Positions 1 to 62,875 of a stretch of DNA of 62,875 nucleotides are shown here, piece by piece. Numbering within the stretch: the stretch's first letter is position 1; each line of letters begins with the position of its first letter. The notes below the pieces were generated by a model. The model was given only the letters and a program-made list of their open reading frames with translations, was not told the DNA's origin and did no database searches. The translations under genes were made by a program, and so were the position numbers. Source of the stretch: a virus; the IMG/VR virus record IMGVR_UViG_3300015245_000040, positions 1 to 62,875 of that record. One strand, 5' to 3'.

Positions 1-967
1 ATAGATTGTTTGTTGACGAAGCACCAGAATCTAATGTGATTGTTGTAGCCCCACCAGCCTGTGCAGTCCCAGACCGTATGAAAGTGGCATCAGGGGGTAT
101 ACTTCCAACCGCTGTTGTTCCCCAATTAACTGTATTAGTTCCAATCTGGGCAGTTGAAGTAGATACAGCACTGCTTGCTATATCTATAATATCTGATTTA
201 ACTAGGGCAGATCCTGCTGTGCCTGTAAAATTAATAGGCTGTGTAGTCCCTTGATTAGCACTAATCGCCGTAACTGACGAAGTAGAAACAGCATTGATTG
301 AAACAGTATTAGTACCAAGTTGTGCTGATGTCGTTGATACTGCACTACCAACAATATCCCTTAAATCAGCTGGAATCATTCCAGTAGCATGAGTGCTAAG
401 AGCTGATCCATCCACATTAACTAAATTGACTCCTATCTGTGCACTTGAAGTAGATACAGCAGAGCCTGCAATATCTACAGTATCAGACTTCACCAGAGCA
501 CTAGCCCCTGTGCCTGTGAAGTTGATTGGTTGAGTAGTCCCTTGATTGGCACTTATCGTTGTAATTGAAGAAGCAGACACATTATTGATATTCTTAACAT
601 TAATATCAGGAATACCTGCTGTGGCAGGGCTAGAAACATTGGTTCCATTCCACTGCGTTACATTAGCTGGTAGTGTGTCACCCAAGATATTGGCTGCAAC
701 TTGATCAGCAAAGTCGGTTGGGTCACCAGATGCAGCAGTGATATGATAAGCAAGATCACCAAGTGTATTGGTATCAGTTGTAGTCAGAGCAATCTTATAC
801 CAACCACTGGAAACTTCAGTTACAGTTCCCCCAGCAGAAGCAAATGATCCGCCAGCCTTACTAATAGTGACTGCCGGTGTTGCACCAGTGAGTCCAGTAA
901 TATGGTCCGATGACTGGACCATAAGGAACATTCTAGTGTAGGTAGTCGATTGCTTGAGAACTGCCAT
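1..967 (-). CDS. Repeat-built tail fibre / virion surface protein, C-terminus cut by window edge
   Basis: The minus strand is open for 322 codons from an ATG at 967 and runs off the left edge, so the C-terminus is missing. The protein is rich in Ser, Thr, Ala and Gly and poor in charge. It has repeated modules: the motif ISANQGTTQPINFTGT occurs twice, each time followed by an ALVKSD..DIA.SAVSTS.AQIG block. Such repetitive beta-rich composition is typical of phage fibres. It starts directly after the stop of the gene upstream (968), in a minus-strand run of virion genes. Receptor binding is inferred from composition and context. Confidence 0.75.
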   Translation of the reverse strand, partial: MAVLKQSTTYTRMFLMVQSSDHITGLTGATPAVTISKAGGSFASAGGTVTEVSSGWYKIALTTTDTNTLGDLAYHITAASGDPTDFADQVAANILGDTLPANVTQWNGTNVSSPATAGIPDINVKNINNVSASSITTISANQGTTQPINFTGTGASALVKSDTVDIAGSAVSTSSAQIGVNLVNVDGSALSTHATGMIPADLRDIVGSAVSTTSAQLGTNTVSINAVSTSSVTAISANQGTTQPINFTGTAGSALVKSDIIDIASSAVSTSTAQIGTNTVNWGTTAVGSIPPDATFIRSGTAQAGGATTITLDSGASSTNNL

Positions 968-1705
968 TTATACCATCATCTGACGCGATCCAACGCGTGT
1001 GCCAATTGATGAAAGAGTTCTGCGGAATACAACAGTGGATCCACTGCTAGGATCTATGTAATGGGCTACCTGCCGCGTATCACTACCATATAAGCTACCT
1101 GAATTGTCCTGTGTAGCCCCCGTCCAGGAAATAGAAGCAATGCTACTCAAATTGTATATATTGGTTACGACTACGACGCATCCACTAGTTGTTACATCCA
1201 AGCTCAAATTTGCCGGGCTTGCCGGTGGTGTCGTACCAAATTGCGCCGTTGAGAACGTATCAATTGCATTCCCGGCAATAGCAGCCGTATAAACCCAAAA
1301 GGTACAATCGAAAGGTGACGCGGGACCTGAGAACGTGATTGTGGCCGTTGTCCCCGCTGCCACATCGGCATAGAAAATTCCGGAATAGCATGAATTCCCG
1401 TTACCGTCGTTTGCACCTGTGACTTCACCAACCTTAGTCGCGGATATACCCGCAATTGTCATCGATCCAGTGACTGCCGTAGTCCCGCTCTGGATCATAG
1501 AGACGGCAACTATCACCCGCCTGCTAGCCCCAGCGGTCCCTATAGAAACACCTGTGGCAGACATACCGCTACCAGCTTCAGTGCGGCCTATATAAGTAAG
1601 GGAAGGTGATGGACCGCCGCCGCCATTGAAGCTCGCAGCAACACCCGTAAAATCTACGGGACTGCCGAATGTTCCATATCCAAACTGAAGGGTATGGGTC
1701 GCCAC
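968..1705 (-). CDS. Virion surface protein, beta-rich (putative)
   Basis: 245 residues, Gly/Ser/Thr-rich with many alternating hydrophobic stretches and no signal peptide. Start MATHTLQFGYGTFG, end SRQMMV. Its make-up (an early GGGG turn, a GRTEAGS segment, then V.VSM and SWTGA strands) recalls the protein at 35438-36364, so the two may share a jelly-roll-like virion fold; that is an inference. It is followed without a gap by the partial fibre gene. Confidence 0.6.
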   Translation of the reverse strand: MATHTLQFGYGTFGSPVDFTGVAASFNGGGGPSPSLTYIGRTEAGSGMSATGVSIGTAGASRRVIVAVSMIQSGTTAVTGSMTIAGISATKVGEVTGANDGNGNSCYSGIFYADVAAGTTATITFSGPASPFDCTFWVYTAAIAGNAIDTFSTAQFGTTPPASPANLSLDVTTSGCVVVVTNIYNLSSIASISWTGATQDNSGSLYGSDTRQVAHYIDPSSGSTVVFRRTLSSIGTRVGSRQMMV

Positions 1706-1720
1706 TTTACGTTTCGTCCC

Positions 1721-2092
1721 CTATTTGAAACTTCGTCTGGCACAAACAGTAACAGTTATTTGTTCTGTAGTATCACCAGAAGCTATAAACGGTCTCATCC
1801 ATGAGGTCACTTCAGTTATCTGATGAATACCAGGGGCAGTCATTGCGATAACATTACTAAATGGGTCTGTGAGATTATAATAATTCCCACTAGTTGTTGA
1901 TATCGCATTATTTGATCCCTGAATATTGACTACGGTCCCAACACCAAAAGTCCCATCGCATTGAATAGACCTATCAACAATATCACCTCTTGATATAGGC
2001 TTAAACGTATCGCCAAATTTGGCGGGACCCCATTGAATGATATGCAGATTATTCTCATCAAAGACTGATATATTTGGGGAAATAAGAGCCAT
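1721..2092 (-). CDS. Small virion-associated protein, unknown
   Basis: 123 residues, not recognised. It begins MALISPNISVFDENN and is mostly beta-prone with a late basic tail (CARRSFK). Size and position within the fibre block suggest a decoration or adaptor protein, but no motif proves it. It lies 15 nt upstream of the next gene. Confidence 0.5.
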   Translation of the reverse strand: MALISPNISVFDENNLHIIQWGPAKFGDTFKPISRGDIVDRSIQCDGTFGVGTVVNIQGSNNAISTTSGNYYNLTDPFSNVIAMTAPGIHQITEVTSWMRPFIASGDTTEQITVTVCARRSFK

Positions 2093-2100
2093 GTTAAATT

Positions 2101-2631
2101 CTAACCCTGTAATAGGTTAGCAAAATCCAGTATAGCCTGTTCCCGTTGAACAACAGATTCCCTTTTACCTTTCAGAACAATACTTAATTCCGCAAGTTCT
2201 TCTTCCTTTAAAGCAAGTTGGTTCTGTTTTTGCTTAGCTTCTTTTATACTGACATCTAAATCATGATTCTTTTCACTTAATATTTGTTGTTTATCTCTAT
2301 ATTCTTGTTCAAGTTCTTTGTGTTCTTCATCAAGTTGACTTAATTTCTCATTATAAGTCTTTATTTGTTGATTAAGTTGCCCACTTAATATGTCTAAATC
2401 CTGATGTCTTTCATCTAATTGTTGTTCACGTACATCATGATCATTCTGTTTCTGTTTTAAATCATCTAAAACCTTTAATGTATCAGCCTTTTGCTTTTTA
2501 TAATCCTCAGAAGCACGTGCATGCGCATTCACTGCCTCTTTATGAGCAGCGATGACAGACTGTGCTTTTGCAGTGTCAGCAAGGAAATCAATTAGATTCT
2601 GCTGGCGGCGTGTGCTCATCATCGCTGGCAT
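2101..2631 (-). CDS. Coiled-coil protein
   Basis: 176 residues, almost entirely Glu/Lys/Gln/Leu heptads from about residue 30 to 165, so a long parallel coiled coil is expected. The 5' end overlaps the gene upstream by 44 nt in another frame, which suggests translational coupling; a start at the third Met (MSTRRQQN) would shorten the overlap. It has the same style as the zinc/coiled-coil protein at 15694-16230. Function unknown; possibly a structural or assembly factor. Confidence 0.6.
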   Translation of the reverse strand: MPAMMSTRRQQNLIDFLADTAKAQSVIAAHKEAVNAHARASEDYKKQKADTLKVLDDLKQKQNDHDVREQQLDERHQDLDILSGQLNQQIKTYNEKLSQLDEEHKELEQEYRDKQQILSEKNHDLDVSIKEAKQKQNQLALKEEELAELSIVLKGKRESVVQREQAILDFANLLQG

Positions 2632-2986
2632 GTGTTTCTTCCATAACAGGGGATGTTTCTTCTACTTCAGGAAGCAATTCCGGAGCTAATCCAATTACAG
2701 CGACGCGGTGCCCAGCGTGTACACCATAAAATAAACGTTCCCCAGGTTCTATATGATGATATTCAGGGTCAGCAACAGGGTTTTCACCGAAAGAAATTGC
2801 ACAATCTGCTTCCGTTCGTATACAAATGAAGTTCGTATAAGATGGGAAAGGCCCACTGGCTCTAGATTCATGAGTAATTTCTACATAAGCCTCAGCCAAA
2901 GGGGGTGCCATAGGAGCACCCACAGGCTGATTCGTCGAATCTCGAGCCATATCTCTCCAGCACGTTATATACAACCTAGATGACAT
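2588..2986 (-). CDS. Unknown phage protein with acidic tail
   Basis: 132 residues. An AAGGGG ribosome site lies about 7 nt before the ATG at 2986, which supports this start over the internal MARDST start. The middle (residues 30-105) looks like a small beta domain; the last 30 residues are very acidic (EVEETSPVMEETHASDDE). No family recognised. Confidence 0.5.
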   Translation of the reverse strand: MSSRLYITCWRDMARDSTNQPVGAPMAPPLAEAYVEITHESRASGPFPSYTNFICIRTEADCAISFGENPVADPEYHHIEPGERLFYGVHAGHRVAVIGLAPELLPEVEETSPVMEETHASDDEHTPPAESN

Positions 2987-3004
2987 TTATTAACCCCTTA
3001 ATTA

Positions 3005-3778
3005 TCATTTTGAGTTGTATTCTGTAATTAAGATACAACCATTACCTCCAGATCCGCCTGTGGCAGTAGCTGCTGTAACACCTTCAGATTCACCACCAGA
3101 ACCACCACCCCCACAAGCAGTACCAGCGGTACCATTAACAGCACCCGCAGTAGCATCTACACCAGCAGCACCACCACCCCAAGGACCTCCCGCCCCGTAT
3201 CCAGATGGAGCATCTGCTGAATTAACAGTAGCACTAAACCCAGCCCCTCCTGCCGTACCAGAAATCTTAAAATCACCTGTGCCAGAACTTCCAACACCAC
3301 CAGCGCCACCAGCGCCACCAGTATTAGCTACTCCACTACCGCCACCTGATCCACCCACTGCTACACAAAGAGTTCCAAGAGACGTGTTATTTCCAGATGT
3401 GCCAGGATTAGCACCTGTAGCACCACCATTAGCAGCCGCAGTATTAGTGGTAGCTTGAGATCCCCCTATCTGAGCAGCAGTGAGCCTTACCCGCGAATAA
3501 CTACCTGCACCACCACCACCACCTGAAGAGGCGCCAGCCGTAACAGGTGCAGCGGCCCCACCACCACCACCACCTTGCCCTACACATTCTACAATAGCAA
3601 AGAGCAGGTTGGCATTCGGGGTATAAGTACTGTTGGCACTAGTCGTAAAATATTGAGTAGTAACACTTGGTGTTGTACTGGCAACGCTCTGATTAGCGAA
3701 TTCACTTCTGGCTAAATAAGAAGTTGTTATTACACCAATACTAACAGTGCTAAGAAAGATTAAGATATACTTCTTCAT
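3005..3778 (-). CDS. Secreted glycine-rich adhesin/fibre-type protein
   Basis: 257 residues. The N-terminus (MKKYILIFLSTVSIGVI) looks like a signal peptide. Residues 65-250 are dense in GGGGGG, GGAGGAGG and similar runs, the hallmark of phage glycine-rich domains that can fold as polyglycine-II sandwiches. It ends CILITEYNSK, very like the end of the glycine-rich protein at 13084-14085 (GIIVITYTP), so the two share an architecture. It overlaps the next secreted protein gene by 4 nt (ATGA). Surface or tip role inferred. Confidence 0.7.
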   Translation of the reverse strand: MKKYILIFLSTVSIGVITTSYLARSEFANQSVASTTPSVTTQYFTTSANSTYTPNANLLFAIVECVGQGGGGGGAAAPVTAGASSGGGGGAGSYSRVRLTAAQIGGSQATTNTAAANGGATGANPGTSGNNTSLGTLCVAVGGSGGGSGVANTGGAGGAGGVGSSGTGDFKISGTAGGAGFSATVNSADAPSGYGAGGPWGGGAAGVDATAGAVNGTAGTACGGGGSGGESEGVTAATATGGSGGNGCILITEYNSK

Positions 3779-4215
3779 GGGGCTAATACCTCAAATGAGA
3801 ACGTACAATCAACAGCATAAGTCAATGTAAATGGCCCTGTAGATGAACAGACAGCTACAAACCCTGTCTTAGTTGGAATACGACTAGCCCCATTAAACAT
3901 TAAAAAATCCGTGACCCCTAAAGAACTTATGGCTCCAATTTGGTACCACTTTAGAACACATGGCCTAGAAGCTGCTGCGTTAGTACATCCTGTAATAGCT
4001 GCCCCACCACCAGTTGGAGCAGTAGTCGCATCGAATAACATAACCCATCTTGATGCTGCATTTGTATTATTAATCTGTCCCCCATAAATATTGCATGAAG
4101 AAGCACAGAATACATGACTTGATTCTACAGCCGATGCTGTAGTCTGTGTCTGAGCGTGAACTTGAGTAGTTCCCAGAGCTAATGCCACCAGGGTAATAGA
4201 TAATTTCTTCATCAT
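3775..4215 (-). CDS. Secreted protein, unknown
   Basis: 146 residues with a clear signal peptide (MMKKLSITLVALALGTTQVHAQ, cleavage after HAQ likely). The mature part has about seven cysteines (CASSC, GCTNA, RPCVL, VCSS, DCTF), suggesting disulfides outside the cytoplasm. It begins a pair with the glycine-rich gene through an ATGA overlap. A host-envelope or exported virion role is possible; no family recognised. Confidence 0.6.
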   Translation of the reverse strand: MMKKLSITLVALALGTTQVHAQTQTTASAVESSHVFCASSCNIYGGQINNTNAASRWVMLFDATTAPTGGGAAITGCTNAAASRPCVLKWYQIGAISSLGVTDFLMFNGASRIPTKTGFVAVCSSTGPFTLTYAVDCTFSFEVLAP

Positions 4216-4219
4216 AGCC

Positions 4220-4435
4220 TCATAAGTGAAATGCGTTCGTGTGTATGCCAGCCAAACCTAATAATATCTGAGCAACATAGATAACAATTATTACAACTAT
4301 AATAACAAACAGAATTCTGATGATTGTTCTGAATGGCTCACCTAATGGAACTACTTTAACTAGCTCTTGTAGCCCCCAGAGGATGACCCCTGCAATGATA
4401 CAGAAAAAGATTAAACCAATAAGAGTTCCTAGCAT
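4220..4435 (-). CDS. Small membrane protein, two transmembrane segments
   Basis: 71 residues with two strong hydrophobic helices (residues 2-22 and 37-61) separated by a short charged loop (KVVPLGEPFRT). The size and two-helix layout would fit a holin or a small envelope protein; no lysis enzyme is nearby, so function is open. Confidence 0.55.
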   Translation of the reverse strand: MLGTLIGLIFFCIIAGVILWGLQELVKVVPLGEPFRTIIRILFVIIVVIIVIYVAQILLGLAGIHTNAFHL

Positions 4436-4480
4436 TGGTCTATCTCCTTCCTAACATTTGTAATACAACTGTTGTTTACC

Positions 4481-4963
4481 TTATGGTAAGCTTCCCCCTG
4501 TTAATGCTATTGCATTTGGGAAGTCCATTATAAAAGAACTTGGTTGTCCCAATGTTGGTTGTGATTCTGTAGAATATTGAATATTCCAAGTACCATCAGA
4601 TCCATATAGAGCACATGTAAAAGCACTGGCAGTTATAGTGACTACTCTACCCCCAAGATTAATAGTTGATACAACTGTTTTGAATTGTGTATAATCATAA
4701 AAAATTGCTAGGGAATCAGAATTCACACTAGGAATCCTAGAACCAATTGGAAATTGTATTGCATTTGGAAAATGCGCTGTTACTACTTCTTGAGTAAACG
4801 TACCACCAACAGTATATATAATTATATCTAATTCTGGATTAATGTTTATTACCCAATATCCTGGTACATAGAAAATATAATTCTGAGATCCCAATAAATC
4901 TACGATAGATACAAAATCATCGTAATTACTGGGTTGTAACAATCTTCTTGCATTAAGACCCAT
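4481..4963 (-). CDS. Unknown phage protein
   Basis: 160 residues, not recognised. Aromatic- and beta-rich (YIFYVPGYWVININ, IYTVGGTF), with no signal peptide. It is coupled to the methyltransferase upstream by a shared base at 4963. It lies among virion genes and may be structural. Confidence 0.5.
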   Translation of the reverse strand: MGLNARRLLQPSNYDDFVSIVDLLGSQNYIFYVPGYWVININPELDIIIYTVGGTFTQEVVTAHFPNAIQFPIGSRIPSVNSDSLAIFYDYTQFKTVVSTINLGGRVVTITASAFTCALYGSDGTWNIQYSTESQPTLGQPSSFIMDFPNAIALTGGSLP

Positions 4964-5586
4964 TATTCATCCCCTAACTTTGGTATTGCTTCAAATATCC
5001 AACTTGTTATAGGAAATGCTTTAACCGACACATAAGTAGTATTTGCTTTAATAACCCCCTTATATTCTTTTAATAAGGCAAATACCTCAGAACTTGAATA
5101 AGTCCTAGTTCTAGTGTTTCCCCTTTTTATATCTTCAGGTATTTTGCTGGCTAAAACCCGACCAAACAAACGTCCTTCTGGACGTAACCATTTTTTGATT
5201 CTATCAAATAGAATACTAGATTGTTCTAATTCAAGGCAATCAAATATTCCAATTCCTATAATACAATCAAAAGAATTTTCTTTTAAATCTAAATCTAATA
5301 TATCAGAACATATGATTTTAACTAAATGCTTCTTTTCATCAATAATATTGTGATATAATGTATCGCAGGCCACTTTTGAGATATCAACTGCTGTGACTTG
5401 GAACCCTTTATTGACAAGAAATATAGAACTAGACCCGGTTCCACATCCTAAATCAAGAAATTTTAAACCTGAGCTTCCCCAATAATGTTCAGCCATAAAG
5501 GCTAGAAATTCCATTCCTGGGATTGTACCCCAGGAAATATTCCTATGAATTTCATCCCATAAACTTGCTTGTAGCATTACATACAC
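4963..5586 (-). CDS. Class I SAM-dependent methyltransferase
   Basis: 207 residues. Motif I, FLDLGCGTGSSSIFL, at about residues 42-56 is followed by VTAVDIS (motif II acidic end) and IIGIGIF near residue 110. This is the Rossmann-like class I methyltransferase core, with the post-IV region present. The substrate is unknown. A second methyltransferase at 23461-24069 has the same size and a start/end of the same style, so they may be distant paralogues modifying virion glycans, lipids or small molecules. Confidence 0.8.
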   Translation of the reverse strand: MYVMLQASLWDEIHRNISWGTIPGMEFLAFMAEHYWGSSGLKFLDLGCGTGSSSIFLVNKGFQVTAVDISKVACDTLYHNIIDEKKHLVKIICSDILDLDLKENSFDCIIGIGIFDCLELEQSSILFDRIKKWLRPEGRLFGRVLASKIPEDIKRGNTRTRTYSSSEVFALLKEYKGVIKANTTYVSVKAFPITSWIFEAIPKLGDE

Positions 5587-5636
5587 CTAATTATCAAGCT
5601 TTATTATCCACTTCATAGCTTCATTTATAGGTAAAT

Positions 5637-5897
5637 TTATCTACGTCCTAACATTTGTAATAAAGTCGGTAAATTTGCGCTTGATAAAGTATTCAAGGAT
5701 TGGGTCTGCCCTGGTGTAAACCCTACTGAATTAGGTCTAACATGGGTAGGCTTCATAAAACTAGGCTGAGGTAGACCTGCCCCTATAGCCTGAAACCCAT
5801 GCTGTGCAGCCTGTAGCGGGCTAGACGGGGCCTGATAAGCAGGGAATAACCCCTGTAAAGTAGCTACAGGGTTAGGGGGTTGATCGGGCTGTGCCAT
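5637..5897 (-). CDS. Small Pro/Gln-rich protein
   Basis: 86 residues, low complexity at the start (MAQPDQPPNPVATLQ) and a C-terminus SANLPTLLQMLGRR. Looks like a short disordered virion or adaptor protein. A similar P/Q-rich style is seen at 7076-7378. No family recognised. Confidence 0.45.
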   Translation of the reverse strand: MAQPDQPPNPVATLQGLFPAYQAPSSPLQAAQHGFQAIGAGLPQPSFMKPTHVRPNSVGFTPGQTQSLNTLSSANLPTLLQMLGRR

Positions 5898-5905
5898 TTG
5901 ATCCG

Positions 5906-5990
5906 TGTGACCGTCCGGGATTAGGGTTTAACACCTATTTCGTAATCTATGGAAGCACCTGGAGGGGTAGAGTTACGCCGGACGGTCACA
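5906..5990. repeat. 13-bp inverted repeat in an intergenic gap
   Basis: TGTGACCGTCCGG (5906-5918) and CCGGACGGTCACA (5978-5990) are perfect inverted repeats with 59 nt between them, filling the 107-bp gap between two minus-strand genes. The long loop argues against a simple terminator. On the minus strand the segment also reads as an open stretch from GTG ending ...IGVKP stop, perhaps a gene-end relic. Confidence 0.6.
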
Positions 5991-6004
5991 GCCCTATCAT
6001 AATC

Positions 6005-6523
6005 CTACTTAATGATATCTGCTGCTAAGTACTTAGATCCATCTTCTAAATACCTCATAACTCTATAATCCTGTGCTGGGGGCTTGGAACCGGTTAAGTA
6101 CCAGCGCCCTGCTTTATCCTCAATCTTACCTAAAGTTTTAAGCCGGTTTATGGCCAACCTAATAGATTTCTCAGTCAAAGCTGGCTTAACAGGTAGAGCT
6201 ATTACCTTATTTGTAATATCAACAGTTCTTAACCCTGAATTATCAGTGATATAAGACATGATACTATCATTCATGATCCTATCAACTTCAGTTAAGACAT
6301 AAGACTTACCTGAAACAGGTTCTACAGGATCATTTAACTTCAGAACCCTATTTATTTCTTCTTTAGCGCATTCTACCCCGTCATCAAAGGCACGCTTATA
6401 ATAAACGTCAGCCATGACCTCTTCTAATTCTGAAATTGCTTTGGCCAATTCAACAGTTAGATCACTGACTTTCTTCTTAGACTTCATAAGACGTGGGTTT
6501 TTTTCGTCTGAAAGTACATTCAT
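6005..6523 (-). CDS. Putative DNA-binding protein with winged-helix-like C-terminus
   Basis: 172 residues. The N-terminal half is a basic coiled coil (KSKKKVSDLTVELAKAISELEE). Residues 85-150 read like a winged helix: a helix-turn-helix (TVDITNKVIAL..KPALTEKSIRLAINRLKTLG) followed by a KIEDKAGRWYLTG wing. A regulatory role is inferred from this alone. Confidence 0.5.
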   Translation of the reverse strand: MNVLSDEKNPRLMKSKKKVSDLTVELAKAISELEEVMADVYYKRAFDDGVECAKEEINRVLKLNDPVEPVSGKSYVLTEVDRIMNDSIMSYITDNSGLRTVDITNKVIALPVKPALTEKSIRLAINRLKTLGKIEDKAGRWYLTGSKPPAQDYRVMRYLEDGSKYLAADIIK

Positions 6524-6586
6524 TATAATGACTCTATAGGTTAAGGGGTTATATTCTCATTACCTTATTGATCTTCCTACTTAAGA

Positions 6587-6799
6587 TCAACCAGATTTTG
6601 TAGTCTTTGTCACTTTAACTGTCTGTGGTTTAACCATAGATAGTGACACTTTTTGTGGTTTGAAAGATGTAGTTTTAGGGGGCTTAGGGGGACCCTTTGG
6701 AACCTGTAATCTAGACCTGTTAACCCCCTTGGTTGGATTGCCCTTAGAATATATCTTCTCAGGTTTAGGAATAGTTGGCGGCTTTAATACTTTAGACAT
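6587..6799 (-). CDS. Small basic Pro/Lys-rich protein
   Basis: 70 residues, about a quarter Lys and a fifth Pro, with no hydrophobic core (KPPTIPKPEKIYSKGN, PKGPPKPPKTTSFK). Likely disordered and nucleic-acid binding or a virion internal protein; no family recognised. Confidence 0.45.
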   Translation of the reverse strand: MSKVLKPPTIPKPEKIYSKGNPTKGVNRSRLQVPKGPPKPPKTTSFKPQKVSLSMVKPQTVKVTKTTKSG

Positions 6800-6825
6800 T
6801 AATCACACTCATAAATCTAGACCTA

Positions 6826-7062
6826 TTAAATTTTAATAGGTACAGGTGTGAAATCTACATAGTAACATTGTCCAATCACAAGCTGTTCAGCCGCCTTTGG
6901 ATTATCGATTTGATATTCAGCCATCCCAGTTGGCGTTGCCTTCTGGAAGGTCTGGTCTTCTTCGCAAAGTGTAGGATCGTATTCGCATCTGAAGATTGCT
7001 TTAGCCCCACCCCAAATCTGGGCGTAAACACCATCAAGCCGCATTTTACAACGAATACTCAT
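6826..7062 (-). CDS. Small conserved-looking phage protein
   Basis: 78 residues from MSIRCKMRLDGVYAQ. The start at 7062 is chosen because AAGGAG sits 8 nt before it; a longer frame begins at 7083 within the end of the gene upstream. Compact beta-rich domain with two cysteines (FRCEYDPTLCEE) and the end PVPIKI. Function unknown. Confidence 0.55.
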   Translation of the reverse strand: MSIRCKMRLDGVYAQIWGGAKAIFRCEYDPTLCEEDQTFQKATPTGMAEYQIDNPKAAEQLVIGQCYYVDFTPVPIKI

Positions 7063-7075
7063 AATTACTGCTCCT

Positions 7076-7378
7076 TTAATCACCTAAAAGGTTTAAGGTA
7101 GAGTCTGTACCAGTTGGTGCTCCATTCCAATTAGCACCATAAGGTAACAGAGCATTGGGCTGCTGGATTGACCCTGTCGATGGGTTACCAAATAAACCTG
7201 AGAATAGGGTGTTATTTCCAGGCTTAGTCATGGCCTTGGTAAGATCATCAGCAGCTGTGGCTGCCCCTTGAGGGGCTTTCAGAGCATTGGCCACATTAGC
7301 CTGATTGGACGGTGCAAGCGGATGCTGAGGCGGTAATGCCTGAGACTGAACAGGTTGCATAGTAGGAATGAAAGGCAT
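7076..7378 (-). CDS. Small Gln/Pro/Ala-rich protein
   Basis: 100 residues, low complexity (MPFIPTMQPVQSQALPPQHP) with Asn/Gly-rich later half. Resembles the 5637-5897 product in composition. Probably a disordered virion component; unknown. Confidence 0.45.
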   Translation of the reverse strand: MPFIPTMQPVQSQALPPQHPLAPSNQANVANALKAPQGAATAADDLTKAMTKPGNNTLFSGLFGNPSTGSIQQPNALLPYGANWNGAPTGTDSTLNLLGD

Positions 7379-7387
7379 TAAAATTCT

Positions 7388-7726
7388 TCATGATTTGTTG
7401 TGTTGTGAGAAACTATTCAACTGAGCCGTATGCCCTGAAACAATATTATTAATAGCTTCTAATCGTCCATTCAAAATAGATGCTGTAGAATCAATTCTTG
7501 ACCCTTGTGACAGCATCCGTTGATCCATAGCGGCTATACGTTCATCTTGACGGGCTGCTGCTACTACTATAGCCTGCACTTGTATCAATTGATTTTCAAC
7601 TTTTTCTAAGCGTGTCCCTTGATGTTTTAAATCATCCCTAAGCTTTTGGAACATGATTACAAACCCAATCAATACAATTACGATTTGTAAAATCTGTCCA
7701 ATGTTAATTTGCAGAAAACTTTCCAT
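7388..7726 (-). CDS. Membrane-anchored coiled-coil protein
   Basis: 112 residues: one transmembrane helix (residues 8-26, IGQILQIVIVLIGFVIMF) followed by a coiled coil with Gln-rich heptads (DDLKHQGTRLEKVENQLIQ). This one-helix-plus-coil design is common in small phage envelope proteins; spanin or holin roles cannot be shown. Confidence 0.55.
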   Translation of the reverse strand: MESFLQINIGQILQIVIVLIGFVIMFQKLRDDLKHQGTRLEKVENQLIQVQAIVVAAARQDERIAAMDQRMLSQGSRIDSTASILNGRLEAINNIVSGHTAQLNSFSQHNKS

Positions 7727-7767
7727 TAATGTTCTTACCTTGCATTTATAGTATGAATGCTACTGAA

Positions 7768-8082
7768 TTACCTATAAGTCTGAGAACAAGAATGTCCCCA
7801 GTTATTTATCCTACAACCATGTTGTAGGGCAATACAATAACCTATATCACATCCCTGAGGGCCACAGTCATTATTCTTTATAAGTTGGCTGGCCCTGGCA
7901 CACTTATAACTTAAATCAGAACTTTGGTTACGTCTAGGTTGCTGAATTGGTGGATAGTAATCATTCTGGGTCTGAGGAACTGGTGGGTAATAGGGTCTAT
8001 AGTTAGGATTATATTGCCCATGAGCGGCTGTTAAACCACAAAAGATGACTCCAATGACCAAGGTTTTGGTGAGCTTTAACAT
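7768..8082 (-). CDS. Secreted Tyr/Pro/Cys-rich protein
   Basis: 104 residues with a signal peptide (MLKLTKTLVIGVIFCGLTAAHG). Then a Tyr/Pro stretch (YNPNYRPYYPPVPQ) and a C-terminal six-cysteine region (KCARASQ, DCGPQGCDIGYC, GCRI, SCSQ). Exported and disulfide-bonded. The Tyr/Pro style recurs in 38293-38502 and 49441-49737. Confidence 0.6.
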   Translation of the reverse strand: MLKLTKTLVIGVIFCGLTAAHGQYNPNYRPYYPPVPQTQNDYYPPIQQPRRNQSSDLSYKCARASQLIKNNDCGPQGCDIGYCIALQHGCRINNWGHSCSQTYR

Positions 8083-8182
8083 TGAGTTAACCCCGTTTGC
8101 TGATGGGTTTTATGTATCAGTGGTAAGGGTTTATTCAAAATATTATCTTTTATATATTTTAGAGCATCACCAGTTTTTAGGT

Positions 8183-8437
8183 TTAAGGACATGCCCCAGG
8201 GGAACCATAAATTGAGAAGGTAATCTCAGCATCACGTCTATCTTTAGATTCATCAAGGTAACTAACAATATGTCGTCGTCTATGCCCATAGATTTGACAG
8301 AGTAATGGCATTTTCAATTCAGCATTAATATCAACTTCTATATCAAACCAATTAACAATAATTTCTGAGTAAAAGCTATCTATTGGCTCCCAATGCCATC
8401 TGATAGGTAAGACACCACCAAGGAGTAGACTACTCAT
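8183..8437 (-). CDS. Small unknown protein
   Basis: 84 residues, not recognised; Trp and Ile rich (IRWHWEPIDSFYSEIIVNWF), ending SIYGSPGACP. It is divergent from the gene at 8523, with an 85-bp shared promoter region between. Confidence 0.45.
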   Translation of the reverse strand: MSSLLLGGVLPIRWHWEPIDSFYSEIIVNWFDIEVDINAELKMPLLCQIYGHRRRHIVSYLDESKDRRDAEITFSIYGSPGACP

Positions 8438-8522
8438 TTAAAGGCACTCACTAATCAAAGATTAAGTTTGTAATATTACACTAATTTGCATAACATTCAA
8501 CCTTATCACTAAGGAGGTAATT

Positions 8523-8753
8523 ATGACAAATGAAGAAATAAATGCAGTTGCTTCTGCCGTAGGTAAATTACTTGAGCCAAGATTGTCTCATATTGAAGCA
8601 CTTGTGTCAGAAACTAATAGCATTTCTAGAGGCACCACAATTCAGATGGCCATCATCTTCGATAAGATTGGTGCCATTGAAGATGAAATGATTAAACTGA
8701 CAGCAAGGGTTGCTGCCTTGGAACCTAAGAAGTCAAATGGGCACGCTATATAG
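8523..8753 (+). CDS. Small coiled-coil protein
   Basis: 76 residues, start preceded by an excellent TAAGGAGGT site. Helical throughout, ending in a heptad stretch ..IEDEMIKLTARVAALEP. This end is similar to the intron-resident protein at 10717-10950 (..LNLRLTGIESRVASLE), so they may be paralogues. Followed closely by a secreted protein. Confidence 0.55.
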   Translation: MTNEEINAVASAVGKLLEPRLSHIEALVSETNSISRGTTIQMAIIFDKIGAIEDEMIKLTARVAALEPKKSNGHAI

Positions 8754-8761
8754 ATGAGGTA

Positions 8762-9103
8762 ATGATGATAAGACTCAGTTGTACTTCGATAGGGCTGCTA
8801 ATGAGCGTGACGATGGCAAATTCGCAGGCTGCCTGCATACCACCCTACGCCTCACGGGAACAACTTGCTAAAGCGGTAGGGATGGGGGCTATTACGCCTG
8901 AACAAGCCCGCCAAGCTGCATATGATATGGAACGGTGTGAACGGAAAAATAAATCAGTTCAACAACCCCAATGCCCACAATTTGATATGGCTTCAATTAA
9001 TAAATGGACAGCCCAAGGTATGATTACGCCTCAACAGTATCTTTGGTATCAAATGAAGAATGCTTGCGGCGATCCAGGCGTATTCCCTCAATCACCAAGG
9101 TAG
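8762..9103 (+). CDS. Secreted protein, unknown
   Basis: 113 residues with a signal peptide (start MMIRLSCTSIGLLMSV, cleavage near SQA-A at residue 23). Two similar helical motifs follow (REQLAKAVGMGAITPEQARQ and MASINKWTAQGMITPQQYLW), an internal repeat with four cysteines overall. Convergent with the HNH gene at 9104-9562, whose stop it abuts. Confidence 0.55.
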   Translation: MMIRLSCTSIGLLMSVTMANSQAACIPPYASREQLAKAVGMGAITPEQARQAAYDMERCERKNKSVQQPQCPQFDMASINKWTAQGMITPQQYLWYQMKNACGDPGVFPQSPR

Positions 9104-9562
9104 TTACTCTTTTAATTTACCGCGCTGCTGATCATACTTACCAGCTTTTATTGCTTCTTCAAAACTCATCTTTTTCTTATTTGATCTAAACATTCTGTTT
9201 TTTAAGGTACTGATTGGTATTCTAGTTTCTTCAGACCATTGAGTTAATGTTTGTGTTCGTCCAAATGCTGTTAATCTATTATTGTTTCTTCTATTATTCT
9301 GTTGTTCTTTGTAGGTAGCCCAATAACAATTTTCCTTACTATAACCTTTATTATTATCTTTTCGTTCCAGAGTCAACTTATCATCTGGAATTCCCATATC
9401 TGCTACAAAATTCTGAAAGCTTTCCCACCTTTCGTCATACGTAATTCCACGGGCACCATAATTTTTATATTCCGGTGCGTTTGGACTTGTACACCTATAT
9501 TTCATCTGTCTCCAGATATGATTAACTCTAGTGTTATGCATACCATGATGTTTTCCAGTCAT
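9104..9562 (-). CDS. HNH homing endonuclease, free-standing, next to the capsid gene
   Basis: 152 residues. Residues 10-90 match the phage HNH type with W..MKYRC..P....Y.NYGARGI....W..F..F..DMG, then LERKDNNKGYSKENCYWAT and a Q.NN.R.N tail. The C-terminus (TLTQWSEETRIPISTLKNRM) looks like a NUMOD-type helix-turn-helix DNA-binding module. It lies just beyond the 3' end of the intron-rich capsid gene, a usual place for an enzyme that spreads introns or itself. Its ATG sits in the closing arm of a strong hairpin (9560-9592), so translation is probably restrained. Confidence 0.8.
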   Translation of the reverse strand: MTGKHHGMHNTRVNHIWRQMKYRCTSPNAPEYKNYGARGITYDERWESFQNFVADMGIPDDKLTLERKDNNKGYSKENCYWATYKEQQNNRRNNNRLTAFGRTQTLTQWSEETRIPISTLKNRMFRSNKKKMSFEEAIKAGKYDQQRGKLKE

Positions 9563-9592
9563 ACGGGGTCCCTTTTACTGAGACCCCGTATG
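9560..9592 (-). promoter_or_regulatory. Hairpin containing the HNH start codon
   Basis: CATACGGGGTC and GACCCCGTATG form an 11-bp perfect stem with the loop TCAGTAAAAGG. The ATG of the HNH gene is the last part of the 3' arm and its purine-rich site lies in the loop. This layout hides a start codon, as known for several T4-phage homing enzyme genes. Confidence 0.65.
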
Positions 9593-9603
9593 TTACTGGA
9601 TTT

Positions 9604-9628
9604 CAGTATTGGGTCAAGCCCAATACTG
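9604..9628 (-). terminator. Hairpin directly after the capsid stop codon
   Basis: CAGTATTGGG-CTTGA-CCCAATACTG is a perfect 10-bp stem that begins at the base after the TAA of the last capsid exon. There is no T-run, so it may protect the mRNA end or terminate weakly. Confidence 0.6.
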
Positions 9629-9671
9629 TTAGCTCGTCAATATTCCTTGCAAAAACGAGTTACTTACTGTC
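9629..9671 (-). CDS. Major capsid protein, exon 6 of 6 (last)
   Basis: 43 nt encoding TVSNSFLQGILTS and the stop TAA. This is the conserved C-terminus of the capsid family (TVSN..LQGVL). It is recognised by joining to exon 5 after ..GWAGNAT, giving ..GWAGNM-TVSN. The preceding intron base is G, as group I splicing requires. Confidence 0.8.
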
Positions 9672-9940
9672 CAGCAGTTGTTACTCAAGTATATTACAAC
9701 TTGGGGCTAATCATTTCTGCTAGCCTCTACCTATTCCTAGGTAGCTCGGAGCACATCTTCCCTTCCGGGGTTGGCACATGCTCTCTACACACGCCCAGTA
9801 AGTTTGGACCTTACTTGCTTGGCTCGGTATTACCCGGTCTGGGCTTCCACCGAATTCGCCAACATTCCATCTAAGCCCTGGGCATTTCTACTTACTGCTT
9901 AGTGGCACAACCGAATCAGCACTCGTAAACTGATTCTTCT
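9672..9940 (-). ncRNA. Group I intron 5 in the capsid gene
   Basis: 269 nt. The core is visible on the minus strand: the P/Q region (GAATTCGGTGGAAG and GGTAATACCGAGCC), R (GTGTAGAGAGCATG) and S (AAGATGTGCTCCGAG), with GAGCA/TGCTC forming P7. The 5' exon ends in T and the intron in G. A 37-nt core block is identical to one in intron 1. It has no ORF and lacks the GTGACGAAAGAATAA segment of introns 1-4. Confidence 0.8.
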
Positions 9941-9975
9941 ATGTTACCAGCCCACCCGATTAACCGTATCATCGC
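9941..9975 (-). CDS. Major capsid protein, exon 5 of 6
   Basis: 35 nt encoding AMIRLIGWAGN plus two bases of the next codon (Met). It restores the family block VNQD-AM..LIGWAGNMT across introns 4 and 5. Both boundaries fit T|intron...G|exon and keep the reading frame. Confidence 0.8.
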
Positions 9976-10240
9976 CAGAAATGTTATCGTTGACCTATTT
10001 ATGATCAACTTCTATATGTCACCATATAGCTCGGACTATATCATCCCTTTCGGGCCGGGCGCTCGTGGGCAGATTATTCTTTCGTCACTGCCTAGTCTCT
10101 AGACCTTTCACTGCCCTAGGGCCTGTAAGCCTTACATCAGTGACTTGGTACGGGATTGTCTCATTACTGAGGGTTTCCCCGTTTCACCCAGTTTGCAACT
10201 TATGCTTTTAATATTAACATAAGTGGGACTGCAAGTTGCT
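9976..10240 (-). ncRNA. Group I intron 4 in the capsid gene
   Basis: 265 nt. P1 is visible: exon GGAT pairs with GTCC 12 nt into the intron, with the T.G wobble at the splice site. Q (AGACAATCCCGTACCAAG), R (GGTCTAGAGACTA), the GTGACGAAAGAATAA segment and S (GATGATATAGTCCGAG) follow in order. No ORF, so it relies on splicing alone. Confidence 0.85.
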
Positions 10241-10697
10241 ATCCTGATTTACGGAAAATCTATCTGGATCAAGTGGTACCATGTTACGCCTAGCATGGGG
10301 ACGCCAATAAATGTATTTCGTATTAAGGAAATACATAGTTGTGCTTGGAGTCCCGCCAACCGCTGTACCAGCCGCTGTCTGCGCTGGCAGTGGGTCGGTA
10401 CTGAAGCCCTGGAAGCCACCATCTAACACGACGTCAGCCTGCAGATACTTCAGGGTAGTAAACCCATACTCTGCCATGTCTGGGGCACGTCCCTCAGGCC
10501 CAATACGCTGAATGCTCTGTAAAGCATTCAGGTAATACCTATAGGTAACGTTATCAGCCACGATCAGGTCGGGGTAATCACGTCCACGCACCAGTTGCAC
10601 CCACAGCGCATCCATTTGTTGAAGGATGCTGGCTGAGCTAAGGGTTGTATTACCATTAGCAGATGCAGACCAGGCTTGGTTTTGCCAGAAGGTCCAT
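10241..10697 (-). CDS. Major capsid protein, exon 4 of 6 (largest)
   Basis: 457 nt, 152 codons from WTFWQNQAWSAS to PLDPDRFSVNQD. It holds the strongest family signatures: ALWVQLVRGRDYPDLIVADN, ADVVLDGGF, MYFLNT.YIYWRPH and NMVPLDPDRFSVNQD. Reading on past the exon end gives only eight unrelated residues and a stop, as expected for an intron. The 5' boundary at 10697 follows an AAAATTG intron end shared with introns 1 and 2. Its phase (one base, then TGG) does not fit exon 3. Confidence 0.85.
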
Positions 10698-11246
10698 CAA
10701 TTTTATATACTGTGCTTTACTGAACCCTGCTCCAACCCCTAACTGCATCTTCAAGTGATCCAACCCTGCTCTCCAACAGTATAACTCTGTTTTCAAGTGA
10801 GGCCACCCTTGATTCTATACCAGTCAGACGTAAGTTCAGAATTCCTATGTTATGGTTGACTTCAGCAAAGCTCCGTCTTACTTCCACATGAAAGTTATTA
10901 GTCGCAGCAGTAAGGGATTTCATCATTTCCACAACTTCATCGTCAGCCATTTTATACTCCTATATTTAAAACTTATTGTAATTGATGGCTTACGATCAGC
11001 ACAGTTTAATCTTTGTTATCATACCTGCTCTTTATCAGGTATTTCTACATATCACTATGTAGTTCGGACTATATCTTCCTTATTTCTAAGGCTGGACGCT
11101 CGTGTCAGGATTATTCTTTCGTCACCTGTTAGTCTCTGAACCTTCCACAACCCTAGGAACTTGTATGTTCTTACATTTGTGGCTTGGCTGCTGATTGTCT
11201 CTGAGAGAGTTTCCAGCAATTCATCCAGTTTTACAACGGCCTATCG
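10698..11246 (-). ncRNA. Group I intron 3 in the capsid gene, with a small ORF
   Basis: 549 n long as drawn. P1 is exact: exon AACGGT with intron GCCGTT, ending in T.G. A full core follows: P (GATGAATTGCTGGAAAC), Q (GACAATCAGCAGCCAAG), R (GGTTCAGAGACTA) and S (AAGATATAGTCCGAAC). Intron-like sequence should end near 11035, but no capsid-like exon follows; a coiled-coil ORF (10717-10950) lies there instead, then an AAAATTG end. The element may be a fusion of two introns around a lost exon. Confidence 0.7.
10717..10950 (-). CDS. Small coiled-coil protein inside intron 3
   Basis: 77 residues, own AGGAG site 7 nt before the ATG. It begins MADDEVVEMMKSLTAATNN and continues as heptads (RLTGIESRVASLENRV, LLESRVGSLEDAV). 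It is not a nuclease or maturase. Its end resembles the 8523-8753 protein. It sits where intron 3 should finish, so it may be cargo captured with an intron tail. Confidence 0.55.
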   Translation of the reverse strand: MADDEVVEMMKSLTAATNNFHVEVRRSFAEVNHNIGILNLRLTGIESRVASLENRVILLESRVGSLEDAVRGWSRVQ

Positions 11247-11312
11247 ACCGTTCATGAACGTGTCTTCCGCATTCATTACTCTTGATTCTAACAGATCAAT
11301 AATGGCTTCTTC
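11247..11312 (-). CDS. Major capsid protein, exon 3 of 6
   Basis: 66 nt, 22 codons EEAIIDLLESRVMNAEDTFMNG. It joins in frame to exon 2 (..LEELQNSG) and matches the family block QNSG.E..IDLLE.R..NAE.T. It ends in phase 0, followed at once by the exact P1 pairing of intron 3. Splicing straight to exon 4 would put exon 4 out of frame. Confidence 0.8.
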
Positions 11313-12288
11313 CAATTTTGTTACCATACCGGCTTTTTATCCGATACTTCTGTATGTCGCCATACAGTTCAGCATATATCTTCAGGTAGTTTATTGGCTT
11401 TATGTAGATTATCAATTCCAACCATTACCTTCATATTCCATGGTACGTGCAATCCACTACATGTTTTACCGCGTAATGGATATATATGATCTACGTGATG
11501 CACAATACCAGTTTCTCTCGTGAGTCGTTGGGCTTCTTTGTATAAAGCCCCAATCTGATTCCAATGCTCATCAGTTAACCATCTTGGTATTCTTAGTTTC
11601 TTGGCTTCAGATCTACGTAAAGCATTAGCAATCACTTTTTCAGGGTTTGCTAATGCCCATTTTCTATGGGCTTCACGATAGAATTCTTGACGATCTGGGT
11701 TGTTTCTTGATGTTCTGCCATGCTTAATACGACTTTCAATTCCAAGACACCCACAACTTTGTGTGTGCCCACTTCTAACTGTATAATGTGATAGTTCAAC
11801 TTCACTACCACAATCACATTTAAAAGCCCAAATTGCTTCCCCACCGGGGGTAGACATCATATAAACAATAGCAGTTAGCCTACCAAACTTTTGTCCTGTT
11901 AAATCAAGTCTCATCGGCTTTGTATAAAGAGGGCATTGTTTACAGCAGAATTTCTGCTTGCCATTTCTTAAATACATAGCCCTAATAGGGACTTCATTTC
12001 CACAGTCACATCTACAAAGCCACCAAGCATTGTTATCCTTAGGATTTTTTACCTTCGTTAAGATTGTAAGAAACCCTGACTTCTTACCTGTTAAATCTGG
12101 GGCAATGCCTCTAGTCATTTACTACCTGCCGGGAGCTCGTGGTGGGGTTATTCTTTCGTCACCCACTATGCGTTACACCTTCATCAGCCCTAAGTCAATA
12201 GTTGACTATACATCTGATGCTTGGCTCGGTATTGTCTCTATTTCTAGAGAGTTTCACCGAATTCACCCGGTTAAGTGGCAAAACTTCT
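11313..12288 (-). ncRNA. Group I intron 2 in the capsid gene, with HNH ORF
   Basis: 976 nt. R (GGTGTAACGCATAG) and the GTGACGAAAGAATAA segment come before the HNH ORF (11369-12118), and S (AAGATATATGCTGAAC) after it; GCATA/TATGC forms P7. The ORF therefore sits in a loop of the catalytic core (P8 region). The intron ends AACAAAATTG before exon 3, and the 5' exon ends in T (GGT). Confidence 0.85.
11369..12118 (-). CDS. Intron-encoded HNH homing endonuclease
   Basis: 249 residues. Two copies of a zinc-binding DNA-contact repeat come first: LTGKKSGFLTIL..WLCRCDCGN and LTGQKFGRLTAI..WAFKCDCGS..SCGCLG. A basic linker follows, then a C-terminal HNH at residues 205-245 (HHVDHIYPLRGKTCSGLH, NMKVMVGIDNLHKANKLP). 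Repeat plus HNH is a known homing enzyme design. It starts 2 nt after a TAA inside the intron 2 core loop, so it mobilises intron 2, by inference. Confidence 0.85.
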   Translation of the reverse strand: MTRGIAPDLTGKKSGFLTILTKVKNPKDNNAWWLCRCDCGNEVPIRAMYLRNGKQKFCCKQCPLYTKPMRLDLTGQKFGRLTAIVYMMSTPGGEAIWAFKCDCGSEVELSHYTVRSGHTQSCGCLGIESRIKHGRTSRNNPDRQEFYREAHRKWALANPEKVIANALRRSEAKKLRIPRWLTDEHWNQIGALYKEAQRLTRETGIVHHVDHIYPLRGKTCSGLHVPWNMKVMVGIDNLHKANKLPEDIC

Positions 12289-12410
12289 ACCACTATTTTG
12301 CAGTTCCTCTAGACCACTGATAGAGACAGCCACTGCGGCCTGCCTGATTGGATACTCCGCCGCAGAAAACACCTGCGAAGGAGCGATATTGAGGGATTGA
12401 TAGCCGCTAT
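12289..12410 (-). CDS. Major capsid protein, exon 2 of 6
   Basis: 122 nt: two bases completing a Tyr codon, then SGYQSLNIAPSQVFSAAEYP..QAAVAVSISGLEELQNSG. This is the family block YSGYE.LNI.P.DVFTAAE....QAAVAVTISGLE. In phase with exon 1 (CAG T + AT) and exon 3. Confidence 0.85.
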
Positions 12411-12656
12411 CAATTTTGTTCTTTACAGGAGTTTTTTATCACCTGTATCTACCTGTCCCCAAGTAGATCAGCATACCTCTTCAGCCTGTGCGCTGGCGGG
12501 CGCTCGTGGAAGGATTATTCTTTCGTCACCTTCTATGCGTTACACCTTCTACTGCCCTGGGACTTGTAAGCCTTACATCAGTAGCTCGGCTCGGTATTAC
12601 CCGGTCTGGGCTTCCACCGAATTCACCCGCTTAAGTGGCAATTGCGGCTTCTCACC
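12411..12656 (-). ncRNA. Group I intron 1 in the capsid gene
   Basis: 246 nt, ORF-free. P/Q (GAATTCGGTGGAAG, GGTAATACCGAGCC), R (GGTGTAACGCATAG), the GTGACGAAAGAATAA segment and S (AAGAGGTATGCTGAT) are in order, with GCATA/TATGC as P7. The end is AACAAAATTG. A 37-nt stretch of the core is identical to intron 5, and R to GAATAA is nearly identical to intron 2. Confidence 0.85.
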
Positions 12657-12846
12657 ACTGGAACGTTTGGTTATCTGCGTAATTCAGTTCCTGGACAATT
12701 GTTCGTCCACCACTAAATGTCTTCAGATTTCCACGCCGCGTTAACCTAAGCAACGTGGCGTTGTTCCTTGACATATTATCGGCTAATTCCCCAGTCCTAT
12801 TTCGTAACGTAGTTGTTACGATTTCTGACAAATTGGGAAATGCCAT
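12657..12846 (-). CDS. Major capsid protein, exon 1 of 6
   Basis: The capsid shell protein of the HK97-like fold family seen in podovirus-like phages. 190 nt encode MAFPNLSEIVTTTLRNRTGE..LRLTRRGNLKTFSGGRTIVQELNYADNQTFQ plus one base of Tyr. Start supported by AAAGGTAAA upstream. Continued reading gives Trp and a stop, so the gene depends on splicing. Exons found here sum to 913 nt (304 codons and one base); the usual SDGT..GGKQIGG region of about 35-40 residues between exons 3 and 4 is not seen. Confidence 0.85.
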
Positions 12847-13083
12847 ATCATTTTACCTTTTCAAACAGCAAATTCTTTAGGGGTTTATCTGTTTAAGCCT
12901 ACCGCACTGCCACTGCCAAGACCCTTGTAGGGTTCCCAGTGTCAGACCGTACCGCTTACCAACAGCATTACGGCGTTGTCCAGCTATGGGACTGAATCCT
13001 GTCAGACTCACCTGTTGCCGCCAACAGGGTTTGTAGAATGAAATTAGCCCTTAATAATCTTGTTGTCAATCCTCATGTATCAA
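12847..13083 (-). other. 237-bp gap before the capsid gene, probable capsid leader
   Basis: No normal ORF. One minus-strand frame without an ATG (about 12899-13020, possible GTG start) reads VSLTGFSPIAGQRRNAVGKR.., which looks coding-like but is unproven. The gap likely holds the capsid promoter or leader; I see no clear -35/-10 pair. Confidence 0.35.
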
Positions 13084-14085
13084 TTACATTCCCATCATTG
13101 CCAGATTAAACCCAGGGATATTTATTGCTGGAGTATAAGTAATGACAATAATACCTTGACCACCATTACCACCATTACCAGTAGTGGTACTAGCTGTATT
13201 GCCACCGCCACCACCGCCGCCTCCATAATTTCCAGCATTACCACCAACAGCGCCTTGACCACCTGGAGATATATGAGAACCACCACCACCACCTGAACTA
13301 GGTCCAGCATTTACACCACCTGGACTCGATGTCCACAGTGTCTCAAAACTGCCAGTACCTCCAGTAGCTGTAGTTGTAGTACTTCCACCTGCACCGCCAC
13401 CACCATTGGAACCATTACCACCAGGAGCGGTACCACCACCGGAACCTGATCTATTGTTTCCACCAGCACCACCTGTTCCAGTAGTTGTACTTGCACCTGC
13501 AGATCCATTGTCAGCGCCACCGCCACCACCACCGCCTTGTTGAGTAGAAGGAGTTGAAGCAGCACCGCCAGCAGCACCATTACCATGAGGTCCAGCGGCC
13601 CCACCACCGGCACCACCACCGGTTACGAAAGTTGCATTTTCAACACCTGAACCGCCGTTGCCACCTGAATTCTTAACAGTACCTGTGCCAGATCCAGCAG
13701 CTCCTCCAGTACCTCCAGTACCTGGATTATTAACGCCACCAGCGCCACCACCTTTAGCTAAACAAGCAGTTGTAGAATTATCGTCTTGTTTTATAGAACT
13801 ATCACCGCCTGCAACACCTGCTGTATTATCTGCAGTAGCTCCAGTACCACCTACTCCAATAGTATAACTTCTACTAGCACCAGGAGTATAAGTTTGGTTT
13901 GAAACAGAAGAATAAGCGCCACCTGCACCACCGCCACCACCTGCAAATGGTGATGCTGCTTGCTGTCTTGCTCCTCCACCACCAGCACCAATAACTTCAA
14001 TAGTATTATTAGCGTTGTTCCAATCAGCAGGAACAGTCCAATTATTAGTGCCAGTTGTAGTGAGAAAAATAACAGTGGCGACCAT
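13084..14085 (-). CDS. Glycine-rich fibre/adhesin-type protein
   Basis: 333 residues. After an N-terminal beta segment (MVATVIFLTTTGTNNWTVP..WNNANNTIEVIGAGGGG) nearly the whole protein is Gly, Ala, Ser, Thr and Asn with GGGGGGG runs, closing with GIIVITYTP. This matches phage glycine-rich domain proteins that cap fibres. There is no signal peptide, unlike the similar protein at 3005-3778. It overlaps the tail fibre gene upstream by one base, so the two are co-translated and may assemble together. Confidence 0.75.
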   Translation of the reverse strand: MVATVIFLTTTGTNNWTVPADWNNANNTIEVIGAGGGGARQQAASPFAGGGGGAGGAYSSVSNQTYTPGASRSYTIGVGGTGATADNTAGVAGGDSSIKQDDNSTTACLAKGGGAGGVNNPGTGGTGGAAGSGTGTVKNSGGNGGSGVENATFVTGGGAGGGAAGPHGNGAAGGAASTPSTQQGGGGGGGADNGSAGASTTTGTGGAGGNNRSGSGGGTAPGGNGSNGGGGAGGSTTTTATGGTGSFETLWTSSPGGVNAGPSSGGGGGSHISPGGQGAVGGNAGNYGGGGGGGGNTASTTTGNGGNGGQGIIVITYTPAINIPGFNLAMMGM

Positions 14086-15338
14086 TATTGAAGAGCTTTT
14101 ATTAGATAAGTAGAAATAGAATTGATTCGTCTTACTGACACAATAAATTTATTGGTATTAGTTGTAGTTAATGCATCCCCTGTAGTACCTACAGTAAATG
14201 TAGAAAATGTAATAGCACCTGCAGAAGCACCATTAGTTATAAGAATATCAATAGCAGAATCTGCAGCAGGATTAGCAAAAGTATGTGCTCCATTATTAGT
14301 ATAGAATTGATAGTTCCCATTAGCAGCACTAGGAGTGAATGTTCCAGAAGAAACAGTACCACCATTGAATGGTGTAATAGTATATCCGATAGTTATCGTA
14401 TTAGTAGTACCAGGTTTAAGAACAGTTGCTCCGGCGGTAGCAGTAATAGCAGTAGTTCCACTACCTGTTATATCTCCTGATAGAGTTATCGTCTGATTAC
14501 CAGTAAGATAATTTTGATTGGTTGCCGCAGTAACTAAACCTTTAGCATTCACTGCAATACCTTGAAAAGTACCAACATTAGCATTAACCGTAGCTAACGT
14601 AGTAGCAACAGTTCCAACTGTTGTAGTTATATCTCCAGTAAGAGCTGGTAGTCTTCCTGCTGGTAATGTACCAGAACTAATATTTGCTGCATTAGTTGTA
14701 TCAGTAGTGGCTGACGTAGCTAAGGTGGTCCACGTCATAGCCGTAGTCCCACCAGCCTGAGATGTCAGGACTTGATTAGCTGTTCCAGCAGTGATTGGAA
14801 GATTAAAATTAAATGTTCCAGCAGCCGGTACCACTTTAACTGATACAGTTCCACTTGTTGAGCCTGAAATATTTATCTGTCCCCCATTACCACTATTTAC
14901 TCCAAGGGTAATCTGAGGAACAGATCCTGTCCAGCTATGGGCACCAGTCCATGTAGGAATTATAGACTGAGATAAAACCGGGGCTGCATCAGACCGCATT
15001 CCTGTAGTGGCAACACCATTTACAGCAGCCAAACCAACAGAAGCAGTTGGGTTAGCAAAGGAACTCGCTGATGGAGAGGCAAAGGTACCATCTGCCCTAA
15101 GGAAATTAGTTGTTCCTCCCCCTGATGCAGGAACTGCCCCTGATAAAATACTACTAAAAACATTAATTTGAGCCGTTAGTTGAATCTTATTATATTCACC
15201 TAGGGTACCTGCATTATCATAAAGTACTTGCCCTGTTGAACCTCCTGTGATTTCAGTGGTCCCAACATCTAACGATGCTTCTTCAGGCTCAGTAACAGTC
15301 TGCCCTAATGCTTCAAAACCTGTAGAACCAAGTGCCAT
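14085..15338 (-). CDS. Tail fibre-like protein
   Basis: 417 residues with classic fibre phrases: GGSTGQVLYDNAGTLGEY near residue 33, GGGTTNFLRADGTFASP near 75 and GDITTTVGTVATTLATVN..GTFQGIAVNAKGLVTAA around 235-270, separated by Thr/Ala-rich beta repeats. The end (TTTNTNKFIVSVRRINSIST) is conserved-looking. Receptor-binding fibre by family resemblance. Confidence 0.8.
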   Translation of the reverse strand: MALGSTGFEALGQTVTEPEEASLDVGTTEITGGSTGQVLYDNAGTLGEYNKIQLTAQINVFSSILSGAVPASGGGTTNFLRADGTFASPSASSFANPTASVGLAAVNGVATTGMRSDAAPVLSQSIIPTWTGAHSWTGSVPQITLGVNSGNGGQINISGSTSGTVSVKVVPAAGTFNFNLPITAGTANQVLTSQAGGTTAMTWTTLATSATTDTTNAANISSGTLPAGRLPALTGDITTTVGTVATTLATVNANVGTFQGIAVNAKGLVTAATNQNYLTGNQTITLSGDITGSGTTAITATAGATVLKPGTTNTITIGYTITPFNGGTVSSGTFTPSAANGNYQFYTNNGAHTFANPAADSAIDILITNGASAGAITFSTFTVGTTGDALTTTNTNKFIVSVRRINSISTYLIKALQ

Positions 15339-15355
15339 TTATAATAATCCATATC

Positions 15356-15694
15356 TCATGGCCAAGTACAGCACCCAAGATGGGCTGATCCAGAAATGTA
15401 CCCTGTCACCACTAACCGCAAACCTGTTATAGGAAATCCAATATTACCATTCTGGGATGTGGTCTGATTTACTAAAGAATCATGACTATTCCAATAACCA
15501 TCAGCATTAGGTGATGGATCGGTAGTTAATTCTACTGTATAACTCAACGATGCCCCATTAGAAACAGTTACAGCAATACCTAATCCCCACGCAGGGGATA
15601 ATCCCATAGACTGACTAAACCCTAAAATAGGACTGACAAGAATTATGGATGATATACCATTTGATGTTAAAGTCTTCCCATTTAATCCACCCAT
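15356..15694 (-). CDS. Small virion protein, unknown
   Basis: 112 residues, hydrophobic and beta-rich (ISSIILVSPILGFSQSMGL), with a Cys pair near the end (GCCTWP). It shares base 15694 with the gene upstream. Probably a minor structural protein next to the fibre gene. Confidence 0.5.
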   Translation of the reverse strand: MGGLNGKTLTSNGISSIILVSPILGFSQSMGLSPAWGLGIAVTVSNGASLSYTVELTTDPSPNADGYWNSHDSLVNQTTSQNGNIGFPITGLRLVVTGYISGSAHLGCCTWP

Positions 15695-16230
15695 TACCCA
15701 CCCCTCATAAATTGATTTCTTTGAATTGCATCAGTATAAGTAGAATATTCATGTTCGTCAACAGCTCTCTGATAACCACGTTGTTCTGATTGTCTAATTA
15801 TTTCATACTCACGTGTTCTTAACTGATTTAATTGAGCCTGAATTAATTTCTCGGCTTCTTTTAATTGCCCTACGCTTGCCTCTAACCTTTTTATTTCATC
15901 TTCCCTTGTTTGTAAATCCCGATCCTTGAATTTAAGCTTTTGTTCTATTTCTACACATTTGTCTTCTCGATCTGATATAATCTGTTCCCTATAGTCAAGA
16001 GTATTTACCTTACTTTTAATTTCTTCTAGTCTGGTATTAGATTCTTGATTTAATTTCTTCCAAAACAAATCAAATATACAAGAATCACAAACATGTACTA
16101 ATCCTGTAGGATTATTCTTCTTTAAAAGAATTATTTCCAATCCTAATTCACCAATAATATTTTCCCAACGACGTGTTGTAACTGCATTGCATATACTTGA
16201 GCATACATCACAAAAGAATTTTACAGACAT
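15694..16230 (-). CDS. Zinc-binding plus coiled-coil protein
   Basis: 178 residues. The N-terminus has two Cys pairs (FFCDVCSSIC at 5-14 and VHVCDSCIF at 46-54), probably one zinc site. Residues 70-165 are a long coiled coil (LEEIKSKVNTLDYREQII, LEASVGQLKEAEKLIQAQ). Coil composition resembles 2101-2631. Function unknown. Confidence 0.6.
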   Translation of the reverse strand: MSVKFFCDVCSSICNAVTTRRWENIIGELGLEIILLKKNNPTGLVHVCDSCIFDLFWKKLNQESNTRLEEIKSKVNTLDYREQIISDREDKCVEIEQKLKFKDRDLQTREDEIKRLEASVGQLKEAEKLIQAQLNQLRTREYEIIRQSEQRGYQRAVDEHEYSTYTDAIQRNQFMRGG

Positions 16231-16238
16231 TTTTCACC

Positions 16239-16568
16239 TTAGTTTAATCCATGTTTAGACGGCTTCTCATCTGGTTCCTCACCATCTAATTCATGTTCTT
16301 CAATCTCAAGCCAGTCACAAAGTTCTTTCCTTGAACTAAAGAATTGCCACATCATCTTATTTTCATCTTTTGGTGGGTTGGTTACATTTGTGATCTTCAT
16401 ATCAGCCACATTAACCACCACCATGACAGCCCCAGCACTTGGCTTAATTTCTATTAGATAAAAACCATTTCCTAAATTTACCTTTACACATCCATGTTGT
16501 GTATCTTCATCCCTGTGATTGAAAATCATAAACCACTTTCCAACCAAATCATCAGCCATTACATTCAA
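16239..16568 (-). CDS. Unknown small protein
   Basis: 109 residues. MADDLVGKWFMIFNHRDED.. at the fourth codon (16559) is an equally good start, lying 9 nt after GAGGG. A beta-barrel-like first half is followed by an acidic tail. First gene of the minus-strand run before the tRNA cluster. Confidence 0.5.
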   Translation of the reverse strand: MNVMADDLVGKWFMIFNHRDEDTQHGCVKVNLGNGFYLIEIKPSAGAVMVVVNVADMKITNVTNPPKDENKMMWQFFSSRKELCDWLEIEEHELDGEEPDEKPSKHGLN

Positions 16569-16697
16569 CCCTCATTGCCAATTCAAATATACCCAATAAT
16601 TATAGATAATTCAAACAAACTTGTTGCCTGCTCTCATTGAGCAAAGTATGTAAAGGGCAAGGCAATGCATGAAGGTAAACACCACAGAGACATGAAA

Positions 16698-16770
16698 CCA
16701 TAGAAATAGCTCAGTTGGTAGAGCGCAAGTCTTGAGAACTTGATGGCGCAGGTTCAAATCCTGCTTTCAT
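16698..16770 (+). tRNA. tRNA-like gene, anticodon UGA, damaged acceptor stem
   Basis: D stem GCTC/GAGC, anticodon stem CAAGT/ACTTG with loop CTTGAGA (anticodon TGA, Ser) and T stem GCAGG/CCTGC are all good. The acceptor pairs only in its inner four positions (GAAA/TTTC); the outer three do not pair. The variable loop is short, unlike a true tRNA-Ser (compare 40282-40370). Probably a decayed tRNA. Confidence 0.55.
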
Positions 16771-16960
16771 ACAATCAGGGGCTAAGTCCCCTTCAAGGGT
16801 GCAAGGCTAAAGGTTCTAGGATGTAAGGTTTATATCCGGCAAGTGGGCTAGGGTTAAGCGTATAGACAGCGATCAAAATGACCTGGGATAAGTTTAGTAT
16901 CATGACAAAGTGGACTTCCCAGGCTTCTCATGCAGGTGACCTTAACTAGGGGTAAGTAGA
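16771..16960 (+). other. Gap between tRNA-like gene and next CDS
   Basis: 190 bp with no ORF. It holds a 7-bp pairing CCTGGGA (16882-16888) / TCCCAGG (16917-16923), like an isolated acceptor stem, possibly a tRNA remnant. Nothing else seen. Confidence 0.35.
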
Positions 16961-17482
16961 ATGCCTAAGATTATAGAAGCCATGAAGCGGATAAAGAGCA
17001 ACAAGGAAAAGATTGCTGATCTTCAGGCACGTATTGCTGAGGTATCAGCACACCTAAGCCATGAAACCCCTAAATACGGTACTCAGACCGAAACAACCGC
17101 TTCTATACGTGAATGGTCTCAAAGTATTCATGACACCATTCAGGAAAACATCAGACTGTTAACAGCTATTTCTAGAACTAATTTAGAAACAATGGCTACT
17201 ATCACTATTAATGATAGATCTGTTACCCAGTCTCTGGCTAGATGGATCTGGCGTAGGCGTGAGTATGCTGCACTGGACCTTATCACTTGGCAAAAGATGA
17301 CTGATCGTAATCTGAAAGAAGGAATGATGCCAAGTTCAACGGGCATTCCTCAGCCGGTTACTATAGTTAGGAACTATGATCCCAATGAACGGGATCGTAA
17401 AATTGCTGAATATAAGAGTGAAGCTCATGAAATTGATGCTACACTTGAAGTGATCAATGCGGTAACTGATCTGATAGAGTAA
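16961..17482 (+). CDS. DIP1984-family-like protein
   Basis: 173 residues. The pattern IKSNKEKIADLQARIAEVSA.., then LLTAISRTNLET..TINDRSVTQSLARW..RR...LDLITWQKMTDR, resembles the DIP1984 (DUF6847) family of helical proteins common in phages. The function of that family is not established. The stop codon directly abuts a tRNA 5'-half at 17483. Confidence 0.6.
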   Translation: MPKIIEAMKRIKSNKEKIADLQARIAEVSAHLSHETPKYGTQTETTASIREWSQSIHDTIQENIRLLTAISRTNLETMATITINDRSVTQSLARWIWRRREYAALDLITWQKMTDRNLKEGMMPSSTGIPQPVTIVRNYDPNERDRKIAEYKSEAHEIDATLEVINAVTDLIE

Positions 17483-17518
17483 GCCTTGTAAACATTGCTG
17501 GCGATGTAGCCGCCCTGT

Positions 17519-17593
17519 GCCCCATTAGCTCAAATTGGTAGAGCATTTCTTTTGTAAGGAAAAGGTTGCAGGTTCAAATCCATGCATGGGGCA
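17519..17593 (+). tRNA. tRNA-Thr (anticodon TGT)
   Basis: Acceptor GCCCCAT/ATGGGGC is perfect, D stem GCTC/GAGC, anticodon stem TTTCT/GGAAA with loop TTTGTAA (TGT, reads ACA), T loop TTCAAAT. The T stem contains one extra A on its 3' side (CCATGC for CCTGC). Encoded CCA follows (17594-17596). Confidence 0.8.
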
Positions 17594-17596
17594 CCA

Positions 17597-18088
17597 ATGC
17601 TTTTATGTAAACAATGTGGGATAAAAGAAGCAAAAATACTGTTCTGCTCACGTCAATGTGCTGCAACGTTCAATAATCTCAAAAGGGGTGACAAAAATAG
17701 AAAAAATTGCCTTTGGTGCAATAATAAAACTTTAAATAAAATGTTTTGTTCCTATGAATGCACAAATTCATCCAAGAAATTTAGAAATAACGAAAAGTTT
17801 CTACAAGCATTAAAAGAAGGTTTTGTTATAGATGAAGATAAAATGAAAGAGTTGATCATTTTGACCAAAGGTAGGAAATGTCAAGTATGCAATTTAGATA
17901 CTTGGAATGGAAAACCTATACCACTTGAACTTGATCATATAGATGGAAATTCAGAAAATAGAATCCCTGAAAATTACAGAATAATATGTCCTAATTGCCA
18001 CGCGCAAACACCTACTTTTAAAGGAAAGAATCGGGGAAATGGCAGATATAAACGGGCAGAAAGATATCGACAAAATAAAAGTTTCTAA
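17597..18088 (+). CDS. HNH endonuclease joined to tRNA-Thr
   Basis: 163 residues from the ATG touching the tRNA CCA; an in-frame ATG at 17582 would lie inside the tRNA and is less likely. Two Cys-rich motifs (CKQCGIKEAKILFCSRQC and CLWCNNK..FCSYEC) are followed by HNH residues at 115-150: CQVCNLDTWNGK..PLELDHIDGN, ENYRIICPNCHAQT. The GGGGC of the tRNA acceptor is the only purine-rich stretch upstream. It is a paralogue of 18364-18774. Confidence 0.85.
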   Translation: MLLCKQCGIKEAKILFCSRQCAATFNNLKRGDKNRKNCLWCNNKTLNKMFCSYECTNSSKKFRNNEKFLQALKEGFVIDEDKMKELIILTKGRKCQVCNLDTWNGKPIPLELDHIDGNSENRIPENYRIICPNCHAQTPTFKGKNRGNGRYKRAERYRQNKSF

Positions 18089-18122
18089 TCGCAGAGCCAT
18101 GTTCGATTCCTAGACAAGGCAC

Positions 18123-18194
18123 GGGCTGATAGTGATAATGGGAGCACACTGGTCCTGCAAACCGGAAGTCAGAGTTCGATCCTCTGTCAGTCCA
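18123..18194 (+). tRNA. tRNA-Ala (anticodon TGC) with unusual C33
   Basis: Acceptor GGGCTGA/TCAGTCC pairs throughout and has G3.T70, the alanine identity element. Anticodon stem CTGGT/ACCGG, loop CCTGCAA: anticodon TGC with C instead of T at position 33. T arm CAGAG-TTCGATC-CTCTG is perfect. CCA is encoded (18195-18197). Confidence 0.75.
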
Positions 18195-18284
18195 CCAATT
18201 AAAGAAATTATAGAGCTGACTTTTCATAGAAGGATGAGCCGACGGCCTGTAGCTCAAGTGGTTAGAGTAATCACCTTAAAATAA

Positions 18285-18358
18285 AGTCCTGTAGCTCAAT
18301 CGGTTAGAGCAGACGGCATATAACCGCCAGGTTCTAGGTTCAAATCCTAGCAGGACTA
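18285..18358 (+). tRNA. tRNA-Ile (anticodon TAT), A33
   Basis: Acceptor AGTCCTG/CAGGACT perfect, D stem GCTC/GAGC, T arm CTAGG-TTCAAAT-CCTAG perfect, CCA encoded. Anticodon loop CATATAA within GACGG/CCGCC (one mismatch) gives TAT with A at position 33. Starts 3 nt after the 5' half of the split tRNA. Confidence 0.7.
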
Positions 18359-18363
18359 CCAAC

Positions 18364-18774
18364 ATGAAATTTTTCATATGTAACAATTGCAGTAAACACA
18401 TACCAATAAGTTATGGATCTTTTAATAAATACTGTTCTAGTAAATGTGATCAAGAATTCAGATTTAAAATAAGATATAATTTATGGATAAAAAATGAACT
18501 TATTGTTCCTGATTCATATGGGGCACGGGCATTAAAACGACTTGTATCATTTAGAGATGGATACAAATGTTCAGAATGCTCACTATCAGAATGGAGAGGT
18601 AAAAAACTATCACTTGAACTAGAGCATAAAGATGGAAATCATCAAAATAATGAGCCAGAAAATGTTTGTTTATTATGCCCTAACTGTCATAGTCAAACAC
18701 CTACTTTTAGGGGCAAAAACAAAGGTAAAGGTAGATCCTATTTTAGAAACAGATTTCATAAAAACAAAAATTAA
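18364..18774 (+). CDS. HNH endonuclease joined to tRNA-Ile
   Basis: 136 residues. N-terminal Cys motif (FICNNC..YCSSKC), C-terminal HNH: CSECSLSEWRGK..SLELEHKDGN, ENVCLLCPNCHSQT, like the product of 17597-18088. Its only ribosome site is AGGA within the acceptor strand of the tRNA (CAGGACTACCAAC-ATG), so tRNA processing and HNH translation would compete. Followed by the 3' half of another tRNA. Confidence 0.85.
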   Translation: MKFFICNNCSKHIPISYGSFNKYCSSKCDQEFRFKIRYNLWIKNELIVPDSYGARALKRLVSFRDGYKCSECSLSEWRGKKLSLELEHKDGNHQNNEPENVCLLCPNCHSQTPTFRGKNKGKGRSYFRNRFHKNKN

Positions 18775-18899
18775 GTATTATTTCAATTTCCAAACAAAAA
18801 CATAAAAATATTAGAATAGTTATATTTTATGGAATACACAAACACTAAGTGATAGATCTGGGTTCAATCCCCAGCAGACCAACCAGTAAAGAGGGCAAC

Positions 18900-19682
18900 A
18901 TGTCAGAAACTGAAGTATCAAACGACGCTGAATATGACTTCGTTGATAAGAGTTCATGGGGTCAGGGGGAATGGCTCAATGAGCCAGATAAAATAACTTG
19001 GACTGATCCTGAAACAGGCTATTCATGCATTGTCCTACGCGGTCCTGTAGGATCATTCTGTGGTTATGTTGGGGTACCTATCTATCACCCTGCTTATGGC
19101 CTAAGCTATAACGGATCTACTCAACATGATCATGATCAACGCAGTGATGCTTTTTTAAAAGCCCTTAGAAATAATGTTGATAAAAGTAAGCCTTTCCTTG
19201 ATCGTATTGGTCTTGATAAACTCCCTGAAACACCTGTGGTTCCAAATATCGGTGACAAAATTAGTGAAATTAGGGTCCATGGAGGTTTGACCTATTCAGG
19301 GGGACCTCATAAACCCACTAAGGAAATGTGGGAAAATTACAAATTACAGGCCTTTAGAAGTAGAATTGAAGCTGCAATGTTTCCTCATGGTGATTCGGCT
19401 GAATTTCTAAAGGAATGGGGACCATTTCTTGATGACTATGAAGCTTGGTCTAAGCAAGTAATCTTAAAAACTATTGGTTCAGAAAATTATGATGACGAAA
19501 ATTGGTACTTTGGCTTCGACTGTTCTCATCACCTTGACCTAAGCCCTAAGCTTGAAGCCACATTAAAATTGGTTGGTAGTTATTCATCACATACTCACTT
19601 GCGTGATGTCTATCGTAATATAAGTTACGTAAAAAAGGAAGTTGTGTCACTAGCCCAACAACTTAAACAATTGGCTCCGTAG
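18900..19682 (+). CDS. Unknown phage protein
   Basis: 260 residues from MSETEVSNDAEYDF. The ATG at 18900 is chosen because GAGGGCAAC precedes it; an in-frame ATG at 18849 would overlap the tRNA 3' half. Globular, acidic; segments RGPVGSFCGYVGVPIYHPAYG and WYFGFDCSHHLDL look conserved. The TAG stop lies inside the 5' end of tRNA-Arg. Not recognised. Confidence 0.6.
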   Translation: MSETEVSNDAEYDFVDKSSWGQGEWLNEPDKITWTDPETGYSCIVLRGPVGSFCGYVGVPIYHPAYGLSYNGSTQHDHDQRSDAFLKALRNNVDKSKPFLDRIGLDKLPETPVVPNIGDKISEIRVHGGLTYSGGPHKPTKEMWENYKLQAFRSRIEAAMFPHGDSAEFLKEWGPFLDDYEAWSKQVILKTIGSENYDDENWYFGFDCSHHLDLSPKLEATLKLVGSYSSHTHLRDVYRNISYVKKEVVSLAQQLKQLAP

Positions 19683-19746
19683 CTCAACTGGAAAGAGCAA
19701 CGAATTTCTAATTCGTAGGTTGAAAGTTCGAGTCTTTCCGGAGTCA
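19673..19746 (+). tRNA. tRNA-Arg (anticodon TCT)
   Basis: Acceptor GGCTCCG/CGGAGTC (one G.T), D stem GCTC/GAGC, anticodon stem ACGAA/TTCGT with loop TTTCTAA (TCT, reads AGA), T arm GAAAG-TTCGAGT-CTTTC. No encoded CCA. Its first ten bases overlap the end of the CDS before it. Confidence 0.9.
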
Positions 19747-19747
19747 C

Positions 19748-19818
19748 GGCGGGATGTCAGATTGGTTATGTAGGAAACTGCAAATTTCCCTAAGTGGGTT
19801 CGATTCCCTCTCTCGCCT
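19748..19818 (+). tRNA. tRNA-Cys (anticodon GCA)
   Basis: Acceptor GGCGGGA/TCTCGCC, anticodon stem GGAAA/TTTCC with loop CTGCAAA (GCA), T loop TTCGATT, discriminator T typical of tRNA-Cys, CCA encoded (19819-19821). D arm is short. Confidence 0.85.
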
Positions 19819-19821
19819 CCA

Positions 19822-19951
19822 TATGGTACGTGTAGCATAGTCTGGTTAATTCCCTCCCTGAAGTAAGGAATAAAATTCGTATGCAGCATATAAACGATTA
19901 TGAGTGTAATAAGGTTGAGATTAATTTATTTGACAGATGATAGTATTCTCA
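19822..19951 (+). other. Gap with a tRNA-like remnant
   Basis: TAGCATAGTCTGGTTA looks like a D arm and ATTCC/GGAAT like an anticodon stem, but the loop between is 13 nt and no T arm or acceptor partner is clear. Possibly a broken tRNA. No ORF. Confidence 0.3.
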
Positions 19952-20026
19952 GGGCTTGTAGCTTAATCGGTCTAAAGCATACGACTTTTAATCGTAAGAT
20001 CCTGGGTTCAAATCCCTCCGTGTCCT
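19952..20026 (+). tRNA. tRNA-Lys (anticodon TTT), weak acceptor
   Basis: Anticodon stem TACGA/TCGTA with loop CTTTTAA (TTT, reads AAA) is perfect. Acceptor GGGCTTG/CGTGTCC has one mismatch and two wobbles; the T stem CTGGG/CCCTC pairs at three positions. No CCA. It ends at the 3' end of the convergent reductase gene. Confidence 0.7.
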
Positions 20027-21966
20027 CATAACAAATCACAATTCCCACTAACGCAAGATAACTCTTGACTACCTGTAGTCATATCTAGTTTCTCATAATC
20101 TTTCAGTTTAATCCAATCTATTTCCTGAGGAGTCTTATTTACCCATTCATTATATTGATCCTCAGTTAAATCAGCGAATGGAGCCTGCTGATAACTATGA
20201 TCTGAGAATGGAAGAAATGAAACTCCACTCATAAATTCAAAGTTATCATATATCCAACTACCTACCCTCATCCACTCATCTTCACGGACTGATACAGTCA
20301 CCGAAGGTTTATGTTCGGTCCAATAAAGTTGATATGATTTCCATATATCTAATTGTTTAACAGCACTAAAATCTTTCTTAAATAGGGCATTATCTGGACT
20401 TTTAAGGGGGAAGTAGAATACATAATTACTGTGATGCATTAAATCATCTTCATAGTAAAAACCTTGATCTATTAAAAGTTGTGAAACAGGGTCTTTCTTA
20501 TCATTTCTTACTGAACGTAGGTAAAAAGGAGAGTGCCTAGTATGGATACCAGAGGAGGTATTGTTAAGGGAACTGACAGTCCCTGAAGGCTTAACACAAG
20601 TAATCGCGGTTGCTTGCGGTATTCCAAACTTCTTACTCCATTCTAAATTGGTTTGAATGGCCCTCTTCCTTAACTTAGTTAATACTCCCTTTAAATGCTC
20701 AGTCCCTTGGGCACCTGATGTTATCACATTATCCATTATCCCTGTCATAGATACCCCTAACAACCTTTCATCCTCAAAGTTCTTTTTCCACGTCTTTGAT
20801 AAGAATTTAAAATTTGTCAGGGTAGATTGGATAGTTCCTAGAATAGTTGCAATTTTTACTTTTTCTAACAATGTATCAATAGTGTCATCATCCCTGATAA
20901 TAATTTCAGTTAGATTACACCCTTGTTTATCCCTTAGTATTATCTCAGAGCATGGATTACAGCCCCATTCATAATTAGGGTCCCGTAACCTGCAGTCATC
21001 ACCAAAGTGTTTCTTTCTAAAGTCATTAGATCGGTTAATTATATTCTTAGAAGCCCAGCGTGAAAATATGCCCCGTTCACCTGATTTGGAATCATACAAT
21101 GACTTCCATTCGGCGATAAAAGTATCCATTGGAGGAACTTTATCAGTATAAACTGCTGAATTATTAGCTATTGATCTATAAGATGTTGTTGACCACCACT
21201 GACCCATCTTAGCATTACGCATTCTATCATCAGACAAGTTTGACAATGATATAAGGGCCGACCGTCTCACACCCCCGCTCACAACTACATTTCCTATCAT
21301 GCAACAAATATCATGACAGTCTAAGGATGTAAGTTTTTGCCCTCTGTTCTGTTTAAATTTTTCTATTACAAATTTGAATAACTGATCTAAAGGTGCTGGT
21401 CCACTTGCCCTCCCACCAAATATCCTCAATATAGCACCAGCAGGTCTTATCTTACTAAGATCATAATTTGGAATGTTACCCATATATAAAAGGCTGATAA
21501 GCTCATTCAGGGATTTAGCCCATCCCAACTTAGAATCAGAAACTACTATTGTAGTATCAGTTGGATATAATTCATCAGGAACATCAGGAAGATTATTAAT
21601 AAATTGCCTCTCAATACTAAAACCTACACCACAACCATTCATTAAGACATAAAGCATCTCACCAAATGCTTTAGGGCTATTTATAGAAAGATAGAGACAA
21701 TTATAGCCTCCTATATTGTCCCTTTCTAAGGCTAGACCAGCAGTCATCAGACATCGCATCGACGGCATAACTTGATAATTTAGAATAGCTGATTCTAAAT
21801 AACTCCTAGTTTCAGTGTCTAGAATATATCCACAATTTTCTTTCAAATGGACTTGAAAGAAGTCAAAATACCTTTTAATCGTTTCAGGCCACCTTTCCCG
21901 TCTTCCTTCCTCATGCAAGTAACGGGCGTACTTTGAGATATAAACATAGTCTGAGAAGGTAGACAT
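20026..21966 (-). CDS. Adenosylcobalamin-dependent (class II) ribonucleoside-triphosphate reductase
   Basis: 646 residues, the monomeric class II type. It makes dNTPs from NTPs using a B12-generated thiyl radical. Visible: GGYNCLYLS near 97, NGCGVGFSIE near 120, the SGGVRRSALIS loop near 235, ..WGCNPCSEIILRDKQGCNLTEI (active-site Cys region) near 345, CVKPSGTVSSLNNTSSGIHT near 475, and the C-terminal redox arm CVSGNCDLL. Length is usual for the family. Gives the phage oxygen-independent dNTP supply if the host or medium has cobalamin. Ends beside the tRNA cluster. Confidence 0.92.
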   Translation of the reverse strand: MSTFSDYVYISKYARYLHEEGRRERWPETIKRYFDFFQVHLKENCGYILDTETRSYLESAILNYQVMPSMRCLMTAGLALERDNIGGYNCLYLSINSPKAFGEMLYVLMNGCGVGFSIERQFINNLPDVPDELYPTDTTIVVSDSKLGWAKSLNELISLLYMGNIPNYDLSKIRPAGAILRIFGGRASGPAPLDQLFKFVIEKFKQNRGQKLTSLDCHDICCMIGNVVVSGGVRRSALISLSNLSDDRMRNAKMGQWWSTTSYRSIANNSAVYTDKVPPMDTFIAEWKSLYDSKSGERGIFSRWASKNIINRSNDFRKKHFGDDCRLRDPNYEWGCNPCSEIILRDKQGCNLTEIIIRDDDTIDTLLEKVKIATILGTIQSTLTNFKFLSKTWKKNFEDERLLGVSMTGIMDNVITSGAQGTEHLKGVLTKLRKRAIQTNLEWSKKFGIPQATAITCVKPSGTVSSLNNTSSGIHTRHSPFYLRSVRNDKKDPVSQLLIDQGFYYEDDLMHHSNYVFYFPLKSPDNALFKKDFSAVKQLDIWKSYQLYWTEHKPSVTVSVREDEWMRVGSWIYDNFEFMSGVSFLPFSDHSYQQAPFADLTEDQYNEWVNKTPQEIDWIKLKDYEKLDMTTGSQELSCVSGNCDLL

Positions 21967-22026
21967 TCAACCCTCAAGTAGTTAGGGGTAGCCCCAGTCT
22001 AATCATACTCTTTTCTACTTGAAAGG

Positions 22027-22341
22027 TTACTTACCTTTACGCTTTATCTGTTTAATCGCTGTATTAATACTTCCTCTAATATCCTTCCTACGATCATCAG
22101 GAGTCATCTCATATCTAGCAATAGTAATATGCATCTGATGTGCAGCTTTCTTATCTTCTTTTATATCATTATCAGAATGTTCATAATCGTGAAAAGCTTT
22201 CTTAAATTGTGGTGGGCTAATACCTTTCTTTTTAGCCTCAGCTGGTTCCTCTTTAGGGGTAGGGGTTACAGGCACTTTTCTTTTAGCCATTTTTCTGTTC
22301 CTTAAAGTTGTTGTTGTGATTTCAGGTAGATTTGGTGCCAT
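22027..22341 (-). CDS. Small basic protein with an N-terminal capsid-gene relic
   Basis: 104 residues if started at 22341, which has an AAGGGG site. The first 17 residues (MAPNLPEITTTTLRNRK) mirror the start of the capsid protein (MAFPNLSEIVTTTLRNRT), then MAKRKVPVTPTPKEE begins an unrelated Lys-rich helical protein with its own AAGGA site at 22290. The 87-residue form is the likely native one. Function unknown. Confidence 0.6.
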   Translation of the reverse strand: MAPNLPEITTTTLRNRKMAKRKVPVTPTPKEEPAEAKKKGISPPQFKKAFHDYEHSDNDIKEDKKAAHQMHITIARYEMTPDDRRKDIRGSINTAIKQIKRKGK

Positions 22342-22350
22342 AATTACCCC

Positions 22351-22554
22351 TTATTTTCCAAGGATTCTATTTGCCTTAGCATCAATTTTAGCTTTTGATG
22401 ATGCACTAAGATTACCTTTTTTAACCTGTTGTGTAGCCCTAGCCTTAGCGTTCTGAGCATGAGATTTATCTGGCATTGGATATTTACGTTCCCCCGGTAA
22501 GCCAAACGTCTTCTTTGGTAAAGCGTTACGGGTTTTAGCCTTGAGCAAAGCCAT
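22351..22554 (-). CDS. DUF6582-like small phage protein
   Basis: 67 residues with KTFGLPGERKYPMPDKSH followed by AQNAKARATQQVKKGNLS..AKAKIDAKANRIL. This matches a small family common in phages and prophages; role not established. It overlaps the end of the next gene by 20 nt. Confidence 0.65.
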   Translation of the reverse strand: MALLKAKTRNALPKKTFGLPGERKYPMPDKSHAQNAKARATQQVKKGNLSASSKAKIDAKANRILGK

Positions 22555-23287
22555 CTGAAAGCTCCTTTATCTTATCAGCCAATTCAGTTAGATCTTGCTT
22601 AGAAAACCTGCTATCAATTGGAATAAGTGTTAGTTCTTTGTATAGTTTATTACCCAATCCATACTTATCTTTCCATGGATCTGATAACTTGACATCTAAA
22701 CCCATCAATACCTTTTCACGGTTCTTCAATAAAATTGGAAATACTGAAGGAAATTCATGATGATGTAATTGTCTGATATCCTTAAAAATATCCTGACAAT
22801 GGTAATAATTATTATTTCTTACCTGAATTTCCTGCCAAGTTAATAATGGATGCTTATACAAGTTAGGGACTTCACTTGGACCTGATAACCTATAGGGTGA
22901 AATGATAGCAGATCCCCTTTGCCCCGGCAAAATTTTCCTGAAACTGTTGAACCAAATTTGATTATGCTCAACTGGAATAAAAGGTTCTGGTAGCCAAACT
23001 CCATCCCTGATAACAATAGTATTAGGGGGTGAATCTTTCCCTACTAATGATTCTTTTCCGAAAAAATCAATTAGATAGAACACTTTTGGTTCACTACCTG
23101 TACCTACATTAGCAGACCAGTTAAATAATGAGTCTATATGATAGAATTCTATGTTCTTTACCCTACTTTTAACTTCATCAATTATTTCATCTGGAATGAA
23201 ATCAGGTAAATACCACGTACGATTCCGGAAATTTTCTGCAAGGACTTTAACAGCATCTAATCCCCGTTCTAACCAATAATAATACAT
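22535..23287 (-). CDS. PLP aminotransferase-like protein (putative)
   Basis: 250 residues. RTWYLPDFIPDEIIDEVKS..NIEFYHID recalls the start of DegT-type aminotransferases, and IWFNSFRKILPGQRGSAII recalls their Lys-bearing loop (S.RK.LP..GG), with Lys near 130. It is shorter than the usual 370 residues, so it may lack the small domain. Part of a cassette with a methyltransferase and an ATP-grasp ligase. Family assignment tentative. Confidence 0.45.
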   Translation of the reverse strand: MYYYWLERGLDAVKVLAENFRNRTWYLPDFIPDEIIDEVKSRVKNIEFYHIDSLFNWSANVGTGSEPKVFYLIDFFGKESLVGKDSPPNTIVIRDGVWLPEPFIPVEHNQIWFNSFRKILPGQRGSAIISPYRLSGPSEVPNLYKHPLLTWQEIQVRNNNYYHCQDIFKDIRQLHHHEFPSVFPILLKNREKVLMGLDVKLSDPWKDKYGLGNKLYKELTLIPIDSRFSKQDLTELADKIKELSDGFAQG

Positions 23288-23288
23288 C

Positions 23289-23468
23289 TTACTTCACCAC
23301 TGGTTTTGTGATCTTATTACTCATACAGGCTTCAATTAAATCACGTCTATACCCTCTACTAACAAGATCTTCTTTAAATTTATCCTCTATATAACCCAGT
23401 AAATCAGCAATAAGTAATTCTGATGCTACTTTAAATTCATCTTCAGTTAGCTTGGCCTTCTCACTCAT
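23289..23468 (-). CDS. Small helical protein
   Basis: 59 residues, MSEKAKLTEDEFKVASELL.. to ..NKITKPVVK. The start overlaps the methyltransferase stop by 8 nt and the end is 1 nt from the next gene, so coupling is tight. Function unknown. Confidence 0.55.
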   Translation of the reverse strand: MSEKAKLTEDEFKVASELLIADLLGYIEDKFKEDLVSRGYRRDLIEACMSNKITKPVVK

Positions 23469-24069
23469 TTTTCACCGCCTCTACGATCCAAAGATGGATA
23501 TGTTGCCAGTCCTCACCCCGTTCTAAATCATAACTCAATGTATTGATTTTAACATCACTGAAATTATTAAAACTTTGTTTGATTTCTAGATAGTTCTGAA
23601 ACGTTGCTTCTTCTATCTCATTAAAAATCAATTTTGAGCAATTATCAGCAGGGGACATTGAAAATATCCTACCTCCTGGTTTTAGAACCTTAAATAGGCT
23701 CTGCATAACCCCTTCAATTTTATCTTTTTGTATATAACAAAGAGAATTAATATCAATGATTGCATCAAAGAAATCTGACTTGAATTCTAATTGTGTAATA
23801 TCACCACAAGCTAAAAATGCTTCTAATCTTTCCTTTGTTAACCTGTCTTTTATTTTTTCTATGGCCACTAAAGAACCATCAATAGCAGCTACTGAAAAAC
23901 CTTCCCTTGCCAAAAACCATGAAGATGCTCCTGTACCACATCCAACATCAAGTATTCTAATCTTTTTCCTGTCTGATGAATTATAGTAATGCTTGGCTAT
24001 AAACCTAATCAGCATGTTATCTGGATAACATGCTGATTGCTTTTCATACTTTTTATTCCAACTACTCAT
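23461..24069 (-). CDS. Class I SAM-dependent methyltransferase
   Basis: 202 residues. Motif I ILDVGCGTGASSWFLA near residues 38-53, VAAIDGS (motif II), ACGDITQLEF and FDAIIDINSLCYI (motif IV), then LKPGGRIFSMSP (post-motif). All class I elements are present. Substrate unknown. Similar to 4963-5586 in size and layout. Confidence 0.85.
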   Translation of the reverse strand: MSSWNKKYEKQSACYPDNMLIRFIAKHYYNSSDRKKIRILDVGCGTGASSWFLAREGFSVAAIDGSLVAIEKIKDRLTKERLEAFLACGDITQLEFKSDFFDAIIDINSLCYIQKDKIEGVMQSLFKVLKPGGRIFSMSPADNCSKLIFNEIEEATFQNYLEIKQSFNNFSDVKINTLSYDLERGEDWQHIHLWIVEAVKNE

Positions 24070-24082
24070 GTCTCATCCCATA

Positions 24083-24547
24083 TTATACATCTTTTTCCCA
24101 ATAAGACTTATCACCCTCTTCTGAGATAAAATCATTATTTTGTAAGCCAAATTTCTTATTAAGAAATCTTAATGCCTCATTATAAGAATCAGTCGTTGCT
24201 ATAATAGATCCATTCTTATACTCATCCAACCTAGTCAGCAGGTACTTTGGGTAAGATGTTTTACAATAGTGAAAATTAAGGGCTTCTACTCTTTCTTCTA
24301 AGCTCATCCCTTTCTTTAAATAAGACCAATCTTCTATTTCAAAGTCATAACATGGATCATAAATTACATCACGCCAATACCTTACCCCATAAGGTGATCC
24401 AATATATCTTGTTATATGCACATGTCCTATTACTAACCTATTTGAAAAATCAGGGGCAAAAGGCAATGCCTGAACACCCGAATTGGTTCCAAGTAAGGAA
24501 CCCATTGCTGTTAAAAATACTCTCTTAGTTAGTTTCATCATCATCAT
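24083..24547 (-). CDS. Secreted protein in the ligase/methyltransferase cassette
   Basis: 154 residues. Start cluster MMMMKLTKRVFLTAMGSLL gives a signal peptide with KR before the hydrophobic core. Mature region is aromatic and acidic (YGVRYWRDVIYDPCYDFEIEDWSYL). It follows the ATP-grasp stop within an ATG repeat. May be the substrate or an exported partner; unknown. Confidence 0.5.
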   Translation of the reverse strand: MMMMKLTKRVFLTAMGSLLGTNSGVQALPFAPDFSNRLVIGHVHITRYIGSPYGVRYWRDVIYDPCYDFEIEDWSYLKKGMSLEERVEALNFHYCKTSYPKYLLTRLDEYKNGSIIATTDSYNEALRFLNKKFGLQNNDFISEEGDKSYWEKDV

Positions 24548-25519
24548 CTACTTCACCTTTCGATCTAAGAACCATTGCGCCAGTTTAAGCCAAATATGAT
24601 CCTTACCGATTTGATCTTCAATGCCATGCTCTAGGTTTGGATTATCATTTACTTCCATTACAACTAAACCATCAGAAGTTTCCTTTATATCAACCCCATA
24701 AAGACCCTCACCCCCTAATGCTTTCACAGCATCAACAGCCAAGTCTAAAACTTCAACAGGGGTCTGTTCAAGTGCTTTTGTGTAGTGAGCTCCCTCCCTC
24801 TGCTTACCATCAGGGTAGTGCTTAATAATCTGCCAATGGCCCCTGGCAAAGTGATATTCACAGACAAATAGTGGTTCCCTACCTAAAACTCCAACTCTCC
24901 AATCAAACTTACTCTGCAAGAAAGGTTGAACCAGTAAAGTCTGTGATTGTCTAAAAAGTTCTGTAGTCGCCCGACCCAGTTCCTCAACTGAGTTTACTTT
25001 ATACATTCCACAACCAAACGCACCATCAGGTATCTTAACCACTAAAGGCAACTTGACTTTATCAAGGACCCGAAAGGCTTCGAGACTATTTTCTGCTGAA
25101 ATAAGTAAGGTTAATGGAGTTCCAATACCAGCATCAGCCAGCATTGTCATCTGAGGTATCTTGTTACAACAAATTAAAATTGATTTGTAATCATCTATAC
25201 AAGGTATTTTTAAAGTGTTTGCTCTAACTGCAAAATCAAAAGTTCTATTTGTTATTGAAGTGGTCTGCCTAATCCATAAGCCATCATACTGATTAAGTTT
25301 ATCTATTTCATTCTGATTTATTTGATGAACAGATATCCCAACATCAGAAACAATTTTAGCAAAATGTCTGATAGTAACCAGTGAGGAAGGAGTTGGCTTG
25401 ATTAATGGTTGACACAGAACAGCTAGATTAAATTTTGGTATTCTTAGTTTCTGTTTCCCCTTAGAGGGAGGTTTATCTGATGTTTCATCTACTTCCAATG
25501 TTGGAAGATTTGTTTCCAT
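24548..25519 (-). CDS. ATP-grasp ligase, RimK-like
   Basis: 323 residues. VVKIPDGAFGCGMYKVNS (ATP-binding Lys and small loop) near 155, LLVQPFL..FDWRVGVLG near 195, and YGVDIKE..VVMEVNDNPNLEHG near 275 with the metal-binding E.N.NP signature. RimK-like enzymes join carboxylates, often Glu, to amines. With a methyltransferase, an aminotransferase-like protein and a small secreted protein beside it, a peptide- or glycan-modifying role is inferred. Chemistry is known for the family; the substrate is not visible. Confidence 0.85.
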   Translation of the reverse strand: METNLPTLEVDETSDKPPSKGKQKLRIPKFNLAVLCQPLIKPTPSSLVTIRHFAKIVSDVGISVHQINQNEIDKLNQYDGLWIRQTTSITNRTFDFAVRANTLKIPCIDDYKSILICCNKIPQMTMLADAGIGTPLTLLISAENSLEAFRVLDKVKLPLVVKIPDGAFGCGMYKVNSVEELGRATTELFRQSQTLLVQPFLQSKFDWRVGVLGREPLFVCEYHFARGHWQIIKHYPDGKQREGAHYTKALEQTPVEVLDLAVDAVKALGGEGLYGVDIKETSDGLVVMEVNDNPNLEHGIEDQIGKDHIWLKLAQWFLDRKVK

Positions 25520-25597
25520 AACACCCTTGATTAGGTTGTTCTAAAGGGAATTTTTACATTCCCTTTAGATTTGTTTACCTTTTAACTATATACCTTT

Positions 25598-25792
25598 TTA
25601 TGATTTAACCGGTGTAAAGGGTCCTGGTGTTGCTGGTGATAGAGCATGAGCAAGACCATTAACTGCCGTAATTACTACGGTGGCAATTCCAGCCCCTTCA
25701 CTACCTAGTATATTAATCACACCAGTAGATTGAAGAATCCCAAGAATTGCCCCAGCCGCATTCAACCAAGTCATCCAAGTAGGCGATATCAT
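25598..25792 (-). CDS. Small membrane protein, holin-like
   Basis: 64 residues with two hydrophobic helices (WLNAAGAILGILQSTGVINIL and IATVVITAVNGLAHAL) and a Pro-rich tail. Size and layout fit a holin or similar; no lysis gene nearby to support it. Confidence 0.5.
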   Translation of the reverse strand: MISPTWMTWLNAAGAILGILQSTGVINILGSEGAGIATVVITAVNGLAHALSPATPGPFTPVKS

Positions 25793-25831
25793 ACTATGAC
25801 TCCATTATAAGATCTACGCTTAAGCACAATA

Positions 25832-27115
25832 CTATCTATCAGACAATTCCGCAATGCTCTGCTTCAAACTATCCCTTACAGACAATCCTTTACTTGGAAC
25901 TTGCCTACGGCCTACCTCAGTCCCAGGGGCTGATGATGTAACAGATCCAGCGGCCCGTCTAGCCTTAGCCACTTTTTCTTGCTGAGCTTTCTGTTGTTCA
26001 ACCAATTTGGCTTGGCGGGCTGCTTCTGTCTTAGCTTGCTGATCAGCCCAAACCTGAGCTCTGATTTCTGGATGTGCATGAACTGCCGCATCATAGGCAG
26101 CATCTAGATCAACGCGACCATCCCTCAATGGAATTGCTGCATTACCTGTAGTCGGATCAGGGGTAAGAAGGTGTCCCATCATTACCCTGACATTCTCAAA
26201 GTGAGGTTTGTCAGATGCCCACTGCTCTAGCATCTCCTGAGTTTTAGCTTGCTGCTGTTCAGCAAAGCTTTGAGCCATGCCATTAAAGGTCTGCCCCACC
26301 TGATTCTGAAAACCATTGAGGCGTTCTTCAAGTTTATTAATATAAGATTGAACAGCTGGTGAGATCTGCTCTTCCTGTTGAACTTGTCCAGGTTGCTGGT
26401 ATTGACCATTCTGAAGAGGTTGTTGACCTTGTTGACCCCCTTGCTGTTGCTGCATCCATTGATGAACCTGAATAACTTTATCCAGATCAATGCCATAGGA
26501 AGTCATTAACCTACGGGGATCATATCTATAAGATTGAAGCAAGGCTGGGAAGGCTTGATCTGGATCCTTAGCCAAGGCATCAAACCAAGCAAAGAGTTGA
26601 CCTACTGCCTGTCCAGGAGTCTTATTAAACTGCCTGATAGTTTGAGAATAAGGAGCAATAGCCTGATCTACTTCAGCATATTGATTTTTAAGAGCTTGAA
26701 CCCCTTTCTCAACATCCTTTTCACGCTTTAGGACTGCTGCCTTAACAGGGGCAGGTAGTTCATTCCAAGAAGCCTTGGCTGTCTTATCCCATGCTGTAGG
26801 CGCTGTCTGAGTTTCAGTTTTAGGCTTAGGTTCAGTACGTCCCTGTTCCTCACCTTCAACCGATTCTACTGGTTCTGCATCATCGGTAGGCTCTACTGGC
26901 TCACGTGTCCTGATCTGTCTATCATCAGGCTCTTCCTCAGACTCATCACGCCTAGCATCCTCGAAGCTTTTCCGTAAAGAATCCCTGACTGAAGTACGTG
27001 CAGGTGCTGGTTCCCGCTCACGCGGCTGACGATCTTCAATCCCAGTATCTAAATCACGGTCATCAAGTGGTGCATTACGATCATTACCAACTGAAGTATT
27101 TACATCCATATCCAT
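25832..27115 (-). CDS. Scaffold-like protein
   Basis: 427 residues: a highly charged N-terminus full of Asp, Glu, Arg and Pro (about residues 1-100), a central helical part, a Gln-rich stretch (QQQQGGQQGQQPLQNGQY) and a basic coiled-coil C-terminus (EAARQAKLVEQQKAQQEKVA). This is the usual make-up of phage scaffolding or internal assembly proteins. It lies three small genes after the portal gene, which fits. The motif SVRD.L..S occurs near both ends, a small symmetry. Confidence 0.65.
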   Translation of the reverse strand: MDMDVNTSVGNDRNAPLDDRDLDTGIEDRQPREREPAPARTSVRDSLRKSFEDARRDESEEEPDDRQIRTREPVEPTDDAEPVESVEGEEQGRTEPKPKTETQTAPTAWDKTAKASWNELPAPVKAAVLKREKDVEKGVQALKNQYAEVDQAIAPYSQTIRQFNKTPGQAVGQLFAWFDALAKDPDQAFPALLQSYRYDPRRLMTSYGIDLDKVIQVHQWMQQQQGGQQGQQPLQNGQYQQPGQVQQEEQISPAVQSYINKLEERLNGFQNQVGQTFNGMAQSFAEQQQAKTQEMLEQWASDKPHFENVRVMMGHLLTPDPTTGNAAIPLRDGRVDLDAAYDAAVHAHPEIRAQVWADQQAKTEAARQAKLVEQQKAQQEKVAKARRAAGSVTSSAPGTEVGRRQVPSKGLSVRDSLKQSIAELSDR

Positions 27116-27119
27116 TTAC

Positions 27120-27467
27120 TTATTCCTTACCATTCATTTCAATTATCTGTCTGATACTAGGGGCACGACCATCGCGAATATCGTGAATTGCTTTACGAAT
27201 GTCTTCACGACGTTGACGCCTGTCTAATTGAACAGGCGTATGTTTAGTAACTAGACTTTCATTGCCGATTTCCACACAATTAGCATCACGTGTTGCTTGT
27301 CTGAATCTACGCTTAGACGTATACATTTTTCCGTCTGCGTGATTAACCAAAGCACCCATTTCATCAGAAATTACATTCGGAGCATCAATAGATTCATAGA
27401 AACCCTTCTCAACAATTCCATTTTCGTTAGAATCAGGGTCATTTGGCTTATAGATGAATGTCGGCAT
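27120..27467 (-). CDS. Conserved-looking head-region protein, unknown
   Basis: 115 residues: MPTFIYKPNDPDSNENGIV, a central YTSKRRFRQATRDANCVEIGNE segment and a basic end. Directly precedes the scaffold-like gene. Proteins of this style are common beside scaffolds, but function is not known. Confidence 0.55.
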   Translation of the reverse strand: MPTFIYKPNDPDSNENGIVEKGFYESIDAPNVISDEMGALVNHADGKMYTSKRRFRQATRDANCVEIGNESLVTKHTPVQLDRRQRREDIRKAIHDIRDGRAPSIRQIIEMNGKE

Positions 27468-27473
27468 TTAATC

Positions 27474-27860
27474 CTACTTTTTATTCCAAGGTTTAAATTT
27501 CCTGAGCATATCAAGTTCCGGAAACTTTCCAGTGAACGTTATTGCTCGGTCGTCTATAGTTACCATAGCTGAAGGTTTGAAGCGTGTAAATCGGACATTT
27601 TCTAAACCTAACCTGCCAGGGCTGTCATTCCACATATTACCAGCATGAAATTTCAGGTACTTCCTCATGGCTGAAATTCCAAACCAATGATGAGACCTTG
27701 AACTGTGAATAACAACATCCCATCCTGCATCCAATGCCTCATCCATAAAAAGTAGAGCGCCTTCTACTGGTAGATCCGGAATGTTTCTAGCACCCTTCCA
27801 CCCGCTGACGTACGAATTTATTACGCCATCAAAATCCAGACATAAGATCGGTTTATACAT
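27474..27860 (-). CDS. HAD-like phosphatase/hydrolase
   Basis: 128 residues. Motif I LCLDFDGVINSY at 6-17 (nucleophile Asp and D.DG), motif II VVIHSSRS near 50, and a later VTIDDRAITF with the acidic pair. A short HAD without a cap domain. Could act on nucleotides or phosphosugars; the substrate is unknown. Confidence 0.75.
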   Translation of the reverse strand: MYKPILCLDFDGVINSYVSGWKGARNIPDLPVEGALLFMDEALDAGWDVVIHSSRSHHWFGISAMRKYLKFHAGNMWNDSPGRLGLENVRFTRFKPSAMVTIDDRAITFTGKFPELDMLRKFKPWNKK

Positions 27861-27868
27861 CTACAGAT

Positions 27869-28135
27869 TCACTCTTCTTTATCGATGCTACGTTTCATAA
27901 GATCATACATTCTATATATCTTAGACCTTAAAATATCAATGGGGTTTATAGCACTAAGCATATCAAGACCTGATATTTTATTAGACACTGATGGAAACCC
28001 TCGACCTAATTGAGTCTTACCTATTATCAGGATATACAGTGCGTCTTCATTTGGTAGGTGTTCTACATGTACTCTAACCGGAAGATCAACAAATATCTCA
28101 CTTACTTCTTTTTCTATCTCTTCCGTTGTATACAT
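27869..28135 (-). CDS. Unknown small protein
   Basis: 88 residues, not recognised. Beta-alpha mix with the segment VRVHVEHLPNEDALYILIIG. Between the HAD and the regulator-like gene. Confidence 0.45.
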   Translation of the reverse strand: MYTTEEIEKEVSEIFVDLPVRVHVEHLPNEDALYILIIGKTQLGRGFPSVSNKISGLDMLSAINPIDILRSKIYRMYDLMKRSIDKEE

Positions 28136-28178
28136 CTACTTACCTCAATGTGTTGGCACAAAAATAGGTTTCAATACT

Positions 28179-28910
28179 CTACTCATCAATAATACCCTCA
28201 ACTGATTGAGATATAGCTAATTTTGTTATCTGACCGCATATTCTATTTGAACTTGCAAGGGATTCAACACCACTTAAATCTAATCTAACCATCCTTCTAG
28301 TTGAATTCCTCTCAGTAAACATAACATCAATCAACTTCTCAGGATCGGCCTTAGCCCAATGCTTCCGTAGATTTGATTTTGGGGGTAACCTTTCTATCTT
28401 GCAAAGGTCTTCAGCTTTCTTATCATACAATCCAAGATACAGTCTGTTAGTAATATAACCAAAATCTCTAGGATTAACTGCCCCCCGTTTTTTCAATTCG
28501 GTAGTATGATCATTTCTTTCTTTAATGCTTGTCACCCTAATAATATGTTTATCTTCATCACTATAATAATACTGTTGTGATCTATTACCATTTTTCCATT
28601 CAATAAATACCGTAATAACACCATGAGTTAGTTCTTGAGCCTTTTCAGTTTTTAATAAAGAACAAAGACGAATTGCTTGCCCTTCATTCAACCAATACTC
28701 TTTGGTTGAATGAATAGCACCATTACCACCACTGATATGTGCCTTCACCAACGGCACCGTTCCATAACGTCTCAAATCATTCAGATTTGCCTCTATAATT
28801 TGCCTAATCCTTCTTGGACGACCCATACCGGCTTTTTCACCAAGAATTGTATCTTTAATGCGTGGCTCGTCATTGAAAACTGTGAGATCTTTAATCTGAA
28901 ACATTTTCAA
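28179..28910 (-). CDS. Phage regulator-like protein (Rha/antirepressor style)
   Basis: 243 residues. The N-terminal half (GRPRRIRQIIEANLNDLRRYG...STKEYWLNEGQAIRLCSLLKTEKAQELTHGVITVFIEWKNG) resembles DNA-binding N-domains of phage Rha/antirepressor proteins. The C-terminal half is basic and unrecognised. It sits inside the morphogenesis operon, an unusual place for a regulator. Confidence 0.5.
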   Translation of the reverse strand: MKMFQIKDLTVFNDEPRIKDTILGEKAGMGRPRRIRQIIEANLNDLRRYGTVPLVKAHISGGNGAIHSTKEYWLNEGQAIRLCSLLKTEKAQELTHGVITVFIEWKNGNRSQQYYYSDEDKHIIRVTSIKERNDHTTELKKRGAVNPRDFGYITNRLYLGLYDKKAEDLCKIERLPPKSNLRKHWAKADPEKLIDVMFTERNSTRRMVRLDLSGVESLASSNRICGQITKLAISQSVEGIIDE

Positions 28911-28916
28911 TCATCC

Positions 28917-31763
28917 TCAATGTGTTGATTTTTGTCTACGAGCTGCGGCACGTTGTTGTTGCAACTTAATCTGAGCCAATTTATGCTGTTGTTGTGCTTG
29001 TGTCATCGTATGTTGATGTTGTTGCCTCTGCTGAGCCATTGTTTGCTCATGCTCGCGCTTCTTCTGTTCAAACTCATGCTCTTGTAATTGACGCTCACGT
29101 TCCCTTTGCTCTGCTTCCATGCTCATCTTGTGATGATCAATGGCCCCCGCCACAAACTGCTCTTGTTGGTCATATGATCTATCAAGTGCATGATCTTGCT
29201 GATCAACCATAGTCTGATGCTGAGTTGTTTGTGATTTAATTGATTCCTGCTTTAGCTCATTATCAGCCTTTGCCTTCTCAATCTGTAGTCTTATTAATTC
29301 AATCTGAAGTTCTAACTTTCTCATTTCTGCATCAATTTGTTTCTGATTAGTATCAGCCTGTGAGTTAGCCAGTTCCCCTTGATTTTCAAGCTGTTGTCTC
29401 TGCAACTCAGCTTGAGCCTGTTGTTGATCAGTCTTAGCCTTCATCTGACTTGATTGTATATCAGCTTGAGCCTTAGCCTTGACCGCTTCCAACTTCATCT
29501 GCTCTGGATTAGGTTGTTGTGAAGCCATCTGTTGATGACGTTTAGCCGCTACTATCGCTTCATCACAGAAATCTTCAATAGCCTGTTCCAATTCCCTTCC
29601 TACATTAAAGCCCCTGACACCAAACTGAAGGAACTTACCTAATAAAGGGGCTGCTTCTGGCATTTGGGCTGAAATCTGCATAGCCTGAGACATAAACTGA
29701 GTTACTGAGGCAATAAACGCAGTCCTATCACCTTTTTCCTGTTCCCTATCTGCATAGATCGTAGACTCAACCTCAATCTCAACCCTGAAGCCCAATAACT
29801 TCTCATTCCTGATTAATTGAATTGATTTAATGATCCTCTCCAACCCCTTGATCTTATCAAGCATCTCAGGGGTGATTGGAGGCTGTTGTGGAGGCATTGG
29901 GCCTTGAAAACCCATACCTGGACGTGGGGGCATTCCTTGTGGAAGTTGCCCTGGTACCCCTGATTGAAAGGGTTGGCCAGGAGGCATTCCTTGAGAGGTT
30001 CCCATACCCGGTGGGGGCATACCCATTGGACCTGGTGGTCTTGGTGGCTGTGGCCCACCTTGAGGGGACTGTCCAAGGGGTGGCATACCCGGCGGTCCAG
30101 GGGGCGCGGATGATGGTCCTGGTGGTTGTGATCCATCTGAGGGGTTCCCCATCCCAGGGGGCAGAAGTTGCTTTAAGGGGTCAGGTTCAGTCACATCCAT
30201 AGTGCCTAAACCCTGCTCATACAGAGCCCCTGAAACATCAATAAGGGATTGAGAACTAAAATGCTGACACATAATATCAGCCATTATTCTCAACGTATCC
30301 CTAGCAAACCGGGCTATTTCATTCTGCCTATGCTGAAGCCTAGTTCCTGATGCGTTTGATTTGAGCCTTTGACCCCCTAAGGTCTCCCTGGCATCTGAAG
30401 TTCCTCTCATAATATCATTGATACCAGTAAGCCGGTCCATTTCAGCAATGGCTTGTTCTTTTATTTTTGTTAATTCTTCAATAACACCCATAATTTCTTT
30501 GAGTGGAATAAAACTCAGGTTACCAGCAACACCACCTTTCTCAGCAAAAGCAGCCCAGTCATCAACTGGAATCATTTCATTTTCAACAGACTCATTGAAG
30601 AGCCTTTGAATACCTTTAGCAGCAGCATTATAGACGCCAGCCACTTTACAAGCCTTAGCCAGCATCGCTATACGTTGGGTCAATTCATCAATCTGAATTG
30701 CCTGATCTTGGTATTGAATAAAATCAGGAACAGGAACTAAGGTATTATTAGTTACATTTGAGTAAAGTGGCTTAGGGCACGGAAAGAAATTCTCAAGTTT
30801 CAGGGGATCATCTTTACGATCACAAAGGTATTGATAACCTTCAGCCACCCAAATAACTTCTTGATGGGTGCGATCCCAGATCTCATAAATCTGAGCCTTC
30901 TCATCTATCTCATGTCCTTGAGATGTATCCTCTTGACGCCTTGTTTTTCTATCATCTTTTTGAAAAGGTATAGCCTTACCAATCTTACTGCCAAACCTGC
31001 GCTTCATCTGATCACGGGTCATGTAAACCCGTTTACCTACAGCCGTCACCTCTTTCCAAGTTCTAGCCCTATTTGGAAAGGTATAAAAATCAGTCCACTG
31101 TACAAAGTCAACAGGGGTTGACTCCCTGGTAACCCTATCACCAGTTTCCCTCAACTTCATTTCTGATTCTGAATCGTCTTCCCCCTCAATGTCACCCATT
31201 GCATCAGATTGATCCATTTCATCATCATTGGGAATAGACATGCCCTCACCAAATTCAGGCTCATATCTAACCCATACTGATCCCCGTCCTGATAATAAAT
31301 AATCAAGCAATGACTGACGTATTGCTTCATCAAATCCATTAATCTCAATCTCATTTCTAAGACCCCGCTCAAGCATCTGAGCAGCACCTCTGCCTACTGG
31401 ATCCTTATCATTAAACCTGCGCTCACAAACAGGAACAGGTTGCTTACCATATAAAGCAGGGATCAATATCTGAACATTAGCCCAGAGAGCATTATAATGA
31501 CGCTGACCATCTTCATCAGTGCGATTACGCTCATCCCGGTAACGCTTTTCAATAGTGGTGCCACGCTTCAGCCAGCGTTTAAATTCCTTGTCATCATCAA
31601 CCTGAATAATCTGTTGAAGCCAGAATGACGCCAACCTACGCCCCACAGCCTCCCCATCGGGGCCAGCCAATTTATCAAGTTCAGGCTCCGGATATGACTT
31701 CCTACGGTCGTCATCCCGCTCTTCTGAATCTTCACGTGGTCTTGTATATCCAGGTGCTGCCAT
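28917..31763 (-). CDS. Portal protein, P22-like
   Basis: 948 residues; forms the dodecameric DNA entry ring of the head. N-terminal half has the P22-type portal pattern: YNALWANVQILIPALYGKQPVPVCERRF near 95, QSLLDYLLSGRGSVWVRYE near 150 and LTGINDIMRGTSDARETLGGQRLK near 445. After residue 550 there is a 100-residue Pro/Gly/Met-rich segment, then a long Gln/Glu/Lys coiled coil to the end. The C-terminal 250 residues far exceed a plain portal and suggest a barrel extension inside the head. It lies two genes after the terminase. Confidence 0.85.
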   Translation of the reverse strand: MAAPGYTRPREDSEERDDDRRKSYPEPELDKLAGPDGEAVGRRLASFWLQQIIQVDDDKEFKRWLKRGTTIEKRYRDERNRTDEDGQRHYNALWANVQILIPALYGKQPVPVCERRFNDKDPVGRGAAQMLERGLRNEIEINGFDEAIRQSLLDYLLSGRGSVWVRYEPEFGEGMSIPNDDEMDQSDAMGDIEGEDDSESEMKLRETGDRVTRESTPVDFVQWTDFYTFPNRARTWKEVTAVGKRVYMTRDQMKRRFGSKIGKAIPFQKDDRKTRRQEDTSQGHEIDEKAQIYEIWDRTHQEVIWVAEGYQYLCDRKDDPLKLENFFPCPKPLYSNVTNNTLVPVPDFIQYQDQAIQIDELTQRIAMLAKACKVAGVYNAAAKGIQRLFNESVENEMIPVDDWAAFAEKGGVAGNLSFIPLKEIMGVIEELTKIKEQAIAEMDRLTGINDIMRGTSDARETLGGQRLKSNASGTRLQHRQNEIARFARDTLRIMADIMCQHFSSQSLIDVSGALYEQGLGTMDVTEPDPLKQLLPPGMGNPSDGSQPPGPSSAPPGPPGMPPLGQSPQGGPQPPRPPGPMGMPPPGMGTSQGMPPGQPFQSGVPGQLPQGMPPRPGMGFQGPMPPQQPPITPEMLDKIKGLERIIKSIQLIRNEKLLGFRVEIEVESTIYADREQEKGDRTAFIASVTQFMSQAMQISAQMPEAAPLLGKFLQFGVRGFNVGRELEQAIEDFCDEAIVAAKRHQQMASQQPNPEQMKLEAVKAKAQADIQSSQMKAKTDQQQAQAELQRQQLENQGELANSQADTNQKQIDAEMRKLELQIELIRLQIEKAKADNELKQESIKSQTTQHQTMVDQQDHALDRSYDQQEQFVAGAIDHHKMSMEAEQRERERQLQEHEFEQKKREHEQTMAQQRQQHQHTMTQAQQQHKLAQIKLQQQRAAARRQKSTH

Positions 31764-31765
31764 TA

Positions 31766-32452
31766 TTATTCTTTCTTACCGTAATTCTTATTCCACATTT
31801 CTTCCTGATACAATCTATCAGCCTTACGTTCAGAGGTCTCAGGCAACTTCATTTTTAGATCACCTGTTGAATCTTCCCTTGATGCTAATCCCCACCTGGC
31901 TCCACTAGTCCTATCACCAGTAACTGTCCTAGCATAGGGATATTGTTGCTGAAGACTTCTCAGTAAACTTCTCATATCTGAAGTGCCAAAAACATGAGCA
32001 GAATTATTTGCTTGAGCGGCCCTATTTGTAAATGGTAATGGACTTCCTTCATCAGCTCCAATACTAGAAATATGAATATTATCAGTCCTTGGGTCATGAA
32101 TTAGTTCTACCCTACCAACAGATCCAACCATAGGTTTAGTATCATCTAATATGTCATGATCATAAGTAGTTTTTCCAGTCTTTCTATTATAAAACTTATT
32201 AGCAGGTTTAGATAAAAACAAAGCGGCAAGATAAGGACTCATTTTACCTGCCAAAGCAGTAGCCCCTTTTGCTACAATAGGACCGGCTGCCCCTAAAGCA
32301 TAAGGCCATAAATCTGAAGCAGCAGATCCTTGGTCTGGTTTTGTTTCTCGAGTAGGAGCTTGAGATGATACACCCTTTAACTGATCTGATATCAGTTTAT
32401 TTATCTGATCAGGGTCTTGTCCAGGGAATAGGTCTGAGTAATCTTCTGGCAT
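31766..32452 (-). CDS. Unknown head-region protein
   Basis: 228 residues between large terminase and portal, sharing one base with the terminase gene. N-terminus MPEDYSDLFPGQDPDQINKL, a short hydrophobic stretch (LWPYALGAAGPIVAKGATAL), and a later domain of charged strands. Not recognised; placement suggests a packaging or head role. Confidence 0.5.
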   Translation of the reverse strand: MPEDYSDLFPGQDPDQINKLISDQLKGVSSQAPTRETKPDQGSAASDLWPYALGAAGPIVAKGATALAGKMSPYLAALFLSKPANKFYNRKTGKTTYDHDILDDTKPMVGSVGRVELIHDPRTDNIHISSIGADEGSPLPFTNRAAQANNSAHVFGTSDMRSLLRSLQQQYPYARTVTGDRTSGARWGLASREDSTGDLKMKLPETSERKADRLYQEEMWNKNYGKKE

Positions 32453-34104
32453 TATTTTATTCTGGCTCGGCTTGTGAACCTAATCCTATCTTGTTTATTC
32501 TCACTTGCGGCAAAAACGTCATCTAAAGAAACATTACAAACATTAGGGTCAGTTGAGAGGATCTTAGGACGTTCCTCTTCTGGTGATTTATATGGACTGC
32601 CGGAAATCATTCGGTCCAATATCTGGCCCACGAGTCCTATTGCGTCGACTGCGTCATCATTCTTACCAGCAGGGAAAGTAAGCATTTCACGTCTTAATTC
32701 AGCGTACCACGGTTTCCTGCTGGGAAAGTAAACCTTAAGCATAGCCATTCTTCCGCGAATTGATTGAGCACGTATAGATTTATCACCACGGGTGGGGAAC
32801 TGTGCCCTGGCTATATACAGCCCACGCTCCATAAGCCTTTTATGAATAAAGGGGCCAACACCTGCCCTGATCTGCCCTGACTCCTCAGCCCAACCTAAGG
32901 GTCTCCATTCTTTAACTAAGTCACAAAATGCCTCAACCCATTTATCAGATGAAGTCCTATTACGCCAAAGGTCTAGAATAAAAACATTATTATCTGGATC
33001 TACTCCAGCCACAATATGCACTGTATAATCCCCATCCCCACTAGTTACTGCATAGTCACTAGCCCCATAAATACGCAAAGATTCACGGTGAGGAACTGGA
33101 GTACGGGTTCCTTCACCATATTCCATAAACCAAGAGGATTCGAAAAAGTTACCAGTCTCAGGGGCAGGTCTTTGTTGATAAAGAGCTGACCAAGCCCGTG
33201 CTGTAGCAGGGTTGGTCTGTAATGGTATATAATCTTCTTGTCTGAAGTACTCAGGCCAAAGCCATTCACCGTGATTTCTACCTAGAGGATCATCATCCCT
33301 CTCGCAGACCATTGGTAGACAAACTACATACCAATCATAACCATCCTGTCCTTTAATCCAACCCGATTCACCATTATAATTTACTGGCAAAATGCGTCCA
33401 GGTGGATCATCTTCATGCCACCTAGTGTTGATTCCTACCTCCCATGCACCTGGTTTTTTACGTGTCCTCAATGAGTTAACATACTCATCCCATGTTCTAT
33501 CACGTATCAATTTAGAATCAGCATCTTGTCTGCCTTTAATCAAATCATCCCATACAACACCATCAGCACGGTTACCAGTAATACCTGATAGTATACCAAC
33601 AGCCTTCCATTCTGATCCATTAGTCAAGGTCCATTCATCAGCAGCAGCACTATCAGGTGATAGCTCTGTCCCAAAGATACGTTTATATAAAGGTTGCCTG
33701 ACAATAGACCTAGCCCACCTACCTTGCTTCTTAGGTAGATCGCTACCATAACCAGTTACAATAACTGTCTTATTAGAAAATCTACCCATAAAATGGGTGG
33801 GAAAACATACTGAAGAATAGAGACTTTTTGCTGATCCTGGAGGCATTAATCCCAGAAGCCTTGATATCTTTCCATCTTCTACATCTTGAAGACACTTCAA
33901 CCACAAAAGATGGTGAGCACCAAAAGCCTTAGGTATTGGTACGAAACGTTCTTTTTCTTCTTCATCAGAATCAGCAGGACGGGTTGGAATATCAATTATA
34001 GAAGCATAAGTTAATAAATCATTCTTAGCCCTAAACCTCTTCCGACGTTCAGTCTGTAGATCCCTCAGTTCCCCTGATAGTCTCTGTACTTCTGCTGAAG
34101 GCAT
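32452..34104 (-). CDS. Terminase large subunit
   Basis: 550 residues; ATP-driven DNA packaging motor and headful or site nuclease. Walker A-like GLMPPGSAKSLYSS at 85-98, Walker B-like GVVWDDLI near 180, then the RNase H-like nuclease with YGASDYAVTSGDGDYTVHI near 350 and GKNDDAVDAIGLVGQIL near the end supplying catalytic acids. Length is normal. Preceded by the small subunit. Confidence 0.92.
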   Translation of the reverse strand: MPSAEVQRLSGELRDLQTERRKRFRAKNDLLTYASIIDIPTRPADSDEEEKERFVPIPKAFGAHHLLWLKCLQDVEDGKISRLLGLMPPGSAKSLYSSVCFPTHFMGRFSNKTVIVTGYGSDLPKKQGRWARSIVRQPLYKRIFGTELSPDSAAADEWTLTNGSEWKAVGILSGITGNRADGVVWDDLIKGRQDADSKLIRDRTWDEYVNSLRTRKKPGAWEVGINTRWHEDDPPGRILPVNYNGESGWIKGQDGYDWYVVCLPMVCERDDDPLGRNHGEWLWPEYFRQEDYIPLQTNPATARAWSALYQQRPAPETGNFFESSWFMEYGEGTRTPVPHRESLRIYGASDYAVTSGDGDYTVHIVAGVDPDNNVFILDLWRNRTSSDKWVEAFCDLVKEWRPLGWAEESGQIRAGVGPFIHKRLMERGLYIARAQFPTRGDKSIRAQSIRGRMAMLKVYFPSRKPWYAELRREMLTFPAGKNDDAVDAIGLVGQILDRMISGSPYKSPEEERPKILSTDPNVCNVSLDDVFAASENKQDRIRFTSRARIK

Positions 34105-34115
34105 TAATTACACTA

Positions 34116-34766
34116 TCAATTATATCTACTTTTATCAGTAGGTGGCTCTTCATCATCTTTTTCAGGGATAGGAGCTTGATGAGTAACCTTCTCAATTCTG
34201 TTTAAAGTTTCTGTTATTCTCTGGTCAAGATCACGGGAATCTAAATCCTTAACCGGGGCATCCATATTAGCATTCATATTGATATTAGTAGCGGCTGCCT
34301 TACCATAACCACGATCTAAGATAACATTAGCAGCCGTTATTTTAGCAGTATCGTTGGCTTCTGGACTATTAAGAATATTAACCAAAGCCTGCATTGCATC
34401 CAATGCATACTGTCGTGCTAAATCTTGAATATCACGGGCTTCAGTAGCAACATTTTTCTTTCTGAGGACACCCATCTGAACTTCCCTAATTGTTTTTAAC
34501 CGTCTACGCCTATGTTCAATATAAGGCTTTTGTAATTCAGGGCCGCCAAGACCAGCATGACGCTTAATCCTATGACCATGAACTGAAGGATCGGGCTTAT
34601 CTGAAAACAGACTTTTCTGATTACAAGTGCCCTTCAATCCAGGGAAGGGCACTGGATTCTTCTTTAATTCTTTTTTATAATTTCTTTTAAGGGGAGTCCA
34701 TTTAAGCAAATCACGGTCTTCATAGCCCTGAAAATTCTTATTAACTTTATATTGTCCTGGTTTCAT
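34116..34766 (-). CDS. Terminase small subunit (putative)
   Basis: 216 residues. Basic N-terminal half, then ARDIQDLARQYALDAMQALVNIL..EANDTAKITAANVILDRGYGK, a helical pattern frequent in small terminase proteins. It lies directly before the large subunit, where the DNA-recognition partner is expected. Start and family are plausible, not proven. Confidence 0.7.
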   Translation of the reverse strand: MKPGQYKVNKNFQGYEDRDLLKWTPLKRNYKKELKKNPVPFPGLKGTCNQKSLFSDKPDPSVHGHRIKRHAGLGGPELQKPYIEHRRRRLKTIREVQMGVLRKKNVATEARDIQDLARQYALDAMQALVNILNSPEANDTAKITAANVILDRGYGKAAATNINMNANMDAPVKDLDSRDLDQRITETLNRIEKVTHQAPIPEKDDEEPPTDKSRYN

Positions 34767-34856
34767 CTCTCATCTCTAAAGTTATTTTTTGTCCCCTTGA
34801 ATAAAATTCTTATAATTCCTATAGTAATTATAAAGATAATTTTTATCTTTTCAAGA

Positions 34857-35432
34857 CTATTTAGACGCCATAGTTCTGGATGAAGTATGACTCTTTTTCT
34901 TCTGTGCCTTCCCACTCATTAGTGCCTCAAGATGTTCCAATAACTCAGTATCATGTTCATCTTTGTATGGTTCCAAGTCCAGGTCCGAGGGGATTTTAGT
35001 TAATTTCTCATGAGCATCAGCTTTGATATAAGGATCAAAAGCCCTTTGATAAACACCCCACCAACCAGGGCCTATCATCTCCAACACACCACGCCTCTCA
35101 TATGCTGTAGCCAATTGATGGGCATGCTGATAGTGGAAATGCATTTGATCCAGCATTGTCTTTTCAAAAGTTTCATGCCTCATCAAAAACGGTATTGGAT
35201 CTATTTCCCTAGTTTGTCCATCACGCTCCAATTTAATTTTATCTGGAAGATGTTTATCAAAGTAAATTGTATTTCCATCTAAGGAGTACCCTCCAAGGTA
35301 GGGTATCGTGAACTCCTTACTTATCTTCCTTAGCTTATATAGCTCATGCTGGATCGATTCATTTTTCAGATAACGATCCAGCACTTGGGAATTGATACCA
35401 AATCCACCTAAATGTCGGTGACCTGATGACAT
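34857..35432 (-). CDS. Unknown protein with protease-like motif
   Basis: 191 residues. A compact segment IPYLGGYSLDGNTIYFDKHLP..PFLMRHETFEKTMLD has the RHETFEK part of a zinc-protease-like signature, but no second histidine is in place. Basic C-terminal tail. Lies before the packaging genes, so head-related. Enzyme role doubtful. Confidence 0.5.
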   Translation of the reverse strand: MSSGHRHLGGFGINSQVLDRYLKNESIQHELYKLRKISKEFTIPYLGGYSLDGNTIYFDKHLPDKIKLERDGQTREIDPIPFLMRHETFEKTMLDQMHFHYQHAHQLATAYERRGVLEMIGPGWWGVYQRAFDPYIKADAHEKLTKIPSDLDLEPYKDEHDTELLEHLEALMSGKAQKKKSHTSSRTMASK

Positions 35433-35437
35433 ATTAA

Positions 35438-36364
35438 TCAGACACCCCTAACAAACAAAGCATTAAAAGTCCAATTAGACAAGTCAGTATTATTAAATTG
35501 CTGAAGATAGTCAGTTGTTGAAGCCACTATTTCAAAGTATCCGCTAGCCTCCATCTGACCGTTCCCACCTTGATACATAGAGCTTTGAAGCCAGATAAGT
35601 TTATCACCAGCCTGTATTCCAGGCACACTAATAATACCACTACCATCATTTCCAGTAAATGTTGCACCTACAATTTCAGGTGATGAGGTCACAGAACTTG
35701 TGTGGGGTAAAATAGTCCCTTTTATATTTGTAGCTGCCCAAGCCCACCCAAATCCACTTCCTTCACCTGCCACGTTTAGATTGGCAGTCGCTTGATTAAT
35801 TCCATAACCTGCCGCTGCAGATGTCAGACCTGCATTATTAACAAATATTTGATTCCCATTAAAGCCATTGAAATGATGACCATTCCCATCCGTACACACA
35901 AAACTACCAACATATGCGTCACTAGTAGATGTTATTATTGATGGTATAGTAGGATCACCAGAAGTTCCATTGTTAGTATTAACACTATTAAATGTCGTTG
36001 ATCCACCTGTTTGATCGACACCATATAATGAGATGCCCCCACTTTTAACACTGTCTACAGTACTAGCCCAAGAAACTGATAGCGTTTTATTACCACTCAC
36101 AGGGGCTACTAATCCCCATAATTGGACTAGTGTGACATTAGTAGGATCATTGGCTTGAGCTATCAAAGATAAAGATTGATTAGCCCCTGTTAGGTCCCAA
36201 GTCACACTAATTCCAGTTGGTTGACTATAAGTAGACCATCCAAAATTAAGGGAATAAACTAAAGCCCTATTTATCCCCGTACCAATTGTTAATGAAGTAT
36301 CAGTAAACGAAGATACATTATTGTTTAAACCTCCAAATGAAGTTGCATCAAGATCGACTGCCAT
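35438..36364 (-). CDS. Beta-rich virion protein
   Basis: 308 residues rich in Ser, Thr, Asn and Gly (NNVSSFTDTSLTIGTGINRA, ISVTWDLTGANQSLSLIAQA), no signal peptide. The composition and the short beta repeats match a jelly-roll or fibre-associated protein, similar in flavour to 968-1705. Its start lies inside the end of the TPR-glycosyltransferase gene (17-nt overlap), implying coupled translation and perhaps glycosylation of this product. Confidence 0.6.
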   Translation of the reverse strand: MAVDLDATSFGGLNNNVSSFTDTSLTIGTGINRALVYSLNFGWSTYSQPTGISVTWDLTGANQSLSLIAQANDPTNVTLVQLWGLVAPVSGNKTLSVSWASTVDSVKSGGISLYGVDQTGGSTTFNSVNTNNGTSGDPTIPSIITSTSDAYVGSFVCTDGNGHHFNGFNGNQIFVNNAGLTSAAAGYGINQATANLNVAGEGSGFGWAWAATNIKGTILPHTSSVTSSPEIVGATFTGNDGSGIISVPGIQAGDKLIWLQSSMYQGGNGQMEASGYFEIVASTTDYLQQFNNTDLSNWTFNALFVRGV

Positions 36365-37526
36365 ATTTTATCTCCAATTCTTTCACAATATCATTGATGA
36401 CTGGATCCCAATCATCACGTTCCCTCTGTCTGAAAATTCTCATTGAAGGGTACCACGGACTAGAGTCATTCCAAGAACAATCAGGTCGTTTTGCCATAAA
36501 CTGCCAACCATAAGAATAATCAGATAACATTAACCAAACCTGCTTCCCCATTGAAGCAGCCAAATGTGCTACACTTGTATCTATACTAATCAACAAATCT
36601 AAATTTTCAATCAGAGCTGCCGTTTCTGCCCAATTCAACAATCTTTCATCTTTTGGTAGGACATCTGCAATCAGATTATTGACAAGTCTAGTTGGACCTG
36701 CCTGTACAGCAACAAATCTACATGGATCTATTTCAATGATTGGCTTAAGTAGATCAAATACTATTGATTTTCTATAAAGGTAACGTTCTTTCCATTGCCC
36801 TGACTTAGGCCCAGTTGACCAACAAATTCCTATTTTATTTTTACAAGATTTGTATTTCTTAACTAATTCAGAATCAGATTTAATATAAGGTCCAGACCAG
36901 GGAATTGTATCTAATTCAGTTTGTAATACATAAGGTAGATCATCTGTTGGTAGGTGATAATCAAAGTCTGATACACCAGTTGTACCTGGATAGTCAGTAG
37001 CCAATTGAATTACCTCAATATCATGAAATGAATCCCTAGCAAGTTTTACTGCCCCTGCTTTTGCTTCATACCTAACTGTGTAACCTTTTTCTACAAGTAA
37101 TGGCAAATAACGCATTAAGCAGATATTATCACCTTCACCAGAAGTGGAGTGGATATGCACAACTGCCGGAGGTGGTTGATTTATGAATAATGATTTCCCA
37201 TTGAATCTTTTGATGTCTTGCCCTAAGATTGTTTTAGTATCTAGTTTCGCCTGGAATGATTGTTCCCATCCCTCTCTACAGAGTCCTATAGAAGACATGG
37301 AAGATGATAAATAAAACCTGAGTAGTGAATTATTACCGTCATTTATTTCTAATAATGGACTTAATAGTTCTATTGTTTTTTCATGATCTCCTTTAGCAAA
37401 GGCAATTAATGCTTTAATAATTAAAACATCATTAAATAAGTTCGGATCAGTCATAGAATTACTGATCCGAACTGCTTCATCGAATTTTTCTAATTCTATT
37501 AATGAGAGGACATGTTCTAAAGACAT
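36348..37526 (-). CDS. TPR protein with glycosyltransferase (GT9/GT41-like) C-terminus
   Basis: 392 residues. The first 110 are TPR-like helices (DVLIIKALIAFAKGDHEKTIELLSPLL). The rest resembles heptosyl- or O-GlcNAc-type transferases: HSTSGEGDNICLMRYLPLL near 135, KIGICWSTGPKSG near 237, then ISIDTSVAHLAASMGKQVWLML near 325, the donor-binding stretch of this group. Probably adds sugar to a virion or host surface target; the overlapping gene 35438-36364 is a candidate. Confidence 0.75.
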   Translation of the reverse strand: MSLEHVLSLIELEKFDEAVRISNSMTDPNLFNDVLIIKALIAFAKGDHEKTIELLSPLLEINDGNNSLLRFYLSSSMSSIGLCREGWEQSFQAKLDTKTILGQDIKRFNGKSLFINQPPPAVVHIHSTSGEGDNICLMRYLPLLVEKGYTVRYEAKAGAVKLARDSFHDIEVIQLATDYPGTTGVSDFDYHLPTDDLPYVLQTELDTIPWSGPYIKSDSELVKKYKSCKNKIGICWSTGPKSGQWKERYLYRKSIVFDLLKPIIEIDPCRFVAVQAGPTRLVNNLIADVLPKDERLLNWAETAALIENLDLLISIDTSVAHLAASMGKQVWLMLSDYSYGWQFMAKRPDCSWNDSSPWYPSMRIFRQRERDDWDPVINDIVKELEIKYGSRS

Positions 37527-37573
37527 TTATATTATTCAACGATATCTGTGACCTGAGCTCAAGATAACAAACC

Positions 37574-38104
37574 TTAGGACTTACCTCTAGAACCCAAACG
37601 ATGGGCATTTCTGTGCCCACTCATCCTGAGTGGCCCACAATGTTCTGATGGGGCATGTCCAAAACCATGACTTCCAGATACTGAACCTTCACGGAACATG
37701 TGTGCCTTACCGGTAGATTCAGGGTGATGTTCGGCCCTGGCTGTAGCTGCACCATGCATGGCATTGGCCTTTGACCCCACATGACCAAGGGGATTTGAAC
37801 TCTCACCATGCAGCTCCCCATCCCAGTTAAAAGGACGGTGATCCGACTTGTTGCCTACAGCCTCACCTGACTTACCATGAAAGTTCATGCTATGAGCATC
37901 ATTCTGATAGCCACGCTTGACTGTGCCATGACCTTCTACCCCATCACGGGCAATAGCATGTGCTGCATGGGGGGTAGAATTATTACGACCTGGACCTGCT
38001 GTATCACCAAGGGACTTCTGACCCTTGCCATGCCCACCATGCGCTGATTTATCATAAGTTCCATCACCAGAACCAATAATCTTATGTGTAGGTTGACTAA
38101 CCAT
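37574..38104 (-). CDS. His/Gly-rich disordered protein
   Basis: 176 residues from MVSQPTHKIIGSGDG; the start at 38104 is chosen because AAGGA lies upstream. Almost a fifth His and much Gly/Ser/Asn (GHGKGQKSLG, HRPFNWDGELHGESS). Likely disordered; metal binding or a virion coat role are possible. Not recognised. Confidence 0.55.
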   Translation of the reverse strand: MVSQPTHKIIGSGDGTYDKSAHGGHGKGQKSLGDTAGPGRNNSTPHAAHAIARDGVEGHGTVKRGYQNDAHSMNFHGKSGEAVGNKSDHRPFNWDGELHGESSNPLGHVGSKANAMHGAATARAEHHPESTGKAHMFREGSVSGSHGFGHAPSEHCGPLRMSGHRNAHRLGSRGKS

Positions 38105-38105
38105 A

Positions 38106-38291
38106 TCATTTCTTCCTTTTAGGTTTAGATTGACCGGATTCACTTAATGAAATTGCAATGGCTTGTTTCTGCGAACGAACTATGGGACCCTTTTTACTTC
38201 CCGAATGAAGTTTCCCTGCTTTCCACTTATCCATCTCTGTTTTTACAACTTTTTGTTTCTGTGCCTTTGTTCGGGTAGGTCCTACTGGCAT
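38106..38291 (-). CDS. DUF6496-like small protein
   Basis: 61 residues from MPVGPTRTKAQKQKVVKTEM. The segment WKAGKLHSGSKKGPIV..QKQAIAISLSESG matches a small basic family frequent in phages. Longer upstream frames are hydrophobic shadow of the next gene. Function unknown. Confidence 0.65.
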   Translation of the reverse strand: MPVGPTRTKAQKQKVVKTEMDKWKAGKLHSGSKKGPIVRSQKQAIAISLSESGQSKPKRKK

Positions 38292-38292
38292 A

Positions 38293-38502
38293 TCAATCCC
38301 AATCACCATAAGAATGAAATCTATAAGGTCTGTAAGTATGATAGAAGTAATGATATGGGGGGTAATACTTATATACCTGATAACCATCACGGAAACCATC
38401 ATGCCAAGATCTATGATAACCCTGATGATAATCATAGCATTGTGCCTGAGCAGCCATTGGTAGAATTACTACCAACACAATCAAACCTATTAAATATTTC
38501 AT
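38293..38502 (-). CDS. Secreted Tyr/His-rich small protein
   Basis: 69 residues from MKYLIGLIVLVVILPMAAQAQ, a signal peptide, after a strong AAAGGAG site. Mature part YDYHQGYHRSWHDGFRDGY.. is almost all Tyr, His, Asp and Arg. The upstream in-frame extension overlaps the cold-shock gene and is not real. Export is clear; role unknown. Confidence 0.6.
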   Translation of the reverse strand: MKYLIGLIVLVVILPMAAQAQCYDYHQGYHRSWHDGFRDGYQVYKYYPPYHYFYHTYRPYRFHSYGDWD

Positions 38503-38506
38503 TGGA

Positions 38507-38764
38507 TCACTCCTTTGATATATTGGTAGCAAAATGCCCTTTAAGACCTTGATTGACCACACATAATACCTTGTCACCCTCCTGAATAGTCTCAAGCCCC
38601 GACTTTTGAAGTTGCTGTTTATGCATGAAGACATCGTTAGGATAACCTTCACACTGTATAAACCCAAATCCCTTGGTATCATTAAACCATTTGCAAACCC
38701 CCCGTACTTTAACTACTTTATTGAGCTTGGAAGTATCATTAGGTGCGCTATTAGTATCACTCAT
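38507..38764 (-). CDS. Cold-shock domain protein
   Basis: 85 residues. A CspA-type fold: GVCKWFNDTKGFGFIQ (RNP1) near 22-37 and DVFMHKQQL (RNP2) near 45, ending GHFATNIS. The first 15 residues are a short extension. Binds single-stranded RNA/DNA and can melt RNA hairpins, which fits a phage with many leader stem-loops. Its start overlaps the NusG-like gene by 4 nt, so the two are made together. Confidence 0.85.
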   Translation of the reverse strand: MSDTNSAPNDTSKLNKVVKVRGVCKWFNDTKGFGFIQCEGYPNDVFMHKQQLQKSGLETIQEGDKVLCVVNQGLKGHFATNISKE

Positions 38765-39270
38765 TTAATCTTCTCATCTTCTATCGAAGTTACCACTGGA
38801 GCTAGATCTTTTTCAGATAGCTCAATATGAACTTGTTGTCCCAGCATTTCTATAAGAACACGCACCCTATCATTAGGTCGCATGCCATCGTATAGTCCAG
38901 TATAACCCTCTAATGGGCCTGTAGCAACTCTCACCTGTTGCCCTTTTTGGAATTTAGTTGGCTCTGGTAACGTAATCAACCCTGCTTTATCTTCACGCAT
39001 TTTTAAATCTTCTATGATCTTATCTGATACAATCACTGGTTTGCTGTCTTGTCCAATCATAATCCTACTCACACCAAATGTCGAATTTATTCTGTGCCAT
39101 TGTTGTTCTATCTGCACAAAAAAATATCTGGGAAATAATACCTTAATTTTAATTTCCTTTCCAACCCTGCTCATGTATTTAGGTAAGTAAGGAACAAAAC
39201 CTTGCCTTTCCAAGTTAATAATTGCTCTGTTCTCATTTCCAGGCTTAGCTATAACAACACTCCAGTACAT
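38761..39270 (-). CDS. NusG/RfaH-like transcription elongation factor
   Basis: 169 residues. NGN domain: MYWSVVIAKPGNENRAIINLERQGFVPYLP.. FPRYFFVQIE, then a KOW domain at about 105-145 (FQKGQQVRVATGPLEGYTGLYD..). This is a NusG paralogue of the specialised type and may act as an antiterminator for late genes. It is the first gene of the long leftward operon, where such a factor would act. Start chosen by AGGTGG upstream. Confidence 0.88.
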   Translation of the reverse strand: MYWSVVIAKPGNENRAIINLERQGFVPYLPKYMSRVGKEIKIKVLFPRYFFVQIEQQWHRINSTFGVSRIMIGQDSKPVIVSDKIIEDLKMREDKAGLITLPEPTKFQKGQQVRVATGPLEGYTGLYDGMRPNDRVRVLIEMLGQQVHIELSEKDLAPVVTSIEDEKIK

Positions 39271-39377
39271 TTTCCACCTGCCTACATTTGCCCTTTAGTT
39301 TCAGATAACCCTTTAACCTACTAAAAACTAAAGTATAATCAAAAATGGCACAAGTAGCCTGATTTGGAGTCCCCCAC

Positions 39378-39779
39378 ATGCCTGACATCCTTGCCATCCT
39401 TGTACAAGCCCGCGCCCTCATTGCCCGACCTGAGAACTGGTGCATCAAAGTTTTCAATCAAATTAAGTTCGGAGCTTATCCATCATATACAAGTTATGTG
39501 TCTTATTGTTCACGTGGTGCCATATTTGAGGTTCTGGGCATCAAAAACCCACTAGGGGACATGAAAGATGATAACCCCTACTGTTATGAACTTATCAAAC
39601 ATGTGCCTGATCCCTACCCCTTGGCAAGGGATGCTGGTGACAGTGTAGCACACTATAATAATAGTCACACGCATGCTGAAGTCCTACTGATATTTGATCA
39701 GGCTATCGCCCGGCTAAGGGCTGAAAAAGGTGTGGCTGAGTTGAAGAATACTATTTCAAGGATGCTTGAAACAGTATAG
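39378..39779 (+). CDS. DUF6197-like protein
   Basis: 133 residues. CIKVFNQ..YCSRGAIFEVLGI.. and a YNN.HTHAEVLLIFDQAIARL end fit the DUF6197 pattern (a Cys-containing helical fold, function unknown). It is a likely paralogue of 57691-58068. Followed by a terminator and a tRNA. Confidence 0.6.
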   Translation: MPDILAILVQARALIARPENWCIKVFNQIKFGAYPSYTSYVSYCSRGAIFEVLGIKNPLGDMKDDNPYCYELIKHVPDPYPLARDAGDSVAHYNNSHTHAEVLLIFDQAIARLRAEKGVAELKNTISRMLETV

Positions 39780-39792
39780 GTTTCCAAAAACT

Positions 39793-39815
39793 AGGGCTGG
39801 TGGGGCAGCCCTTTT
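39793..39815 (+). terminator. Intrinsic terminator
   Basis: AGGGCTG-GTGGGG-CAGCCCT followed by TTTT, right after the DUF6197-like gene and before the next tRNA. Confidence 0.75.
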
Positions 39816-39890
39816 GCGCGCGTAGCCCAACTGGTAGGAGGCAACAGATTTAAGATCTGTACAGTGTCAGTTCGAATCTGACCGCGCGCA
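39816..39890 (+). tRNA. tRNA-Leu-type anticodon (TAA), short variable loop
   Basis: Acceptor GCGCGCG/CGCGCGC perfect, anticodon stem ACAGA/TCTGT with loop TTTAAGA (TAA, reads UUA), T arm GTCAG-TTCGAAT-CTGAC perfect. The variable loop is only five bases, although true tRNA-Leu has a long one. No CCA encoded. Confidence 0.8.
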
Positions 39891-39913
39891 TCTTTACCTT
39901 TCAGGAACTATTT

Positions 39914-40081
39914 ATGACACCACAGACCAAGGCAAGGCTTTATGCAATAGGAGCTAGTATCAATGCCATACTAGCAACATTGTCAGTTCATTGGATTAAT
40001 AGTTCCGTTTCATATTTCTTTAATGCTATAGCATTTTTAATATGCTCGTTCCTGGCCTTAAAAAACTACCGCTTGCTATGA
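39914..40081 (+). CDS. Small two-helix membrane protein
   Basis: 55 residues, MTPQTKARLYAIGASINAIL.., with hydrophobic helices at about 10-27 and 33-49. An AGGAA site precedes the ATG. Function unknown. Confidence 0.5.
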   Translation: MTPQTKARLYAIGASINAILATLSVHWINSSVSYFFNAIAFLICSFLALKNYRLL

Positions 40082-40090
40082 GGTATAGGC

Positions 40091-40276
40091 ATGACAAAAC
40101 AAAAACCTAAGTTTACAAACGTTAAGTTTCCTTTTCCTGAGGGTGCTACTGTAAAGGAAATTATGAATTGGATACATGGTGATGATATCAGAACCAAAGG
40201 TGATTTGGTTGGTTGGACTGGTTCACCACCTATGCACTTGAATAGGGAACCAGTTGCAACTAATAAAAAGAAGTAA
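40091..40276 (+). CDS. Small unknown protein
   Basis: 61 residues, basic, with EIMNWIHGDDIRTKGDLVGW. Not recognised. It ends just before tRNA-Ser. Confidence 0.45.
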   Translation: MTKQKPKFTNVKFPFPEGATVKEIMNWIHGDDIRTKGDLVGWTGSPPMHLNREPVATNKKK

Positions 40277-40281
40277 GTTAT

Positions 40282-40370
40282 GGAGGGTTGGCAGAGTCAG
40301 GCTGATTGCGACGGTTTTGAAAACCGTTAATGGATAAAACCATTCGGGGGTTCGAATCCCTCACCCTCCT
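40282..40370 (+). tRNA. tRNA-Ser (anticodon TGA)
   Basis: Acceptor GGAGGGT/ACCCTCC, anticodon stem ACGGT/ACCGT with loop TTTGAAA (TGA, reads UCA), long variable arm with stem AATGG/CCATT, T arm GGGGG-TTCGAAT-CCCTC. A proper class II tRNA; the discriminator is T, unusual for Ser. No CCA. Confidence 0.9.
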
Positions 40371-40393
40371 TCATCACTTTAAAGGGTAGTAAA

Positions 40394-40642
40394 ATGCCAA
40401 TAACTAGCCTAGAACAAATACTTAAGCGGTTCAGCAAGACACGGGATGTTAAACTGTTTGAAGCTGCTGCCAAAGAGCTTGAGGACGGTGCCAAGCAACT
40501 TGAGGGTGCTGCTGCTGAAATAGAGGAATGGCGTAGTTGTGCTAAGTATGATGCAACAATGGAAGGGCCTAAATTCAAGGGCTGGGATATGAGTGCTTTG
40601 GATCGCTGTCGTAAAAAGTTCATTGAAGGAAAGTCTGAATGA
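40394..40642 (+). CDS. Small helical protein
   Basis: 82 residues. A coiled coil (LFEAAAKELEDGAKQLEGAA) with a Trp/Arg-rich C-terminal part. It overlaps the PLP enzyme start by 4 nt. Unknown. Confidence 0.5.
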   Translation: MPITSLEQILKRFSKTRDVKLFEAAAKELEDGAKQLEGAAAEIEEWRSCAKYDATMEGPKFKGWDMSALDRCRKKFIEGKSE

Positions 40643-41538
40643 GTCCCATGTACCAGGGTATTACACCAATTCATTTTATGAATGATTTTTATGTGAAAAG
40701 GGAGGATTTAGCGTTCTGGTCCTCACTTGATTACCCAAGTGGATCCAAAGTCAGACAATATTTTAATATGGTCAAGGCTTATGTACCTCAACACAGTGTT
40801 CCAGGGCATGCTGCAGGCTACTCAGACCTTTGTTATTCAGACTTGACTTGTTTAGTAGGTTGTTCTGCTAATAGTTGCCAGCAAGTGTATCTAGCAGCCA
40901 CGTCTAAAATTCTAGGAATGAAAGGAATTGTTTACACTGCCAAAAGAAAAATAAGGTCTGAGGCCACACTTTATGCTGAGAATTTAGGATGTGAGATTGT
41001 AGAAGTAAGACCGGCCTATTTATCAGTCATCAGGAAGGCAGCCCGGCAACGTGCCATAGATGAAAAGAATATACTTCAATGGGATAGAAAGGCAGCCATC
41101 CTAGATACTGCTGCTCAATGTGAAAATTTGCCGGCTGATATTCAAAGGATCATAGTCCCAACAGGGTCGGGTTTAACAGCTGCTGGTGTTCTACTGGGTA
41201 TAGCACAACATTTCAAAGGGGATAGTTATCCCAGTGTAGTCATAGTGGCTACTTCACCCATGGCATCTCCTGAAAAGGTTATGCAGATGGCCATGGCAGC
41301 CAATCAGAATAGAATATTTCCAATGTCCCCTTTAGAGTTTATTCACCCCAGTACACCCTATGATGTTCCAGTTATTGAACGGTTACCAGATGGTACGCCC
41401 CTTGATTGTTTTTACGCTGGAAAGGCTTTGAAGTATCTGACTGCTGGTAATATGATTTGGTTACCCGGGTTACGGCCTGTTGTAAGTATGCCAAAAATAT
41501 GCCAAGATGCTTTTCAATCTTGGAAAGGCCCAACATAA
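40639..41538 (+). CDS. PLP-dependent enzyme, ACC deaminase/cysteine synthase fold
   Basis: 299 residues. FYVKREDLAF near 17 and SGSKVRQYFNMV near 35 (PLP lysine in SGSK), and the phosphate loop PTGSGLTAAGVLLG near 175. This is the fold-type II group (tryptophan synthase beta, ACC deaminase). The reaction is unknown; similar phage proteins exist. The last residues MPKICQDAFQSWKGPT are echoed downstream of the HNH gene that follows (see findings). Confidence 0.8.
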   Translation: MSPMYQGITPIHFMNDFYVKREDLAFWSSLDYPSGSKVRQYFNMVKAYVPQHSVPGHAAGYSDLCYSDLTCLVGCSANSCQQVYLAATSKILGMKGIVYTAKRKIRSEATLYAENLGCEIVEVRPAYLSVIRKAARQRAIDEKNILQWDRKAAILDTAAQCENLPADIQRIIVPTGSGLTAAGVLLGIAQHFKGDSYPSVVIVATSPMASPEKVMQMAMAANQNRIFPMSPLEFIHPSTPYDVPVIERLPDGTPLDCFYAGKALKYLTAGNMIWLPGLRPVVSMPKICQDAFQSWKGPT

Positions 41539-42041
41539 TGAGAAAACCACGACGTACAATTGCCCCGTTTACACCTGATTTCTTAAGAAATGTTTTGCAT
41601 TATGATGATAAGACAGGGGAGTTTAAATGGTTATCTGGGAGATCGGATAAAATTGGAAAGATAGCTGGTTATGATGGTAAAGGAACTAACCGTTATCACA
41701 TGATTGGTATAGATAGAAACGATTATACCACCTCAAACTTAGCATGGTTTTATATGACCGGTGAATGGCCCCTCCATGAAGTCGATCATATAAACAGAAA
41801 TAAACTTGATAACAGATGGAATAACCTTAGATTGGCCACACACAGTAATAATTCTACTAATTGTGTTAGAAAGAAAAAAAGTGGGTTGCCAAGAGGTGTT
41901 GTCTTATCGCGCGGGCTATATCAGTCACAGATTATGATAAATAAAAAGTGTATCTGGTTAGGCCGATTTAACACGATTGAAGAAGCTCATCAAGCCTACC
42001 TAAAAGCTTCCGAATTCAGAAAAGAATTCTTACCAAGTTAA
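41538..42041 (+). CDS. HNH/AP2 homing endonuclease
   Basis: 167 residues; start at 41538, overlapping the stop before it (TAATG). HNH: WPLHEVDHINRNKLDNRW NNLRLAT at about 70-98, then an AP2-like DNA-binding end (GVVLSRGLYQSQIMINKK, WLGRFNTIEEAHQAYLKA). This HNH+AP2 design is a well-known mobile homing enzyme. It is inserted at the 3' end of the PLP enzyme gene. Confidence 0.88.
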   Translation: MRKPRRTIAPFTPDFLRNVLHYDDKTGEFKWLSGRSDKIGKIAGYDGKGTNRYHMIGIDRNDYTTSNLAWFYMTGEWPLHEVDHINRNKLDNRWNNLRLATHSNNSTNCVRKKKSGLPRGVVLSRGLYQSQIMINKKCIWLGRFNTIEEAHQAYLKASEFRKEFLPS

Positions 42042-42046
42042 TTGCT

Positions 42047-42101
42047 GTCAGGGCTATGCCTGAGCAATGTCAGCAAGAATTCAGTGATTGGAAAGGACCT
42101 C
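42047..42101 (+). pseudogene. Displaced 3' end of the PLP enzyme gene
   Basis: One frame here reads AVRAMPEQCQQEFSDWKGPHE, matching the end of the PLP enzyme (VVSMPKICQDAFQSWKGPT): MP..CQ..F..WKGP. It lies just after the HNH gene and has no start, so it looks like the old 3' end pushed away by the insertion. Confidence 0.6.
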
Positions 42102-42341
42102 ATGAAATGTCCGTGGTGCAACAAGCTCATGCAACAGATAAAGGTGAAGACCTTAGCAGGTGAAAGCATAAAGTGGGACTGTAGAGTTGAATCCTGCAAA
42201 GACCTTATCAAGCCTGGAAAGAAAGTAGCTATTACTACTAACTATGATGATCCTATCTACCTCAAAGGAATTAATGTTACGTTCCTTTCACTGAATGACC
42301 TAGAGTTTCATCCTAAAGATCGTTGGATCCAGGTTAAATAG
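42102..42341 (+). CDS. Small zinc-ribbon protein
   Basis: 79 residues from MKCPWCNKLMQQIKVK, chosen because GGAAAGGA precedes it. Cys pairs CPWC (3-6) and a later C..CRVESC form a probable zinc ribbon. Role unknown. Confidence 0.55.
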   Translation: MKCPWCNKLMQQIKVKTLAGESIKWDCRVESCKDLIKPGKKVAITTNYDDPIYLKGINVTFLSLNDLEFHPKDRWIQVK

Positions 42342-42354
42342 AAAGTTTAGACTT

Positions 42355-42552
42355 ATGAATTCAAATGATAGAAACTCACCTGAAGGCATGATGTGGGACG
42401 CGCTTGCTGGGAATAAACTAGTCACAATCAAATCTGTAGAACAGTTATCTATTCTAAGAATGGAAAGGTGGGATTATATAAAACAGACCCATAAATTCTA
42501 TTGGAAAAATGACCCTAGTTATTGGTGGGCTAAAACTACTAAGAAGGCATGA
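42355..42552 (+). CDS. Small unknown protein
   Basis: 65 residues, Trp-rich (MMWDALAG, YWKNDPSYWWAK). No family recognised. It begins a chain of closely packed small genes. Confidence 0.45.
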   Translation: MNSNDRNSPEGMMWDALAGNKLVTIKSVEQLSILRMERWDYIKQTHKFYWKNDPSYWWAKTTKKA

Positions 42553-42556
42553 ACCA

Positions 42557-42745
42557 ATGACATGGAATTGGCTGAGTTTATACAAGAATAATAAGACTGA
42601 AGCTGAAGTCTTAGGGTTGGCAGCCATAGCAATTGAATCCTTATTTGTTAAGTTGCAGGGACGTGCTCCCTCTCAACAATATGAAGATGGGTATGCAGAT
42701 GGAATAGCTGCGGCAGCAAAGTTACTCAGGGAAATGATAAAATGA
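42557..42745 (+). CDS. Small helical protein
   Basis: 62 residues from MTWNWLSLYKNNKTEAEVLG. A longer frame from 42509 is mostly out of the coding pattern. It ends GYADGIAAAAKLLREMIK and overlaps the next gene by 4 nt. Unknown. Confidence 0.5.
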   Translation: MTWNWLSLYKNNKTEAEVLGLAAIAIESLFVKLQGRAPSQQYEDGYADGIAAAAKLLREMIK

Positions 42746-42933
42746 GACATCTGAGAGTGATGGGTAGACAAGTTGAAGATCCTGAAAACAGGGGTGAGAC
42801 AGCACATTGGATTGCAGCCCCAATGAAGGATGTTGGAACTATTCAACAATTTCATGAAGTTGTTGAGCGTGCAGATGCGGTTATGGAAAAACTACAGAAT
42901 ACAATTAAATATTTGCAGGAAAAGGGTAAATGA
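42742..42933 (+). CDS. Small unknown protein
   Basis: 63 residues, MRHLRVMGRQVEDPENRGET.., mostly helical in the second half. Overlaps both neighbours by 4 nt, so translation is coupled. Unknown. Confidence 0.45.
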   Translation: MRHLRVMGRQVEDPENRGETAHWIAAPMKDVGTIQQFHEVVERADAVMEKLQNTIKYLQEKGK

Positions 42934-43811
42934 CTAAATGCCATCTCTGTGGAAATGAATTTAAGCAGCCAGTTCTTCAACAAGGGGGCACTCCAGGTAA
43001 GATTTACTGCAGCAAGAAATGCCGCTCTAGAATGGGGGAATTAAGGAAAAAAGAAAGAATAAAAAAGAGTTGGGCTGATGGGACGAGACGGGATGTGTGG
43101 TTAACAGAACATTATGGAATAACTGAAAAAGAATGGAATGATATCTTTGACAAGCAAGGAAGAGCTTGTGCCATCTGCAAGACTACTAAACCTAAAAGTA
43201 AAGTAGGATGGCACACCGATCATAATCACAAAACCAACAAAGTCAGGGGAATTCTTTGCGAAAATTGCAATCGTGGGCTTGGAATGTATGCTGAGGATAT
43301 ATCATTTTTAAGACATGCGATGGTATACCTTGGAGTACACCAAGGAATACTTAATGCGGAATCAATAGAAAAAGCAGGAATAATCTATCCATTCTTTCCC
43401 AGGTCCAATCAAAACGGAATGACCTTTGGTGTGAGTATGGCTGGATATGATATTAGAATAGATCAAGAATTAGTTCTTATGCCAAAGGATTTTTCATTGG
43501 CATCATCAATAGAATATTTTGATATGCCAAATGATCTGGTTGGCATGGTCTGTGACAAGTCAACACATGCCCGCAAAGGGTTACAAGCCTTTAATACGAT
43601 TATAGAACCAGGGTGGAGGGGTTACCTAACACTTGAATTAGTAAATCATAGTCATAGACCTATTTGGCTAAAGCATGGGGATCCTATTGTTCAAGTTGTC
43701 TTTCAGACTTTAACACAACCAACTGATAGACCGTATAATGGAAAGTATCAGGATCAGAAACGTGGCCCACAAGAAGCTATTCTTGAACCTGTAACAAAGC
43801 GTTGGGTGTAG
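42930..43811 (+). CDS. Endonuclease VII-type HNH fused to dCTP deaminase
   Basis: 293 residues. N-terminal zinc motif (CHLCGNEF..YCSKKC), then a T4 endo VII-type nuclease at 70-130 (ACAICKTT, TDHNHKTNKVRGILCENCNRGLG, FLRHAMVYL). From residue 138 on it is a dCTP deaminase/dUTPase: ILNAESIEKAGII, GYDIRID, DKSTHARKGLQAFNTIIEPG, GYLTLELVNHS, GDPIVQVVF, YQDQKRGPQ. The deaminase makes dUMP/dUTP for dTTP supply. The nuclease probably entered at the deaminase start codon and stayed in frame; no internal start is obvious. Confidence 0.85.
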   Translation: MTKCHLCGNEFKQPVLQQGGTPGKIYCSKKCRSRMGELRKKERIKKSWADGTRRDVWLTEHYGITEKEWNDIFDKQGRACAICKTTKPKSKVGWHTDHNHKTNKVRGILCENCNRGLGMYAEDISFLRHAMVYLGVHQGILNAESIEKAGIIYPFFPRSNQNGMTFGVSMAGYDIRIDQELVLMPKDFSLASSIEYFDMPNDLVGMVCDKSTHARKGLQAFNTIIEPGWRGYLTLELVNHSHRPIWLKHGDPIVQVVFQTLTQPTDRPYNGKYQDQKRGPQEAILEPVTKRWV

Positions 43812-43873
43812 GTAATAATTGCCATGTATAGCCAGTTAAACTACTATTAATAAAATTAAAAGGCAAAAAATAG

Positions 43874-44149
43874 ATGAAGTTTCCTAAACATGAGGGTGGT
43901 TTAATCTTAACACATAATGATCATAAGTCTTGTTATAGAACAGTTAAGAAAGCTATAGATTACAATGATCCTGGTTACCGGGATAGTGATTGGGTTAGTG
44001 AAGAACAAAAGCAAAAAGCAATAGAAACAAATGACTGTTGGACCTTACAATGGTATCCCAATACCCCAATATCTTTTAATATTCTATCAGCAGCTGACTT
44101 AGAGGTCTTACTTAAGTATGTAGGTGAACATGATGAAAAAGAAATCTGA
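43874..44149 (+). CDS. Unknown small protein
   Basis: 91 residues; WTLQWYPNTPISFNILSAADLEVLLKYV is the most ordered part. No family recognised. Overlaps the next gene by 26 nt. Confidence 0.45.
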   Translation: MKFPKHEGGLILTHNDHKSCYRTVKKAIDYNDPGYRDSDWVSEEQKQKAIETNDCWTLQWYPNTPISFNILSAADLEVLLKYVGEHDEKEI

Positions 44150-44351
44150 TCTGGATGTATGGTTAGATGATCTAACAGATAGACAGAACCATTTATATAA
44201 GAATGTGCTTCCATGCCCTGAGTGTAATTCCATTCAAGTACAGGTGATAAAGTTTGAAGCCCCAGCCAAATGGAAATGCAGAATCTGTAAACAGGGGTTT
44301 ACACATGAACCAGAAACTTCAGGATCAGATAAAATACCCAGCAAAAGTTAA
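44124..44351 (+). CDS. Small zinc-ribbon protein
   Basis: 75 residues. CPECNSIQVQ.. KWKCRICKQGFT has two Cys pairs in zinc-ribbon spacing. Helical N-terminus. Unknown function; nucleic-acid binding possible. Confidence 0.55.
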   Translation: MNMMKKKSDLDVWLDDLTDRQNHLYKNVLPCPECNSIQVQVIKFEAPAKWKCRICKQGFTHEPETSGSDKIPSKS

Positions 44352-44562
44352 TGAGTCCAGGGTAGAAAAAGAGGTAAGATGGCGTGCTCAGCATACATGG
44401 GATGGACCACCAACAACAATTGGGTGGGTCAGTATCCCTACCTGTTCAAGGTGCGGGTGTGATGCTTCAGAACAGACACCTTGTGAGGCAAAATCATCCC
44501 CTATTAATTTAGGTAACTTTAATCTAAAGGAAAGAAGTCTTAATGATTTGAATTATTTATAA
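44305..44562 (+). CDS. Small Cys-containing protein
   Basis: 85 residues from MNQKLQDQIKYPAKVNESRV; the longer frame from 44254 is inside the gene before it. TCSRCGCDASEQTPCEA may bind zinc. Last gene of the plus-strand operon. Confidence 0.5.
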   Translation: MNQKLQDQIKYPAKVNESRVEKEVRWRAQHTWDGPPTTIGWVSIPTCSRCGCDASEQTPCEAKSSPINLGNFNLKERSLNDLNYL

Positions 44563-44566
44563 GATT

Positions 44567-44690
44567 CTTGTTCTGTTCTAATTTCAAAAATTCTATATAT
44601 AGAAGATAAATAAAGATACCTATGTACCCTTTTTGTTCTAATTTTAAAAATTTCTACTATAGTAGACAGGGGTTCTTACGTATCCGTACC
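44567..44690. repeat. Two diverged direct repeats of about 60 bp
   Basis: GTTCTAATTTCAAAAATTCTA (starts near 44577, quoted in part) is repeated as GTTCTAATTTTAAAAATTTC near 44633, and both are followed by a short A/T palindrome and a GTA-ACCC end. AT-rich and between the operon end and the TGA/TCA-only segment. Could be tandem promoters or protein-binding sites. Confidence 0.5.
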
Positions 44691-45220
44691 CTGGGCAAGT
44701 GGGTTGTTTTGTTGATACCAAACTCATCCCATGTATACCATTTCCCCTGATAGCCCCCTTACTTGGTATACTATACCAAGCATAGTATAATCATATACTA
44801 TACATATAATATCAAGCATGTGCCTAGCATACATGGCATAGCCATGTCAACCCCATTGACATACATAGCCCTGCGTTGCAGCCACTACAGGCATCATCAT
44901 ACCTAGCACGTGCTGCTATAGCCACCCCCTCATGTCAACCCTTATTCACTGGCATGCCAGTGAATAATTAATTGGTCATGGGTTGACGCGTGTTGTGCAC
45001 GTGCTATGTAAGGGGTGTTGAGGCAGCCATATAGGTTGCTGGGTTCACCTGATACGGCGGTTGCCCTCACCCGGGGGCAACACGGGGTTGACAGCCCCTA
45101 GCAACGCCGCAGCGCCCGTGCCAACCCGTAAGGGGGTGCATAGCAACGTTATTGTGGTTGACGCCTTCAACCGCATGCGCTGTCAAGTCAGGCAGCGCAG
45201 GTGTGTGAAGGCTAAAAACC
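44691..45220. other. 530-bp non-coding control region, possible origin
   Basis: No ORF. AT-rich palindromes at 44765-44810 (GGTATACTATACC, then CATAGTATAATCATATACTATAC partly inverted), changing to a GC-rich stretch from 45000. It lies between the AT-rich operon and the skewed segment and includes the segment's left edge (44746). An origin or control site is a guess. Confidence 0.4.
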
Positions 45221-46375
45221 ATGACCAAAGTTACTGTTGACCATGATGACGTTGACGGCGCGGCCCTGACCCGGGCAGCACTTACCACACATGCCCCTGA
45301 TACGGGCTTGCAGGTGGCCGCTGATGCGGTTGAGGCTGACGGGGCGGGTGATACCGCCCCTGATGATCATACCGCGCCTCAGGGTGACGCGCCGGCCGGT
45401 GGCGTGGCTGACATCATTGCCGCCATTCAGGCGGGTGATGATGCGGCCCTGACGGTTGCGCTTGATGCCACCACAAAGGTGGCTGATGACGCGGCCAACA
45501 ACCCGGCAGTACTGACGGCGGCCAAACCTGCCAAGCAGGTGGGTGAAACCAAAAAGCAGTACGCGGCGCGCATCAAGGCGTGGCAGGCTGAAACGGTCAA
45601 GGCGGCAACGCCTGTGATTGATGCGGTGGTTGACCCTGACATGGCCGCGCACAAGGCGGCCATTGAAGCGGCCAACGTGGCGGTTGAGGCTGACAAGCCT
45701 TTGCCCCGTACCATGCCTATGCTGGTCAGCACACCGGTCATCATGGCCCAACCTGCCACCCCTGTTTGGCCCGGTGGGTTTGACTTGAGCGGTTGGGCTG
45801 ACATGGCCGCTGATACGGCGTGGCAGGGCGGGCTTGCCCCACCCTGCCCTGATGTTGATGCGGTGCATGCGGCGTGTGCCCTGAGTGCGGGTAACCCTGA
45901 CAATGGGGTGCCACGGCTCAGTGAACCCCATACCAAAAAGGTGATGTCAATTGCCTGCTACTTGACACAGGCAATGCCGCAGCACCTTGACCAGTTGAGC
46001 ACTTTCAACGTGTTTGACTGGGGTGTGGCAATGCACATGTGCCGGTCATTGGGGCGGGTATGTGGTACCACGGCTGACAACAAGCAAAATGCCAGCCTTG
46101 ACGCTGAACGGGCCATGCTACTGTCAATTGACCGTGGCCTATCAGTTCAACACCGCTACGGCACCAGCACCAAACGGGGCGTGGTGTACCGCAACCGGGT
46201 CACCACTACCAAGGGGTACCTACTGGTGACACGGTACTTTGACCGCATCAACCGGCCGGTACCGTTGTGGCTGAGTGGCTATCATGCAGCGGTGGCAAGC
46301 TGGCAACTTGAGCACCAGCCCGCCAAGCCTGTTGACGGCATGGCCGCCCTTATGGGCGCGCCCAATACCAAGTAA
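45221..46375 (+). CDS. Large Ala/Asp-rich protein, unknown
   Basis: 384 residues. The first 200 are low complexity, rich in Ala, Asp, Thr and Val (AADAVEADGAGDTAPDDHTA). The second half is a globular domain: SIACYLTQAMPQHLDQLSTF NVFDWGVAMHMC.. and YGTSTKRGVVYRNRVTTT.. RYFDRINRPVPLWLSGYH. No family recognised. It is the largest gene of the TGA/TCA-only segment, and its codons follow that rule: Ser only TCA/AGC/AGT, and GAN codons only after a codon ending in T. High GC compared with the left arm. Confidence 0.7.
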   Translation: MTKVTVDHDDVDGAALTRAALTTHAPDTGLQVAADAVEADGAGDTAPDDHTAPQGDAPAGGVADIIAAIQAGDDAALTVALDATTKVADDAANNPAVLTAAKPAKQVGETKKQYAARIKAWQAETVKAATPVIDAVVDPDMAAHKAAIEAANVAVEADKPLPRTMPMLVSTPVIMAQPATPVWPGGFDLSGWADMAADTAWQGGLAPPCPDVDAVHAACALSAGNPDNGVPRLSEPHTKKVMSIACYLTQAMPQHLDQLSTFNVFDWGVAMHMCRSLGRVCGTTADNKQNASLDAERAMLLSIDRGLSVQHRYGTSTKRGVVYRNRVTTTKGYLLVTRYFDRINRPVPLWLSGYHAAVASWQLEHQPAKPVDGMAALMGAPNTK

Positions 46376-46380
46376 AACTC

Positions 46381-46410
46381 AGGGGCTAGCCTTGTGTGAG
46401 GCTAGCCCCT
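46381..46410 (+). terminator. Hairpin terminator
   Basis: AGGGGCTAGCC and GGCTAGCCCCT, 11 bp, loop TTGTGTGA, followed by ATTTGCCTTTT. The T-rich part also starts the leader stem of the next gene. Confidence 0.75.
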
Positions 46411-46411
46411 A

Positions 46412-46462
46412 TTTGCCTTTTAGCATGCTTTGTCAGGTTGGCAGGGCAGGTGAAAAGGCAAA
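46412..46462 (+). promoter_or_regulatory. Leader stem-loop enclosing a ribosome site
   Basis: TTTGCCTTTT (46412-46421) pairs perfectly with AAAAGGCAAA (46453-46462), 6 nt before the ATG at 46468. The purine-rich AAAAGG would be hidden when the stem forms. Same idea as the three leaders downstream but with different bases. Confidence 0.6.
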
Positions 46463-46467
46463 AAACC

Positions 46468-46653
46468 ATGTGGGCGTTTACTATCAGGCCAAATGTCACA
46501 ACACCCTCACATTTCAAGTGGCGTTGTGACATCACCTGTAACGGTACCGTTACAAATATACATACCTATGACAGTGATATGCTGCGGTTGGCGGTGCAGG
46601 CTGTCATATTATGTGAGGGCTACAACAATCATGACAAGGCAAAAGGGGGCTGA
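46468..46653 (+). CDS. Small unknown protein
   Basis: 61 residues from MWAFTIRPNVTTPSHF; start set by the GTGAAAAGGCAAAAAACC leader. A small alpha/beta segment with RLAVQAVILCEGYNN. Its stop lies in the 46643-46664 hairpin. Unknown. Confidence 0.55.
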   Translation: MWAFTIRPNVTTPSHFKWRCDITCNGTVTNIHTYDSDMLRLAVQAVILCEGYNNHDKAKGG

Positions 46654-46664
46654 AAAGCCCCCTT
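46643..46664 (+). terminator. Hairpin over the stop codon
   Basis: AAGGGGGCT-GAAA-AGCCCCCTT, perfect 9-bp stem; the TGA stop lies in the loop region. Confidence 0.65.
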
Positions 46665-46752
46665 ACTTACACTAGGCTAAGTTGCATTCATAAAAAAGCC
46701 TAGGTTCAAGTGATTTTTGCGCCGGGTTTGCACCATAATAAGTTGTATACAA

Positions 46753-46806
46753 CCCTTTGCGGCTATGTGCTAACCTACTCAATCACGGCACATAGCTTGA
46801 AAGGGC
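46753..46806 (+). promoter_or_regulatory. Structured leader element 1
   Basis: Outer stem CCCTTT/AAAGGG, a 3x3 internal loop (GCG/TTG), inner stem GCTATGTGC/GCACATAGC (9 of 9 pairs). The ribosome site GAAAGGG is the 3' outer strand. ATG follows at 46809. Confidence 0.75.
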
Positions 46807-46808
46807 AA

Positions 46809-46847
46809 ATGGCGGCCAAGTATGAAATGCGTAGCACGCGGCCGTAG
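46809..46847 (+). CDS. 12-residue mini-ORF under leader 1
   Basis: ATG with the full TGAAAGGGCAA leader reads MAAKYEMRSTRP and stops. It may be a leader peptide, or the stub of a deleted gene. No other start is nearby. Confidence 0.4.
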   Translation: MAAKYEMRSTRP

Positions 46848-46964
46848 GTAAAGCATTACCTATTGTAGCATAATATGCTACGGCGCGGGGTACGTTATAC
46901 GCCCTCAGTTAGTACCACGTACCCCAAACCGTAGCATAAAATGCTACGGTTCATGATAATGTAC

Positions 46965-47057
46965 CCCTTTGCGGCCATACGCTTCACTTGACTGTCAACA
47001 CTTGACATCACTTGACTGTCAACACTTGACATGTGAGGGCGTATGGCTTGAAAGGGC
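46965..47057 (+). promoter_or_regulatory. Structured leader element 2
   Basis: Outer stem CCCTTT/AAAGGG, same internal loop, inner stem GCCATACGC/GCGTATGGC (9 of 9 pairs). The loop carries two 24-nt tandem repeats. The ATG of the next gene is at 47063. Confidence 0.75.
46984..47031. repeat. Two exact 24-nt tandem repeats
   Basis: TCACTTGACTGTCAACACTT.. is repeated twice without a gap (46984-47007, 47008-47031), each with TTGAC/GTCAA inverted pairs. Lies in the loop of leader 2. Confidence 0.85.
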
Positions 47058-47062
47058 AAATT

Positions 47063-47266
47063 ATGAATAACCATGACTATGAGGCATGGCTGAACCTGTT
47101 GACCACAGCCATGCAACAGGCTGTCACTGATACCCCGGTGTTTGACCGGGGTCATATGGGTGAGCGGCTGATGCACACTCACTACCCTGACCCTGACGTG
47201 CGGCGGGTATTCAGGCGTTCATACCGCCGCGCCGCCGCTCAGGCAGCTTTTATCAGCCGGGTGTGA
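47063..47266 (+). CDS. Small Arg-rich protein
   Basis: 67 residues from MNNHDYEAWLNLLTTAMQQ, start given by the TGAAAGGGCAA leader. Helical; ends RRVFRRSYRRAAAQAAFISRV, which could bind nucleic acid. Unknown. Confidence 0.6.
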   Translation: MNNHDYEAWLNLLTTAMQQAVTDTPVFDRGHMGERLMHTHYPDPDVRRVFRRSYRRAAAQAAFISRV

Positions 47267-47323
47267 AACCTGTTGCGGTATAAAAGCGTATACTAACGTA
47301 GTTTATACAACCTGCTACCTTAA

Positions 47324-47339
47324 GGGGCTAATTAGCCCC
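47324..47339 (+). terminator. Short palindromic hairpin
   Basis: GGGGCTAATTAGCCCC between the small gene and leader 3. No T-run, so its termination value is unclear. Confidence 0.5.
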
Positions 47340-47343
47340 CTAG

Positions 47344-47395
47344 CCCTTTGCGGCCGTAGGTTAACTTAAATTTGACCTACGGCTTGAAAGGGCAA
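47344..47395 (+). promoter_or_regulatory. Structured leader element 3
   Basis: Outer stem CCCTTT/AAAGGG, same internal loop, inner stem GCCGTAGGT/ACCTACGGC (9 of 9 pairs). ATG at 47399. Third homologous copy with compensated stem changes. Confidence 0.75.
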
Positions 47396-47398
47396 ATC

Positions 47399-47728
47399 AT
47401 GGCTGATCAAACTGAGTTGTTACATGAGTTGATCACTGAGTTGGGCGCGCGTCACGTGCTCACCATTGACGCCAACAACATGATTTTGGCGTACCGTGAT
47501 CAGGGTGAGTACAAGGGCAAGGCGTATGACAAATACCGGCTTGCCCCGTTTTACTGGTACGCCCGCGCTGCCGCGTGGCAGCAGGCCAGCGGCTCACTGG
47601 GCGTACCGTACGGCCGCAAGGCTGATTTGCTGGCAGGGTTGGTACGGGTTGCCGCTGATGACGCGGCCACTACCAAACTGTTGACGCTGCGGCGTGACAG
47701 TGACGCCAGCGCGGGCGCTGGCGTGTGA
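47399..47728 (+). CDS. Small alpha-helical protein
   Basis: 109 residues from MADQTELLHELITELGARH, start by the leader. ILAYRDQGEYKGKAYDKYRL then an Ala-rich helix region. No family recognised. Followed by a strong hairpin. Confidence 0.6.
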   Translation: MADQTELLHELITELGARHVLTIDANNMILAYRDQGEYKGKAYDKYRLAPFYWYARAAAWQQASGSLGVPYGRKADLLAGLVRVAADDAATTKLLTLRRDSDASAGAGV

Positions 47729-47733
47729 TAACA

Positions 47734-47761
47734 GGGGGGTGCTACCACCCTAGCACCCCCC
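47734..47761 (+). terminator. Hairpin
   Basis: GGGGGGTGCTA and TAGCACCCCCC, 11 bp, right after the stop. No T-run. Confidence 0.6.
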
Positions 47762-47807
47762 ACCTACAAACGCCTGTAACATACCTTAAAACCCCGTGGC
47801 GGGGCAT

Positions 47808-47851
47808 GCCTTGCGCTGTAGTGCTCAACTCAGGGCATTACTGTTGAGGGC
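47808..47851 (+). promoter_or_regulatory. Structured leader element 4 (variant)
   Basis: GCCTT/GAGGGC outer pairing and CTGTAGTG/CATTACTG inner pairing (7 of 8, one wobble). ATG at 47858. A weaker member of the leader set, start box GAGGGCAAGCAA. Confidence 0.5.
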
Positions 47852-47857
47852 AAGCAA

Positions 47858-48229
47858 ATGGGTAAGTTACCCTGCATCATGATTTACCGTAATAGCAGTA
47901 ACAGCAGGTTCAACCTGACCCTACGGCTGCAATGCGGTCACGTGGCTATGTGGGTATACCCGTGGTCAATTGGCTTGACTGGCTTCAACTGGCCAGCCAC
48001 GGCTTACCGCACTGATAGTGAAAAAAGTTGTGGCTGTGAGTACTGTGATGACTTGCCGCCCGGTACGTGGGTTTTCAATGACAATACGCTCACCATACGC
48101 TGGCGTGGTTGGCGTCATGTTGACCGCACCCGGGGCGTACTCAATGATGACGGCACAGTCACATGGCGGCGTTATTGGCGTTGGCCCATTGAAGCATTCA
48201 GCCACAGTCAACATGACGCCAACTGGTAA
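47858..48229 (+). CDS. Trp/Cys-containing protein, unknown
   Basis: 123 residues, MGKLPCIMIYRNSSN.., with LQCGHVAMWVYP and SCGCEYC (Cys/His set, probably zinc) and a Trp/Arg-rich second half (TIRWRGWRHVDRTRG). Unknown. Last gene of the TGA/TCA-only segment. Confidence 0.6.
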   Translation: MGKLPCIMIYRNSSNSRFNLTLRLQCGHVAMWVYPWSIGLTGFNWPATAYRTDSEKSCGCEYCDDLPPGTWVFNDNTLTIRWRGWRHVDRTRGVLNDDGTVTWRRYWRWPIEAFSHSQHDANW

Positions 48230-48237
48230 GGGGTTTT

Positions 48238-48262
48238 GATAGGTGGGCAACGCCCACCTATC
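48238..48262 (+). terminator. Hairpin terminator
   Basis: GATAGGTGGGC-AAC-GCCCACCTATC, perfect 11-bp stem, after the last gene of the segment. Confidence 0.65.
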
Positions 48263-48416
48263 ACCATTTCATTTTCAATGTCAAATCAATGTCAAATCGT
48301 AGGGTTTTAGGCTGGTTCTTATGATCCAGCTGAGGGAGGCAGAGGGAGGTCAATCTTTGATCTGAGCGAGGCCGAGGCAAAGAAGATTTAATGCATCTTG
48401 AGGGGAGTTGGGATCA
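48263..48416. other. Non-coding gap, end of the skewed segment
   Basis: Two copies of CAATGTCAAAT (48274, 48285 area) and a loose inverted repeat AATCTTTG..CAAAG.AGATT near 48352-48390, possibly the terminator of the RHH gene. Normal trinucleotide use returns from 48297. Confidence 0.4.
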
Positions 48417-48605
48417 TTAGATACTTTTTATCTTCTTCCCTGAGACGATATTGATCTGAGGGGAGGTGGGAGGATTATCTTCCCTGATTCTATCAAGAAC
48501 AATTAATCGAATAAACTCAGATACCGAGCGGCGAGCACGAGCTGCTGCCTCAAATATCCTGTCTTTCTCGTCCTTTTTCACTGAAACACCAATCTGTAAT
48601 GGCAT
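48417..48605 (-). CDS. Ribbon-helix-helix (CopG-like) DNA-binding protein
   Basis: 62 residues: LQIGVSVKKDEKDRIFEAAARARRSVSEFIRLIVLDRIRE fits an RHH fold (strand, helix, turn, helix). Strong AGGAGGG site. Divergent from the DUF3102 gene, so it may repress that promoter. Could serve copy control or lysogeny. Confidence 0.75.
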   Translation of the reverse strand: MPLQIGVSVKKDEKDRIFEAAARARRSVSEFIRLIVLDRIREDNPPTSPQINIVSGKKIKSI

Positions 48606-48617
48606 CTTACCCTCCTA

Positions 48618-48646
48618 TTGACTCCTAATGAACCATATTATATGTT
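48618..48646 (+). promoter_or_regulatory. Sigma70-like promoter for the DUF3102 gene
   Basis: TTGACT (48618-48623), 17-bp spacer, TATGTT (48641-48646). Transcription would start after the first possible ATG at 48618, so the gene start at 48675 is preferred. Confidence 0.5.
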
Positions 48647-48674
48647 CGATAAGTTATACATATTTCTTAACACA

Positions 48675-49322
48675 ATGTCTAGGACTCATATTGAGATGAA
48701 AGACCTACAGACTGCCCGAGTTGGGGAACTTATCAATAAAATCAATTCATCTAGTAGACGAGCGATCATTGAAATCGGAGGTTACCTTACGGAGTTAAAG
48801 AAGATAGTGGGACATGGAAATTGGTTGCCTACACTACAGCGTGAATGGGGTTGGTCTGATAGACAGGCACAAAGATATATGAATGCCTTTGCCACATTTG
48901 GACCAAATACGTCACACGCGCCGGATTTGACCCATATAAATCTGTCAGACAAAACAATATTTCTTCTTGCAGCGCCATCAACTCCTGAAGATATAAGGAT
49001 TAATATCCTTAAACGTGTTGAGGGAGGTGAGAAGATCCGGTATACAGACGTTAAAGATCTTATTCCTAGCAAGAAAATACCTATTGTTAAGGAGGTCAAG
49101 CCTATAATATCCGAGTCCAAGACACCTGTCGTCCCATCATCTAAGCCTAAGATCGAGGTAATGGTACCGAACCCACCGTCCTATAACTGGGACACAGACC
49201 CCAGAACCCTAAAACTCAAGTCCGAGCGTGATCGTCTATTAAAAGACCAGGGGTTATTAGCCAAAATTCGTGCCTCTTTAGACGAATCTGAATGGGATTA
49301 TCTCATGTCCTTGGTTAAATAA
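48675..49322 (+). CDS. DUF3102-type protein
   Basis: 215 residues from MSRTHIEMKDLQTARVGELI. SSRRAIIEIGGYLTELKKIVGHGNWLPTLQREWGWSDRQAQRYMNAF is the DUF3102 signature, found in phage and plasmid proteins beside replication or partition genes. Long Pro/Lys linker, then a C-terminal helix (SERDRLLKDQGLLAKIRASL). No ribosome site before the chosen ATG. Possible role in replication control; not proven. Confidence 0.7.
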   Translation: MSRTHIEMKDLQTARVGELINKINSSSRRAIIEIGGYLTELKKIVGHGNWLPTLQREWGWSDRQAQRYMNAFATFGPNTSHAPDLTHINLSDKTIFLLAAPSTPEDIRINILKRVEGGEKIRYTDVKDLIPSKKIPIVKEVKPIISESKTPVVPSSKPKIEVMVPNPPSYNWDTDPRTLKLKSERDRLLKDQGLLAKIRASLDESEWDYLMSLVK

Positions 49323-49440
49323 CATACGAATAAGGCCGATTACGGAGGTAAAAACCTTAGTAACTTGCATATCTGAACCATTATTTCTCGAGAAATTCCG
49401 TTCTCCAAAGAACACCAGAACACTCTTCATATGCTTCTAA

Positions 49441-49737
49441 TCAATACTCATACTGTGGTCTATACCCACTAGGCGCTTGGTACCTGTACTTAGGGGGAGG
49501 TGACTGTGATCTAGCGGGGTAGGCAACCCTGGGTCTAGGTGGGGCATAATACTCATAAGTCCCAGGCTTATAAACGTCCCCACAGCTCCTACTCCAATAA
49601 CAACTTGGTAACCTTTCCTGATAATCCTGAATAAATTCAATCCCTACCTTAACCTCACTCACATTGGTCTCACCTCCCTTATCTATATTCACAGCATTCG
49701 TAGCCATCAACACAACAATCCCTAACAATCTCATCAT
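49441..49737 (-). CDS. Secreted Tyr/Pro-rich protein
   Basis: 98 residues. Hydrophobic start (MMRLLGIVVLMATNAVNI), a Cys pair (PSCYWSRSCG), then a Pro/Tyr/Arg tail (YEYYAPPRPRVAYPARSQS). The overlapping frame 49437-49640 is less protein-like. Similar in style to 7768-8082. Unknown. Confidence 0.5.
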   Translation of the reverse strand: MMRLLGIVVLMATNAVNIDKGGETNVSEVKVGIEFIQDYQERLPSCYWSRSCGDVYKPGTYEYYAPPRPRVAYPARSQSPPPKYRYQAPSGYRPQYEY

Positions 49738-49800
49738 GATTCAACTCCTTCCTATGGGAGGGCAGTGGGAAAACCTACTACCCCCTATTTCATTATTCTA

Positions 49801-51006
49801 CTACTTATTACCTTGCCCTGTAATCTTACCCATAAACTCAGTCAGGGAGGTGGGAAACCACCACAACGACACAGTATTTGGCACCTTACCATCCCACTTA
49901 TTTGATACGGTCCTGGTAGCCTCAGCTAGAGCCAGCGCCTGTAGAGTCTGTGTATGAGGTGCCATTTGTTGAGCAATCTCAGCTTCTTTTTGTGCCACAT
50001 AGCGTCTATTAATCACGCCCTGCACTGTAGGATCAAATGTAAACGTATCAGCCCACCCAATATACTCCAACGTTATCCCTACATTAATCAGGTAATTACT
50101 GGTCTTTTGTTCTATTTCCTTCATAATCTGTGCTGCCTGTGAATTCCCTTCATCAAAGCTTCTTTTCGTAAACTCATCACACACCAAAGACTGTACCTTG
50201 GACCTGATAGGTCCATCCATAACCTCATTCAATGATCTCCCATAGAAAACACTTGTGAAAATAACCTCTGGCTTAGTTCTATCACCCTGTGGTGGTTTTA
50301 CCCCAAACCTATATAAATATTTAGCTACATTTTCCTCAGAAACTGATGTCCCAATAGCAATCCCTACTGATAAGTTTAATCCTTCCTTTGACTGACACGG
50401 GAAACTCTCATCCTTTGTTGATGTCCCCCTATGACCTTGGCTTACCCATTCCCTGTTGAAGGGAGATCTGTCCACAATTATTAGTCTACCCGTCGGTACA
50501 TAAAAATCTGCCCAGAAAGCACTTCCTGAGAGTTTCGCATGTGGAACCGTAAATCTTTTAGCTGGAATCTTGTTCTGTCTTAAATATTCCTCACTTCCAA
50601 ACCCTGCCTGTGTATCCCTGTTATTCCCTACATCCGGTATGAAGAAAGCACTTTCATTAGGTAATATAAAATATGCTTCCGTATAATCCTGTTTATCATA
50701 ATATGCCTTTGCTGGGGTTGGAATAAATAATATCCCTATTAGAAATAATGGGATTAAGTTCCTGATAATATTTCTTACTGGTTTGTACCAGATCATTGTT
50801 AAAAGTGTTATCATTAAAAGTGAAATCGAGGTGGTAATCCAGGTTGGTAGCGTCATAAATACCTGAGATGTAATATAAGAACTATCACTGTTCTCAAACT
50901 GCTTCCCAGCAGCTTCTGCTGTTAAATTCGTCACATTCGATATTAAAACATTTGCTACCACCCAGAACGCTGTAACTATCAACGTCAGAACTAATCTCGT
51001 TTTCAT
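49801..51006 (-). CDS. SPFH/band-7 domain membrane protein
   Basis: 401 residues. Transmembrane helices at 5-25, 57-77 and 85-103, the last ending with a possible cleavage site (PTPAKAYY). Then an SPFH-type region (KRFTVPHAKLSGSAFWADFY..DRSPFNREWVSQG..EGLNLSVGIAIGTSV..) and a coiled end with EIEQKTSNYLINVGITLEYIGW and RYVAQKEAEIAQQ. Prohibitin/stomatin-type proteins form membrane cages; a phage copy could support membrane-linked replication or superinfection control. Confidence 0.75.
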   Translation of the reverse strand: MKTRLVLTLIVTAFWVVANVLISNVTNLTAEAAGKQFENSDSSYITSQVFMTLPTWITTSISLLMITLLTMIWYKPVRNIIRNLIPLFLIGILFIPTPAKAYYDKQDYTEAYFILPNESAFFIPDVGNNRDTQAGFGSEEYLRQNKIPAKRFTVPHAKLSGSAFWADFYVPTGRLIIVDRSPFNREWVSQGHRGTSTKDESFPCQSKEGLNLSVGIAIGTSVSEENVAKYLYRFGVKPPQGDRTKPEVIFTSVFYGRSLNEVMDGPIRSKVQSLVCDEFTKRSFDEGNSQAAQIMKEIEQKTSNYLINVGITLEYIGWADTFTFDPTVQGVINRRYVAQKEAEIAQQMAPHTQTLQALALAEATRTVSNKWDGKVPNTVSLWWFPTSLTEFMGKITGQGNK

Positions 51007-51083
51007 CTATTCAACTCCTGCCAAGTTATTGAGGTAACTGTTTATTTTACCTGATCTTTGGCTGTTTATCAACCTGTTTCCTT

Positions 51084-51248
51084 TCATAAATCTGTCTGTA
51101 TCCTGATACCATCACAATAGGCCTCCATGATTTGATGATTGGGTTCTACTTCATAAGTTTCTAGAGTTCTGATACATGAGGTTGTTTCCTGGGTCAGCAT
51201 ATAACATCCCTGCTTCCAACAAATCAACAATATCAAGATATGTTCCAT
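51084..51248 (-). CDS. Small ORF, unknown
   Basis: 54 residues, MEHILILLICWKQGCYMLTQ.., with a hydrophobic start. Ribosome site is poor (AATAGGCG). Lies in a gap otherwise without genes. Low certainty. Confidence 0.35.
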   Translation of the reverse strand: MEHILILLICWKQGCYMLTQETTSCIRTLETYEVEPNHQIMEAYCDGIRIQTDL

Positions 51249-51296
51249 CGCCTATTTTCCTTTAGTCTGAACTATCCCCCTGGATGTCATCTTTTA

Positions 51297-51464
51297 TTAC
51301 CAAGCCCCATAATATAGGTTTTTCTTCCTTAAAATATACTCAATCTTGGCATCCAGATACCTATCTATTGCTTCTACTTTGTCCTTACCTGTCACTTGTA
51401 AAACCTGGTCCCTTGCTATGGCAAGTTCCTCTTCACACTCCTTAATAGTTTTCTGTATCACCAT
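51297..51464 (-). CDS. Small helical protein
   Basis: 55 residues, MVIQKTIKECEEELAIARDQ.., after a strong AAGGAGAG site. Charged helices, end KKNLYYGAW. Unknown but gene-like. Confidence 0.55.
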   Translation of the reverse strand: MVIQKTIKECEEELAIARDQVLQVTGKDKVEAIDRYLDAKIEYILRKKNLYYGAW

Positions 51465-51518
51465 CTTTGCTCTCCTTTTTGGTATCAGGGGGCTGTATTC
51501 CTACACCCCCCTCTGTTG

Positions 51519-51764
51519 TCACTTGTTCAACAAACAGTCCACCCAGGCAATCACTACTATCTTGCGGCAGTCATCATCACCATCCTTGATCATCTTATCC
51601 TGATACTTGCCCTCATACTCAAAGTCATTGGTCTCAAAAACCTGTTCCGGTTCCATATCAATAAACTCACCCGACAATCTGGTGACGTTAGGGCCTTGAT
51701 CTAACGTGACCGTGGCATCCTGATCACAAGTCTTCAATAACTCGATCAATTCCTTGACTTTCAT
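51519..51764 (-). CDS. Small acidic protein
   Basis: 81 residues. KELIELLKTCDQDATVTLDQ, then a beta part and VVIAWVDCLLNK. Start box TGAAAGGGTAAGCACATG. This helix-beta opening is common in small phage proteins; function unknown. Confidence 0.6.
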   Translation of the reverse strand: MKVKELIELLKTCDQDATVTLDQGPNVTRLSGEFIDMEPEQVFETNDFEYEGKYQDKMIKDGDDDCRKIVVIAWVDCLLNK

Positions 51765-51856
51765 GTGCTTACCCTTTCATCTGAACTATATACTATAAAT
51801 AATCAGGCTAGATCATACACCTTGTATCTGTGGGGTTTCAGCCCTTTTCCCTTTGT

Positions 51857-52162
51857 TTAGTCCATCCTTGATATGAGGTATGATCCATCCTTCTGAATAA
51901 TTGCTACCCAGGCATACTGGAATAATATAATTCTTTCTTGTCTAAGGTCTGTCTCAGCAATGGCCTTGGTGGGAGGATCACCTGGATACTTCAACGTCAG
52001 GACTGTTAAATCCAATGTAAACCCCGGTAATGAATGCCAACCCGAGATATAATTACTATTAAACTGTTCCTTGGCTGGCCTTGGATCATTTTCATCAAGA
52101 AAACTTGGGATGAATCCCAGCATTTCTATTGTTGCTTTCTGATGCAATAGTTTCCATATCAT
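51857..52162 (-). CDS. Small unknown protein
   Basis: 101 residues from MIWKLLHQKATIEMLGFIPS; start fixed by TTGAAAGGGCAAACAAC-ATG, which the longer frame (52204) ignores. Beta-rich second half (FQYAWVAIIQKDGSYLI). Confidence 0.55.
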   Translation of the reverse strand: MIWKLLHQKATIEMLGFIPSFLDENDPRPAKEQFNSNYISGWHSLPGFTLDLTVLTLKYPGDPPTKAIAETDLRQERIILFQYAWVAIIQKDGSYLISRMD

Positions 52163-52216
52163 GTTGTTTGCCCTTTCAATGTAAAAAGGTGGTATTTCTA
52201 CCACCTTTATTAAACC

Positions 52217-52462
52217 CTATGCCTGCTTCAAAAATTCCCACACAGCAGCCAATGCCGCTGCCTCGGAATTAAACGGTCCATCCGTATAACTGAATGAACT
52301 TACCCACCACGGCCATGGTCCAGGGGGATCATTATCATTGATATCCTTCTGAGCTTGGCTTGGTTCCTGGTAAACACTGATAGTAGCCACAGCGTCATAA
52401 TCATCACTGATCATAATGTTCAGTGCTATGGTTTCTTTGATAATCTCTGAAACCGTTTTCAT
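52217..52462 (-). CDS. Small unknown protein
   Basis: 81 residues with the AAGGGCAAGCAC-ATG start box. SSFSYTDGPFNSEAAALAAVWEFLK closes the protein; similar aromatic-then-helix ends occur in 54652, 54957 and 58117 products (a displayed-value domain of unknown function). Confidence 0.55.
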   Translation of the reverse strand: MKTVSEIIKETIALNIMISDDYDAVATISVYQEPSQAQKDINDNDPPGPWPWWVSSFSYTDGPFNSEAAALAAVWEFLKQA

Positions 52463-52580
52463 GTGCTTGCCCTTACTTTGATTTCAACCATACCAGTATA
52501 TTTATTTCATCAGAAATTGATAGGTGTTTCCTTTGATTTGTGTTGTTATTTGCTTGTCAACATATGAAAGGGCCAAAACC

Positions 52581-52937
52581 ATGTCACTGATCTTACCCCG
52601 TCGTAATTTCCTGATTGGCTTGGCTGCTGGGATTGCAGCCCCCTGTATCATTAAAACTGGACTGATGGATATCAATAGCCTGAGAAATAGGCTGGTGGTA
52701 GCTTTCAAATATAGGGGAAGCTCATCTATAAACTACCAGGAATCCCTGCTCAATATGAAGACCTTCATTTCCTCACTTGATTATGAAGTATGGAAATATG
52801 GCCATGAAGGAAATGAATATTCACTGCAGCGACGTGAAATCACCATACCCAATCATTACCTCAGAATCCCTGATACGAAATGGAGTTTAAAGCGAACAAT
52901 AGCTATTATCACCCAAGACTATAACCGTTCACTGTAA
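52581..52937 (+). CDS. Secreted or anchored protein with Tat-like signal
   Basis: 118 residues from MSLILPRRNFLIGLAAGIAA: twin-arginine motif RRNFL before a hydrophobic core. Start box ATGAAAGGGCCAAAACC-ATG. The mature part is basic and unrecognised. Followed by a terminator. Confidence 0.6.
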   Translation: MSLILPRRNFLIGLAAGIAAPCIIKTGLMDINSLRNRLVVAFKYRGSSSINYQESLLNMKTFISSLDYEVWKYGHEGNEYSLQRREITIPNHYLRIPDTKWSLKRTIAIITQDYNRSL

Positions 52938-52954
52938 TACACCACTTAACCTCA

Positions 52955-52981
52955 AGGGGGACAGTCATTGTCCCTCTTTTT
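52955..52981 (+). terminator. Intrinsic terminator
   Basis: GGGGGACA-GTCAT-TGTCCCTC followed by TTTTT. Confidence 0.8.
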
Positions 52982-53004
52982 ATCTATTTAATTAATTCAG
53001 AAAA

Positions 53005-53039
53005 CCATATATCACCTTTAACAGTGAGGTGATATATGG
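53005..53039 (+). promoter_or_regulatory. Hairpin enclosing ribosome site and start codon
   Basis: CCATATATCACC (53005-53016) and GGTGATATATGG (53028-53039) form a 12-bp perfect stem. GAGGTGA and the ATG at 53036 are both in the 3' arm, so translation of the next gene should need the stem to open. Confidence 0.75.
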
Positions 53040-53794
53040 ACCCAGATCAATTCCTTGATATGATCATTGATGATTTCTTCAGGTTCCTGGCCCTAGGGAT
53101 CATGATCTTCTTATTATATAAATGGATCATGTTCCTGGTTTCTATCTACCGTAATAAACTGTTGATCGATGCCTTTGCACTGCAAGTTTCAGATGAAATT
53201 ATCCGAATGGATATCAATTCCCCCATAGGACGGTCCGAGAAAATGCAAAATACCATGGCCCAATTTACTGTTGATGGATTGGCCCGTGTCATGCACGAAC
53301 AAGGTAATAGCCTCTTCTATTCAGGCGGTGATGAAGCTGAGGTCTTGTCTAAAGTAGCTGATGCTGTTCATTCTTATAATGAAAAGAAAATCAGTTCATT
53401 TCTATATGAACGAACTACACTACGTTGGTGTATTGACGGCCTTGATTCTTTAATTGGAGATCATTTTTCCATTGAAAGTGCCTGGTCTAAAGGGGTTCGT
53501 TACCTCAATAGGTTTATAGATGAAGAAAAACGTAATGATTTACCTTTTATCCCTAGTTATTTGAAACTACTTAGATTACCTCATAATTTCCATCACCCTG
53601 ATTTCAATGATCGTGCCAAGGTTGTAATGAACAGGTCTTCACCTAAGGGCTATTTAAGTCTATTTATTGCCTGTAAATTCTTTACTTATAGAAGTAAACT
53701 TCGTCTATTTAATTTAAGGGGTGAAGATGCGTGGAAAGAAATACGTCGGTTCAAAGCCTCAACAATAGATTATGAAACCCTGAAACGTGATTAG
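53036..53794 (+). CDS. Membrane-anchored protein, unknown
   Basis: 252 residues. One long transmembrane segment at 17-40 (FRFLALGIMIFLLYKWIMFL), then a cytosolic-like helical domain with FSIESAWSKGVRYLNRFI and a basic C-terminus. Not recognised. Its start is held in a hairpin. Confidence 0.55.
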   Translation: MDPDQFLDMIIDDFFRFLALGIMIFLLYKWIMFLVSIYRNKLLIDAFALQVSDEIIRMDINSPIGRSEKMQNTMAQFTVDGLARVMHEQGNSLFYSGGDEAEVLSKVADAVHSYNEKKISSFLYERTTLRWCIDGLDSLIGDHFSIESAWSKGVRYLNRFIDEEKRNDLPFIPSYLKLLRLPHNFHHPDFNDRAKVVMNRSSPKGYLSLFIACKFFTYRSKLRLFNLRGEDAWKEIRRFKASTIDYETLKRD

Positions 53795-54012
53795 GTTTTC
53801 TTTAGTTTCTCATGTAACCAGTCGGCTAGCGCCTGAGCTTGTTCCTTGTTTATCGTAATCATCGCACTTACATAATCATCTATTGCCCCACTTACTGAAT
53901 TAACTTCTACATAAAAGGTATCTTTTCCAGCGATAACCGTTAGATCATCGTCTGGGTTCTCATAACTGTCAATGACAATCTTATTCTGATTTACATCTAC
54001 TTTATTCATCAA
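53791..54012 (-). CDS. Small acidic/beta protein
   Basis: 73 residues; NKEQAQALADWLHEKLKK end and a beta front. Overlaps the convergent gene by 4 nt. Unknown. Confidence 0.5.
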   Translation of the reverse strand: MMNKVDVNQNKIVIDSYENPDDDLTVIAGKDTFYVEVNSVSGAIDDYVSAMITINKEQAQALADWLHEKLKKT

Positions 54013-54029
54013 CCATTTCCTTCCATTTA

Positions 54030-54272
54030 TTAAGTATCATACTTGCCCCTCGATTTCTTTGGCCTGACATGATCAAAATCAGGGTTCTTCAGATCCAGAT
54101 CATAGTTCTTTGCTTCATTAAGGCGTTTAGCCAAATGAGATAACACATGATCTACTGTTATCCCACGTCCTTCCCAGATTACGCCATCAATAGCCGTGAT
54201 GGCTACTGCCGGAGTATGTGGATCTTGCTTGAACATCCCATCGTCGCTACCCCATATGACGATCAATTTCAT
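54030..54272 (-). CDS. Small unknown protein
   Basis: 80 residues. MKLIVIWGSDDGMF.. then VDHVLSHLAKRLNEAKNYDL and a basic tail. Unknown. Confidence 0.5.
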   Translation of the reverse strand: MKLIVIWGSDDGMFKQDPHTPAVAITAIDGVIWEGRGITVDHVLSHLAKRLNEAKNYDLDLKNPDFDHVRPKKSRGKYDT

Positions 54273-54292
54273 TTATTTTCCCCCTGTTTGTT

Positions 54293-54316
54293 GGGGCTGA
54301 TATTTCTATCAGCCCC
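54293..54316 (-). terminator. Intergenic hairpin
   Basis: GGGGCTGA and TCAGCCCC around TATTTCTA, between two minus-strand genes, with part of the stem before the stop at 54323. Confidence 0.6.
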
Positions 54317-54322
54317 TGATTC

Positions 54323-54592
54323 TCAGTAACCGCCACGCTCAGCCCGATCAGAGCACGCATCACATCTATAGCCTTGTACGCGGTCAGCAGGGGTCAGGCA
54401 GTTCTCAGTGCCACACTCAGGGCACGGCAGATTGCGGGGGTTGTCAGGGGTGGCTGCCCGTAACGCCGAATTGCCCCCTGGGTCAGCGAACTGAGGTTCA
54501 TTTTCCCAGTTATCATCTTCAGAGTCATCATAGGGATCTTCATCATCAAAATTGTTCCAGTCATCCCCATCATAGCTATAAATGTCAGACAT
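54323..54592 (-). CDS. Acidic zinc-ribbon protein
   Basis: 89 residues. A very acidic first half (YDGDDWNNFDDEDPYDDSED) and a C-terminal zinc motif CPECGTENCLT..GYRCDACSD. Start box TGAAAGGGCAAAACC-ATG, placed in a hairpin (54599-54619). Confidence 0.6.
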   Translation of the reverse strand: MSDIYSYDGDDWNNFDDEDPYDDSEDDNWENEPQFADPGGNSALRAATPDNPRNLPCPECGTENCLTPADRVQGYRCDACSDRAERGGY

Positions 54593-54598
54593 GGTTTT

Positions 54599-54619
54599 GC
54601 CCTTTCATGCTTGAAGGGC
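54599..54619 (-). promoter_or_regulatory. Leader hairpin over the start box
   Basis: On the minus strand GCCCTTCA pairs with TGAAAGGGC (one bulge), enclosing AGCA. The box is the ribosome site of the acidic zinc-ribbon gene. Confidence 0.5.
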
Positions 54620-54651
54620 GGCAAACAATTGCCGCCCTCATCAACGGGTAT

Positions 54652-54897
54652 TCAGTCAAAGCAACACTTGGCAGCATCATTGGCCGCCTCACCCCGGCCG
54701 GCAAAAGGGCCGCTAGGCATGACAACGGTTTCAGGGCTGAGCGTGCCCGTATCGTCATCAACTGCCCGGTGCCAATACCAGCCAGTTTTCAGGTTTTGAA
54801 ACCGCTCATCAGATACTGCCCACGGGCAGCGGTCATGAGCAAAAACCAGGATTTCAGTGCCCTGACCGTCATCACTCAAAAGCCAGATATTAACCAT
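54652..54897 (-). CDS. Small unknown protein
   Basis: 81 residues, MVNIWLLSDDGQGTEILVFA.., ending PSGPFAGRGEAANDAAKCCF. The PSGPFA..EAA.DAA end recurs in 58117-58416 (HGPFADSKAAYRAACEAL), so the two are related. Start box GTGAAAGGGCAAGCATATG. Its sequence is almost free of AGA/CGA/GGA/TCT/TCC/TCG. Confidence 0.6.
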   Translation of the reverse strand: MVNIWLLSDDGQGTEILVFAHDRCPWAVSDERFQNLKTGWYWHRAVDDDTGTLSPETVVMPSGPFAGRGEAANDAAKCCFD

Positions 54898-54956
54898 ATG
54901 CTTGCCCTTTCACGTGAAAAAATACCTTGCTAGTATTTCATAGCCCTATGGAAACA

Positions 54957-55238
54957 TCACTTGTAATCCCAGTTTGCAGTGGCCCAGTCTGACACCAAAC
55001 TAAAAGCTTCACGATAACAAATTTCTACGGTCTTGTAAGGACCACACCAACCATCAAAATCTTCATCACCATCCGGATCAGGCACTGGAACACCATTTTG
55101 ATCCACTTGCTGGTAATACCATGTATCACCCTGCTCTACAAATGAATGATGCTGTTCCAATAAGAATGACCATTTCCTGGTATAAGTATGAGGAAGTGCA
55201 GTGTGAATCCCTTCATTAATAATAATTGCTCGCGGCAT
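54957..55238 (-). CDS. Small unknown protein of the same display family
   Basis: 93 residues from MPRAIIINEGIHTALP, preceded by GAGGT; the frame could start 4 codons earlier. WYYQQVDQNGVPVPDPDGDEDFDG.. CGPYKTVEICYREAFSLV has the same beta-then-helix end as its relatives. Unknown. Confidence 0.55.
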   Translation of the reverse strand: MPRAIIINEGIHTALPHTYTRKWSFLLEQHHSFVEQGDTWYYQQVDQNGVPVPDPDGDEDFDGWCGPYKTVEICYREAFSLVSDWATANWDYK

Positions 55239-55314
55239 CTCATACCTCACTTTTAAGGGTTACTGGTGCGGGTTTGTGAGGGCTAGGGTTGTTATAGCCC
55301 CCACATGGTTTACC

Positions 55315-55518
55315 TTACCCTTGGGCCGCTACAGGGGCGTTTTCTGCCGGTGTGAGGGCCTTAATCAGCATATCAGCCAGCCAGTTTGCGTTCTGCGTGG
55401 TAGGCTCGTTGAGCATAGCCAGCGCTACACGGTTGATAAATTCATCAGAGGTCAAATAACCGCTATCATATTTGGTCAAAAAATCCTGACAAGCCAACAT
55501 CAGCAGTGATTGTTCCAT
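55315..55518 (-). CDS. Small helical protein
   Basis: 67 residues with the TGAAAGGGCAAGTTTTATG start box. MEQSLLMLACQDFLTKYDSG.. FINRVALAMLNEP. Unknown. Confidence 0.55.
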   Translation of the reverse strand: MEQSLLMLACQDFLTKYDSGYLTSDEFINRVALAMLNEPTTQNANWLADMLIKALTPAENAPVAAQG

Positions 55519-55596
55519 AAAACTTGCCCTTTCATGTGGTTGCCCTCAAAACACTGTTTATTGTAATGAGTTGCCTGGATCATTCAATGATTATCC

Positions 55597-55794
55597 TCAC
55601 TCATAATCATCTATAGTTCCATTGTTATTCAGGATCCAGTTCCTGGCATCCTGCAGTGCAGCCTCCCTGTTGACATATTTAAGCACCGACGTATCACCAG
55701 AACCTGCCAATCTGACACCTCTCAAGTTGGTCACTTCCCACATCCAATGTGATCCTGACTTCCATACCTTGAAATGCATCTTTATTTTAGCCAT
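55597..55794 (-). CDS. Small unknown protein, YegP-like flavour
   Basis: 65 residues from MAKIKMHFKVWKSGSHWMWE; start box TGAAAGGGGGAAAAATC-ATG. WMWEVTNLRGVRLAGSGD..REAALQDARNWIL resembles one DUF1508/YegP repeat, but too short to be sure. Confidence 0.5.
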   Translation of the reverse strand: MAKIKMHFKVWKSGSHWMWEVTNLRGVRLAGSGDTSVLKYVNREAALQDARNWILNNNGTIDDYE

Positions 55795-55850
55795 GATTTT
55801 TCCCCCTTTCAGAATGCAAAAAGGCTGGCATTTCTGCCAGCCTTTGATTG

Positions 55851-56225
55851 TCATCCTGCGACATAGTCCTCATTCTCATAGTTCTCATCATAGGCTTCTT
55901 GCATGATCCCCATACCCACATTCAGGCTTGAGGTAAAAACATCAGCCATTTCGCTGCTACCCTCATTGCTGTCACCCACATGATCGGCAATGCTGACACA
56001 ATGGTAAAACATCTGCTGGGCCGGTATTGCCAGTATGACTGCAATTTCTTCACCGGGCTCCAGCCGTGGGCATATGAGAGTCAGTTCTTCACCCGTTTCA
56101 TGGTGAAATACCCAAACTGTACTGATCTGAGGGTTACCATAAACAAGTTTCCACCCCCTGGCTTCGGTCAGCATGATCTCACCATTTTCTTCACCCTTGA
56201 GTACCGGCATCTGGAACTTTGCCAT
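55851..56225 (-). CDS. Unknown protein
   Basis: 124 residues, MAKFQMPVLKGEENGEIML.., beta-rich, acidic end (YDENYENEDYVAG). Start box AAAGGGCAATCTC-ATG. Not recognised. Confidence 0.55.
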   Translation of the reverse strand: MAKFQMPVLKGEENGEIMLTEARGWKLVYGNPQISTVWVFHHETGEELTLICPRLEPGEEIAVILAIPAQQMFYHCVSIADHVGDSNEGSSEMADVFTSSLNVGMGIMQEAYDENYENEDYVAG

Positions 56226-56304
56226 GAGATTGCCCTTTGGTTAGGTTCAACTAAGCCTCATTAGTATAATGATTTCAGCAGAAAATGATATTAATTTCTT
56301 GAAA

Positions 56305-56341
56305 TTGCCCTCATACTGACAGGGTTCAAGTGAAAGGGCAA
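56305..56341 (+). promoter_or_regulatory. Leader hairpin over the start box
   Basis: TTGCCCT (56305-56311) pairs with AGGGCAA at the end of TGAAAGGGCAA (56331-56341), before the ATG at 56346. Confidence 0.5.
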
Positions 56342-56345
56342 AACC

Positions 56346-56600
56346 ATGCAGATCAAAGCAGTCGTACCCCAGGGCCTGCCACCTAAGATGGGCGCTGAGT
56401 TCGTTCAGTTGGCCAAAGACGGTAAGGCCGATCTGGTTACCGGCGTGGGTAACAGCAAGATCTTCAAGTTCTTCAGGGGCAACCAGATCATTACCCTGAT
56501 GGGACTTCACCCTGATGGTCACGTGGTCAAGGCACGGCCGGGTGAGATTGACCGCCTCAAGGCTGACGCTGAGAAGGCCAAGGTTGTTGCTGCGGCCTAA
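56346..56600 (+). CDS. Small unknown protein
   Basis: 84 residues, MQIKAVVPQGLPPKMGAEFV.., end DRLKADAEKAKVVAAA (coiled). Start box GTGAAAGGGCAAAACC-ATG. Unlike its neighbours it uses AGA/TCT freely. Confidence 0.55.
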   Translation: MQIKAVVPQGLPPKMGAEFVQLAKDGKADLVTGVGNSKIFKFFRGNQIITLMGLHPDGHVVKARPGEIDRLKADAEKAKVVAAA

Positions 56601-56604
56601 ACTT

Positions 56605-56630
56605 GATAGGGGCTGTTTCCAGCCCCTATC
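56605..56630 (+). terminator. Hairpin
   Basis: GATAGGGGCTG-TTTC-CAGCCCCTATC, perfect 11-bp stem after the stop. Confidence 0.65.
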
Positions 56631-56651
56631 ACCCTAAAAAGGGGGGTTCTT

Positions 56652-56846
56652 ATGACTGTTGTCATCAATGACATAAAGCTTACTGAAGGGCAGATCATGG
56701 CTCTTAGGGTTGCTGTTAGCAGCCTTTACACCCAAATGGGGGAGCCTGACGCCTTAGGTGAGGATGAGCATGGTCGGGCTATGACTGCTGCCTATAGGGC
56801 CCAACTGGCTTTGATACTCAGGCTTATGGCAGGGGGTAAGGATTAA
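56652..56846 (+). CDS. Small helical protein
   Basis: 64 residues, IKLTEGQIMALRVAVSSLYTQ.. with an ALILRLMAGGKD end. Preceded by AGGGGGG. Unknown. Confidence 0.5.
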   Translation: MTVVINDIKLTEGQIMALRVAVSSLYTQMGEPDALGEDEHGRAMTAAYRAQLALILRLMAGGKD

Positions 56847-56850
56847 TTCC

Positions 56851-57066
56851 ATGATTAAAGATGAAGAAGGGATTCCTTATGAATCATGCAGAATTACAAA
56901 TTTTGATAAATTGGATATCAGGGATGGGGTTATCCATTACAAACTTTACAATCAAGAAGGTGACTTAACACCTATGACCATCAAAAATACTTATGAGAAC
57001 CGCTTATTTGTCTCATGGGTGCAAATCCATGATCGTTACACAGTAACTAAGAAAATAGAGGAGTAA
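56851..57066 (+). CDS. Small unknown protein
   Basis: 71 residues, beta-rich, MIKDEEGIPYESCRITNFDK... ends TVTKKIEE. Close packed with its neighbours (4 nt each side). Confidence 0.5.
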   Translation: MIKDEEGIPYESCRITNFDKLDIRDGVIHYKLYNQEGDLTPMTIKNTYENRLFVSWVQIHDRYTVTKKIEE

Positions 57067-57069
57067 ACC

Positions 57070-57504
57070 ATGACTGATGAAGTAGAAATTGAAAATGCAG
57101 GTATTCTTGATGCCATCATGACCCGTATAGAATATTTAGCCCAGAATGCTGATACCACTGAGCAGCAGACATTGATTGATAGTGCCCTTAATGCTGAGAT
57201 AAAAGCACGTGAGATACCCCTCAGGATGAAGGAAGTAGACGTAGCAGTGGCCAAAGCCCAAGCAGAGGCCCCTGTCAAGGTAGCTGAACTTCAACGTCAG
57301 ATTGCACGTGAAGAAAATGAGCGATCAGCTAAGGTAGCTCAGATACAGGCTGATACTCAGATTAAGACAGCCCAGATACAAGCCGATGCTCAGGTGAAAG
57401 CAGCGGTCCAAGCAGCCGCCGCTGTTCATAAATGGCGTATTCATTTGATCTGGGGGCTGACGTTGATCGTAGTAGTCACCCTTGCACTCATCATGCATCA
57501 TTGA
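57070..57504 (+). CDS. Coiled-coil protein with C-terminal membrane anchor
   Basis: 144 residues. A helical Glu/Ala/Gln coil from 35 to 115 with an inner repeat (AKVAQIQADTQIKTAQIQAD), then a transmembrane helix (IHLIWGLTLIVVVTLALIM). Tail-anchored layout; scaffold or envelope role possible. Confidence 0.6.
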   Translation: MTDEVEIENAGILDAIMTRIEYLAQNADTTEQQTLIDSALNAEIKAREIPLRMKEVDVAVAKAQAEAPVKVAELQRQIAREENERSAKVAQIQADTQIKTAQIQADAQVKAAVQAAAAVHKWRIHLIWGLTLIVVVTLALIMHH

Positions 57505-57514
57505 GGGTTAGACC

Positions 57515-57670
57515 ATGGCTGTAGAACCAAAAACACCAGTGATAAGAAACTACAGGTGCACCAACAAATGCCCTGAGACTCTACAGGCAGTAAAGATGCC
57601 TGCTGAAAGGAAGCCAGAACCCTGTAAAGGTGACCCTCAAGGTAAGCACGATTGGGTCTGGGACAAATAA
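57515..57670 (+). CDS. Small Cys-containing protein
   Basis: 51 residues, MAVEPKTPVIRNYRCTNKCP.. CKGDPQGKHDWVWDK. Cys pair and His fit a tiny zinc knuckle. Short but well placed between genes. Confidence 0.5.
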   Translation: MAVEPKTPVIRNYRCTNKCPETLQAVKMPAERKPEPCKGDPQGKHDWVWDK

Positions 57671-57690
57671 TCAACCAGAAGGAACAATAA

Positions 57691-58068
57691 ATGTTATATG
57701 ATCCTAAGAACGACTACGATGACATTGGTAAAACCCTCCTCAAAACTGCTGATTACCTTGAGGAACATGGTCACTGTAAAGGTAGTTTCAGTGACCTTCA
57801 AGGAAGGGTTTGCCTCTATGGGGCCTTGAATATTGTTATCTACGGTATATCAAACAGACACAACATGTCTGTAGGAAGGTTTAATAGTCTTAAAACAGAA
57901 ACAGTTCTTTGGTATTCCTGCTCTGAGGCTATTGTGGAAGCACATATAAAATTAACAAGAGATATTGAAGGGTCTGTTGTTGACTGGAATGATGCTGTAG
58001 ACCGCACCCCGGATCAGGTAATTGATCTGGTCAGGTTTGCTGCTGAGAAGCATAAGGTTATTGCTTAA
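57691..58068 (+). CDS. DUF6197-like protein
   Basis: 125 residues. LLKTADYLEEHGHCKGSF.. GRVCLYGALNIVIYG.. VVDWNDAVDRTPDQVIDLVRFAAEK is the DUF6197 pattern; function unknown. Paralogue of 39378-39779. Confidence 0.7.
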   Translation: MLYDPKNDYDDIGKTLLKTADYLEEHGHCKGSFSDLQGRVCLYGALNIVIYGISNRHNMSVGRFNSLKTETVLWYSCSEAIVEAHIKLTRDIEGSVVDWNDAVDRTPDQVIDLVRFAAEKHKVIA

Positions 58069-58077
58069 AGGATAAAT

Positions 58078-58107
58078 AAAGGGGCTGCTTGATCAAGCAG
58101 CCCCTTT
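58078..58107. terminator. Bidirectional terminator palindrome
   Basis: AAAGGGGCTGCTTGA / TCAAGCAGCCCCTTT, a perfect 15-bp palindrome with A/T flanks between convergent genes. Confidence 0.8.
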
Positions 58108-58116
58108 ATTACAGTT

Positions 58117-58416
58117 TTACATGTTGTGAGGGCGGCCTAAAGCCTCACAAGCCGCCCTGTAGGCGGCCTTGCTATCAGCAAATGGGCCATGAACTACCTT
58201 AAAAGTAGCCCCCCCATACTCATCAACACACCAATTTGGCAGGTAACAATCAGCCCAAAACCAGCCGGCCCCAGATCTTGGGTAGGGGTGCGCGCTATGC
58301 GTGCCACTATGATAATACACCTCAAATGATAACTGTTGAGGAATCACCCCAAAAACGCCTTGAAAATTATCAGCCAATGGTTGAGGTACTGCCAACAGTT
58401 GCTGCAGATTAATCAT
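58117..58416 (-). CDS. Small unknown protein of the display family
   Basis: 99 residues, MINLQQLLAVPQPLADNFQG.., WFWADCYLPNWCVDEYGGATFKVV then HGPFADSKAAYRAACEAL. Same end as 54652-54897. Start box GTGAAAGGGCAAAACC-ATG. Confidence 0.6.
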   Translation of the reverse strand: MINLQQLLAVPQPLADNFQGVFGVIPQQLSFEVYYHSGTHSAHPYPRSGAGWFWADCYLPNWCVDEYGGATFKVVHGPFADSKAAYRAACEALGRPHNM

Positions 58417-58500
58417 GGTTTTGCCCTTTCACTTGGTTGACCCTATATAATAACCTATATGCGTAGAATTTAATAATTAGCTCTATTAAAAGGTTAGATC

Positions 58501-59358
58501 ATGAAAAGTATTCTTATCAGCGGAGCAACCGGTACCATAGGTTCTGCAGTCGTAGCTCAGGCATTAGAAGGTAATTGGGATAGAATTGTTATCTACTCAA
58601 GGTGTGAATATAAACAAGCGTTGATGGAACAGTCCTTAATCAAGCATCATAATTTCCATAAATTACGCTTCTATTTAGGTGATGTACGTGATCTATTACG
58701 ATTAGAAATGGCTATGACTGGGATTACCCATGTGGTTCACTGTGCTGCCCTGAAACGTATCGAAAAATGTGAATCTGACCCTATAGAAGCCATCAGAACT
58801 AATATAGATGGAACTGCAAATGTTATCTACGCAGCCCTTAGTTCAGGTGTTTATCATGTCTGTGCAGTATCGACTGATAAGGCTTTCTCACCTCAATCAT
58901 TATATGGGGCAACCAAACTAACAATGGAACGTTTAGTTCTAGCAGCCAATAATATCAGTGGTGGAAAATGCACCTTCTCAGTAGTCCGTCAAGGTAATAT
59001 ATTTGGATCACGTGGTTCTGTTGTAGAAATATGGACTAAAATGATCCAAAGTGGCTGTAAATCTATACCTGTCAGTGATCCTGATGCTACCCGTTACTTT
59101 GTCCGGCGTGGTGATGCAGCCACTTTTATCATAAATAATCTAGAATTACCTGGATTACACTTACCTGATGATCCCCCTGCTTTCAGGTTAGGTGATCTGG
59201 CTGACGCCATGAGACCCCCTGGGGTCTCAATCCATATCACTGGGTTATTGCCTTACGAGAAATTAAAGGAAGAACTTAATGAAACTCAAAATAGCGGTAA
59301 TGCTCGTCTTCTAAGCGTAGACGAATTACGCTTAGAACTTAAACTCCTTAAATTGTAA
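58501..59358 (+). CDS. NAD(P)-dependent sugar-nucleotide dehydratase/epimerase, PseB/CapD-like
   Basis: 285 residues. Rossmann start ILISGATGTIGSAVV (GATGxIG), YLGDVRDLLRLEMAM, HCAALKRIEKCESDP, then STDKAFSPQSLYGATKLTMERL with the YGATK catalytic pair and RQGNIFGSRGSVVEIW. This fits UDP-GlcNAc 4,6-dehydratase type enzymes that open routes to modified sugars. With the TPR-glycosyltransferase and aminotransferase-like gene it could make or alter a surface sugar. Confidence 0.85.
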   Translation: MKSILISGATGTIGSAVVAQALEGNWDRIVIYSRCEYKQALMEQSLIKHHNFHKLRFYLGDVRDLLRLEMAMTGITHVVHCAALKRIEKCESDPIEAIRTNIDGTANVIYAALSSGVYHVCAVSTDKAFSPQSLYGATKLTMERLVLAANNISGGKCTFSVVRQGNIFGSRGSVVEIWTKMIQSGCKSIPVSDPDATRYFVRRGDAATFIINNLELPGLHLPDDPPAFRLGDLADAMRPPGVSIHITGLLPYEKLKEELNETQNSGNARLLSVDELRLELKLLKL

Positions 59359-59391
59359 GGAGGTTGGTTTCCCAACCCCCTTAGCCTTTTG

Positions 59392-59727
59392 TTACACCGA
59401 TGCGTTGCCAATGGTAGCAATCTGAGCCGCAAGCTCAGGGGTCTCAGCAACGACTACAGCATAATGGGTCAGCTTCCCAGCATACTGCTGAACCTGTTCC
59501 TTGGTCAGCTCCTTGCCCCTCAGTTCCAGGGGCAGGTTTTCCATGGGAACCTCAGTCACAGCCCGGCAATGCTGGGCCAGATACATAGGCAGCACGCCCA
59601 CCACATGCTTCCCCTTGACATCCCCCACGGTAGCATGGGTGATGACTGGGGTTTCCTGATTGATAAAACCAATATCAATCAGGTAATCCACCAAACCCTG
59701 ATGACGGGTAACAACAATGGTTTCCAT
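59392..59727 (-). CDS. Csx16-like protein, possible ring nuclease / anti-type III CRISPR factor
   Basis: 111 residues: METIVVTRHQGLVDYLIDIG, HATVGDVKGKHVVGVLPMYLA, VTEVPMENLPLELRGKELT and a YAVVVAETPEL end. VTRH.G...L..G, GK.V.GVLP..LA and LP.ELRGKELT are the hallmarks of Csx16 (VVA1548 family), a small accessory of type III CRISPR loci, some members of which were reported to degrade cyclic oligoadenylate. There is no CRISPR array or cas gene here, so a phage counter-defence role is inferred. Start box AAAGGGCAAACAA-ATG. Confidence 0.7.
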   Translation of the reverse strand: METIVVTRHQGLVDYLIDIGFINQETPVITHATVGDVKGKHVVGVLPMYLAQHCRAVTEVPMENLPLELRGKELTKEQVQQYAGKLTHYAVVVAETPELAAQIATIGNASV

Positions 59728-59785
59728 TTGTTTGCCCTTTATTTTGAAGTTACAGAGGCCATATTTCTATGGCCCCTGCCTGCCT

Positions 59786-60049
59786 TTACGCTGCGTGGCG
59801 ATGGTGGTAGGTCTGCTGATCCTTCCAGTAATTCAACTCAGCAGCCAATTGGGTGTTGATCCGGGCGTTGGGTCTGCGACCCAACTGCATCATGGCCTTC
59901 ACCTTGTCCGTGGGCTTGCCCTCACTGGTCCAATCATCAGCGCGGCTGCTTCTTGAACTGAAGTGCCGTTCCTGGTACTGCCACTGGCCGCCGGCGACCT
60001 TGATGATTCGGTGAGCGGGGCTGTTGGCGTGATAAATGGCCTTGCTCAT
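59786..60049 (-). CDS. Small basic protein
   Basis: 87 residues from MSKAIYHANSPAHRIIKVAG; start box TGAAAGGGCAAGAAAC-ATG. Arg/His/Gln-rich (QYQERHFSSRSSRADDW). Unknown. Confidence 0.55.
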   Translation of the reverse strand: MSKAIYHANSPAHRIIKVAGGQWQYQERHFSSRSSRADDWTSEGKPTDKVKAMMQLGRRPNARINTQLAAELNYWKDQQTYHHRHAA

Positions 60050-60176
60050 GTTTCTTGCCCTTTCATGTGCGTTGCTCAACTGCTACAATACCATTGTAGC
60101 TCAGCCCTAAGAAGTTACTACTTGAATCGTATCAGTTGGTTTACCGTTGAAGGGTCAATCAAATGAGGGCAAGCAC

Positions 60177-60422
60177 ATGTCAATCAGTGATGAAATCTGT
60201 GACAGCCATGGCCTTTATGTGTTTTGCATTTGGCCTGCCAACCTGACTGATCCCAACCCTGTGGTAGGGCATGACCACACGCCCCTGACTGCCGGCTACT
60301 ACTACGCGGTAACTGAGGGTGAGGTAACTGGCCCCCTTAGTTTTTTGACCAACCCCGTTGGGCCGTATCTTCTGCGCAAGCAAGCATTGGCAGCTATGCT
60401 GGCTGACATCATTGACGTGTAA
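60177..60422 (+). CDS. Small unknown protein
   Basis: 81 residues from MSISDEICDSHGLYVFCIWP; start box GAGGGCAAGCAC-ATG. YYYAVTEGEVTGPLSFLTNPVGPYLLRKQALAAML again beta-then-helix. Few AGA/TCT-type trinucleotides. Confidence 0.6.
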   Translation: MSISDEICDSHGLYVFCIWPANLTDPNPVVGHDHTPLTAGYYYAVTEGEVTGPLSFLTNPVGPYLLRKQALAAMLADIIDV

Positions 60423-60464
60423 ATAAAGTAAATGGGGGCTGCTCCGGCAGCCCCTACAATTAAA

Positions 60465-60872
60465 TTACTTTAGATAATATGATAAGTGGCACGGGACATC
60501 CCAAGGGCCACAATCCAACAACAGATAATTCTTAAGAAGTTGATAATTAGACTGATTGTAATTAAAGTCTGGCTGCTGGGCTATTTCCTTAAATGTATCT
60601 TTCTTATTTACTTCCTTCAAAACTTCTTTAACAACATCTTTCTTATGCTTGACCGCCTGAGCTACCTGAGTGGAATCATGTCTATGCACATGATAACAAG
60701 TTCTGATTTTGGTTCCCCGATGATAAATATGATCTTCACGGTAAACCTCACGTGCCTGTTCTTCACTTCCATAACACATGGCATAGCCATGTGCTTTGGT
60801 TTCCTTGGCTTGCACCTGTTGACTGGAGGCCAGAACACCTATCAGGGCCAACGCTGTTATCAAGGTTTTCAT
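60465..60872 (-). CDS. Secreted protein
   Basis: 135 residues with signal peptide MKTLITALALIGVLASSQQV (cleavage near QA). A Lys-rich helix part (KHKKDVVKEVLKEVNKKD) and a C-terminal Cys pair (LDCGPWDVPCHL). Overlaps the zinc-finger gene by 4 nt. Confidence 0.6.
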   Translation of the reverse strand: MKTLITALALIGVLASSQQVQAKETKAHGYAMCYGSEEQAREVYREDHIYHRGTKIRTCYHVHRHDSTQVAQAVKHKKDVVKEVLKEVNKKDTFKEIAQQPDFNYNQSNYQLLKNYLLLDCGPWDVPCHLSYYLK

Positions 60873-61057
60873 TCATGCTTCCCCTTCTTAGGCACAGTGG
60901 ATGTGCCCGTTGATGTTCCTGAGCCGGTACCAGATCTATGGGTATCAACTGGCTTGTGCTTCATGATAATATGCTTAGTCATCCGAGGCACTTCATCTGC
61001 ACCAGTAGGAACTGTGAAATCACAGTGAGGACACTTAATAAGATTAGGCTTAGCCAT
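60869..61057 (-). CDS. C2H2-like zinc-finger protein
   Basis: 62 residues from MAKPNLIKCPHCDFTVPTGA; CPHC and HIIMKH give the C2H2 set. Gly/Ser/Thr linker and basic tail. Start preceded by AAAGGGACCC. Confidence 0.6.
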   Translation of the reverse strand: MAKPNLIKCPHCDFTVPTGADEVPRMTKHIIMKHKPVDTHRSGTGSGTSTGTSTVPKKGKHE

Positions 61058-61186
61058 TTTGAGGGTCCCTTTCATATGCCCGTGCCGTGCCCTGTGGTGC
61101 GGCCCATATAATAAGGTGGCAACTGTCACCTGATACACAAACCGCACCAGCAGGCTTGACAGGCATGATTTCTGCCATTGTATTAG

Positions 61187-61576
61187 TTACAGGGGCTGCT
61201 TACCCAAATACAAATCAATCTGATCAGCCACCATCTCTGGTGTGACATCCTCAAATTGACGCTTTACCTGATCCATCCAATCACCGCCCCCATAGAAAAT
61301 ATCAGCAGCCTTCTCATAAGGCATCTTCATAAGTTCTGATATATCTTCAACAGCTAGATGAGTGTGTGCAAGCCTAATGTGAACCCCCCACAACTGAGAT
61401 GCCAATCCCATGGCACAGGTTTCACATTTGTTGTAATTCCAACTGAATCCCTTGGGCCACAGGCCCTTGTGCCTGAGCAAATAGGATAATGCCTCCAATG
61501 AAGGCTTATCCAGGCTCAGCAGGGCTTCAACTTCCATACGCTTGATGGTCTCAAGTAACTTAGGGTCCTGATACAT
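61187..61576 (-). CDS. Unknown protein with Cys motif
   Basis: 129 residues. Helical; CETCAMGLASQLWGVHIRLAHTHLA in the middle is similar to helical nucleotide-pool or DUF6197-like folds. Start box TGAAAGGGTAAAAGC-ATG. Confidence 0.55.
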   Translation of the reverse strand: MYQDPKLLETIKRMEVEALLSLDKPSLEALSYLLRHKGLWPKGFSWNYNKCETCAMGLASQLWGVHIRLAHTHLAVEDISELMKMPYEKAADIFYGGGDWMDQVKRQFEDVTPEMVADQIDLYLGKQPL

Positions 61577-61646
61577 GCTTTTACCCTTTCAGAATGAAAC
61601 TACCTGCCATTATTACATGACAAGGTAGAAATTGCATGCTGTATCT

Positions 61647-61988
61647 TCAGCGGTGCCTGATACTACCATTTACAGTCTTAACATGACCCCTAATGATTCC
61701 GTCACAATCAACAGCACCATTTACTGTCTGCACAGAACCGTGAATATCACCTTTCACCTCAATGTTCCCATTTGTGAGTGAGACATCACCAGTATTTCCA
61801 GTGATAGTAATCTGCTTACAAATATCAACCTCAAGATAAGTAACTGATCCCTCAATAGTAATAGTAATCTCCTTTGCATCGGGGGTTACATCCTTACCAT
61901 CAATAATAATCTTACCATTGCTAATAATAATACTCCCATTGCTGTTACCAGCAATGGTGACCCCATTGATTGAGACCTTATTAGCCAT
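61647..61988 (-). CDS. Beta-helix-like repeat protein
   Basis: 113 residues of short beta repeats (ITIEGSVTYLEVDICKQITI, DVSLTNGNIEVKGDIHGSVQ, VNGAVDCDGIIRGHVKTVNG). Bactofilin/DUF4097-like right-handed beta-helix is likely; could polymerise. Start box AAAAGGGCAGTGAA-ATG. Confidence 0.6.
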   Translation of the reverse strand: MANKVSINGVTIAGNSNGSIIISNGKIIIDGKDVTPDAKEITITIEGSVTYLEVDICKQITITGNTGDVSLTNGNIEVKGDIHGSVQTVNGAVDCDGIIRGHVKTVNGSIRHR

Positions 61989-62002
61989 TTCACTGCCCTT
62001 TT

Positions 62003-62155
62003 CTAAAAGTTAGCCCACCAATGCCTCAGGAACTTAATGGGGTGCTTAATCCCACACGCCCAGCAAGGTATCATCTGAGTATGCCCATGATGACAGCGCC
62101 AAAAAGTCCCACTATCAATCATGAACTGATTGGATTCATAGAGGTTATTTCTCAT
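62003..62155 (-). CDS. Small zinc-binding protein
   Basis: 50 residues, MRNNLYESNQFMIDSGTFWR.. CHHGH, then PCWACGIKH. AAAAAGGGTAAAC before the ATG. Overlaps the gene upstream by 11 nt. Confidence 0.5.
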   Translation of the reverse strand: MRNNLYESNQFMIDSGTFWRCHHGHTQMIPCWACGIKHPIKFLRHWWANF

Positions 62156-62339
62156 TGTTTACCCTTTTTGTATTCAGATAAATTAACTTACGTAACAGAT
62201 CAGTTTCAGCATTAATTTCCTTTATTCGTTGCTCCAATACAGAAACCCTACGTTCAGCCTCAAGAACTTCAGGGGAAGGCTTATATAGTCCCAACCATTC
62301 ACACGCCTTGAAGAATTTTATCCACATGTGATATGACAT
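62145..62339 (-). CDS. Small coiled-coil protein
   Basis: 64 residues: MSYHMWIKFFKACEWLGLYK, then heptads (EAERRVSVLEQRIKEINAET). Start box AAATGGCAAACCT-ATG is a diverged leader. Unknown. Confidence 0.55.
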   Translation of the reverse strand: MSYHMWIKFFKACEWLGLYKPSPEVLEAERRVSVLEQRIKEINAETDLLRKLIYLNTKRVNNEK

Positions 62340-62361
62340 AGGTTTGCCATTTAGTTTGAGC

Positions 62362-62396
62362 TAAACAGGGGGGGGGCTAGCCCCCCCCCCCTGTTA
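62362..62396 (-). terminator. G/C-run hairpin
   Basis: A run of nine G, CTAG, then a longer run of C: a simple palindrome after the stop of 62397-62657. Prone to length error in sequencing. Confidence 0.5.
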
Positions 62397-62654
62397 TCAG
62401 GCCGTTTTACGCCACAAAATCTGTAAATCTTTTGTGGGCAACCAAATAGGCCAAAATCGCTTACTGCTATCACGGTTTGTCAAGTCAGGGTCAGTATTGG
62501 CAAAGCGGCCGTTACTAATCTCCCCAGTGTTGATCACCAGGGTTTCTTCACCCCGCTGCTCAATAACCTTGAAAAACAACCGGTAATTCAGTTCTTCAGT
62601 AATGCACTGAACCACATCACCAGCTTGAAGTTCTTTCACATCAACTATTTGCAT
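62397..62654 (-). CDS. Small unknown protein
   Basis: 85 residues from MQIVDVKELQAGDVVQCITE, a small beta-barrel-like start, later DSSKRFWPIWLPTKDLQIL. Start box TGAAAGGGCAATGTG-ATG. Unknown. Confidence 0.55.
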   Translation of the reverse strand: MQIVDVKELQAGDVVQCITEELNYRLFFKVIEQRGEETLVINTGEISNGRFANTDPDLTNRDSSKRFWPIWLPTKDLQILWRKTA

Positions 62655-62768
62655 CACATTGCCCTTTCAATTGACTGCCTCAACAGTAAACACTGGTTTT
62701 ACATAAATAACTAGGTAAATCTAATAATACCATGCATGCTAAGGTACTACACCATGAGGGCAAAGCCA

Positions 62769-62875
62769 TGAAAAAATCCTATGTGATTTCTATCTACCTG
62801 ACTGACAAAGCCTTTGGGGGCAGTGAAGAGGGGGGATGGTGGTATACTTGTGGGGAACACATCAAAACCATCAAA
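62769..62875 (+). CDS. Partial small protein, cut by the right edge
   Basis: 35 codons from MKKSYVISIYLTDKAFGGSE, open to the window end. Start box GAGGGCAAAGCC-ATG. Beta-start as in other small proteins of this arm. Confidence 0.55.

Follow-up and report, generated by a model that had tools for sequence, protein, structure and literature searches.

A gene block emptied of a three-base word in one phage clade: possible self-sparing from a phage-borne DNA-acting system

Known cases of target-site avoidance involve words of four to six bases. In phage DNA, the recognition words of DNA-cutting systems are lost by selection (Rusinov et al. 2018, PMC6286503), and in phages of the T5 type the absence of EcoRI sites from the pre-early region blunts EcoRI (PMC13250531). 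Enzymes with shorter targets are also described. The chlorovirus nicking-modification enzymes comprise Nt.CviPII, which recognises CCD, and Nt.CviQII/QXI, which recognise R/AG and occur with M.CviQII (PMC7019647). The plasmid methyltransferases M.EcoGIX and M.BceJIII have SAY as their target (PMC7736820).

The DNA analysed here, hereafter the window, is a viral record of 62,875 bp. A tract of 3,553 bp (44746..48298, assigned to neither strand) contains GA only as TGA and TC only as TCA: a direct trinucleotide count of the window returned zero for AGA, CGA, GGA, TCT, TCC and TCG (VGA/TCB) in this interval, confirming the absence claimed in a preliminary description of the same DNA. The limits proposed there were exact, with TCC at 44743 and TCG at 48297 flanking the tract, and the approximately 70 compliant GA/TC sites reported for its 384-codon gene were counted as 73, all compliant. 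At the rate of the remaining window, 240 VGA/TCB sites would be expected in the tract, which has a GC content of 0.55 vs 0.41 outside it. The second-longest clean run of the window measures 203 bp (at 58070), and a 1-Mb second-order Markov simulation of the remaining window reached 138 bp at most. A codon-shuffled control had also been proposed; when the codons of the four tract genes were shuffled synonymously, with proteins and codon counts preserved, 101.5 +/- 6.7 sites resulted and zero was never reached (minimum 78 in 2,000 trials). Moreover, when 826 three-letter IUPAC sets were scanned without bias, the window avoided TCB, which equals VGA, more strongly than any other set.

Four open reading frames (ORFs) are present in the tract, all on the + strand; the fifth of the "five genes" first claimed is a 12-codon ORF (46808-46846) behind the first leader hairpin. 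The first tract gene (45221..46375) encodes an Ala-rich protein of 384 aa, which had no family match and is 35-36% identical to the product of the first gene (376 aa) of the tract in a related contig, G001. Leader hairpin 1 (46750..46811, + strand; CCCTTTGCGGC...GCTTGAAAGGGCAA) precedes the 12-codon ORF, pairs with the Shine-Dalgarno AAAGGG and covaries with two further leader hairpins and a G001 hairpin. Hairpin 2 (46962..47065, + strand) is the leader of a 67-aa gene (47063..47266), the product of which also had no family match, and hairpin 3 (47337..47401, + strand) that of a 109-aa gene (47399..47728). The products of the latter and of the last, 123-aa gene (47858..48229) are respectively 55% and 44% identical to homologues in the G001 tract. 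By direct reading, the Shine-Dalgarno in the stricter tracts is AAGGG and not GGAGG. A search of viral contigs for the ribosome-binding-site pattern returned 15 stretches, all without tracts, and the tract proteins searched had no relatives in phage, plasmid and genome collections.

The preliminary description had proposed repeating the count in related phages, and when these were collected through the terminase and the tract gene of G003, the same tract was recovered. Beyond the window (G000), five viral contigs of its phage clade (G001, G002, G003, G020 and G021), which derive from at least four metagenome samples, carry a tract of 0.56-3.5 kb with 0-2 exceptions. The tract extends over 3.52 kb in G001 (one exception), 0.85 kb in G002 (no exception), 0.75 kb in G003 (one), 1.31 kb in G020 (two) and about 0.56 kb in G021 (one in the core, with more just upstream). 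G001 and the window have three genes in common order and one leader hairpin in common, and the G001 DNA is 69-90% similar to the window tract over parts. When genes of 60 aa or more are compared within G003, G020 and G021, the tract gene stands out clearly, and in the 826-set scan VGA/TCB ranked first among avoided three-base sets in this clade only. A foreign insert or chimeric contig is ruled out by the five other contigs and by the DNA similarity of the G001 tract. Low complexity accounts only for short Gly/Pro/Ala-rich coding runs in G004-G006; such runs would favour chance, low complexity or an assembly artefact as the source of the tract, a reading refuted by the independent contigs, as well as by the shuffles, the Markov control, the 826-set scan and the depletion of non-tract genes presented below, and to which we attach practically no probability.

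The absence of VGA/TCB from the tract is the outcome of selection on double-stranded DNA and not of mutational decay, because Asp and Glu codons are retained with a preceding T and forbidden dipeptides are absent. Eleven tract genes contain 191 GAN codons, and in 190 cases the preceding codon ends in T; other codons have a T before them in 16% of cases, and Asp and Glu together account for 10% of residues. Dipeptides which leave no alternative to VGA (Asp or Glu after Met, Trp, Lys, Gln or Glu) were expected 33 times in tract genes and observed 0 times, with observed/expected values of 92/110, 100/112 and 38/44 in background genes. These figures contradict the unusual mutational process which had been suggested as one cause of the rule. 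A deaminase- or reverse-transcriptase-type process stripping VGA/TCB locally would be in line with the G+C content of the tract, which is higher than that of its own genome in all six phages, but Asp and Glu are kept with the preceding base set to T, the tract proteins are still homologous between phages, and outside the tract the word is avoided through synonymous choice; such a process is highly improbable. The directional loss of a word regardless of protein, as in deaminase/DGR hypermutation, was likewise not encountered. The constraint at the level of double-stranded DNA, as originally suggested, is supported by non-tract genes, whose sense strand is depleted of VGA as well as TCB and not of their mirror motifs, and further by G020, where tract genes on both strands obey the rule. 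An RNA-level target is unlikely, given that genes of either orientation avoid both words on their sense strand.

Avoidance is not confined to the tract. In the non-tract genes of the window, G001, G003, G020 and G021, observed/expected ratios against codon shuffles were 0.75-0.92 for VGA and 0.70-0.87 for TCB (z from -5 to -22), with 0.96-1.06 for the mirror motifs and 1.01-1.03 in the distant relatives G008 and G009. The TGA ratio was 1.16-1.42 at all loci with terminase identity of at least 60%, and 0.92-1.20 at loci with terminase identity of 52% or lower. The depletion is even along the clade genomes; small-gene blocks of different composition lack it and were probably acquired recently. 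On the right arm of the window, the gene at 58117..58416 (- strand) holds 16 compliant sites and four exceptions, the number first reported, and the gene at 54652..54897 (- strand) lies inside a partly depleted stretch (54607-54933; four exceptions, 25 compliant sites). The depletion noted earlier in a few right-arm genes is real and not limited to them, being genome-wide and clade-wide. Its description as an ongoing process was only partly right: the pressure outside the tract is weak and evenly spread, and a few genes on the right arm are somewhat cleaner.

This evenness bears on a possible role of the tract as a first-entry region of the T5 kind, which would enter the cell first and have to evade a host nuclease for as long as the remaining genome lacks the protection of its products. 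The missing EcoRI sites of the T5-type pre-early region offer a parallel, as does the repeat array found behind the tract, which recalls the injection-stop region of T5 named in the title of a reference cited in that account (PMC13250531). However, one three-base word is shared across different GC contents and terminase identities down to about 60%, whereas host restriction specificities vary, and no gradient starting at the tract, such as entry order might leave, was seen. Moreover, the window tract sits within a run of rightward genes, with no adjoining genome end shown. The tract is internal in all long contigs; the ends of G003 overlap by 145 bp, and as this record closes on itself, genome ends are not readable from it. 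A first-entry role is, in our estimation, unlikely.

Directly after the tract, a block of the window (48297..48598, assigned to neither strand) is dense in VGA/TCB, with 41 sites in 300 bp vs a window mean of 19.1 per 300 bp. It contains GGGAGG/GAGCGAGG repeats and partly overlaps a ribbon-helix-helix-like ORF of 62 aa (48417-48605, - strand). A dense block directly follows the tract in four phages, where the 300 bp after the tract rank in the top 0.05% (window), 0.08% (G003), 0.24% (G020) and 0.9% (G021) for VGA/TCB. The repeats are GGGAGG, present four times in the window, and GATGAG, present four, nine and seven times in the other three phages; in G002, an array of ten GACGAG copies is located past a further small ORF. 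The repeat units thus differ among phages and have little in common beyond their VGA density. The block is partly coding in the window and in G003, so that protein sequence may account for part of the enrichment; this counts against the self-sparing reading given below.

Arrays alike only in VGA density would suit occupation of VGA by a DNA-binding protein that reads sequence and serves as a silencer or roadblock, whether of phage or host origin; the dense block would be its stop or nucleation array, the product of the tract's own first gene a candidate binder, and sites within the tract would block the tract's own expression. The minimal tract agrees with such a protein, as in G003 it consists of a single gene which, read from sequence, runs from a promoter-like start to a terminator-like hairpin. 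A tract protein of 164 aa has, furthermore, a predicted order of helix-helix-helix-strand-strand with a basic tail, which may suit a winged helix. Against this, the structure predictions of tract proteins are poor (pLDDT 42 and 35), neither a confident family match nor a PDB match was obtained for them, and a three-base word is very permissive for a binding protein, so that occupation of VGA by a binder is conceivable and, on balance, doubtful.

The three largest clade records, G003, G020 and G021, carry the gene for an orphan N6_N4-type (PF01555-type) DNA methyltransferase, which resembles ParB-fused phage methyltransferases, in G003 (Pfam E 1e-10) carries an intein and in G020 is encoded at 38303-39265. 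These three are the only clade records here with replication genes, and the methyltransferase is absent from the window, G001 and G002, records that lack replication genes. Among the more distant or unrelated records searched, it returned only one weak partial match, in G014. Five further methyltransferase-bearing contigs show the TGA bias too (8/8 with the bias); as the eight contigs are probably one clade, their bias is not independent evidence for the methyltransferase as cause. The presence of the gene is confounded with clade membership, and its link to VGA/TCB is one that we infer. No gene for a cognate nuclease or nicking enzyme was noticed among the proteins scanned. A search for the TGT family (PF01702, DpdA), positive in 14/14 controls, found no member in G000, G001, G002, G003, G020 and G021, records which may be incomplete; DpdA-type 7-deazaguanine modification of GA motifs was rejected on this basis.

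The reading we tentatively favour is that the tract is a transcription unit spared from a VGA/TCB-reading enzyme, DNA-modifying or DNA-cutting, which the phage clade itself encodes. The same word is avoided across GC contents of 0.41-0.53 and not in distant relatives, a pattern that suits an agent passed on with the phage better than host enzymes, which vary. This agent would read 5'-VGA-3'/5'-TCB-3' in double-stranded DNA, and would most likely be encoded by and inherited with the clade. It may be a DNA-modifying enzyme of short specificity, perhaps working together with a nuclease or nickase; the orphan N6/N4-type methyltransferase is the sole candidate found. The remaining genome would tolerate the agent at a small per-site cost, hence the weak avoidance, and the tract would have to escape it, probably since its first gene works while the agent is active; the dense block behind the tract would then be a sharp border. 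Why avoidance is absolute in one unit does not follow from an even cost per site elsewhere alone. What the data show is the rule and its conservation, selection on double-stranded DNA, weak genome-wide avoidance limited to the clade, the dense block of four phages and the methyltransferase gene; a phage-encoded agent, the methyltransferase as that agent and self-sparing as the purpose of the exemption are what we infer. The clade may, with some reservation on our part, possess a phage-inherited three-base DNA-acting system from which one completely recoded unit, bordered by a dense block, is exempt as a self-sparing compartment, which would be a hitherto undescribed kind of genome organisation.

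Ridding kilobases of a three-base word, to the point of banning dipeptides such as Lys-Glu or Glu-Asp, requires selection at nearly every position, and the tract points to an agent which reads only three bases. It constitutes a natural, fully recoded gene block and provides a clear sequence prediction of the agent's target. No described precedent with a three-base target was found in the open-access literature searched; the same holds for the set of a three-base asymmetric target, complete emptying of a block to the point of affecting protein sequence, weak even avoidance and a dense border, and there is a fair chance that the agent itself is of a new kind. As in restriction-site avoidance (PMC6286503), the word is under-represented in the phage genome. 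That avoidance mostly concerns palindromic Type II sites counted genome-wide, whereas in the present clade a three-base asymmetric word, which is not among the known Type II sites of the orthodox, mostly palindromic kind, is fully removed from one block and weakly elsewhere. The T5-type pre-early region (PMC13250531) is similarly one genome block without sites present elsewhere, but its six-base EcoRI sites would be few by chance, while here 240 expected sites are missing and protein sequence is affected. The chlorovirus enzymes may be likened to the putative agent as virus-encoded proteins with degenerate three-base targets formed as TCB is, a likeness in the form of the word only; no avoidance tract is reported in the accessible part of their account (PMC7019647). 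Lastly, M.EcoGIX and M.BceJIII are Beta-class methyltransferases borne by mobile elements, with a degenerate three-base target and an anti-restriction role on entry (PMC7736820), and they differ in acting on single strands.

The tract devoid of VGA and TCB trinucleotides, which in the window spans 44746-48298, was richer in G+C than its own genome in all six phages that carry such a tract, with 0.55 vs 0.41 in the window, 0.60 vs 0.50 in contig G021 and almost equal values in G020. A 26-bp palindrome, a stretch identical to its own reverse complement, was located close to the start of the window tract (44942-44967).

Beyond the tract, blocks of small genes lacking the weak genome-wide avoidance of VGA and TCB were found in related contigs, at 55.0-57.7 kb in G003, 41-46.8 kb in G020 and 42.6-49.9 kb in G021, each differing in composition from the surrounding biased genome; the G020 block includes a resolvase-like ORF. 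G003 also carries inteins in a DNA methyltransferase (60279-62318) and in a DNA polymerase A (64403-68419), the latter additionally featuring a uracil-DNA glycosylase domain. In the window, endonuclease VII and dCTP deaminase/dUTPase domains are fused in a single ORF (42930-43811), and a group I intron was detected on the minus strand (11045-11280, 82 bits).

Within the window tract, leader hairpins at 46750-46811, 46962-47065 and 47337-47401 precede a 12-codon ORF and genes of 67 and 109 aa, respectively. In these hairpins, as in the leader hairpin of contig G001 (L104, 16824-16898), CCCTTT pairs with the Shine-Dalgarno sequence AAAGGG. Comparison of the four revealed two-sided changes in 5 of the 17 pairs, with none broken, and together they look like a translational control element, the RBS core of which recurs in right-arm genes of the window.
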